From the NCBI GenBank assembly GCA_003139355.1, contig PLIM01000107.1, positions 1 through 34,131 on the forward strand: 34,131 nucleotides of DNA, given 5' to 3'. This document shows, piece after piece, positions 1 to 34,131 of the stretch (position 1 is the first letter of the stretch; each line of letters starts with the position of its first letter). The notes beneath the pieces are model-generated. The model saw only the letters and a program-made list of their open reading frames with translations, did no database searches and was not told the origin of the DNA. The position numbers and the translations under genes were made by a program. The DNA is from Acidimicrobiaceae bacterium. GTDB taxonomy: Bacteria; Actinomycetota; Acidimicrobiia; Acidimicrobiales; Bog-793.

Positions 1-3
1 CAC

Positions 4-1161
4 TTGCGGAACCTGTTCGAGCTCGTCGTCCGGTGCGTGCACGACGGCGACGTCGAGCCGATCATCGCGTCGTCCCACCAACTCGCGGTGGACCGCTTCG
101 CGGCCGGCTTCGACATTGGCGAGGTCCAGGGAGAATTCAACGTCCTGGAGGAGGTGCTCTGGCGCCAGGTGGCCGACACCCTCGCCGGCGACCAGCGGAT
201 CGAGGCACTGGAGCTTCTGAACGCCATCCTCGGGGCGGGGAGAGATGCGCTGGCCCGAACCTACGTGGCGCTTGCCAGCGGTGCGGACAGTCCGCTTCGC
301 GAGCATCCAGCGGTGCCGCAAGAAGGTGGCGAGGCGGGCACTGGGGACGGCTCGGTCCCGGCCGGGGCCATTGGCTTCGCCGGTGGCGCCCTCCGGACCG
401 AAGTCCTCGGAAGGGTCGGCGTCATCACCCTCGGCGACGAGCATCGGCGCAACGCCCTCAGTGCCGAGCTGGCCAACGGTATCGTCGCCGCCCTGGAGAG
501 CTTGCGAGCCCAGGACGTGCGTGCCGTCGTGCTTCGCGCCGCCGAGGGAATGCGCGTGTGGTCCGCGGGCCGTGACATCACCGAACTTCCCCGGGGTCGG
601 CGCGATCCGCTCGCCTACAACGACCCCCTCGAGGAACTGATCCGCTCCATTCGCGTCTGCCCGGTCCCGATCATCGCCATGGTGCACGGCTCGGTGTGGG
701 GTGGGGCGTTCGACCTGGTACTGAGCTGTGACATGGTCACGGCCGACGAGACGGCGATGTTCGCCATCACTCCCGCGAACCTGGGGCTCCCCTACAACAC
801 CACCGGGCTGCTCCACTTCCTCGGGCGGCTGCCAATCAATCTCATCAAGGAGATGTTCTTCGCCGCCGCGCCCGTCGACGCCCACAAGGCCAAGGAATGG
901 CTCGTCGTGAACCACCTGGTGGATGCGGCCGAGCTCGAGGCATTCACCCTCGATCTGGCCGCGACGATGGCCTCGAAGTCGCCCTTGGCCATATCGGTGA
1001 TCAAGGAACAGCTCCGTGTCCTCAACGACTATCAGCCCATCGCGGCGCAGGTGTACGAACGAATCCAGGGGCTGCGACGGGAGGCTTACGACAGCAGCGA
1101 CTACCTCGAGGGTCTCAACGCCTTCGCCGAGAAACGCCAGCCTGTCTTCCGGGGCACCTGA
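4..1161 (+). CDS. scpB: RsbRD-like N-terminal domain fused to methylmalonyl-CoA decarboxylase-type crotonase
   Basis: The C-terminal 260 or so residues (about 125-385) read like E. coli ScpB/YgfG, which decarboxylates methylmalonyl-CoA to propionyl-CoA. Close matches include the segments around GRDPLAYNDPLEE, VHGSVWGGAFDL, ANLGLPYN (holding the equivalent of the catalytic Tyr140) and the ending EGLNAFAEKR. The ScpB motif SAGHD appears here as SAGRD, so the oxyanion-hole residue His66 is Arg; its backbone amide could still serve. The first 95 or so residues are an all-helical segment resembling the RsbRD N-terminal sensor domain (AVDRFAAGFDIGEVQGEFNVL), joined by a Gly/Pro-rich linker. ScpB is normally only about 260 residues long, so the extra domain is real added sequence. 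The frame is open to the window edge, and the TTG at position 4 may not be the true start. The decarboxylase assignment is strong; the domain fusion is seen, its regulatory meaning inferred. Confidence 0.82.
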   Translation: MRNLFELVVRCVHDGDVEPIIASSHQLAVDRFAAGFDIGEVQGEFNVLEEVLWRQVADTLAGDQRIEALELLNAILGAGRDALARTYVALASGADSPLREHPAVPQEGGEAGTGDGSVPAGAIGFAGGALRTEVLGRVGVITLGDEHRRNALSAELANGIVAALESLRAQDVRAVVLRAAEGMRVWSAGRDITELPRGRRDPLAYNDPLEELIRSIRVCPVPIIAMVHGSVWGGAFDLVLSCDMVTADETAMFAITPANLGLPYNTTGLLHFLGRLPINLIKEMFFAAAPVDAHKAKEWLVVNHLVDAAELEAFTLDLAATMASKSPLAISVIKEQLRVLNDYQPIAAQVYERIQGLRREAYDSSDYLEGLNAFAEKRQPVFRGT

Positions 1162-1249
1162 GGCGACGTGGAGGACGGTGGCGGCGGTCGACCCCGCGGG
1201 ACGGCAGGCAGGGCGAGGAAGAGGCTACCGATCCGGGCGCCGGCGACCC

Positions 1250-1432
1250 TCAGCGCCTCAGGGCATTCTCGATGAGCTGGACGGTCTCCTTCGGATCCGG
1301 AACTTCGACGATCAGTCTCCGATACTTTTCATGCTCGAGCGCGACGACGACCGCGTTGGTGCCGTCGTGCACATCCCAGAAGATGCGCTCTCCCTCTTGA
1401 CGGAACGTCCCCGCTGTCAGCACGCCAGGCAT
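1250..1432 (-). CDS. small conserved hypothetical protein (60 aa)
   Basis: This short reading frame has the look of a genuine small protein. It has an MPGVLTAGTF start, a WDVHDG segment followed by two predicted beta strands (NAVVVALEHEKY, RRLIVEVPD) and a closing amphipathic helix (ETVQLIENALRR). I recall similar short actinobacterial proteins with a FWDVHD motif, but no function is known to me. It lies convergent to the decarboxylase gene, 88 bases away. No clear Shine-Dalgarno sequence precedes the ATG. The alternative is a chance frame, but the alternating hydrophobic pattern and codon use argue for coding. Confidence 0.6.
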   Translation of the reverse strand: MPGVLTAGTFRQEGERIFWDVHDGTNAVVVALEHEKYRRLIVEVPDPKETVQLIENALRR

Positions 1433-1440
1433 GTAGGTGC

Positions 1441-1629
1441 CGGGCCCTCGCCATTTGGCTGAACGCCGTCGGCCTCAACCCGTGGAACTACGGGTTCAAC
1501 TTCTACGTGTCCGCTGGCGTCGTGGTCGTCCACATGTATTTCCAGATACCGCACATGGTGCTCGTTGTCACCCCGGCGCTCGGCGGGCTTCGCCTCCCGC
1601 GACGTGCTCGTGGCGCCTCGCGTCGGTGA
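1441..1629 (+). pseudogene. fossil of a spermidine/iron-type ABC transporter permease
   Basis: Frame 1 reads as an internal piece of a binding-protein-dependent permease: a short NPWNYGFNFY loop, a transmembrane stretch VSAGVVVVHMYFQIPHMVLV and then VTPALGGLRLPRR. In polyamine and Fe(III) permeases the corresponding sequence is a membrane helix with YFQIP, followed by PALxGL and the EAA loop that contacts the ATPase. Here the frame leaves the family just where the EAA loop should start and stops at TGA 1627-1629. No start codon, upstream helices or partner genes are present. I take it as a decayed remnant. It has no ATG and would not be translated as a working permease. Confidence 0.55.
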
Positions 1630-1884
1630 CAAGGTCGACGCTCCCGTCTGACCCATGCCGTCCCGGCCTCCGGCCCGGCATGCAGTGCCCGGCCCGCGGG
1701 CACAGTGTGTATGTGGGGGCATCCGGAGAGGTTGAACGGTCCGGGCGTGTTCGCTGTGCAGGCCGCAGCGCACCGTGACATCCACGACGCCGTGTGTCGG
1801 TCGACGACGGGCTCGCTGACCGGCTCAACTGCTCAACTGCTCTGCTGTCTGTCCTGCCCACCACCGGGCTGGCTACGAAGGGCG

Positions 1885-1915
1885 CTGGCGAACAACCGGT
1901 GAGGTTGTTCGCCAG
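1885..1915 (-). terminator. perfect 13-bp hairpin behind the 55-aa membrane peptide
   Basis: Two perfectly complementary 13-base arms (1885-1897 CTGGCGAACAACC and 1903-1915) flank a five-base loop. The hairpin begins four bases beyond the stop codon of the minus-strand gene ending at 1919. No run of T follows on the minus strand, so it is either a T-less actinobacterial terminator or an mRNA 3'-end stabiliser. Confidence 0.6.
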
Positions 1916-1918
1916 GTG

Positions 1919-2086
1919 TCAACGAGGCTTGTGCCCCCGAGCGTCCCGAGTGCGGCCGGGCGGAGTGCGGTCCGGCGGAGTACGGCCCGGCGTTGCCTTC
2001 GGAGAGCGACGCGACCCCCATCGGGCGTCGATCACGACGCAGATGAATGCCGCGACGACGAGCAGGATCACGATCACTATCACCAT
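1919..2086 (-). CDS. small single-pass membrane protein (55 aa)
   Basis: The ATG at 2086 is preceded by the very strong Shine-Dalgarno AGGAGGTG (2091-2098, four-base spacer). The product starts with a 19-residue hydrophobic segment, MVIVIVILLVVAAFICVVI. A positively charged, proline- and arginine-rich tail with three PGRT/PDRT-like repeats follows, so the tail should face the cytoplasm. It sits 54 bases downstream of the PH/GRAM-like gene on the same strand and ends at a perfect hairpin, so the two probably form a two-gene transcript. No family is recognised. The start, membrane segment and terminator together support it as a real gene. Confidence 0.6.
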   Translation of the reverse strand: MVIVIVILLVVAAFICVVIDARWGSRRSPKATPGRTPPDRTPPGRTRDARGHKPR

Positions 2087-2140
2087 GGCGCACCTCCTCT
2101 CTTTCCCGGCGCGGTCCGGTCAGGACCGGCCGTCGCCAAC

Positions 2141-2599
2141 CTAGCGGGGCGGCCAGGACCGCAGATCGTTGAAGACCGCCAGTGCGTCGGACACGATGAA
2201 TCGCTGGCGCCCGGTGTCGGTGGTAACCGTGACGCGGAGCTTGCGGAGCGTCGGCGTGAGCTGGATGTCGGTCATCGAGGAGAGGTCCCACGACATGGAC
2301 CGGGCACCGAACAGGGCGTCGATACGCTTCGGCTGAAAGCCCAGCCTGTCCTCGGTCATATAGAGCAGGCCATTGCGGGCCACGCCGTGCTGCATATGGT
2401 TCGCGGGGCGAGCCCACCGCAACCCCGTTTGATCCACCTCGGGTTGGCCGAACCAGCGCCTTAGTCCTGTCGACACGGGCAGAGCAGCTCTCGGTGGGTC
2501 AGCCAGCGCCAGCGCCGCAGGCACGCGCGGTGAGAGCGGCCACTGCGTATGGGTGTCCTCCAAGGCGTTCGCCGGCTTGTCTCCGACGAGGCGTGCCAC
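2141..2599 (-). CDS. PH/GRAM-like domain protein
   Basis: The last 90 or so residues look like a GRAM/PH-fold domain. They contain a small strand pair NGLLYMTEDRLGFQPKRID, a WDLSSMTDIQL segment and paired strands KLRVTVTTDTGRQRFIVSDA. A closing helix AVFNDLRSW resembles the end of bacterial PH/GRAM modules. Such domains bind lipids or proteins, but no ligand can be named here. The first 50 residues are compositionally plain and the true start may lie downstream of 2599. It is likely co-transcribed with the small membrane protein that follows it. Family assignment rests on strand pattern only. Confidence 0.55.
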   Translation of the reverse strand: MARLVGDKPANALEDTHTQWPLSPRVPAALALADPPRAALPVSTGLRRWFGQPEVDQTGLRWARPANHMQHGVARNGLLYMTEDRLGFQPKRIDALFGARSMSWDLSSMTDIQLTPTLRKLRVTVTTDTGRQRFIVSDALAVFNDLRSWPPR

Positions 2600-2753
2600 C
2601 GCGGGTACCGGAAGTCTGGATCCCGAGCTCGGTGCCGGTGCGCGCCATGGCCATCACCATCGTGGAGCCCGGGAAGTCACGGACCACGTTGTCCGCGGTC
2701 ATGACAGGATTCTGCAGGAAGTTCTCAGCCAACGCGATCTCGCTGACCTCCAC
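2600..2753 (-). pseudogene. unassigned gene fragment with coding-like codon use
   Basis: From GTG 2753 the minus strand encodes a segment beginning VEVSEIALAENFLQNPVMTA and continuing through DNVVRDFPGSTMVMAMARTGTEL. Its third codon positions are almost all G or C for the first 45 or so codons, as in the real genes here. After about residue 52 the frame turns into low-quality Arg/Gly-rich sequence, and a stop codon lies just upstream of the GTG. I do not recognise the family. It looks like a broken piece of a gene truncated at both ends; it could instead be a short genuine ORF ending at 2499. Confidence 0.35.
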
Positions 2754-2952
2754 GCCGCGAGGCTACTTCAGTGCAGATCACGAGGCCGAGCCACTCTGTG
2801 GGCACCCATGTGAAACTGGACACTGGCAATCCCCCTACGGCGCCAGTACGGTGCGGGTCGAGGGAACAGAGTGCCAGTGGCCGGGAGGCCCGCGGAACCG
2901 TTGCCGTGGCCCCTGGCCGTGGGTATGAGACCTGTCATGAAAGGGGAGCCAG

Positions 2953-4410
2953 ATGGTCCTATGGAAGGTACATGGCGACGGAAAGCACATTCCACCCAAC
3001 GAAGTGGTGGCGCCTGAAGAGCGGCTCGCGTGGCCTCAGACCATCGGTCTGGGCATCCAGCACGTGCTGGCGATGTTCGGGGCAACCTTCATCGTGCCGG
3101 TGCTGATCGGCTTCCCGCCGAACACCACCATCTTCTTCTCGGGAATCGGCACGCTGATCTTCCTACTCGTCACGATCGGGCGTGGGCAGCGACTGGGGCT
3201 GCCCAGCTACCTGGGGAGCAGCTTCGCCTTCATCTCCCCGGTGCTCGTGGCCGAGCAGCACGGAGGCATCCCGTCCGCGCTGGCCGGCATCCTCGTCGCC
3301 GGTGCGGTCTTCTTCGTCGTCGGCGTCCTCGTGAACAAGTGGGGATCGGGTTTCATCCAGTGGCTTATGCCGCCCGCTGTCACCGGCGCAGTGGTCGCGC
3401 TCATCGGGCTGAACCTCGCCTCGAGCGCGTTCACGAACTTCGACAAGCAGCCCTGGACCGGGTTCGCGACCCTTTGCGGGGTCGTCCTGGTTACGGTCGT
3501 GTTCCGCGGCTTCATCGGCCGGCTCTCGATCTTGGTCGGGGTTGCCTTCGGCTACCTGATCGGCTGGGGGCAGGGTCAGATCAGCTTCACGGCCGTCAAG
3601 TCGGCAGCGTGGGTCGGGCTGCCGCACTTCAACACGCCGCACTTCAGCATGCGGCCGATCTTCCTCATCGTCCCGGTCGTGATAGTCCTCATCGCCGAGA
3701 ACACGGGCCACATCAAGGCGGTGGCGTCCATGACCGGCCGGAACCTCGACCGGTCCCTGGGACGCGGCTACATGGCTGACGGCCTTGCGACAATGCTCGC
3801 GGGCATCGGCGGCGGCAGTGGCACGACCACCTACGCCGAGAACATCGGCGTGATGGCCGCCACCAAGGTGTACTCGACGTCCGCCTACTACGTCGCCGCC
3901 GTGGTGGCGATCGCGTTCGGCTGCGTCCCGAAATTCGGAGCGCTGATCTCCACATTGCCGGCCGGCGTCCTAGGTGGCGCTGGGACCATCCTGTACGGCC
4001 TGATAGCGGTGCTCGGCGGGCGTATCTGGGTCGAGAACCGGGTCAATTTCAACAACCCGGTCAATCTTATCCCTTGCGCGATCGGCCTCATCGCCGGCGC
4101 CGGGAACTACACGCTCACTTTCGACCATGGCAACGTGTCGTTCAACGGCATCGCGATGGGCGCCTTTGGCGTCATCATCGCCTATCAGCTCATGCGGTGG
4201 CTCAGCACGTACGGCGTCTTCCATGACACACAGCCGCCGGCCTACGCAGTCTGGGTTACGGATCAGCCGACGGAGGGCGCGAGCGCCCAGCCGCCCGATC
4301 TGTACACCTCGCTCACCACGACCACCATGCCTGACCCCAACCAGCCGACGGGTGGCGCGAGCGCCCAGCCGACCGATCCGCCCCCGGCGGCACCTCCGTT
4401 TGGATCATGA
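2953..4410 (+). CDS. NCS2-family uracil/xanthine permease
   Basis: This 485-residue protein is a nucleobase:cation symporter of the UraA/PyrP/XanP family, importing uracil or a purine base with protons. Family marks include SSFAFISP in TM3, LIAENTGHIKAV in TM8 (with the substrate-binding Glu) and GGSGTTTYAENIGVMAATKV, the NCS2 signature with the second conserved Glu. About 12-14 hydrophobic segments are visible. AAGGGGAG (2940-2947) precedes the ATG with a five-base spacer. The last 60 residues form a proline/serine/threonine-rich tail carrying two copies of QPT(E/G)GASAQP, unusual for the family. The neighbouring molybdopterin dehydrogenase fragment slightly favours xanthine as substrate, but the sequence alone does not decide it. 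Confidence 0.9.
   Translation: MVLWKVHGDGKHIPPNEVVAPEERLAWPQTIGLGIQHVLAMFGATFIVPVLIGFPPNTTIFFSGIGTLIFLLVTIGRGQRLGLPSYLGSSFAFISPVLVAEQHGGIPSALAGILVAGAVFFVVGVLVNKWGSGFIQWLMPPAVTGAVVALIGLNLASSAFTNFDKQPWTGFATLCGVVLVTVVFRGFIGRLSILVGVAFGYLIGWGQGQISFTAVKSAAWVGLPHFNTPHFSMRPIFLIVPVVIVLIAENTGHIKAVASMTGRNLDRSLGRGYMADGLATMLAGIGGGSGTTTYAENIGVMAATKVYSTSAYYVAAVVAIAFGCVPKFGALISTLPAGVLGGAGTILYGLIAVLGGRIWVENRVNFNNPVNLIPCAIGLIAGAGNYTLTFDHGNVSFNGIAMGAFGVIIAYQLMRWLSTYGVFHDTQPPAYAVWVTDQPTEGASAQPPDLYTSLTTTTMPDPNQPTGGASAQPTDPPPAAPPFGS
4261..4378 (+). repeat. duplicated tail segment inside the permease gene
   Basis: Two nearly identical 40-base stretches (4261-4300 and 4339-4378, 78 bases apart) share the core GGCGCGAGCGCCCAGCCG. 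The spacing is a multiple of three, so each encodes QPT(E/G)GASAQP in the cytoplasmic tail of the permease. The core is itself partly palindromic (GGCGCGAGCGCC). Confidence 0.7.
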
Positions 4411-4417
4411 GGCTCGC

Positions 4418-4537
4418 AGGCTCGCCTGCCTGGCACCGGCGCCTGTCGCCGAGGCCATCGGCCTGTTGACCGAGCTCGGCACGGAACCGAAGGTGCTCGC
4501 GGGCGGGCAGAGCCTCTTCCTCGTCCTCAACATGTGA
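4418..4537 (+). pseudogene. fossil N-terminus of a FAD-binding molybdopterin dehydrogenase (CoxM/XdhB-like)
   Basis: Directly after the permease stop, another frame reads LACLAPAPVAEAIGLLTELG and then TEPKVLAGGQSLFLVLNM before a TGA. This is the start of the medium subunit of xanthine or CO dehydrogenases, whose N-terminus is typically YLRPASVDEALALL followed by AKVLAGGQSLLPLL. The AGGQS motif contacts FAD. The family is about 280 residues long; only 40 are left, with no start codon in frame and no partner subunits. A perfect hairpin begins at the base after the stop. The piece probably came from a purine-oxidising cluster next to the permease and was lost by deletion. Confidence 0.7.
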
Positions 4538-4590
4538 GGTGCCAGCCCGGCCACCCCAGTCGACATCCCTGGGGTGGCCGGGCTGGCACC
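4538..4590 (+). terminator. perfect 21-bp hairpin
   Basis: Arms 4538-4558 and 4570-4590 are exact reverse complements, with an 11-base loop GTCGACATCCC. The stem is very GC-rich and lies behind the permease and dehydrogenase fossil. No T tract follows. It is likely a transcription terminator for the permease, though its length and perfection are unusual. Confidence 0.65.
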
Positions 4591-4912
4591 GTCGAGACGG
4601 CGGCCGCCAGAGCCCGAGGCCCTCGCTCACAGGCTCGACAGTCGCAGGTAAGACATCGGGTTGAACGACCGGTGATCCTCGCGGGCCGCCGCAGCGGAGA
4701 CTGAAGACGTCGTCACGGCTCGCCCGGCTGATCAGATCGTCCGGCTTGCGGGCAAACCCTTTCGTTCGACCGATCTTCTCGGGTCTCATCAAGCCGGTCC
4801 CTCCGCTTGCCGCTTTCGGTTGGGCCCTCTACCGCAGTCGCGAGGTACCGGCAGTCCCACGGTGGGGTGGCGCAGGCCGTGGCGCACCCCGGGGCCGAAC
4901 GTGAAGGCTACC
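4591..4912. other. 322-base stretch without a convincing gene
   Basis: No reading frame here shows family likeness. A minus-strand frame starting near 4792 has a protein-like beginning (MMRPEKIGRTKGFARKPDD) but runs on through the hairpin and the dehydrogenase fossil in a shadow frame. I see no repeat or RNA gene. Confidence 0.4.
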
Positions 4913-4913
4913 G

Positions 4914-4922
4914 TGGTACAAT
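4914..4922 (+). promoter_or_regulatory. extended -10 promoter for a leaderless start
   Basis: TGGTACAAT is an extended -10 element (TG, one base, then TACAAT at 4917-4922). Counting seven bases on from it reaches the ATG at 4929, so transcription would begin at or next to the start codon. No Shine-Dalgarno is present. Leaderless mRNAs of this layout are common in actinobacteria. No good -35 hexamer is seen, as expected for an extended -10. Confidence 0.55.
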
Positions 4923-4928
4923 GGTGTA

Positions 4929-5225
4929 ATGGTAACAGTGGAACGGGTGCAGACTGGCGTCCGAATCGAGCGCAAGCTGCTGAAGGTCCTCAAGGGACTA
5001 GCCGAGTACTTCGACCTGTCGTTGGGCGATTTGCTGGAGGGCATCGTGCTGCACGCGTTCGCGCAGGAGTCCCCCTTCGACGATTCGACAGTGGCGGTCA
5101 TCGAGCGCCTCAGGCAGGTCTACGGTCTGGACCTAACTGCCGAGGACAACCACCACCTTCACAGCTCAGATGAGGAGGTCGAAAGTGACGGCGTGCGCAC
5201 GCGTGAAGCTGACCGGCTCCATTGA
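4929..5225 (+). CDS. small helical protein, possible ribbon-helix-helix type
   Basis: The 98-residue product begins with a strand-like segment, VERVQTGVRIERKLL. Helices KVLKGLAEYFDLSLGDLLEG and IVLHAFAQESPF follow, an arrangement reminiscent of ribbon-helix-helix DNA-binding proteins. I recall a conserved family with the phrase LAEYxDxSLGDLLEGIVLHAF in high-GC bacteria, often next to an SRPBCC gene. No DNA target can be named. It is preceded by an extended -10 that would give a leaderless message. Its last 41 bases overlap the next gene in another frame, so translation of the two is probably coupled. Confidence 0.72.
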   Translation: MVTVERVQTGVRIERKLLKVLKGLAEYFDLSLGDLLEGIVLHAFAQESPFDDSTVAVIERLRQVYGLDLTAEDNHHLHSSDEEVESDGVRTREADRLH

Positions 5226-5685
5226 AGTGGCCCTTCCACTTCGGCAGGCGTTCGCCCTGTTCACCCCAAATGGCGAACGTGCCTGGGCGCGCGGCTGGAC
5301 ACCAGAATTCCCAGGCGCAGCAACGGATGACACCGAGCCTGGAGTCGTGTTCGAGACCGACGACGCTGGCTGCCGGTCGATCTGGACGGTCGTCCACTGC
5401 GTGCCTGGAACGGCGATCGGGTACAGCGTGGCGACACCGGCGGATCGCGCCGGGACCGTCACCGTCACCTGTCAACCCTCGACGGGCGGAACCACGGTGA
5501 CGGTTGGCTACGACCTCACGGCGTTGAAGCCCGAGGCAAACGGCCGGCTGTACGAGTTCGAGGCGCACTACGCGGACTTCCTCGACGACTGGAAACAGTC
5601 GATCGCTCAGGTGATCGCGTCTGACTCTGCACGTGAACAGCGGTGCGCGTCACCGCACGTCGATCGCGACATTCAGGGACGCTAG
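5185..5685 (+). CDS. SRPBCC/START-like ligand-binding protein
   Basis: The pattern is that of the SRPBCC (Bet v1, polyketide cyclase) fold: strand VKLTGSIEVALPL, helix RQAFALFTPNGERAWARGW, then alternating strands (GVVFETDDAG, IWTVVHCVPG, TVTVTCQPS, TTVTVGYDLTAL). A long C-terminal helix from EFEAHYADFLDDWKQSIAQ closes the cavity. GTG 5185 is chosen because AGGAGG (5172-5177) lies a normal distance upstream; the ATG at 5170 would place that ribosome site inside the gene. It overlaps the preceding small gene, so the two are likely one operon. The ligand and any enzymatic role are unknown. Its end converges with the aquaporin gene 53 bases away. Confidence 0.75.
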   Translation: MTACARVKLTGSIEVALPLRQAFALFTPNGERAWARGWTPEFPGAATDDTEPGVVFETDDAGCRSIWTVVHCVPGTAIGYSVATPADRAGTVTVTCQPSTGGTTVTVGYDLTALKPEANGRLYEFEAHYADFLDDWKQSIAQVIASDSAREQRCASPHVDRDIQGR

Positions 5686-5738
5686 CCGAGCACCTCCAGA
5701 GGCTCCGTTCCGGATCTCGACGAAGCGCTGGAGATGAG

Positions 5739-6470
5739 TTACGCGGGCTTCGGCGCCTCGGCTGTTTCCTTGCTCGATGCGAGCACGCGCTCGAGTGCCG
5801 CGGCGAGGATGCCGCCGACTAGCGGGGCGACGATGAAGAGCCACACCTGTCGCAGCGCAGTCCCACCGACGATCAGGGCCGGGCCGAGGCTCCGCGCGGG
5901 GTTCACCGACGTCCCGGTGATCGGGATGCCGATGAGGTGGACGACGGTGAGTGTGAGCCCGATGGCAACGCCCGCAGTCGCCGCGTTTGTGCCCTTGGCC
6001 GTGACCCGGAGGATCATGAGCACGAAGAACGCTGTGAGGACGATCTCGGCGAGGAACGCGCCGCTCGCGCTGATGTGGATGTGGCTCGCAGCCCCCCAGC
6101 CGTCGGTCCCGAGACCGGTCGAGGTCCTCGAGTACAGCGGAGAGGCGCTGAATGTCGCCCACAACACGAGTGCCCCGACCACTCCGCCGACGAACTGCGC
6201 GATCCAGTAGCCGATCGCGTCAACGAAGCCGATGCGGCCTGCGAAGAGCGCGCCGATCGTCACTGCTGGGTTGACGTGGCAACCCGAGATCGGGCCGATG
6301 GCGTAGACGAGCGCCAGAAGCGTGAGCCCGAACGCGAGCGCCGTCGCGACGACGCCAGCGGAGAAGCTGCTTCCAGCGACGTGAAAGCCGAACGAGAGCG
6401 TTGCCACTCCGACCCCGAAATAGACGAGCAGCGCGGTACCTATGAGCTCGGCGATGTACTTGCGGATCAT
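5739..6470 (-). CDS. aqpZ: aquaporin Z-type water channel
   Basis: This 243-residue protein of the major intrinsic protein family has six membrane helices and both pore-forming NPA motifs, GCHVNPAVTIG and GTSVNPARSLGPA. A His in VVHLIGIPITG and the Arg of NPAR match the narrow aromatic/arginine filter of AqpZ, which favours water over glycerol. Length fits AqpZ (about 230 residues). The ATG at 6470 is preceded by GAGAGGAGAG at a good distance. The frame continues upstream for 79 codons, but that part has no helix pattern and is not included. It ends facing the SRPBCC gene. The role is osmotic water movement across the cytoplasmic membrane. Confidence 0.92.
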   Translation of the reverse strand: MIRKYIAELIGTALLVYFGVGVATLSFGFHVAGSSFSAGVVATALAFGLTLLALVYAIGPISGCHVNPAVTIGALFAGRIGFVDAIGYWIAQFVGGVVGALVLWATFSASPLYSRTSTGLGTDGWGAASHIHISASGAFLAEIVLTAFFVLMILRVTAKGTNAATAGVAIGLTLTVVHLIGIPITGTSVNPARSLGPALIVGGTALRQVWLFIVAPLVGGILAAALERVLASSKETAEAPKPA

Positions 6471-6779
6471 GACTCTCCTCTCTTCTGGGTCACGACGCGC
6501 CTTGCCTGGGGGCAGCGCCGACGACCAATTCCTGTGCACCAGCGTCCCGCGAGGAGGAAGGTAGTGCAGTTGAGCGTCAACTCGACGCCCTTGCACACCG
6601 TGGTCAGCGCCTCTGCGGGCACAGTTCGACGCGTCCGAGAGTGAGTCGCCGGGCGTGGCCCGGGCGCCGGTGGGGCGCGCTGGGATCAGGTCGGCGCAGG
6701 GCTCCACGCCCAGCCGCCGCGGCTGCCGTGCCGGAACCGCCCGGGCGCAGAATGAACACGAAACGTAGTATCCGCGTCG
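6471..6779. other. divergent intergenic region
   Basis: These 309 bases separate the aquaporin gene and the NTF2-like gene, which point away from each other, so promoters for both are expected here. A -10-like TAGTAT at 6766-6771 stands nine bases before the ATG at 6780 and could give a nearly leaderless message. No strong operator palindrome or RNA gene is visible. Confidence 0.4.
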
Positions 6780-7268
6780 ATGCAGGAGTGCCGGCGCCCC
6801 CTGGCCGACCGAGTGGAAGTGAGCGCTCCCAGATTGGCTGCATTCGTGGTACAGGCTCTTACACGATTTCCCGAGTCCATTCGCCGCCGCGTCCTATGGG
6901 CCGCTTTCGACCGTGCCCGCGACGCCTTCAATCGTGGAGATCTCGAAGTCGTCTTCGCTCTCTTCGCCGCAGACGTTGAGTACGGTCCGCCTCCCCCGCT
7001 GCACGGGGGAGGCCCTCTCCGGGGCCGCGGGGCCGTCTTCGACTTCTGGGCTGGGATCTTCACCCGTTTCGACGAGAACACGATCGAGAACATCTCCCTG
7101 GACGAGGTTTCGTCCGGGTCCTTCGTGCGGCGGGCGCGCTTGTGCCACCGGTCGAGCACCAGCGGCGAATCACTCGACTATGTGATCGTGCAGGCCACGG
7201 ACCTCAAAGGTGGTCGTGTGGTGCGACAAGTGAACATCCTGGATGATCCCAAAGCAGCAGAGGTCTGA
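6780..7268 (+). CDS. NTF2-like (SnoaL-type) protein
   Basis: The central and C-terminal parts follow the NTF2-like cone fold. Helix AFDRARDAFNRGDLEVVFALF is followed by AADVEYGPPPPLHGGGPLRG with a ring of prolines, then helix GAVFDFWAGIFTRF and strands ENISLDEVSS, RRARLCHRSS, YVIVQATDLKGGRVVRQVNIL. The motif in which a helix with DxxxxxALFAxDVEY precedes RGRxAVxxFW is common to SnoaL-type cyclases, isomerases and uncharacterised relatives. No catalytic dyad can be named with confidence. The first 30 residues are variable, so the start could lie downstream. It stands alone, transcribed away from the aquaporin gene. Confidence 0.72.
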   Translation: MQECRRPLADRVEVSAPRLAAFVVQALTRFPESIRRRVLWAAFDRARDAFNRGDLEVVFALFAADVEYGPPPPLHGGGPLRGRGAVFDFWAGIFTRFDENTIENISLDEVSSGSFVRRARLCHRSSTSGESLDYVIVQATDLKGGRVVRQVNILDDPKAAEV

Positions 7269-7567
7269 ACCGGCGGAGGGCGCCTTCCCAAGCCAGTCCG
7301 GGCGCGCACCAGGCGGACGGATGCTCTTCACCGATCTCGACAGCGACGACGTCCGGCTGATCGGGGCGGTCGACTTGGAGTGGCTCCAGACCCGCCAGCC
7401 ATTACCAAACTGCCTGGCGCTGGTTCCGCAACTAGGCCGCCGCCGGTGATCTCCCTAGCCAGGGCTTTGAGCTGAGCCTTCGTGGTAACGGTCGACGCCG
7501 ATGAGGCATTGGAGTGGAATGAGCAGCAAACCGGCAAACCACGCTGTGAGGGGAATGTGGACCGCAC
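7269..7567. other. 299-base convergent spacer without a recognised gene
   Basis: This spacer lies between the NTF2-like gene and the end of the acyl-CoA synthetase gene, which converge. A short + frame (7243-7449) has a coding-like stretch MLFTDLDSDDVRLIGAVDLE but matches nothing I know and overlaps the previous gene. It may be a degraded fragment. Confidence 0.35.
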
Positions 7568-9817
7568 TCAGGATAGTGATGAGGAATGGTCGGCAAGACG
7601 AATGCGCACGTCGGCCGCCACGGCCCCCTTCTCGAGGACAAACACCGGGTTGAGGTCCATCTCGGCGATCTCCGGCAGGTCATCGACAAGTGCAGAGACC
7701 CGGTGAAGCACTTGGCGCAACGCGTCGACGTCGAGAGCGGGCGCCCCCCGATAGCCGGTCAGCAGCCGGTACGACTTCAGCGACTGCAGCATGTCCTCGA
7801 TGTCGTCATCGGTGAGCGGTGCGATACGGACAGCGACGTCCCCCAGCACCTCGACGAGCTTGCCACCCAGACCGACCATCACGAGCGACCCGAGCAGGGG
7901 GTCGTGGTTGACACCCACGATCATCTCCTGCCCCGATTCGACTTGCTCCTGCACGAGGAGCTCGCTGGCCGCCGCGTCGATCCCGGCCGATTCCAGGTCG
8001 GCGCGAATCGTCCGCACCGCATCCGCGGCTGCAGCGGGTGTCGTCACCCCGAGCCGGACGCCGCCGACATCGCTCTTGTGGATAGCGGCAGCGACCTTGA
8101 CGACCACCGTGCACCCGAGCTCGACCTGGGCCGCCTCGGCCTCGTCCGGGGTGCGTACGTACGTGGCGCGGGCCACCGCGATGCCATACGCGGCGAGCAG
8201 AGCCTGGGCGTCGACCGCCGCCAGCCAGCCATCGCTCGCGCGGCTGACGGCGGCGGCCACGAGCCGGCCGACCCGGTGGGCGTCGACGTCGGGTCGGAGC
8301 AGCCTGCCCGCCGGACGATCCCGTCGGCCTTCCCATGCGACGCTGCGTCCGAGGGCGCGTGCCGCGTTCTCCGGGAATGCGAACGACGGGATTGCTGCCT
8401 CGCGGAGCGCCCACGGCGGGCCCTCCCGGTTCATGAACACCGTGACCAGCGGCACGTCCCTGCTGAGCTCAACACGTGAGGCGATGAGCTCGTCGGCCAC
8501 GTCCGAGGAGCGAGTGAGCAGGGGTGTGTTGAACATGACGATCAGCGCGTCGATCTCCGATGCAGCCCCGAGGATGCGGACCGCCTGGCCGTACTGCTGT
8601 GCGGTGGCGCTGGCGATCATGTCGACAGGGTTGGACACGCTCGCCTCCGGCGGGAGCAAGGATCGCAGACGCGCCGCGGTGGGCTCGGTGAGCTCGGGCA
8701 CGACGAGCCCGTTGGTCTCGCAGGCGTCTGCGGCGAGAATGCCCGGGCCGCCCCCGTTGGTCAGAATGGCCACTCGATGTCCTCGGAACCGCCGCTGCGA
8801 GCTCAACATTGTGGCGAGGTCGAGCATCTCCTCGATGGATTCGGCACGGATGACGCCCGCCTGGTGGAGCAGGGCGTCCACTGCCACCTCGCCGCCGGAG
8901 AGCGCTGCAGTGTGCGACGCCGCCGCTCGGCAGCCGGCTTGCGTCCGGCCCGCCTTCACCGCCACGATGGGGACCCGCCTGCCGACCCATCGGGCGATCC
9001 GGATGAACCACCGCGGGTCTTGGATCTCCTCCAGGTAGAGCAGGATCAGGTCGGTGGCGGGATCTTGGCCCCAGTACAGGAGCAGGTCGTTGCTGGTGAC
9101 ATCGGTACTGTTGCCCACCGACACGAACCCGCCGATCCCGAGGCCGCGAACCTCCGCCGCCTCCAGCACGGCGAGCCCAATTGCGCCTGACTGGCTGAGC
9201 AGGGACGTCCTCCCTGGCGGGGGGACAGCCCGGCTGAAGGTCGCGTTGAACCGTGCGTCGGCGGTACCGCTGAGTATCCCCGTGCAGTTCGGGCCAACGA
9301 GCCTCACGCCGCCCGCGACAGCTTCCTGCACGAGACTGGCCTGGAGGGCAGCCCCGTCTGCGCCCGTCTCCGCGAACCCGGCCGAGATGACACACACCGC
9401 TTTGACGCCGAGAGCACCGGCTTGGGCGACCACTCCGGGAACGGCGGGGGCCGGCACGCAGACGATGACGAGATCGGGGACGACTGGGCAAGAGGCCAGA
9501 TCCGGATAGGCGGCGATACCCTGCACCGTCGGATGTTTCTTGTTCACGGGCAGCACGACCCCGCCAAAGTGGCTTTCGACCAGGTTGCCGAAGAGCAAGC
9601 CCGCGATCGTGTTCGGATCAGCGCTGGCCCCGACCACGGCGATCGCGTGAGGGCACAAGAACGAGTCCAGAGCGGCCTGCGCCGCGCTGGAGCGGTCCCG
9701 CAGCGCGGCGTCGAGACACCGGTCGGTCTCGGCGTCGGCACCCTCAAGGGTGTGGATCTCGACACGGCGACTGATGCGCAGGACTTCCTCCGATCCCTCG
9801 GCGATTCTCTCGCTCAT
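7568..9817 (-). CDS. fused NDP-forming acyl-CoA synthetase (acetate-CoA ligase, ADP-forming type)
   Basis: The protein (about 749 residues from MSERIAEG) joins the alpha and beta parts of NDP-forming acyl-CoA synthetases. These interconvert acyl-CoA, ADP and phosphate with free acid, CoA and ATP. An N-terminal CoA-binding Rossmann domain starts at CPHAIAVVGASADP. The succinyl-CoA-synthetase-like ligase domain has RLVGPNCTGI and LLSQSGAIG, and the phosphohistidine region reads AASHTAALSGG. An ATP-grasp domain follows (TYVRTPDEAEAAQ, VVVKVAAAIHKSDVGGVRLG, LVQEQVESGQEMIVGV), ending MDLNPVFVLEKGAVAADVRI. The start at 9817 has GGGATCGGGAGC before it; an in-frame ATG at 9931 would add 38 poorly ordered residues. 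It lies divergent to the 2-oxoacid oxidoreductase genes, which could supply its acyl-CoA. Substrate range cannot be read from sequence. Confidence 0.9.
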   Translation of the reverse strand: MSERIAEGSEEVLRISRRVEIHTLEGADAETDRCLDAALRDRSSAAQAALDSFLCPHAIAVVGASADPNTIAGLLFGNLVESHFGGVVLPVNKKHPTVQGIAAYPDLASCPVVPDLVIVCVPAPAVPGVVAQAGALGVKAVCVISAGFAETGADGAALQASLVQEAVAGGVRLVGPNCTGILSGTADARFNATFSRAVPPPGRTSLLSQSGAIGLAVLEAAEVRGLGIGGFVSVGNSTDVTSNDLLLYWGQDPATDLILLYLEEIQDPRWFIRIARWVGRRVPIVAVKAGRTQAGCRAAASHTAALSGGEVAVDALLHQAGVIRAESIEEMLDLATMLSSQRRFRGHRVAILTNGGGPGILAADACETNGLVVPELTEPTAARLRSLLPPEASVSNPVDMIASATAQQYGQAVRILGAASEIDALIVMFNTPLLTRSSDVADELIASRVELSRDVPLVTVFMNREGPPWALREAAIPSFAFPENAARALGRSVAWEGRRDRPAGRLLRPDVDAHRVGRLVAAAVSRASDGWLAAVDAQALLAAYGIAVARATYVRTPDEAEAAQVELGCTVVVKVAAAIHKSDVGGVRLGVTTPAAAADAVRTIRADLESAGIDAAASELLVQEQVESGQEMIVGVNHDPLLGSLVMVGLGGKLVEVLGDVAVRIAPLTDDDIEDMLQSLKSYRLLTGYRGAPALDVDALRQVLHRVSALVDDLPEIAEMDLNPVFVLEKGAVAADVRIRLADHSSSLS

Positions 9818-10293
9818 GCTCCCGATCCCCTGTGCAGGCCCTCTACCCGTCCAGTCTCCTGTAGTTGCCAGCGGGGTTGTAGGGTCGAAGGTCACTCGGA
9901 CACTCCACCCCGGGTCCCGGTCAAGCCTCATGCTGGCGGTGTCGGGCGGTGGCAGATCGGGGCCGACAGCCGAACCGACCTGCGAGTGCGCAGGCTCGTT
10001 CTCGCGTGGCCGGAGATCCTGGACCGTCGAAAGAGTCTTTCGGGCCTAGCCGGGCCGAGCGCACGGGTCGAAGATGGAACAGGTGAAAGCGTCTTGTCCG
10101 GTTCTGGCCATGCGAGCAGCACCTTGCACGATGTCCAGGACCCGCTCTCACCCTGCTGGCGGGCGCAGCACGGTTGCGCCCGGTTCGAGCTGCGCCGTGC
10201 CCACGAAACTGTGGGAGCGTCCTCTGGCAAGTACAGAGCGGGTGCCGGAAGCATCTGCGTGGCACGATGCCAGCCCCTGCAGGAGGTGGCGCC
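9818..10293. other. 476-base divergent control region
   Basis: This spacer separates the minus-strand acyl-CoA synthetase gene from the plus-strand 2-oxoacid oxidoreductase operon, so both promoters should lie here. I see no clear sigma-70 pair, no operator palindrome of note and no small gene with family likeness. AGGAGGTG at 10281-10288 is the ribosome binding site of the oxidoreductase alpha gene. Confidence 0.45.
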
Positions 10294-11691
10294 ATGACCA
10301 GAGTGGTCGAACGACCCAAGCCCTTCGTCGTACCGGAGTACTGCAAGGGGTGTGGGCGCTGCATCAGATCGTGCTCTAAGGGCTGCATCGCGATCGGTAC
10401 CGAGATCAACCCGGAGACGGGGCTGATCCCGATTGTTCTCGACCTGACGCAGTGCAACGGCTGTGACCTCTGCATCGACGCCTGCCCGGAGCCCTACGGT
10501 CTCCGACCGCAAGGCGATGAGGCGGCTTTCGAGTTGATGGACCCCAAGATGCTTCTGGGCCCGCGGCCCTTCGACGTACCGCAGCCGGAGCCCCGGCCCG
10601 ACACCACGGTCAGTTTGCCGGAGCGGGAGCCGCTCATCGTCAAGGGGACGTACGCAGCCGCGGTAGGCGCGATCCTTGCCGGTTGCCGCCACGTCTTCGG
10701 CTACCCGATAACCCCATCGACCGAGGGCGCCGAGATGATGGCGAAGGTGCTACCCGAGCTCGACGGCGTCTTCGTCCAGGCCGTCAGCGAGATTGCGACG
10801 GTCAACATGATGTACGGCGCCGGCGGTGCCGGGAAGCGTTGCATGACTTTCACCAGCTCACCGGGCTTCAGCCTGATGCTGGAGGGGATCTCGTACATGG
10901 TCGGGGCAGAGGTTCCAGCGGTGTTCGTGAACCTCATGCGCGGCGGGCCAGGGCTGGGTAGCATCGGGCCCGAGCAGGCGGACATCAAGCTGGTCTGCCG
11001 CGGCCTCGGCCACGGGAACACCCACGCCATCGCGCTCGCCCCGGCGACGCCGCAGGAGATGCTGGACATCGCGATGGTCTCATTCGAGCTCGCCTTCAAG
11101 TACCGAAACCCGGTCGTGATCCTCGGGGACGGTTATCTCGGCCAGATAACCGGGAAGGTGCGGCTGCCGCGCCAGATGGTGGCGCCGGGGATTCCCGAGT
11201 GGGCGGTGTTCGGCGACCGCTCGCATCGGGGCAACCTGATCTGCTCGGTCAACCTCTCAGAGGTGGAGCTCGAGCAGCACAATATCCGCCTGAACGAGAA
11301 GTACGCGCGCATGATCGCCGAGGAGCAGCGGGCCGACCTCTTCCGGTGCGACGACGCCGACATCCTCCTCGTGGCCTGCAACACGCCATCGCAAATGGCC
11401 AAGGGCGCCATCAAGGAGCTGCGCGACAAGGGCCTGAAGGTCGGCCTCTTCCGCCCCATCACTCTCTGGCCCTTCCCGATCGAGGCCCTCCTCACCGTGC
11501 TCGACCGGGTGAAACGCCTGGTCGTTGTGGAGGCGAGCAGCGGCCAGCTGGAGGACGAGCTGCGGCTGGCACTGAGTCACGCGGATGTCCACATGCCACC
11601 GCCGATGAGCCACGTCCGTCGCATGGGTGGGATCCTCCCGTCGCAGGGCGAGATCATCGAGCACGTGCTGAGCCTGGAGGAGGTGCGCTGA
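10294..11691 (+). CDS. 2-oxoacid:ferredoxin oxidoreductase, ferredoxin-alpha fusion subunit
   Basis: Residues 1-75 are a two-cluster ferredoxin domain. It has CxxCxxCxxxC at Cys17, 20, 23, 27 and a second set at Cys54, 57, 60, 64 followed by Pro. The remainder is the alpha subunit of KorA/VorB type, with GTYAAAVGAILAGC, the FGYPITPSTEGAEMMAK motif, ITGKVRLPRQ and a C-terminal domain starting near DADILLVACNTPSQMAKGAI. The complex oxidatively decarboxylates 2-oxoacids to acyl-CoA, reducing ferredoxin. In many organisms the ferredoxin-like delta subunit is separate; here it is fused to the alpha N-terminus. The ATG at 10294 is chosen for its AGGAGGTG site; the frame upstream is not family-like. 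Its TGA overlaps the ATG of the next gene (TGATG), so translation is coupled. Whether the substrate is 2-oxoglutarate, pyruvate or a branched-chain 2-oxoacid is not certain. Confidence 0.9.
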   Translation: MTRVVERPKPFVVPEYCKGCGRCIRSCSKGCIAIGTEINPETGLIPIVLDLTQCNGCDLCIDACPEPYGLRPQGDEAAFELMDPKMLLGPRPFDVPQPEPRPDTTVSLPEREPLIVKGTYAAAVGAILAGCRHVFGYPITPSTEGAEMMAKVLPELDGVFVQAVSEIATVNMMYGAGGAGKRCMTFTSSPGFSLMLEGISYMVGAEVPAVFVNLMRGGPGLGSIGPEQADIKLVCRGLGHGNTHAIALAPATPQEMLDIAMVSFELAFKYRNPVVILGDGYLGQITGKVRLPRQMVAPGIPEWAVFGDRSHRGNLICSVNLSEVELEQHNIRLNEKYARMIAEEQRADLFRCDDADILLVACNTPSQMAKGAIKELRDKGLKVGLFRPITLWPFPIEALLTVLDRVKRLVVVEASSGQLEDELRLALSHADVHMPPPMSHVRRMGGILPSQGEIIEHVLSLEEVR

Positions 11692-13124
11692 TGCCGACCT
11701 CGGTCTTCTACCGTCAGTTCGAGCGCCACGCCCATGCCGAGGGGGTCAACGCCCACTCGACGACCTACTGCCCCGGCTGTGGGCACGGGCTGGCGCAGAA
11801 ATACCTGGCCGAAGCCATCGACGAGCTCGGCGTCCAGGACCGCACCGTCCTGATCTCGCCGGTCGGCTGCGCGGTGTTCATGTACTACTACTTCGACGTC
11901 GGGAACTCACAGGCCCCGCACGGGCGTGCTCCGGCGGTGGCGATGGGCCACAAGACGGCGAACCCGGACTCGATCGTGATCTGCTACCAGGGAGACGGGG
12001 ACCTCGCGTCCATCGGCCTGGCCGAGATCGTGAGCGCTGCACAGCTGGGGATCCCGATCACGGTCATCTTCATCAACAACGCCATCTACGGGATGACCGG
12101 CGGCCAGATGGCTCCCACGACCCTCATCGGCCAGCGAACGACCACCACGCCGGGGGGCCGGACACTCCTGGCCGGCCAGCCGATGAAGATGGCGGAGCTG
12201 ATCTCGGGCCTGGACGGGCCCGTTTATGTCGAGCGGGTCGCGCTGTATGACAACAGGCGGCGGACACACGCCAAGCGCGCCATCAAGAAAGCGCTCGAGC
12301 TGCAGGTCGCCGGCACCGGCTTTGCCTTCATCGAGGTCCTTTCCGAGTGCCCGGTCCATCTGGGCCTCGAACCCGAGGCCGCCGAGGACTGGGTGAGGGA
12401 CAACATGGTGCCGATCTTCCCGCTCGGCGTGAAGAAGGACATCACCGACAGGGCGGCCTTCCCGGTCATCCCGACAGCCAGCTTCGATCCGGAACAGGCG
12501 CTGACAGCGCTGGGCGCGACGACCGAGCGCCCACCGCGCTTCGCCCAACGGTTCCCGACCCACATCGACCCCGAGGACATCAGCCTCAAGCTGGCCGGTT
12601 CCGGCGGTGACGGCGCTCAGACCGCAGCGATGATCATTACCCGCGGCGCGATCAACGAAGGCTACGACTCGACGCACATCCCGAGCTATGGCCCCGAGTC
12701 TCGCGGCGGAACGTCGTACGCCGACGTCCATGTGGCCATGAGGGAGGTGCTGTCCCCGGCTGCACCACGCCCCCACGTGCTCGTGGCGTTCAACGCTCCC
12801 AGCCTCGTAAGGTTCGGGCCAGCCGTGCGGCCCGGTGGGATGGTCGTCTACGACAGCTCGGTGATAAGCGCCCTGCCCGACGGCCTCGCCACCGGAGTTA
12901 GGACGGTGGCGGTGCCCTTCGCCAGCGTGGCCAAGGACCTCGGCGCCGCGCTGGTGAAGAACGTCGTCGCCCTTGGTGCACTACAGGGAGCGACGAAGAT
13001 CTTTCCGGAGGAGACGTTCCTCACGGCCATCTGCGCCGCGCTGAAGGCGAAGTGCGCAATGATCCCGATAAACGAGGAGGCGTTCAAGGTGGGGGCCAAG
13101 CTCGCCGGCGAGCAGGTGGACTAG
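11691..13124 (+). CDS. 2-oxoacid:ferredoxin oxidoreductase, beta-gamma fusion subunit
   Basis: The first 265 or so residues are the thiamine diphosphate-binding beta subunit. Cluster cysteines lie in YCPGCGHG (27, 30), SPVGC (60) and SECPVHLG, and the TPP/Mg motif runs from GDGD (101-104) to NN (129-130), followed by AIYGMTGGQMAPTT. From about residue 295 a gamma-type domain begins, with SLKLAGSGGDGAQTAA, SYGPESRGGTSYADV and a closing SVAKDLGAALVKNVVALGAL. In the KorABCD-type enzymes beta and gamma are usually separate polypeptides; here one 477-residue chain carries both. With the preceding ferredoxin-alpha gene this gives a complete enzyme from two genes. Its start codon overlaps the preceding stop by one base. 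The insertion sequence begins 43 bases after its stop. Confidence 0.9.
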   Translation: MPTSVFYRQFERHAHAEGVNAHSTTYCPGCGHGLAQKYLAEAIDELGVQDRTVLISPVGCAVFMYYYFDVGNSQAPHGRAPAVAMGHKTANPDSIVICYQGDGDLASIGLAEIVSAAQLGIPITVIFINNAIYGMTGGQMAPTTLIGQRTTTTPGGRTLLAGQPMKMAELISGLDGPVYVERVALYDNRRRTHAKRAIKKALELQVAGTGFAFIEVLSECPVHLGLEPEAAEDWVRDNMVPIFPLGVKKDITDRAAFPVIPTASFDPEQALTALGATTERPPRFAQRFPTHIDPEDISLKLAGSGGDGAQTAAMIITRGAINEGYDSTHIPSYGPESRGGTSYADVHVAMREVLSPAAPRPHVLVAFNAPSLVRFGPAVRPGGMVVYDSSVISALPDGLATGVRTVAVPFASVAKDLGAALVKNVVALGALQGATKIFPEETFLTAICAALKAKCAMIPINEEAFKVGAKLAGEQVD

Positions 13125-13157
13125 TCGGCTTCCCTCGCCAGGTCGATCAGGCGGGGC

Positions 13158-13166
13158 ATTTCGTTG
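13158..13166 (+). repeat. left target-site duplication of the ISKra4 element
   Basis: ATTTCGTTG, nine bases, is repeated exactly at 15348-15356 on the other side of the element. Confidence 0.9.
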
Positions 13167-13189
13167 GGGTGCGGCGCTGCAGGAGTGAC
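13167..13189 (+). repeat. left terminal inverted repeat of the ISKra4 element
   Basis: The 23 bases begin GGGTGCGGCGCTGC and match the reverse complement of 15325-15347 at 22 of 23 positions (C against T at position 14). Confidence 0.92.
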
Positions 13190-13286
13190 GACTCTTCTAG
13201 CCTATGACCAGGGAGTTCGGGTCGTTGTGCTGGTTGAGTGACCCCTGTTGGCGTCTGTGGAGGGGCAGATCCGGCTGACGGTGGTG

Positions 13287-13694
13287 CTATGTGGGTCGCT
13301 GGCGTGGTGTGCGACGCCGGGAGGCAACAGGTGTCGAGTGGTCAGCGGTTGGGGCGGTGGCGGCCTCGGACTGCTCGACTGCGTGCAGGGAGGCGATCTC
13401 GAGCATGGCGACGATCTCCCTGAGGCGTCGGGCGTTGTCGAACCACTCCTGGTAGCGGGCGAGCTGGTCTTGGGTGAGGTAGCGGGTGACGGTCTTGCCA
13501 TCGACGGTCCGGGTCCATTGGATGTAGGGGCCGTGCAGGGTGGGTGGGTCGTGCTTGCAGGCGCAGCCCGGCTTCCCGCAGCGCATATGGCGCAGGACCA
13601 CGCTGCCCGGCAACACTCCGTCGATGCCGGCCAGCTCGGTTGCGAGCGCCCGACGGGTCGCCTCCCACGGCATGTGGGTCTCCATGTCCGGCAT
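13287..13694 (-). CDS. DUF6788-family protein, passenger of the insertion sequence
   Basis: The 135-residue product shows the DUF6788 pattern. A helix with MPWEATRRALATEL is followed by a metal-ligand-like motif MRCGKPGCACKHDPPTLHGPY. Strand IQWTRTVDGKTVTRYLT follows, then a long helix DQLARYQEWFDNARRLREI. The cysteine/histidine cluster suggests zinc binding and possibly nucleic acid contact, but the family has no known role. AAGGAG stands six bases before the ATG at 13694. It is transcribed away from the transposase and lies wholly within the element's ends, so it is carried with it. A decayed relative lies at 25.2-25.6 kb in this window. Confidence 0.82.
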   Translation of the reverse strand: MPDMETHMPWEATRRALATELAGIDGVLPGSVVLRHMRCGKPGCACKHDPPTLHGPYIQWTRTVDGKTVTRYLTQDQLARYQEWFDNARRLREIVAMLEIASLHAVEQSEAATAPTADHSTPVASRRRTPRQRPT

Positions 13695-13812
13695 CGCTGC
13701 TCCTTATCACCTTCGCGATTACCTTCGAGCGTCCCCCAGTTGCCACCTTACAGCGGTAACGCTGTAGGGACACGGCACGCCGGTGCCGTGGCTCACTGGG
13801 AGAGGTGATCCG

Positions 13813-15324
13813 ATGCTGACCACTGACACCGAGACCCACACCGAGACCGAGACCTTCGCTCCGGCCCGCAAGAGCTTCGAGGAGATGGTCTGCTGGCTGG
13901 ACGGGACCGAGTCAGTCCGCCTGACCCATGCCGAGCTGGAAGATCAGGTGGAAAGACGCGGCCGGGAGGTGCAGCGGCTGATGCTCCAAGACCACCTGGA
14001 CCTACGCGCCCTTCGCGAGCAGCGCGTGGGGGCCGTCGATTCCGAGGGAGCCGTGCACGCCAATGTCGAGCCCGGTCATCGTCGCCACCTCTCCACGGTC
14101 GTGGGTACCGTGAGCGTCGAACGCCTCGCCTACCGTCACCCGGGAGCCTCCAACCTGCATCCTGGTGACGCCGCGTTGAACCTTCCGGCCGAGCTGCACT
14201 CCCACGGCCTGCGCCGACTGGCCGCGATCGAGTCGACCCGAGGCTCCTTCGACGATGCCAGCGCGGCCATCGAGCGATCCACCGGGGTCTCGGTAGCCAA
14301 GCGCCAGGTGGAGTCCCTCACTGCCGCGGCCGCAACAGACGTCGAGGACTTCTACGCCGCCAGAGCGCCCGAGCCCGGCACGAGCGACGACGTGGTGGTG
14401 ATCTCTGTCGACGGCAAGGGGATCGTCATGAGACCCGACGCGCTACGGGAAGCGACGGCCAAAGCAGCCGGCGCCGCAACCCCCAAGCTCGGGACCCGTC
14501 TGTCCAAAGGAGAGAAGCGCTACCGCAAGCGGATGGCCGAGGTGGGCGCGGTCTACGACCTGGCGCCCGTGGCCCGCACCCCCGCCGACGTGCTCGCCTC
14601 CAAGCACAGCGACGACACCTCACCACCCGCGCCGAAGGCCACCGGCAAGTGGGTGACCGCCAGCGTGGCCCGAGACGCCGCGGATGTGGTGGCTCGCGTC
14701 TTCGACGAAGCAGAGCGACGTGACCCCGAGCACAAGCGGTGCTGGGTGGCGCTCGTGGATGGCAACAACCATCAGATCGACCGCATCAACGCGGAAGCTG
14801 AGAACCGCAAGCTGAAGGTCACCACCGTGGTCGACCTGATCCACGTCATGGAATACATCTGGGGTGCCGCGTGGTGCTTCTTCGCCGAGGGCGACCGAGC
14901 CGCAGAGGACTGGGTGCGCGACAAGACCCTCGCCGTGCTTGAGGGCAACGCCCGTGACGTCGCCGCGGGGATCCGCCGGCGAGCCACGACGGCCCGGCTC
15001 ACCAAGCCAACGCGCAAGAAGGCTGACGCCTGCGCCAGCTACTTGATCAACAAGTCCCCCTACCTCGACTACCCGACGGCGTTGGCAGCTGGATGGCCCA
15101 TCGCCACAGGGATCATCGAGGGCACCTGTAGATACCTTGTCGCTGACCGGATGGACATCACCGGTGCCCGCTGGTCAGTCGACGGCGCCGAAGCAGTCCT
15201 CAAACTACGCGCGGTGCGCTCCAACGGCGACTTCGACGACTACTGGACGTTCCACCTCGACCACGAACGACAGCGAGTCCACGAGTCCTGCTACGCGGAC
15301 GGCATCATCCCCCTCGCAGCGTAG
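13813..15324 (+). CDS. ISKra4-family DDE transposase
   Basis: The protein is about 503 residues from ATG 13813, which follows GAGAGGTGATCC; an in-frame ATG at 13783 would add ten residues. The N-terminal part (to about residue 185) is helical and likely binds the element's ends. The catalytic triad is visible as Asp200 in VVVISVDGKG, Asp316 in ALVDGNNHQID and Glu436 in ATGIIEGTCRYLVADRMDI. The phrases VDLIHVMEYIW, DRMDITGARWS and LRAVRSNGDFDDYW are typical of ISKra4 enzymes. The frame is intact and lies inside matched inverted repeats, so it may be active. It is the only complete transposase in the window. Confidence 0.93.
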   Translation: MLTTDTETHTETETFAPARKSFEEMVCWLDGTESVRLTHAELEDQVERRGREVQRLMLQDHLDLRALREQRVGAVDSEGAVHANVEPGHRRHLSTVVGTVSVERLAYRHPGASNLHPGDAALNLPAELHSHGLRRLAAIESTRGSFDDASAAIERSTGVSVAKRQVESLTAAAATDVEDFYAARAPEPGTSDDVVVISVDGKGIVMRPDALREATAKAAGAATPKLGTRLSKGEKRYRKRMAEVGAVYDLAPVARTPADVLASKHSDDTSPPAPKATGKWVTASVARDAADVVARVFDEAERRDPEHKRCWVALVDGNNHQIDRINAEAENRKLKVTTVVDLIHVMEYIWGAAWCFFAEGDRAAEDWVRDKTLAVLEGNARDVAAGIRRRATTARLTKPTRKKADACASYLINKSPYLDYPTALAAGWPIATGIIEGTCRYLVADRMDITGARWSVDGAEAVLKLRAVRSNGDFDDYWTFHLDHERQRVHESCYADGIIPLAA

Positions 15325-15347
15325 GTCACTCCTACAGCGCCGCACCC
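15325..15347 (-). repeat. right terminal inverted repeat of the ISKra4 element
   Basis: The 23 bases end with GCGCCGCACCC and are the near-perfect inverse of the left end. The repeat starts immediately after the transposase stop codon. Confidence 0.92.
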
Positions 15348-15356
15348 ATTTCGTTG
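15348..15356 (+). repeat. right target-site duplication of the ISKra4 element
   Basis: ATTTCGTTG repeats the nine bases at 13158-13166 exactly. Confidence 0.9.
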
Positions 15357-15755
15357 TGTGCGCGCGAGCGGGTCGACTCATCCGGACGAGTGCCGGGGTT
15401 GCGGCGTTGTCCGGGAGGGTGCGATCTTGACGGCTCGAGCCGGGCTCTCGACGCGCGGACAGATCACAGTGAGCTCGTCGCCCGGCACCGACTGCGGCAT
15501 CGCCAGTCCTACGAAGGCGGTCGGCGGCTGGACCCGATGGAACCCTCACGACGCCCGCACGGTCAAGCGCAGCAGTCGGGGAGGGTCGACTGTACCGGTT
15601 AAGCATCGACGGAGGCACGATCGTTTGCGGTTCGTGCGACGTGGCCGGCCGCCGCCGTCCGAGCCTCGACGCGTTGTCGGGATCGGGACTCACGCCCGGG
15701 TGACGAGCCTGGTACGTTTCGTGATTGCCGCCGGATCTGACAGGGCGGCTGACGG
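15357..15755. other. 399-base stretch between the IS and the LacI gene
   Basis: Several overlapping frames exist but none shows family likeness; they are Arg/Gly-rich and lack a hydrophobic core. The right end must hold the promoter of the repressor gene. No repeat or RNA gene was found. Confidence 0.4.
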
Positions 15756-16889
15756 GTGGAGACCGTGCAACACGAGACCGGCCCGCGTCGCCGGGTGACG
15801 ATAGCCGACATAGCACTTCGAGCGGGAGTCTCGAAGGGTGCCGTATCGTACGCTCTGAACGGCAAGCCGGGGATTTCGGAGGCGACTCGCCGTCGCATTC
15901 TCGATATCTCCGAGGAGTTTGGATGGTATCCGAACAGTGCAGCCCGCGCGCTCTCGGCTGCGCGTGCTCGCGCGTGCGGGCTGGTGCTTGCACGCCCGGC
16001 GCGCACGCTCGCCTTCGAGCCGTTCTTCATGCAGCTCTTGGCCGGGATCGAGGCCGAACTGTCCTCCCGCTCGGTCGGTCTCACCATCCAGGTCGTCGAC
16101 GACGTCGAGGCCGAGATGGCGGTCTACCGTCGCTGGTGGGCAGAGCACCGCGTCGACGGCGTGCTCGTCAAGGACCTCCGCATCGTCGATCCCAGGGTTG
16201 AGCAGATCGAGCAGCTCGGGCTCCCGGCCGTCGTCATCGGCGGTCCTGAGGGTACCGGCAGCCTCTCGGCGGTATGGAGCGACGACGCGGGCGCGGTTGT
16301 CGAGGTCGTGCGATACCTCGCGCGGCTTGGCCACGAGCGGATCGCGCGGGTTGCAGGCGTCCCTGAGTTCCTCCACACCGAGATCCGGACCGAAGCGTTC
16401 CTTGCGACCATGGCGGAGCTTTCGCTTTCGTCACAGGTTCTCACGACCGACTACATGGCCGAGAGCGGAGCCCAAGTGACCCGCCAGCTCCTCTCCGACC
16501 GCAGGCCCCCCACGGCGATCGTCTACGACAACGACGTGCTTGCTGTCGCGGGCCTTGGGGTCGCGCACGAGATGGGCCTCTCGGTCCCACGAGACGTATC
16601 CCTCGTCGGGTGGGACGACTCGCTGTACACCCAGGCGGTCCACCCGCCGCTCACCGCGGTGACGAGGGACATCGTTGTGATGGGGATGCACGCGGCGAGC
16701 GCCCTCCTCGCGCTCATCGACGACGGAGTCGTCACCCGAGCTGGCGAGGTTTGCGGCCAGCTCATCCCGCGCGGCACTACCGGCCGCCCGCCCGGTGCCG
16801 CTAGCGGCTCCACCCGGGCACCCCGCCCCTTTGCTCGCCGGCAGCGCGACGAGCGGGATGGCTTGACGCTTAACCGAAAAAGTAGTTGA
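15756..16889 (+). CDS. LacI-family transcriptional regulator
   Basis: Residues 13-65 are a LacI helix-turn-helix and hinge: VTIADIALRAGVSKGAVSYA, LNGKPGISEATRRRIL, then NSAARALSAARA. A periplasmic-binding-protein-like sensor follows (GLVLARPARTLAFEPFFMQL, VDGVLVKDLRIVD, TAIVYDNDVLAVAGL, VPRDVSLVGWDDS, HPPLTAVTRDI). Such proteins bind a palindromic operator as dimers and release it on binding a sugar. The gene starts with GTG; its last codons overlap a palindrome that may be its operator. Ninety-seven bases downstream begins a glycosidase gene followed by an ABC importer, so it is very likely the local repressor of that operon. The C-terminal 40 residues are an Arg/Pro-rich extension beyond the usual fold. 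Confidence 0.92.
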   Translation: METVQHETGPRRRVTIADIALRAGVSKGAVSYALNGKPGISEATRRRILDISEEFGWYPNSAARALSAARARACGLVLARPARTLAFEPFFMQLLAGIEAELSSRSVGLTIQVVDDVEAEMAVYRRWWAEHRVDGVLVKDLRIVDPRVEQIEQLGLPAVVIGGPEGTGSLSAVWSDDAGAVVEVVRYLARLGHERIARVAGVPEFLHTEIRTEAFLATMAELSLSSQVLTTDYMAESGAQVTRQLLSDRRPPTAIVYDNDVLAVAGLGVAHEMGLSVPRDVSLVGWDDSLYTQAVHPPLTAVTRDIVVMGMHAASALLALIDDGVVTRAGEVCGQLIPRGTTGRPPGAASGSTRAPRPFARRQRDERDGLTLNRKSS

Positions 16890-16897
16890 CTTACTTT
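16879..16897 (+). promoter_or_regulatory. candidate LacI-family operator overlapping a -35-like element
   Basis: AAAGTAGTTGACTTACTTT contains inverted arms AAAGTA and TACTTT around a seven-base centre. It covers the repressor's stop codon and includes TTGACT (16886-16891), a -35-like hexamer reading toward the glycosidase gene. It is a markedly AT-rich island in GC-rich sequence. No convincing -10 was found at the right distance, so the promoter half of the call is weaker. Confidence 0.45.
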
Positions 16898-16986
16898 ACG
16901 GAATGTTTACGGCGCGGTGTCAGGTGTGCCCTTGGTCGAGTGGCTGTGTAGCGGTGCGCGCGCAACCACGGGAAGCTTAGGGAGAA

Positions 16987-18972
16987 GTGGTGTCACAGCT
17001 GGGCCAGGGTCGTCCTTGGATTGGTGCCAACTTCTGGTCGCGTGCGGGCGGGCCGCATATGTGGAGTCGCTACGACGCGAAAGTTGTGCGCCAAGAGCTG
17101 GCCGTGCTCGCCGAGCACGGCTGCAACGTCACTCGCTCCTTCTGCTTCTGGCCTGATTTCGTGCCGGAGCCCGAGCACCTCGACCCGTCGGTGCTTGAGC
17201 GGTTCAGTGACTTTCTCGACGCACACTCGGAGGCGGGCCTGGGGACGATCCCCACCTTCATCGTCGGCCACATGTCCGGCCAGAACTGGGACCCTGCGTG
17301 GCGGGCGGGGCGAGACCTGTACCGCGACGTGTGGTTCGTGTCTCAGCAGGCCTGGTTTGCCGCGGAGATCGCCCGGCGCTTCGGTGCCCACCCATCGATC
17401 GTCGGCTGGCTCGTCTCCAACGAGATGCCGCATTACGGGGGCGCCGGCACGACGGACGAGGTCACCGCCTGGGCGCGCATCCTCGTCCAGGCCATACGGT
17501 CGTCAGGCGCGACCCAGCCGGTGTCGCTCGGAGACGGCGTGTGGGGCGTCGAGGTGTCCGGGCGCGACAACGGCTACTCGCTGCGCGCGCTTGCACCGAT
17601 CGTCGACTTCATCGGCCCGCACGTCTACCCGATGCTGGATGACCAGGTCCGCCAGATCCTGACGGCGGCGTTCGTCTGCGAGCTTTCGAGATCCTTCGAC
17701 AAGCCCGTCATCCTCGAAGAGTTCGGCGTCAGCTCCGATTTCGCCTCGGGAGAGAACGCGGCCGGCTACTACCGTCAGGTCCTCTACACGACGCTGCTTG
17801 CCGGGTGCCGCGGCTGGATCGCCTGGAACAACTGCGACTACGACGCGCTGCGCGACGAGGATCCCTATCGTCACCACGTCTTCGAGCTCCATTTCGGGCT
17901 GACCGACTCGAAGGGCAGCCCGAAGCCCCAGCTCGTCGAGATGAAGCGTTTCGCCGACAAGCTCGGTGAGCTCGCGCCCGACGGGTGGGAGACCGTCGCC
18001 GGTGACGCGGTCATCGTCGTCCCGGAGCACCTCGAGCGGGTGCTTCCCTTCGCCCCCCAGCAGTACCGCGACGACATCCGGGACGACCTGTTGCAGTGCT
18101 ACGTCGCCGCAAAGGAGGCGGACCTGCCGGTTTCACTGCTGCGGGAGAGCGACGGCCTGCCGGCGGGCGCGCGCCTGTACCTCGTCCCGAGCGCCAAGCT
18201 GATCACCGGACCGGGGTGGGAGCGGCTCCACGCGCTCGCAGAGGGCGGTGCCACCGTGTACGTGTCGTACTTCGCGGGGAGCACGAACAGACAGCGGGGC
18301 CCGTGGATGTCCTGGCTCGACGAGCTCTTCGGCGTGCGCCACCTCCTGCGTTACGGCCTCGTCGACCCGATCGTCGAGGACGTGGTCACCTTCGAGCTGC
18401 TCGAGGATCTGGGCGAGCTCGGCCCCGGCGCGGAACTGTCCTTCAAGGTCGGCGGGAGCCCGAGCGCCCGGTCGTACCTGCCCGTGGAGCCGATCGACGC
18501 GAAGGTCCTGGCCGTCGACGGCGCTGGGCGTCCTGCGCTGCTTCGGCACTCCATCGGTGCCGGCTCAACGGTGCTCTGCACCTATCCGATTGAGCACATG
18601 GCCGCCCACCGAGCCTCGGCGAACCCGGAGGACACGTGGCAGCTGTACTCCGCCCTGGCCTCGTCGGCCGGCGTCGCAAGGCCGGTGCGCGTGGACGATC
18701 CCCGCGTGCTCGTCGGCGGCATCCGCGTCGGGAACGGTGAGATCGCCGTGTTCGTCAACTGCTCGAGCGACACCGTCGCCGTCGAGCCCATCGTGACCGG
18801 TTCGGTGGAGCTGTCGCCGCCTGGAGTATGGTCGAGACTGGAGCCGTTCGGCGTCGCGGCGGTGCGTTGTGAGGGCTCCAGCACCGCGGCGCCGACCGGA
18901 CGACTTGCCGGACCGGCATGGGATTTAGTGGAGAGCACGAGAGAGGAGGAGGAGGAAGAGGGCGTATTCTGA
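16987..18972 (+). CDS. GH5-like glycoside hydrolase (beta-mannanase/cellulase clan), cytoplasmic
   Basis: Residues 1-320 form a clan GH-A barrel of the kind found in endo-beta-mannanase-like proteins. The acid/base is Glu146 in LVSNEMPHYG, the nucleophile Glu245 in VILEEFGVSS, and IGPHVYP carries a conserved His-Tyr pair. From about residue 340 to 530 a glutaminase-amidotransferase-like domain resembles the non-catalytic trimerisation domain of GH42 enzymes (PAGARLYLVPSAKLIT, GGATVYVSYFAGS). A beta-rich end and an acidic EEEEEEGVF tail follow. No signal peptide is present, so it should act on imported oligosaccharides. The start is GTG 16987, preceded by GGGAGA. It leads an operon with the ABC importer genes that follow. 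The exact linkage cut (beta-mannoside, beta-glucoside or other) is not decided by sequence. Confidence 0.83.
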   Translation: MVSQLGQGRPWIGANFWSRAGGPHMWSRYDAKVVRQELAVLAEHGCNVTRSFCFWPDFVPEPEHLDPSVLERFSDFLDAHSEAGLGTIPTFIVGHMSGQNWDPAWRAGRDLYRDVWFVSQQAWFAAEIARRFGAHPSIVGWLVSNEMPHYGGAGTTDEVTAWARILVQAIRSSGATQPVSLGDGVWGVEVSGRDNGYSLRALAPIVDFIGPHVYPMLDDQVRQILTAAFVCELSRSFDKPVILEEFGVSSDFASGENAAGYYRQVLYTTLLAGCRGWIAWNNCDYDALRDEDPYRHHVFELHFGLTDSKGSPKPQLVEMKRFADKLGELAPDGWETVAGDAVIVVPEHLERVLPFAPQQYRDDIRDDLLQCYVAAKEADLPVSLLRESDGLPAGARLYLVPSAKLITGPGWERLHALAEGGATVYVSYFAGSTNRQRGPWMSWLDELFGVRHLLRYGLVDPIVEDVVTFELLEDLGELGPGAELSFKVGGSPSARSYLPVEPIDAKVLAVDGAGRPALLRHSIGAGSTVLCTYPIEHMAAHRASANPEDTWQLYSALASSAGVARPVRVDDPRVLVGGIRVGNGEIAVFVNCSSDTVAVEPIVTGSVELSPPGVWSRLEPFGVAAVRCEGSSTAAPTGRLAGPAWDLVESTREEEEEEGVF

Positions 18973-19075
18973 GTCAGCCCGCGCAGGACCGGTCGGAGAT
19001 CGGGTGGTCAGGCAGGGGCGGCACTACGGGCGCAGCGTTGCTGCGAGCAACCCAAGACAGGAGAGAACCGGAATC

Positions 19076-20845
19076 ATGTTAATCCACAAGAGAAAGATGG
19101 CAGTCGGGTTCGCCGTCGCCGTCGCGGCGGCGTCACTGATGCTGCCGCTGCTCACGATGGGCGCTTCCGCTGCAACGCGTCATGCGAGCTCTAAATTGTC
19201 GTTGACCAGCCTCCCGCGCAACCAGACCGTCTACACGAGCGGTGTCGCGTACGGCGCACCGAGCGCCTGGAACCCGATGAACGTGGGCGCCATGGCGACC
19301 GGCACAGAGGGTCTGGTCTACGAGACCCTGGAGCTGTACAACCCGGTGACCAACGGTTACATCAACTGGCTGGCCAGGAGCGTTACCGTTAGCGGGCTCA
19401 CGTGTACCATTCAGTTGCGCAACGGCATCAAATGGAGCAACGGGAAACCGCTCACTTCGGCCGACGTTGCCTACACGATCATGCTTGCGAAGACGAACCT
19501 AGCTGTCCCCTACAGCAACCTGGGCCCGTACATCAAGAGCGTCACGACGCCCACGAGCTCAAAGGTGGTTGTCACCTTCAAGAGTGCGGCGTACACGCAG
19601 TGGCAGAACTTCCTCTGGCACAACCCGATCATCAACAAGGCGATCTGGTCGGCGATGACACCGGCGAATCAGGTGACCGGCGCGAACACCAACCCTGTCG
19701 GGACCGGCCCGATGCTGTTCTACGCCGCCAACGACCAAGAGGTTGCTTACAACGTCAACCCCAACTGGTGGGCGACCAAGGACCTCGGTCTGAAGTTCCA
19801 CTTCACGTACCTCGTTGACGTCGTGAACGGCAGCAACAACGTCGAGCTCGGACAGCTGCTCGCTGGCAACATCGACCTGAGCAACAACTTCCTTCCTGGC
19901 ATCGCGTCGCTGATCACCTCACCGGCGTCGACAGGAAAGCTCAACAGCAACGGTGGGTACGGTCTCGCGACCTACTACCCAACGGCACCGTTCATGATGT
20001 CGGCCAACACCGTCTGGCTGGAGCCCAACTTGACCAAGGCTCCGATGAGCAACCTGAACTTCCGTGAGGCGCTGGCGTACGGGATCAACCCGGGGGAGAT
20101 CGCAAGCGTGATCTACGACAACCTCGTGGATCCGGCGGGTCCGATCGGATTGCTGCCGAACCTCACCCCGTTCATCAACAAGACTGTGTTGAAGAAGTAC
20201 GGGTTCAGCTACAACCCGGCCAAGGCGAAGGCGTTCTTGGCGGCGTCGGAGAGGCAGGCCGGCGGCTACAAGAAGGGTGAGAGCATCACGATCCAGGACC
20301 CGGACGGCTGGACGGACTGGAACTCAGCCACCGACGTCATCGTGCAGGAGCTCAAGGCGGTCGGCATCAATGCCGTCGCGTACTTCCCTCAGGACCCAAC
20401 ACGCAATAGCAACCTGACAGACGGGACCTACCAGCTGGCGCTCGACAACAACGCTGGACCGAGCTCCAACCCGTGGTCGTACTTCGACCGCGTATTCCAG
20501 CTGCCGATCTTGAAGCAGCAGACTGCGCAGCTCAACTGGGAGCGTGACAGCAACCCGGCAGCGTGGAAGCTCGTCGGGGAGATCGGTGGAATCGCACCGT
20601 CGAATAAGGTCGCGATCCAGAAGATCTACACGCAACTAGAGACGATCTTCCTGCAGACACTGCCGGAAATCCCGCTCTGGTACAACGGCGCGTGGGCGCA
20701 GTACCAAACCACGTACTGGAAGCACTTCCCGTCTTCGACCGTTAAGACGGACCAGTACACCCCCGTCATGTGGGGCGGCTGGCTCGGCAACATGACCACT
20801 GTTCTTGGGCTGGCTCAGTTAAGGCCCGTCCCCGGAGCGTCATAG
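19076..20845 (+). CDS. ABC transporter substrate-binding protein, SBP_bac_5 (peptide/oligosaccharide) family
   Basis: The ATG at 19076 starts a clear export signal: KRK charge, a 25-residue hydrophobic stretch (MAVGFAVAVAAASLMLPLL) and a small-residue site near GASAA. No lipobox cysteine is present, so anchoring is uncertain. Family marks include GTEGLVYETLELYNP, the RNGIKWSNGKPLTSADVAYT motif typical of family 5 binding proteins, GTGPMLFYA and NLNFREALAYGINPGEIASV. The mature protein is rich in Asn, Thr and Trp, as in sugar-binding members of this family. AGGAG lies about 12 bases upstream. It captures the substrate outside the membrane for the two permeases encoded next. Glycosidase and LacI neighbours favour an oligosaccharide over a peptide. 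Confidence 0.9.
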   Translation: MLIHKRKMAVGFAVAVAAASLMLPLLTMGASAATRHASSKLSLTSLPRNQTVYTSGVAYGAPSAWNPMNVGAMATGTEGLVYETLELYNPVTNGYINWLARSVTVSGLTCTIQLRNGIKWSNGKPLTSADVAYTIMLAKTNLAVPYSNLGPYIKSVTTPTSSKVVVTFKSAAYTQWQNFLWHNPIINKAIWSAMTPANQVTGANTNPVGTGPMLFYAANDQEVAYNVNPNWWATKDLGLKFHFTYLVDVVNGSNNVELGQLLAGNIDLSNNFLPGIASLITSPASTGKLNSNGGYGLATYYPTAPFMMSANTVWLEPNLTKAPMSNLNFREALAYGINPGEIASVIYDNLVDPAGPIGLLPNLTPFINKTVLKKYGFSYNPAKAKAFLAASERQAGGYKKGESITIQDPDGWTDWNSATDVIVQELKAVGINAVAYFPQDPTRNSNLTDGTYQLALDNNAGPSSNPWSYFDRVFQLPILKQQTAQLNWERDSNPAAWKLVGEIGGIAPSNKVAIQKIYTQLETIFLQTLPEIPLWYNGAWAQYQTTYWKHFPSSTVKTDQYTPVMWGGWLGNMTTVLGLAQLRPVPGAS

Positions 20846-20871
20846 CGGTTATCAGCTAGCCTGATGCGAAC

Positions 20872-20916
20872 CCGGCCACCTCGCCTCCTGCCAGGCGCAG
20901 GAGATGGGGTGGCCGG
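20872..20916 (+). terminator. intercistronic hairpin between binding-protein and permease genes
   Basis: Arms 20872-20891 and 20897-20916 pair over nine outer bases (CCGGCCACC) and seven inner bases (CTCCTGC), with a four-base internal mismatch and a five-base loop. The position suggests a partial terminator or mRNA stabiliser that lets the binding protein be made in excess of the membrane parts. No T run follows. Confidence 0.55.
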
Positions 20917-20949
20917 TCGCAACGGGCAGCGGATCCACGAGGGAGAGCC

Positions 20950-21942
20950 GTGCGACGGTACCTGCTGAGGAAGCTCCTCATCTACATACTTACGTTCTTC
21001 ATCGCGGCCACGCTCGACTGGGTCCTGCCGAGATTGGTCCCTGGTAACCCAATTCAGCAGTTGCTGGCGAAGATCGAACTGCAGCCCGGGACGTACAACG
21101 CGACTTACAAGCTGTACATGCACAGCTTCGGCTTCGACCGCCCGTGGTGGGACCAGTACCTGAGCTTCTGGAAGGCCCTTTTCCACGGGAACCTCGGGAT
21201 AAGCATCTACGACTTCCCAAAGCCGGTTACGTCGGTCATTGCCGACTACGTGTTGTTCACCCTGGCGCTGCTCATCCCAGCAATCCTGCTGGCGTACTAT
21301 GCGGGGAACAAGGTCGGCGCCATGGCGGCTCGCCGCAAGTCGCTGGACAATACGGTCCTTCCGGTCGGCTACCTACTCACGGCGACCGCGTACCCCTGGC
21401 TGGCTCTGCTTCTCGCCTTCCTGCTCGCTGCAGGTGGCATCGGCCACTTCTTCCCCATCTCGGGTGGCTTCGCGTACGGCCTCCTCCCGAACTGGGACTG
21501 GGCCTTCGTCTGGAGCCTCATGACACACTGGTTCCTGCCGTTCCTCACCTTGTTCCTGGTCGCCTTCGGCGGCTGGGCGATCGGGATGAGGAATCTCATC
21601 ATCTACGAGCTCGAGTCCGACTACACCCATTACCTAGAGGCGCTTGGCGCGCCCAGCAGGCTCGTACGCAAGTACGCGTACCGCAACGCGATGCTGCCCC
21701 AGCTCACCGGGCTGGCTCTGCAGCTCGGCGTCATCGTGGGCGGGGCGATCGTCACCGAGGTGACGTTCGCGTACCCCGGTCTCGGCTACCTCATCTTCCA
21801 GGCCGTCGGCAACGACGACTACTTCTTGCTGCAAGGCATCTTCTTGTTCATCATCGTCGGCGTTCTCGCTGCCAACTTCATCGTCGACATCGTCTACGTG
21901 ATCGTCGATCCTCGCACCCGGGTCGGGATCAGCGGTGCGTAG
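20950..21942 (+). CDS. ABC transporter permease, DppB/OppB type
   Basis: The 330-residue protein begins with RRYLLRKLLIYILTFFIAAT, the usual first helix of DppB-type permeases, and has six predicted helices. It carries the coupling-loop motif (EALGAPSRLVRKYAYRNAML) followed by PQLTGLALQLGVIVGGAIV and VTEVTFAYPGLGYL, all typical. It should pair with the next gene product to form the import channel. GTG 20950 is preceded by GAGGGAGAG. The N-terminal loop has WWDQYLSFWKALFHGNLGIS, a normal signature for this family. Confidence 0.92.
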   Translation: MRRYLLRKLLIYILTFFIAATLDWVLPRLVPGNPIQQLLAKIELQPGTYNATYKLYMHSFGFDRPWWDQYLSFWKALFHGNLGISIYDFPKPVTSVIADYVLFTLALLIPAILLAYYAGNKVGAMAARRKSLDNTVLPVGYLLTATAYPWLALLLAFLLAAGGIGHFFPISGGFAYGLLPNWDWAFVWSLMTHWFLPFLTLFLVAFGGWAIGMRNLIIYELESDYTHYLEALGAPSRLVRKYAYRNAMLPQLTGLALQLGVIVGGAIVTEVTFAYPGLGYLIFQAVGNDDYFLLQGIFLFIIVGVLAANFIVDIVYVIVDPRTRVGISGA

Positions 21943-21969
21943 AACCAACGCCGCGCCCAGGAGGCCAAC

Positions 21970-22890
21970 ATGACGGTGCTCGGAACCGACGAGGCCACCG
22001 CAGACAGGGGCGCGCCCGTCGCGGGCGCCGGGGCAGGCGCGCCGAAGCGTAGGCGCTTCGAGTTCCTCTACTTCGCGCTGCGCAACAAGAAGCTGATCAT
22101 CGGGCTCAGCGTCGTGCTGCTGTTCGTTCTCTTCGCGATCTTCGGCCCGCTGTTCGTTCAACACCCGCTGACCGCGTACGGCCCGCCGAGGCACACGCCG
22201 TCGGGGACCTACTATTTCGGCACGGACTACTTCGGTCTAGATGTCTTTACCCAGTTCGTATATGGCTTGCGGGAGAGCCTTTTCGTTGGGCTCATAGGCG
22301 GTTGCGGCGCGACCGTGATCGGCATGACCCTCGGTTTCATTTCTGGCTACAAGGGGGGCCTCATTGACGAGGGGCTCAACGTGCTTTGCAACGTGGAGCT
22401 CACGATCCCTGGCCTGGTGCTGCTGATCCTTATTGCGGGCTTTCTTCACCACACGAGCCCCCTCATCGAAGGGCTCCTGATCGCGTGCACCACGTGGACT
22501 TGGTCCATGCGCGCGATTCGAGCACAGACCTTCTCGTTGGTTTCGCGGGACTTCGTCGGCCTCGCCCGGCTTTCGGGCGAGAAGAGCCGATCGATCATTG
22601 TGCGAGAGATCGCGCCCAACATGAGCTCGTATCTGTTTCTGGTCTTCATCCTCCTTTTCGGTGGTTCCATCCTCGTGGCGGCGAGCTTCGACTTTCTCGG
22701 CCTCGGCCCGGCCGGTGGCATGTCTCTCGGCATCATGATGATGAACGCCGCCGACTGGAGCGCGCTCCCGCTGCACACGTGGTGGTGGTTCGTCCCGCCG
22801 GGGGCCGCGATCACCTGCGTCGTTGGGGGCCTCTACTTGGCCAACGTCGGCCTCGACGAGGTATTCAACCCCAAGCTGAGGGAGCTGTAA
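21970..22890 (+). CDS. ABC transporter permease, DppC/OppC type
   Basis: The 306-residue protein has a charged N-terminal tail, then LIIGLSVVLLFVLFAIFGPL, FGTDYFGLDVFTQFVYGLRE and SLFVGLIGGCGATVIGMTLG, all hallmarks of DppC/OppC subunits. The coupling loop reads SRDFVGLARLSGEKSRSIIV, followed by EIAPNMSSYLFLVFILLFGG. AGGAGG stands directly upstream of ATG 21970, which lies 27 bases after the previous stop. A short tail FNPKLREL closes it. It forms the second half of the membrane channel. Confidence 0.92.
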   Translation: MTVLGTDEATADRGAPVAGAGAGAPKRRRFEFLYFALRNKKLIIGLSVVLLFVLFAIFGPLFVQHPLTAYGPPRHTPSGTYYFGTDYFGLDVFTQFVYGLRESLFVGLIGGCGATVIGMTLGFISGYKGGLIDEGLNVLCNVELTIPGLVLLILIAGFLHHTSPLIEGLLIACTTWTWSMRAIRAQTFSLVSRDFVGLARLSGEKSRSIIVREIAPNMSSYLFLVFILLFGGSILVAASFDFLGLGPAGGMSLGIMMMNAADWSALPLHTWWWFVPPGAAITCVVGGLYLANVGLDEVFNPKLREL

Positions 22891-22894
22891 GACG

Positions 22895-23881
22895 GTGGGA
22901 CTCAAGGTAGACCAGCTGAGGATCTGCTATCGCACGCTCCGCGGCGACGTCACGGCGGTGGACGACGTCACCTTCGACATCGCTGACGGGGAGATCATGG
23001 GGCTCGCCGGTGAGTCGGGCTGCGGCAAGTCAACGCTCGGCAATAGCCTCATCCGCATGGACGTGCGCATGCGGCAGCTCGGCGGTCGCGTCGAGCTGGA
23101 TGGCGCGGAACTGCCGATATCGGACGCGCGGGCGATGCGCGACTACCGCTTCAAGGTGGTGTCGATCATCCCGCAGTACGCGATGAGCGCGCTGAATCCG
23201 ACGCGCCGGGTCGGCAAGATGGTGTCCGAGCTGCTGAGGTCGAGGGGCTTCGACTACAAGTCCGCGCTTCCCGAGTTCGAGCGCCGCGTCAAACTGGTCG
23301 GGCTCGACGCTGACATCCTCAAGCGGTACCCGATCGAGCTCTCAGGTGGGATGAAGCAGCGTGTCGTGATGATCGTCTCGACGCTTCTCAACCCGTCGCT
23401 GCTCATCGCCGACGAGATCACTTCCGCCCTGGATGTCTCCACCCAGCGCGCAGTCGGAGAGATGCTGCTCGAGTTCCGCGATCGGAACTTCGTGAAGACC
23501 ACGATGGTGATCACTCACGACCTGTCGATCCTCGCGCAGGTCGCGGACACGATCCTGATCATGTACGCGGGCAAGCTCGCCGAGAAGGCGAGGACCGACG
23601 TGGTCATCGGCAGCCCGCTCCACCCCTACACCCAGCTGCTCATTTCCTCGCTCCCGGAGGTGGGAGTCCGCCACGACGAGCACACTCTCGTCGGTATCCC
23701 GGGCCGTCCCCCCCCGCTGCTCAATCCCCCGTCTGGCTGTAGGTTCCGCGACCGCTGCCCGTTCGCCTTCGACCGCTGCGCGGCGGATCCGCCGTTCGTG
23801 GAGGTCCAGCCCGGTCATTCGGTGGCGTGCTGGCTTCATGCGGATGGCGTTTCGCCGGCGGGAGGAGCTGAGCAGTGCTGA
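22895..23881 (+). CDS. ABC transporter ATP-binding protein, DppD/OppD type
   Basis: All ATPase motifs are present: Walker A GESGCGKST, Q-loop SIIPQYAMSALNP, signature ELSGGMKQRVVM, Walker B LLIADEITSALD and the switch histidine in VITHDL. The C-terminal oligopeptide-type extension has four cysteines (GCRFRDRCPFAFDRC and VACWLH) with PPLLNPPSG before it. In related proteins this Cys set is proposed or shown to hold an iron-sulfur cluster. It starts with GTG four bases after the previous stop, so it is tightly coupled. It energises the importer with the next gene product. Confidence 0.92.
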   Translation: MGLKVDQLRICYRTLRGDVTAVDDVTFDIADGEIMGLAGESGCGKSTLGNSLIRMDVRMRQLGGRVELDGAELPISDARAMRDYRFKVVSIIPQYAMSALNPTRRVGKMVSELLRSRGFDYKSALPEFERRVKLVGLDADILKRYPIELSGGMKQRVVMIVSTLLNPSLLIADEITSALDVSTQRAVGEMLLEFRDRNFVKTTMVITHDLSILAQVADTILIMYAGKLAEKARTDVVIGSPLHPYTQLLISSLPEVGVRHDEHTLVGIPGRPPPLLNPPSGCRFRDRCPFAFDRCAADPPFVEVQPGHSVACWLHADGVSPAGGAEQC

Positions 23882-24918
23882 CACTCGACAATGTCACCAA
23901 GGTCTACAAGACCGGCACCTTCGGCGGAGAGTCGTTGCCGGCCGTGCGCGGGGCGAGCTTCGAGATCCGCCCCGGCGAGGTGACCTCCCTCATCGGCGAG
24001 AGCGGCAGTGGGAAGTCAACGCTCGGAAAGATGATCCTGCGGCTCACGCCCGTCACCTCGGGCACGATCAGCTTCGAGGGTACGGACGTCGCCGGACTGA
24101 AAGGCAAGCGGCTCCGGGAGTACTACCGCCACGTCCAGGGCGTGTTCCAGGACCCGTTCAGCTCGTACAACCCTGTGTTCAGGGCTGATCGTGTATTCGC
24201 GACGATCAAGCGTTCGTACTTCCCCAGCGTGAGCAACTCGGAGTGGCACGGGCGAGTGGAGGCGTCGCTCGAGTCCGTTGGTCTCAACCCCGTGGACGTG
24301 CTCGACAAGTTCACCCACCAGCTCTCGGGTGGGCAGCTCCAGCGGATCCTCATCGCACGTGCGCTGCTGCTCGAGATCAAGATCCTCGTCGCGGACGAGA
24401 TCATCAGCATGATCGATGCGTCGACCCGGGTGGACGTGCTCAACCTCTTGGCGAACCTGAAGAGCCGCGGGCTCGGCGTGCTGTTCATCACCCACGATCT
24501 CTCCCTCGGCAACTACATAAGCGAGCGCACGATCATCCTGCGTCGTGGCGTCGTGGTCGAGATGGGCGCGACTCAGAAGGTGTTCGACAACCCGCAGCAC
24601 GATTACACGAAGATGCTCCTGACCGCGGTGCCCCAGCTCCACAAGAAATGGGGGGCCGGGCTGGCCCCCGAGCTCGAGGCCATGGGGGTCACCTCGGAGG
24701 GCGAAGGGCGCCCGGGCCGCTACTCGAGGAGCAGCATGCACCCGCTCGCGGCCATGCACGCTTGGAAGGGGCATCGAGCCCAAGTAGTCGCGGCTGCGCT
24801 CGAGACCGCCGCGAGCGCGGATCGTACCGACACGTACCTGCGAACGCACGAGGAGGTTCCACCGCTCGTCGAGGTCGAGGAGGACCACTTCGTGGTGACC
24901 TCCGCGGGTGCCGAATGA
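23875..24918 (+). CDS. ABC transporter ATP-binding protein, DppF/OppF type with unusual tail
   Basis: Walker A GESGSGKST, Q-loop GVFQDPFSSYNPVF, signature QLSGGQLQRILIA, Walker B ILVADEIISMIDAST and THDLSLGNYI show a DppF-type ATPase. GTG 23875 overlaps the previous gene by seven bases and follows GGAGGAG. After the usual YTKMLLTAVPQL the last 90 residues differ from the family: the cysteine-bearing oligopeptide tail is missing and an acidic segment takes its place, ending PPLVEVEEDHFVVTSAGAE. Only the end faintly recalls the family (a PPLVEVxxxHxV phrase). It is the last gene of the importer operon. Confidence 0.9.
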   Translation: MLTLDNVTKVYKTGTFGGESLPAVRGASFEIRPGEVTSLIGESGSGKSTLGKMILRLTPVTSGTISFEGTDVAGLKGKRLREYYRHVQGVFQDPFSSYNPVFRADRVFATIKRSYFPSVSNSEWHGRVEASLESVGLNPVDVLDKFTHQLSGGQLQRILIARALLLEIKILVADEIISMIDASTRVDVLNLLANLKSRGLGVLFITHDLSLGNYISERTIILRRGVVVEMGATQKVFDNPQHDYTKMLLTAVPQLHKKWGAGLAPELEAMGVTSEGEGRPGRYSRSSMHPLAAMHAWKGHRAQVVAAALETAASADRTDTYLRTHEEVPPLVEVEEDHFVVTSAGAE

Positions 24919-25229
24919 CCCGGCCGCTGCTCGGGTGACAGCTCGACCGCCCAAACTCGTCCCGGGCGCTCGGCTCCGCGCTTGACCCTCTCGATCCATG
25001 CGCAAGCAGTCGCAGAAGCGGACCGATCGGCCGCGGATGTCCCTGGAGTGCATCTTCTGCTGCCACTACCTACAACCGCCGAGGGCTTCGTGCACGAGTC
25101 GCGCACGCGAGATGATGAGTGAGACCCATCCGGACGTCCGTAAGCGTCCACCAGGAGAAATACTGGTGGAGTCTTCGCGTCAGTACCCGACCTGGGCTCC
25201 TCTTGCCTCTTCCTGAGCCCAGCCACGCG
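24919..25229. other. 311-base stretch behind the importer operon
   Basis: No convincing gene is seen. A small hairpin with eight-base arms TCCACCAG and CTGGTGGA lies at 25147-25170 and could act as a distant terminator of the operon. Frames on both strands here are shadow-like. Confidence 0.35.
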
Positions 25230-25634
25230 CTAGGTCCGGCGTACGCACGCCCAAGACTTTGCCGGGCAGCGGTCCCAGCGGGGATCGTGCTCGGCGACCT
25301 CGAGCCTGAGGGCTTCAAGCACTGCGACCAAACAGCGCAGGCGACGCTCGTTGTAGAGCCAGGGTCCGTAGTTCGCGAACTGTTCGTCACTCATGAGGCG
25401 CGTCACGGTCTAGTTGTCCACTCTGCGGGGCCATTGGTGAGAGGGACCGTGCAGGACGGCCGGGTCGCCATGACAACGAGAATTCGTTCTGCCACATCGC
25501 GCCAGGCGCTCGATCATGGTGCGGGGAGCAAGAAGCCGACCTCGGCCATGGCCGCGGCGAGGTGCCGTGACCCGGCTCGGGCCAAGGGCCCCCTGCTTGC
25601 GGTCACCGGGGCGTTTCCGCACCGCCGCGGACAC
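25230..25634 (-). pseudogene. decayed DUF6788 gene with in-frame amber codon
   Basis: The minus strand reads LARCGRTNSRCHGDPAVLHG, PSHQWPRRVDN, then a TAG (25410-25412), then TVTRLMSDEQFANYGPWLYN and ERRLRCLVAVLEAL in the same frame. This lines up with the intact DUF6788 protein of the insertion sequence (RCGKPGCACKHDPPTLHGPY, VDGKTVTRYLTQDQLARYQE, ARRLREIVAMLE). The TAG sits at the Lys codon of VDGK. The cysteine pattern is also altered. The 5' end is unclear. It ends at TAG 25230-25232. It is a separate, older member of the family, not a copy of the neighbouring one. No transposase or inverted ends remain beside it. Confidence 0.68.
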
Positions 25635-25827
25635 TCAACATGGAACTCTCGTTCCAGGCTCCGGGCGGCGCGATGTCAGCCGCACATGAAGCGGGAAGCA
25701 GCAAGCTTTGCGCCCTTTGCATGCGGGCGCGAGGCTTGCGGTTCGTGGCACCTGCTGCGGACAGCGTCAGCCCATGATGAGCTACGTGTTGCAGACAGGG
25801 GCGTGAGCCCGTGATCGGAGGCGTCAC

Positions 25828-27018
25828 ATGCGCAAGTCCCTGATAGCCAGCCTGTCTGCGCTCCTCACGGTTGGCGCGATCTCCCTGCCCCTCCTGGCAG
25901 GCTGCACCACGACAGCTCCGCGTACCGGCCCGGCGACTGGAAAGCAGCTGGCCGAGCTGAAGGGCTCCGATACCGTCGTCAGTGACGAGTTCGGCATCTC
26001 CGTGGCCGTCTCGGGCACGACGGCCGTCGTGGGTACGTCAGGCAGTAGCTACGCCGGTCGGGCATACGTGTTCACCAGGACAGCGTCCGGCTGGAAACAG
26101 GCCGCCGAGCTGAAGGGCTCCGACACCAACCCCGGCGATAACTTCGGTAGCTCGGTGGCCATCTCGGGCACGACCGTTGTGGTGGGTGCATACCGCCACG
26201 CCAAGGATGCCGGTCGGGCGTACGTGTTCACCAAGACGGCGTCCGGCTGGAGACAGGCCGCCGAGCTGAGGGGCTCCGACACTGTCACAGACGACTTGTT
26301 CGGCTGGTCGGTGGCCGTCTCAGGCACGATTGCCGTGGTGGGGGCCGCTGGCTACGCCAACTATGAGGGCAGGGCGTACGTGTTCACCAAGACGGCGTCG
26401 GGCTGGAAACAGGCCGCCGAGCTGAAGGGCTCCGGCAACGTCACCAAGGATGGGTTCGGCACCTCCGTGGCCGTCTCGGGCACCACCGCTGTCGTGAGTG
26501 CGGAAGGTCACGCCAATGGTGCCGGCGCCGCGTACGTGTTCACTGGGACCGCGACCGGCTGGGACCAGGCCGCCGAGCTGAAGGGCTCCCATACCGTCGC
26601 TGGCGACAACTTCGGCAGCTCGGTTGCCATCTCGGGCACGACGGCCGTAGTGAGTGCATATGGCCAGGCCAACTCTGCGGGCAGCGCGTACGTGTTCACC
26701 GAGACGGCGGGCGTCTGGAAACAGGCCGCCGAGCTGAAGGGCTCCGACACTACCGCAGGCGACTACTTCGGCATCTCGGCGGCGATCTCGGGCACGACCG
26801 TTGTGGTGGGTGCATACGATCACGCCAATCTTGCCGGTCGGGCGTACCTGTTCACCAAGACGGCGTCCGGCTGGAAGCAGACGGAAGAGCTGAAGGGCTC
26901 CGACGTTGTCGCAAACGACAACTTCGGCATCTCCGTGGCAGTCTCGGGCACGGCCGCCGTCGTGGGTGCATATGGCGATGGCACCCGTGCCGGGCGGGCA
27001 TTCGTGTTCAGGGCCTGA
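25828..27018 (+). CDS. lipoprotein with seven FG-GAP-like repeats
   Basis: A lipoprotein signal peptide is clear: MRKSLIASLSALLTVGAISL then PLLAGC, with Cys as the lipidation site. The rest is seven repeats of about 51-52 residues, each with ELKGSDT, a DxFGxSVAxSGTTxVVGA strand pair and GRAYVFTKTASGWKQA. This is the FG-GAP/beta-propeller pattern, and seven blades would close one propeller. The last repeat is short and ends VFRA. Such surface proteins are thought to bind ligands or partners, but the partner is unknown. The copies are also alike in DNA (spacing 153-156 bases), which suggests recent duplication or gene conversion. Both sides carry transposon fossils. ATG 25828 lies nine bases after a GGAGG site. 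Confidence 0.85.
   Translation: MRKSLIASLSALLTVGAISLPLLAGCTTTAPRTGPATGKQLAELKGSDTVVSDEFGISVAVSGTTAVVGTSGSSYAGRAYVFTRTASGWKQAAELKGSDTNPGDNFGSSVAISGTTVVVGAYRHAKDAGRAYVFTKTASGWRQAAELRGSDTVTDDLFGWSVAVSGTIAVVGAAGYANYEGRAYVFTKTASGWKQAAELKGSGNVTKDGFGTSVAVSGTTAVVSAEGHANGAGAAYVFTGTATGWDQAAELKGSHTVAGDNFGSSVAISGTTAVVSAYGQANSAGSAYVFTETAGVWKQAAELKGSDTTAGDYFGISAAISGTTVVVGAYDHANLAGRAYLFTKTASGWKQTEELKGSDVVANDNFGISVAVSGTAAVVGAYGDGTRAGRAFVFRA
25951..27018 (+). repeat. tandem array of seven 153-156 base units
   Basis: The units start at GCCGAGCTGAAGGGCTCC-like sequences (for example 25951, 26104, 26260) and encode the FG-GAP blades. Units 2, 3 and 6 share long identical stretches such as TACGTGTTCACCAAGACGGC with small variants. 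The array is in frame throughout. Confidence 0.85.
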
Positions 27019-27106
27019 AGCAGGATCGAGGCCGGATGCCGGATCATTGCGGCGACACGCCTCGACCAAGCCCGATACCGTTCAGTCAGCACCTCAGGAT
27101 GACTGT

Positions 27107-27545
27107 TCAAGGCGGCCCAGTGGGCTGCGGCCAGGTCCGGTGGTGGGCACGCTTCACATGCCACTTCGGCATCTTGCGCTTGATGTCGCGGGGGTTCGAC
27201 CGTCTCCGGCGGATCGGGTTGAGCGGCCGGAGCAGCTGCACGATCGCCGCACGCCAGGTGGCCCTGGTCGCGCCAGTGTCTCAGTGGGGAGAGCGCCCCG
27301 TAGGGTGACTGACGGCAGGCGACGCTGAGGGCGGCGACGAACGACACCCGGTAGGGGTCCTCGTCGCACCGTCGGCCGCCTTCCACATGAGCGTGCCGAT
27401 CGCGAAACGGCAGCAGAGGTGGCCCCAGATCTCGTGGCGCGCGAAGTCGGGCGACTTCGAGCGCAGCCAAGGTTCGTGGTCCCCGTTGGCCTTTCCGTCT
27501 TGCTCACCGGACCCGAGCCGTCTGGCAGTACCGGCCCGTTCCGAC
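27107..27545 (-). pseudogene. IS4-family transposase fossil with two compensating frameshifts
   Basis: Read on the minus strand, one frame gives HEPWLRSKSPDFARHEIWGH and LCCRFAIGTLMWKAADGA. A second frame continues DEDPYRVSFVAALSVACRQS. The first frame returns as RRRSNPRDIKRKMPKWHVKR and AHHRTWPQPTGPP before TGA (27107-27109). In IS4-type transposases these are the C-terminal pieces: LRSKSPxxVxQEIW, a DPDRVSFTxALRxxRR phrase, then a basic NPRVVKRKMSxxxxKR end. The N-terminal half and catalytic Asp residues are absent. It is a dead remnant, lying just behind the repeat lipoprotein gene. Confidence 0.68.
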
Positions 27546-27833
27546 TCTGTCGAGGCTGCTTCCCACCCAAGCCTGCGCTTCCAGGCTTAGGCTGCCCCCA
27601 GCTTCACCGCCCTGCTGCGACAGGCCGGAAGCGGAGCTCTTTCATCTCCGCACGGATCCAGGGCGCCTCGTGGCGCACTGATGACTTGCCTGATCGAGCT
27701 TGTACACCGGGCGCTCTCGACTGTCCGCATCCATGCGGATGGTCGCCTCGAGGCGCTGCGTTCGACGCTCTCCGGCCGGCTGCACGGCCCTGTGTTGACA
27801 TCAAACAGCCGGTATCCGTATTCGAGACGCTAC
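27546..27833. other. 288-base stretch without a recognised gene
   Basis: No family-like frame is seen. TTGACA (27795-27800) with TATTCG (27819-27824) 18 bases on resembles a plus-strand promoter reading into the convergent cDPG-synthetase-like gene, but it may be chance. Confidence 0.3.
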
Positions 27834-27864
27834 CCAGGCCTCAAGACCCGGTCATGAGGCCTGG
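27834..27864 (-). terminator. perfect 10-bp hairpin behind the cDPG synthetase-like gene
   Basis: CCAGGCCTCA (27834-27843) and TGAGGCCTGG (27855-27864) are exact inverse copies around an 11-base loop. The hairpin begins five bases after the minus-strand stop codon, a typical place for a terminator; no T run follows. Confidence 0.6.
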
Positions 27865-27869
27865 CGGGC

Positions 27870-29243
27870 TTACGCCGGACCTGCCGGCCGCAGAGCCGAC
27901 TTCCAACCTTGGGCAAGCGGGTCGAGCACGTCCTTCAGCGTCGGCGAGCCGATCTCACGCAGCTCGTAGGAGACCCGCCTCGAGGGGTGGCCGAGGTCGA
28001 CCAGTCGCGCCAGATCCATTGGGGTGCCGATGACGACGACGTCGCAGGCCGCCTGTCGGACCGTGGCGCCGAGCTCCGCCAGCTGCTCGTCTCCGTAGCC
28101 CATCGCCGGCAGCACGGCGCCGATGCCGGGGTAGCGGGCATAGGTCCCGGCGATCGAGCCGACGGCATAGGGGCGCGGGTCGACGAGGTCGACGGCGCCG
28201 TCGTGACGGGCGGCCACGGTGCCGGCGCCGAACGGCATGCCACCGTGGGTAATGGTGGGGCCGTCCTCGATGACGAGGACACGCTTGCCCGCTAGCGGCG
28301 GGCCCGCCTCGAGCGTTACCGGCGAGGCCGCCGTGACGACGCGGGCCCGCGGGTTGACCGCCTGCACGTTGGCCACGACGCGGGCGACGTCGGTGGGAGC
28401 AGCCGAGTCGATCTTGTTGACGACCACGACGTCGGCCCTTAGCAAGCACGTCTCGCCCGGGTAGTAGGCGAGCTCGTGGCCGGGACGCAACGGGTCGACG
28501 ACGGTAATCATGAGGTCGGGGACGAAGAAGGGGAAGTCGTTGTTGCCACCGTCCCAGACGACGACGTCACATTCTGCCTCGGCCTGGCGCAGGATCTGCT
28601 CGTAGTCGACCCCGGCGTACATCACCATGCCCATGCGGACGGGCTCCTCGTACTCCTCCCGTTCCTCCAGACTGGGGTGGGAAGCGTCGATGTCGGCCAC
28701 CGATGCGAAGCGCTGCACTCTCATGTCCTCGAGGTCGCCGTAGGGCATCGGGTGGCGCACGAGGGCGACCCGGAGCCCCGCCTGGAGGAGGATCTGGCCC
28801 ACCCGACGGGTGGTCTGGCTCTTGCCACACCCAGTCCTCACGGCACAGACGGCCACGACCGGCTTGACGCTTCGCAGCATTGTGGCATCCGGCCCGAGAA
28901 GGCGGAAGTCCGCTCCCGCTGCCAGGATGGCGGACGCCTTGTGCATCACCTCGACATGAGAGAGATCCGAGTAGGCAAGGATGGCTTCGTCGATGTGCTC
29001 GCGGGCGATCAGGTCGGCCAGCTCCTCCTCCGCCACGATGGGGATGCCGTTGGGATAAAGCGGCCCGGCGAGCGAAGGCGGGTAGGAGCGGCCTTCGATG
29101 CCGGGAATCTGGGCGGCAGTGAAGGCCACGATCTTCGCCGAGTCGTCATGGCGGAACACCGTGTTGAAGTTGTGGAAGTCGCGGCCTCCGGCTCCCAGGA
29201 TCACGATACGACGCTGTCTGTCGGTCATGGATCCATCTTGCAC
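27870..29243 (-). CDS. cyclic 2,3-diphosphoglycerate synthetase-family P-loop protein
   Basis: The 457-residue product has an N-terminal Rossmann-like part (RRIVILGAGGRDFHNFNTVF, a hallmark of the family). A P-loop reads VCAVRTGCGKSQTTRRV, followed by LVRHPMPYGDLEDMRVQRF, VWDGGNNDFPFF and a GTPase-like VVVNKIDSA. The family (COG2403) includes archaeal cyclic 2,3-diphosphoglycerate synthetase, which makes an unusual phosphorylated osmolyte/thermoprotectant from 2,3-bisphosphoglycerate with ATP. Most bacterial members are untested, so the reaction is inferred. The start could be ATG 29243 or, five codons on, ATG 29228 (MTDRQRRIV), which looks more natural. A hairpin follows the stop. It stands beside a truncated rhodanese. 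Confidence 0.82.
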   Translation of the reverse strand: MQDGSMTDRQRRIVILGAGGRDFHNFNTVFRHDDSAKIVAFTAAQIPGIEGRSYPPSLAGPLYPNGIPIVAEEELADLIAREHIDEAILAYSDLSHVEVMHKASAILAAGADFRLLGPDATMLRSVKPVVAVCAVRTGCGKSQTTRRVGQILLQAGLRVALVRHPMPYGDLEDMRVQRFASVADIDASHPSLEEREEYEEPVRMGMVMYAGVDYEQILRQAEAECDVVVWDGGNNDFPFFVPDLMITVVDPLRPGHELAYYPGETCLLRADVVVVNKIDSAAPTDVARVVANVQAVNPRARVVTAASPVTLEAGPPLAGKRVLVIEDGPTITHGGMPFGAGTVAARHDGAVDLVDPRPYAVGSIAGTYARYPGIGAVLPAMGYGDEQLAELGATVRQAACDVVVIGTPMDLARLVDLGHPSRRVSYELREIGSPTLKDVLDPLAQGWKSALRPAGPA

Positions 29244-29396
29244 CTAGCCCCATCGTGGACGGTAGAGGCGTAGGACCTGGCCGACTCCTACGCCGTCGGC
29301 CGTGACCTTGCCGAGCCTCCGGCGGCTTAGCTCGGCGTGATTGCGAGTCCCTGGTCCGCGCCACCTAGATCACGCTGCGGGGCGAGCCCGTATCGG

Positions 29397-29597
29397 TTAC
29401 AGCCGGGCGCTCTCTGCCACCCAGGCCCGCACTCCTCTCGCCAGGTTGACCGCATCGAGACCCAAGCCCAGCAGGACCTTGGCCACGACCTCGGAGCGAC
29501 CGCCAGCGCCACACATCACGACAATCGGGCGATCGGTCGGCAACTCCCCGACCCGGGCGGCCGCGGACTTCATCGGGATGAAAGCGGCGTCTGGCAT
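29397..29597 (-). CDS. truncated rhodanese-like domain (66 aa)
   Basis: The product reads as the C-terminal two thirds of a rhodanese domain. It has MPDAAFIPMKSAAARVGELP (family: GHIPGAxxIP), a strand PIVVMCGAGGRSEVVAKVLL holding the active-site loop CGAGGR with its Cys, and GLDAVNLARGVRAWV at the end. The usual first 35-40 residues, with the DVRxxxE strand, are missing. Upstream in frame a faint GVEREASH can be read before a stop, hinting that the first part has been lost or mutated. It may be a decayed gene. If made, it could still carry sulfur on its Cys but would lack part of the fold. Confidence 0.6.
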   Translation of the reverse strand: MPDAAFIPMKSAAARVGELPTDRPIVVMCGAGGRSEVVAKVLLGLGLDAVNLARGVRAWVAESARL

Positions 29598-29665
29598 GTG
29601 GCTCGCTTCCCGCTCGACACCTCAGAGCAAGAGGTGGCACGGTCAGGTTCTCGGCACTGTCAGGG

Positions 29666-32600
29666 TCAGCCGACGGACTCCTCGGTGAGGGAAGGGGATT
29701 CAAGCCAAACGGCTTCTACCAAGGACTTGACCTGCGAGTTCCGGAAGAGAAGGTCGTTCATTTCACTGGCCTGGAGTCCTTTGGTGAAGTAGAACCCTTG
29801 CCCGAGCTGGCATCCCAGGGCACGGAGGACCTCAAGTTGGGGCGCGTGTTCGATGCCTTCAGCGACCGTCTGAAGATGCAAGTTCTTCCCGAGTTGGACG
29901 ATCGTTTCGGCGAGCGCGCCATCCTCGACGGAAACGGCCACGTCGTCCACGAAGGACTTGTCCAGTTTCAAGATATCGATGGGAAAACGCCTCAGGTAAC
30001 TCAGCGACGAATAGCCGGTGCCGAAATCGTCAATGGCGAAGCGGACGCCGAGCGCTTTGAGCTCCAACATCCGCTGGATGACGGACTCGGCCTCCTGGAC
30101 GAATACGCCCTCAGTGATCTCCAGCACCAGGAACTGAGGATCGAGATCCGACTCCCGCAGTGCCGTCGCGACATCTTCCACCAATCCCTCGTCTTGGAAA
30201 TGCCTGGCCGACATGTTGACGCTGACCCACAAGCGACGGGCGTCCGAGTGACAGAACTGCCACTCGCGCGTCTGGACGCATGCCTCTCTGAGCACCCAGC
30301 GATCAAGCGGGACGATAAGGCCGGTCTCTTCGGCGAGTGCGATGAACTCCTCGGGGAGGAGCAGTCCATTCTCTGGATGACGCCACCGCACGAGCGCTTC
30401 TAGTCCAACCGTATTGCCTCCGTCAAGGCTCACGATCGGCTGGTAGTGCACAACGAACTCCCGGCCTTCTATGGCTCGCTGGAGATCGGCGGTCCTATCC
30501 AGTCGTCGGACAATGGCCGCCTGGAGGTCGGGCTGATAAACCTCGTAACGACCCTTGCCGCGAGCCTTTGCCGCGTACATGGCCACGTCTGCCGCCTGCA
30601 TCAACTCGGTCGGGTCCTCGTGGCCCGCCTGGCTGAGGGCGATCCCGACGCTGGCGCGCACTTGGATCTGGTGATCCTCGATCACGAGTGGTGCGCACAG
30701 CGCCGCGATGAGGCGTTCAGCGGCCTGACAGGCCTCCTCAGGGCCAGTGGTCTCCTCCACCAGGACCGCGAATTCGTCGCCTCCAAAGCGGGCCGCCGTG
30801 TCGCCGCTCCGAAGGGACGCGGAGAGCCGCCCGGCAACCGCCACCAACAGAGCATCGCCCGCAGTGTGCCCCAAGCTGTCGTTGATCAGCTTGAAGTCGT
30901 CCAGGTCGAGGAACAGGACGGCCAGTGACGACTTCGACCGAGTTGCCCGTGCCAAGGCATGCTCGAGGCGGTCCCGGAAGAGGGCGCGATTGGCGAGCCC
31001 GCTCAACGCGTCGTGGAAGGCCTGATGCTTCAGCTCCTCTTCGAGACCTGTGCGTTCGCTCACGTCCCGCAGGGTGAGGACGATACCTTCAAGGGTCGGT
31101 TCATGCAGCAGATTGGTCGTTGTCACCTCGACATGGCGCCATGAACCGTCGCAGTGTCGGATCCGCCATTTTGCCGTGACCGATGTTCCGGGTCGAAACG
31201 CCACGCCTCTGTATCCGGCCAATGCCCGCTCGACGTCGTCGGGGTGGAGGAGAGCTGTGAACCGTCTGCCTTCGAGGGAGCCGTCTGCGTACCCGAGGAT
31301 CCTATTGGCCGAAGGAGTCTGATAGGTGATCGTCGTGTCGGGACGGGCGATCAGGATGACATCCGACGCATTCTGCACGAGAGTCTGGAAGCGAGCTTCA
31401 CTGCGGCGCGCGTGCAACGCCTCGGTCATCGTCTCGCGGCCGATGGCCATTGCTGCCTGCGCGGCGAGAATCTCGATCGAGCTTCGGAGCTCGAAGGGGA
31501 ACTTGGCAGCACTTGTGACAACTATCAGCCCCTGCAGCTGGTCCTTGGCGACAAAGGGGCACACGAGCTGTTCAGACAACTCGTGCTCTGCGAAGCCGGC
31601 ATGCAAGGTGCTCGTCTCGATGACATAGCTCTCCACCGCGCCGTCGGCCAGGCTTTGTCGCGCGTTGGCCCAAAGAACCGTCAAGCTCTGTGGCCCCTCA
31701 GTCGGTCCATCGCCGGGCTTGGTGACGACCACCGGTTCGCCGTCCGGGTTCGTCACCGCGAACGTGACCTTGAAGTCGTCTCCGTTTCGAGCGACAAGCT
31801 CCCTGACGCCCGCGATCGTCGCTTGACAGATCGCACCGCGGTCCGACGCCGCCACGAGGTTTGCAACCGACCTGCGTAGGGTTTGCTCTCGAGCCACAGA
31901 TTGCCCGTGCACCTGTACGAGACCAGTCATTCTGGTGATCACGAGAAGGAACATGAGCCCGGCGACTACGGCGATAACTGGGGCGTCGACGGTGTCGCCG
32001 CCCAGGGTCTCGGCGAGCAGGACCACCGGCGCGATGAGCGAGACCCCGGCGAGCAGCCTCGTCCGGTAGTGGCTGGTGCGCAGCGGCGCGGCTGACCTCG
32101 GCTCAGACAATGCCCGCATCGAAGGGTGCAGTGCCGCCGCGCCCCAGCACGCATAGAAGATGATCCAGCCAAGATCGACCGCGTTGCCGTGGTTCCAATT
32201 CCAGCCTGGGTGCAGGTTGGCCAGCTCGTACAGTGAGTCAGAGACAAGCGTTCCCAGTGCCCCTATCGCGAGCAACCGTCCTGCGGTGTTGCGAATGCCG
32301 CCGGCGGTCCAAAGTTGCGCCAACATCGCCAGAACGAGGACATCCCCAAGTGGGTGTGCGGCGGCCGTCAACCGCACAAGCAGCCCACCGGGCGCACGGA
32401 AGTTTGGGCCAATGAGGAAGATCCATGACAGCAGGCCGACGCCGAGCGTGATCGTAAGCGCGTCAAGCAGGCTGGCTCGATCGCCGTCGGGAACTCGCGC
32501 TCGGGCAAGAAGCAGCAGCCCGATTGCAAGCACCGGATACATCGTGATGTAGATCGCGTCGACAAACGACGGGAACGGGATGTGTTGCTGGCCCATGATC

Positions 32601-32953
32601 TGGTGCCAGAACCTGTAGGCCGTACCGCCCGTGACGAAGAGGAGCACGCCAGCGCCGAGGAACCACCAGGCTATTGGAGCGCTCGGTCGGTTGCGCCTCA
32701 TACCGTAGGCAATCGCCACGATTGCCGACAGTCCCAGCAATGCCCACGCTGGGACTTGGCCCGGCCACTCCATCCAGGGAAGCCAACCGGAAGTCAAATG
32801 CTTTTCAGGCGGGACTCCGAACGAGAAGTAGGCAAGCGCGAGAACAGCTTCGAGGGTCAGGAACCACCGCCAGGCGTGTGCAGACGTGGTTTGAGCACCA
32901 GACGACCGCGGTCTGGTGACAACACACGCGTCATTCGCCCGAAGCAGTGTCAC
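29666..32953 (-). CDS. membrane GAF-PAS-GGDEF-EAL cyclic-di-GMP protein
   Basis: This 1095-residue protein makes and/or breaks cyclic di-GMP. About eight to ten membrane helices fill residues 30-345. A GAF-like domain (about 355-510) and a PAS domain (about 520-635, FQTLVQNASDVILIARPD) follow. The GGDEF domain (about 645-805) has an intact GGDEF at 724-728, and RSGD at 715-718 forms the inhibitory I-site five residues ahead. The EAL domain (about 825-1070) has EAL at 852-854, NMS in VSVNMSARHF, DDFG at 975-978 and the Lys in ILKLDKSF. Both catalytic sets look complete, so it may be bifunctional. The start is GTG 32953. The stop lies 69 bases before the truncated rhodanese on the same strand. 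Signals sensed by the membrane, GAF and PAS parts are unknown. Confidence 0.93.
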   Translation of the reverse strand: MTLLRANDACVVTRPRSSGAQTTSAHAWRWFLTLEAVLALAYFSFGVPPEKHLTSGWLPWMEWPGQVPAWALLGLSAIVAIAYGMRRNRPSAPIAWWFLGAGVLLFVTGGTAYRFWHQIMGQQHIPFPSFVDAIYITMYPVLAIGLLLLARARVPDGDRASLLDALTITLGVGLLSWIFLIGPNFRAPGGLLVRLTAAAHPLGDVLVLAMLAQLWTAGGIRNTAGRLLAIGALGTLVSDSLYELANLHPGWNWNHGNAVDLGWIIFYACWGAAALHPSMRALSEPRSAAPLRTSHYRTRLLAGVSLIAPVVLLAETLGGDTVDAPVIAVVAGLMFLLVITRMTGLVQVHGQSVAREQTLRRSVANLVAASDRGAICQATIAGVRELVARNGDDFKVTFAVTNPDGEPVVVTKPGDGPTEGPQSLTVLWANARQSLADGAVESYVIETSTLHAGFAEHELSEQLVCPFVAKDQLQGLIVVTSAAKFPFELRSSIEILAAQAAMAIGRETMTEALHARRSEARFQTLVQNASDVILIARPDTTITYQTPSANRILGYADGSLEGRRFTALLHPDDVERALAGYRGVAFRPGTSVTAKWRIRHCDGSWRHVEVTTTNLLHEPTLEGIVLTLRDVSERTGLEEELKHQAFHDALSGLANRALFRDRLEHALARATRSKSSLAVLFLDLDDFKLINDSLGHTAGDALLVAVAGRLSASLRSGDTAARFGGDEFAVLVEETTGPEEACQAAERLIAALCAPLVIEDHQIQVRASVGIALSQAGHEDPTELMQAADVAMYAAKARGKGRYEVYQPDLQAAIVRRLDRTADLQRAIEGREFVVHYQPIVSLDGGNTVGLEALVRWRHPENGLLLPEEFIALAEETGLIVPLDRWVLREACVQTREWQFCHSDARRLWVSVNMSARHFQDEGLVEDVATALRESDLDPQFLVLEITEGVFVQEAESVIQRMLELKALGVRFAIDDFGTGYSSLSYLRRFPIDILKLDKSFVDDVAVSVEDGALAETIVQLGKNLHLQTVAEGIEHAPQLEVLRALGCQLGQGFYFTKGLQASEMNDLLFRNSQVKSLVEAVWLESPSLTEESVG

Positions 32954-33073
32954 AGGTCCTCTGACCTCGTATTCTCTGTCTGATATTTCGGCGCGAATCC
33001 TTGGTTACTTGAGACACTCCTCCTGACAAGGTCCCAGCCGTGGAAACCGACTCGCCAGGTCCTAGTCGGGAGC

Positions 33074-33256
33074 TTGCGCTTCGGGCGCATAGCTGGGTTC
33101 GTTCGCTACAGCTTTGCCACCCGCGACCAAGCCAAGGCAGCGATCACCGCCTGGATCAAGCGCTACAACGCCGTCAGGCTGCACTCGAGCCTCGGCTACG
33201 TACCGCCGATCGAATGGGGGCTCAACTACTATCGCCAGCAACTGCAAGCCGCATAG
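33074..33256 (+). pseudogene. C-terminal fragment of an IS3-family transposase
   Basis: The segment FVRYSFATRDQAKAAITAWI and KRYNAVRLHSSLGYVPPIEW is the end of an IS3-type integrase (OrfB), where the WIxxYNxxRLHSSLGYxPPxE motif holds the last part of the rve domain. The catalytic Asp residues are lost. Directly after its stop, TGTCCGGCTAGCGGGGGGA (about 33261-33279) looks like an IS3-type right end. No matching left end was found. It is a deletion remnant. Confidence 0.75.
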
Positions 33257-33369
33257 CCAAGTGTCCGGCTAGCGGGGGGAAGCCCAGTCATAGCCAACTA
33301 TCGTTCGACGTACACAGCAGGTCCGACTGGAACCTGCCAGCCAAGGACATCGGGCACAAGGAGGACGTA

Positions 33370-33741
33370 ATGATCAGTGGGTGCCTTATCGGTGAAAGCT
33401 TGCGGGTTGGGGCGCCGTTCCAACCTGGGCGCCTGAGGGCCCGCAAGGTGGCCCGCGTCGACGTGTCGGCCAGCGCCGTGCCCAGTCAGCCAAGCACCTG
33501 GACGTTCATTGAGTTTGAGGGCGACGATGACGATGCCGACGCCCTTGCGCAGGCTCTCGCCGAATGCCTCCAAGCCGAGGGCGGCTGGTATGCCGAGTTC
33601 AGGGTCCGTCAAGAACACGTCGTCGTGTTCGCCAACAAGATCTTCCGATATCAAGCGGGCGATGAGGCCGGACGCGCCGAGGCCGTGACCTACGGACGTT
33701 CGGTGGGAGTGCCGGACCATCAGCTCGACTGGGGCGATTGA
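33370..33741 (+). CDS. small conserved actinobacterial-type hypothetical protein (123 aa)
   Basis: The product begins MISGCLIGESLRVGAPFQPG and continues with RKVARVDVSA, TWTFIEFEGDDDDADALAQA, GGWYAEFRVRQEHVVVFANK, IFRYQAGDEAGRAEAVTYGR and SVGVPDHQLDW. I recall a family of similar length in actinobacteria with the same start (MISGCLIAESLRVG) and the same end (RSVGVPxxQLDW). No function is known to me. AAGGAGG precedes ATG 33370 at a good distance. The long frame upstream crosses the IS3 fossil and is not part of it. It is complete and intact. Confidence 0.75.
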   Translation: MISGCLIGESLRVGAPFQPGRLRARKVARVDVSASAVPSQPSTWTFIEFEGDDDDADALAQALAECLQAEGGWYAEFRVRQEHVVVFANKIFRYQAGDEAGRAEAVTYGRSVGVPDHQLDWGD

Positions 33742-34131
33742 TCTCACCGGCGGCGCGGTGGACCGCCCCTGACGCGCGGCCACGGTGGTCACCACCGTCA
33801 GCGGGCTCGCAGCCCCGTGGCGGGCCCCCTCGATCTCGACAACCTCCCCGTTGGTGGCTTTGGAGCCGCCCTCGAATAAGACCTCGGGTCGACGCTCCTT
33901 GTTGACGAGCTTGTGAGCAAGGCTGAGGACCCGACAGGCGGAGTTCTTGATGCGGAATGACTGTTTTGCGCTCGCCTCCGATGAGGTGCTCAGCACCGCC
34001 CGGCGCGCCAGTACGACGTTCTGGCGTCGGCGCAGAGGGTCTCGATGTCGGCGAGCGAGCGGACACGAAATATGACCACTCACCAGCTAAAACGTTGCTC
34101 TTTTGGCAACGAGTGAGGCTTTCACGTTTGG
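33742..34131. other. window end without a firm gene
   Basis: The minus strand has a coding-like patch around 33890-33960 (SFRIKNSACRVLSLAHKLVN KERRPEVLFEGG) in a frame starting at 34083, but the rest of that frame overlaps the small gene to the left and looks like shadow. I do not recognise it; it may be a fragment. A small inverted repeat CGTTGC/GCAACG lies at 34093-34111 (seven-base loop). Confidence 0.35.

Follow-up and report, generated by a model that had tools for sequence, protein, structure and literature searches.

The gene at the 5' edge of the 34,131-nucleotide stretch analyzed here (the window) appears to join a stress-sensor-like domain to a methylmalonyl-CoA decarboxylase. This raises the questions of whether the fusion is real, what its N-terminal domain is, and what such a domain could do for an enzyme of acyl-CoA metabolism.

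Gene boundaries and domain architecture

An open reading frame of 386 codons (frame +1) extends from base 1 of the window through the stop codon at 1159-1161. Base 1 is the contig edge (G000:C115:1), and the window copy of the gene is truncated at its 5' end. A TTG at base 4 had been taken as the start in the preliminary description, which also allowed that the true start might lie before the window. The latter proved correct. Complete orthologues from Acidimicrobiaceae of the same genus (L005/L039, 425 aa; L006/L041, 422 aa), as well as an orthologue with a complete N terminus and a cut 3' end (L007/L040), begin with an ATG behind ACGGAGGTCC, 39 codons upstream of the window's first codon. 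In the complete orthologues, this ATG is preceded by the ribosome site GGAGGT. The orthologues are 85 to 88% identical to the window copy, and the fusion architecture is conserved across four genomes, all from a single genus of peatland actinobacteria, providing the longer homologues that had been sought in relatives. The features of the window copy are as follows.

1..279, plus strand: RsbR-N/RsbRD_N-like globin domain, residues 40-132 of the complete protein, with the first 39 codons outside the window (orthologues L039, L041, and L040; fold model; 3ZTA match; subthreshold RsbRD_N)
94..96, plus strand: invariant Arg, R71 of the complete protein (invariant in 47 rows; opposite DosC His98 in a weak, ungapped hhalign alignment)
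280..387, plus strand: interdomain linker, 36 codons (pLDDT of about 30-47 in the orthologue model; dN/dS, 0.44-1.0)
388..1161, plus strand: ScpB-type methylmalonyl-CoA decarboxylase of crotonase fold, with stop codon (NF008506, 373.7 bits; PDB 6n92/1ef8, E 2e-74)
571..573, plus strand: Arg replacing E. coli ScpB His66 (SAGHD to SAGRD), window residue 191 (crotonase alignment)
793..795, plus strand: Tyr of the LGxPYN motif, retained from ScpB (crotonase alignment)

Between orthologues, dN/dS equals 0.11 to 0.28 for the N-terminal domain, 0.44 to 1.0 for the linker, and 0 to 0.17 for the crotonase, ratios that indicate purifying selection on both domains. The linker described earlier is indeed present. 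It measures 33 to 36 aa, diverges between orthologues, and is predicted to be disordered (pLDDT of about 30-47 in an orthologue model). Owing to a shallow alignment, the crotonase half of the full-length model is of poor quality, and the model is therefore uninformative on contacts between the domains. Viral contigs, searched for crotonase relatives to deepen the alignment, yielded none, so the model stayed poor in that half.

It is highly improbable that the fusion reflects an assembly artifact or that the crotonase is translated from a start of its own. Every genome involved is a metagenome assembly, and the contig edge cuts the window copy. However, separate assemblies agree in both the fusion and its flanking genes, and the occurrence of the fusion in four genomes, together with the low dN/dS of the N-terminal domain, argues against chance. 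Selection on both domains likewise speaks against an internal start, and the orthologues share no start codon plus ribosome site at the crotonase boundary; codon 170 is TTG in two genomes only. Both explanations were rejected on the basis of the longer orthologues, the shared flanking genes, and the selection data. Neither of the outcomes that, according to the preliminary description, would have refuted its reading was observed. The gene thus encodes a single polypeptide of about 425 aa, consisting of a globin-like domain, a flexible linker, and a ScpB-type decarboxylase, and this architecture is real.

The catalytic domain

The C-terminal part had been described as a full ScpB-type crotonase, which is well supported. 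Window positions 388-1158 match NF008506 (methylmalonyl-CoA decarboxylase, equivalog) with 373.7 bits versus a curated cutoff of 257 bits, covering profile positions 7-260 of 261, and among solved structures, an orthologue hits the E. coli enzyme (PDB 6n92/1ef8) with an E value of 2e-74. The crotonase is 47.8% identical to E. coli ScpB and 48.6% identical to the Yersinia plasmid ScpB, and the motifs SVWGGAF and LGxPYN (LGLPYN) are retained in the fusions. Judged by its sequence, this half is by family a ScpB-type methylmalonyl-CoA decarboxylase. No other NF008506 protein scored over the cutoff among 396 genomes of the phylum, a result of little weight, since controls including E. coli also stayed under the cutoff there.

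The preliminary description pointed out an Arg in place of the oxyanion-hole His. This Arg is found in all four fusion orthologues, opposite the E. coli ScpB residue within SAGHD that we take to be His66 and that presumably contributes to the oxyanion hole via its backbone NH. In related crotonases, the residue here is Phe, Met, Tyr, or Ala. Because the position varies among crotonases and the backbone NH contributes, the substitution is no sign of lost activity; its interpretation as a mark of lost activity was rejected as weak, and it is not evidence of altered chemistry.

Fold and family of the N-terminal domain

The fused N-terminal domain comprises residues 1-132. Its AlphaFold model consists of six helices (mean pLDDT, 91). 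Among solved structures, the model is closest to 3ZTA, an entry from work on the stressosome that we take to be the N-terminal domain of Moorella RsbR, with an rmsd of 1.8 Å over 123 aligned residues and a Z score of 16.8, where helical models may reach Z 13 through arrangement alone. The match was credited because it extends over almost the entire domain and is consistent with a weak sequence signal. It is followed by phycobiliproteins, pXO2-61, and haem globin sensors.

The sequence signal comes from RsbRD_N (PF14361), the best Pfam family of the complete fused domains, at 18.5 and 19.5 bits versus a gathering cutoff of 24.3 bits. A Pfam scan of the truncated N-terminal part in the window gave no match because the first 39 codons are absent. 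The earlier assignment to RsbRD is thus partly supported, by predicted fold, best-ranking family, and conserved architecture, but falls short of the Pfam threshold, and of the two HMM searches proposed, that for the crotonase scored decisively and that for PF14361 did not. When the N-domain profile was searched against PDB sequences, no match was significant (pXO2-61 at E 0.73). The Pfam scan detected no STAS domain behind the N-terminal domain; only crotonase families follow. On the whole, the model supports a globin-like fold of the RsbR-N/RsbRD_N type.

In the family alignment (47 rows), no His is invariant. The invariant Arg71 aligns with DosC His98, the proximal haem ligand, in an ungapped and statistically weak hhalign alignment. 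His65 is common to all four fusions and mostly missing from stand-alone proteins. The lack of an invariant His and the position of Arg71 suggest that the domain is probably haem free; haem binding, for which the shared His65 leaves some room, is unlikely.

Stand-alone relatives and origin of the fusion

A scan of public genomes revealed 59 loci with relatives of the N-terminal domain, which according to the record titles span at least eight phyla (Bacteroidota, Ignavibacteriota, Gemmatimonadota, Acidobacteriota, Planctomycetota, Calditrichota, Chlorobiota, KSB1, and Actinomycetota). Outside the genus, nearly all read as stand-alone proteins of approximately 150 aa, and L095 and L097 are apparently broken by sequence gaps or a frameshift; fusion to an enzyme was seen in this genus only. 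RsbRD_N is matched at E ≤ 0.1 by 30 of the 47 aligned family members (best, 2e-4) and HisK_N by six, and none of the NCBIfam models fits. The stand-alone proteins (matches L042-L096) form an unnamed family whose core, EVQTAFNVLEE, is invariant and whose C terminus carries an LF.G tail; the family lies under every Pfam cutoff. Comparison of their gene neighborhoods across phyla showed no consistent neighbors. The present case thus brings out a widespread family with a shared core and tail that goes below the Pfam and NCBIfam cutoffs used here.

The N-domain tree unites the four fusions in a single clade (100/100) whose stem is 1.34 changes per site long; the placement of this clade among actinobacterial stand-alone proteins is weakly supported. 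The fused copies lack the conserved C-terminal tail (L....LF.G) and are changed at Thr83, Ala84, and Tyr32 (alignment column), which are invariant in the stand-alone proteins. This suggests that the crotonase replaced the conserved tail and that the domain diverged afterwards. Stand-alone paralogues, 42 to 45% identical, are retained in the same genomes as the fusion. A 149-aa paralogue of the genus lies at L003:1561-2010 (minus strand), L042:5001-5447, and L053:291-737. In L003, an endonuclease/exonuclease-like gene and fabD lie downstream of it on the same strand; in L042 and L053, a fabH-like gene is nearby.

Gene surroundings and propionate genes

An SDR oxidoreductase gene directly follows the fusion in three genomes (G001, G002, and G003), and in the two longer loci, the fusion has ABC transporter genes of aminoethylphosphonate- and polyamine-like type on either side. 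In the window, the region behind the fusion is eroded: the SDR gene is absent, little of the binding-protein gene is left, and positions 1268-1452 and 1456-1592 match L041 7243-7425 and 9512-9648 with 74 and 80% identity. Positions 1250-1640 are remnants of the transporter region, the first of which contains a 60-aa ORF (1250-1432, minus strand). The rest of the window's genome, which is 85% complete, yielded no close copy of the SDR gene.

Methylmalonyl-CoA mutase is encoded in three of the four fusion genomes and methylmalonyl-CoA epimerase in all four, with a carboxyltransferase within a few kilobases of the epimerase on the same contig in three. The fusion gene is not adjacent to mutase, epimerase, or carboxylase genes. 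Its neighbors are the SDR and ABC transporter genes rather than propionate genes, and the true substrate of the enzyme may therefore differ from methylmalonyl-CoA. Elsewhere in the window, two genes in head-to-head arrangement occupy positions 7568-11691: one, on the minus strand, encodes a 787-aa protein resembling ADP-forming acyl-CoA ligases, and the other is a VorB-like gene of the 2-oxoacid:ferredoxin oxidoreductase alpha type with a ferredoxin-type N terminus.

Proposed function and alternatives

Most likely, we infer, the globin-like domain regulates or localizes the decarboxylase. A link between propionyl-CoA metabolism and a signal or partner, as proposed in the preliminary description, is plausible. 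The globin domain would dimerize as related sensor domains do, and binding of a small ligand or a partner would alter how active the decarboxylase is or how it assembles. (S)-Methylmalonyl-CoA is the product of propionyl-CoA carboxylase. Enzymes of the ScpB class are reported to act on this same compound (PMC5512728), so that an uncontrolled decarboxylase could undo the carboxylation and waste ATP in a futile cycle with the carboxylase. As the genus encodes a carboxyltransferase beside the epimerase, plus methylmalonyl-CoA mutase, there would be reason to keep the decarboxylase under control. That a probably haem-free globin domain controls a ScpB-type decarboxylase on the same polypeptide via a ligand or partner has, in our estimate, slightly less than an even chance. 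The narrower version, in which ligand binding by a haem-free globin sensor switches methylmalonyl-CoA decarboxylation on or off in cis, is put forward more tentatively. If true, a stress-sensor module would control acyl-CoA metabolism allosterically, and not via transcription or second messengers.

Plain tethering is a serious rival, although on balance somewhat unlikely. The N-terminal domain would then be an assembly module only, pairing the decarboxylase with, for example, the stand-alone paralogue or the SDR protein, and would sense nothing. Retention of the paralogues, the SDR gene directly behind the fusion, and the long flexible linker are all consistent with such a role, whereas the changes at Thr83, Ala84, and Tyr32 argue against simple pairing with the paralogue. 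A reversal of roles is improbable: the crotonase half would bind acyl-CoA as a sensor or act on another substrate, with the globin half as output, and methylmalonyl-CoA decarboxylation would not be its job. The strong NF008506 equivalog score, the 48% identity to ScpB, and the retained LGxPYN and SVWGGAF motifs weigh against it, even if the Arg at the His66 position in every fusion and the SDR and transporter genes adjoining the gene in place of propionate genes would fit.

Comparison with known systems

The fusion is a new, genus-restricted combination of known parts. Its catalytic half resembles E. coli ScpB/YgfG (PDB 1EF8, 6N92) in crotonase fold, full-length alignment, 48% identity, and key motifs. 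In contrast, the E. coli enzyme has 261 aa without an N-terminal domain, and has His66 where the fusion has Arg. Yersinia scpB adjoins mutase, meaB, and CoA transferase genes, whereas the fusion gene adjoins SDR and transporter genes.

For the N-terminal half, the RsbR N-terminal non-haem globin (3ZTA; PF14361) is the best structural match and the best, albeit weak, Pfam family. It differs in sequence (10% identity, below the Pfam cutoff) and in what follows, namely, a STAS domain in RsbR and a decarboxylase in the fusion. pXO2-61 and pXO1-118 (3PMC, 3PMD) share the fold (Z 15.6 for 3PMC) and, like the stand-alone relatives, are single-domain proteins; however, they are Bacillus proteins with about 12% identity and no enzyme fusion. 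MabR (Rv2242) of Mycobacterium tuberculosis likewise combines a globin-like N-terminal domain with acyl metabolism in an actinobacterium. Its N-terminal domain, called a non-haem globin sensor, has phycobiliproteins, RsbR, and pXO1-118 as structural neighbors, similar to the fused domain, and MabR of mycobacteria regulates the fabD cluster (PMC11617747). Unlike the fusion, MabR is not an enzyme but a transcription factor of the PucR type that carries GGDEF-like and HTH domains. Globin-coupled sensors such as E. coli DosC (4ZVB; fold match, TM 0.70) also place a globin-type sensor before an enzyme, but that enzyme is a diguanylate cyclase, and DosC binds haem through His98, with which the invariant Arg of the N-terminal domain is weakly aligned. 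The signals of most RsbR-type globin domains are unknown, as has been stated for Gram-positive stressosomes (PMC4976288). Fusion to an enzyme gives a direct biochemical readout, the decarboxylase rate, for finding the ligand of this globin class.
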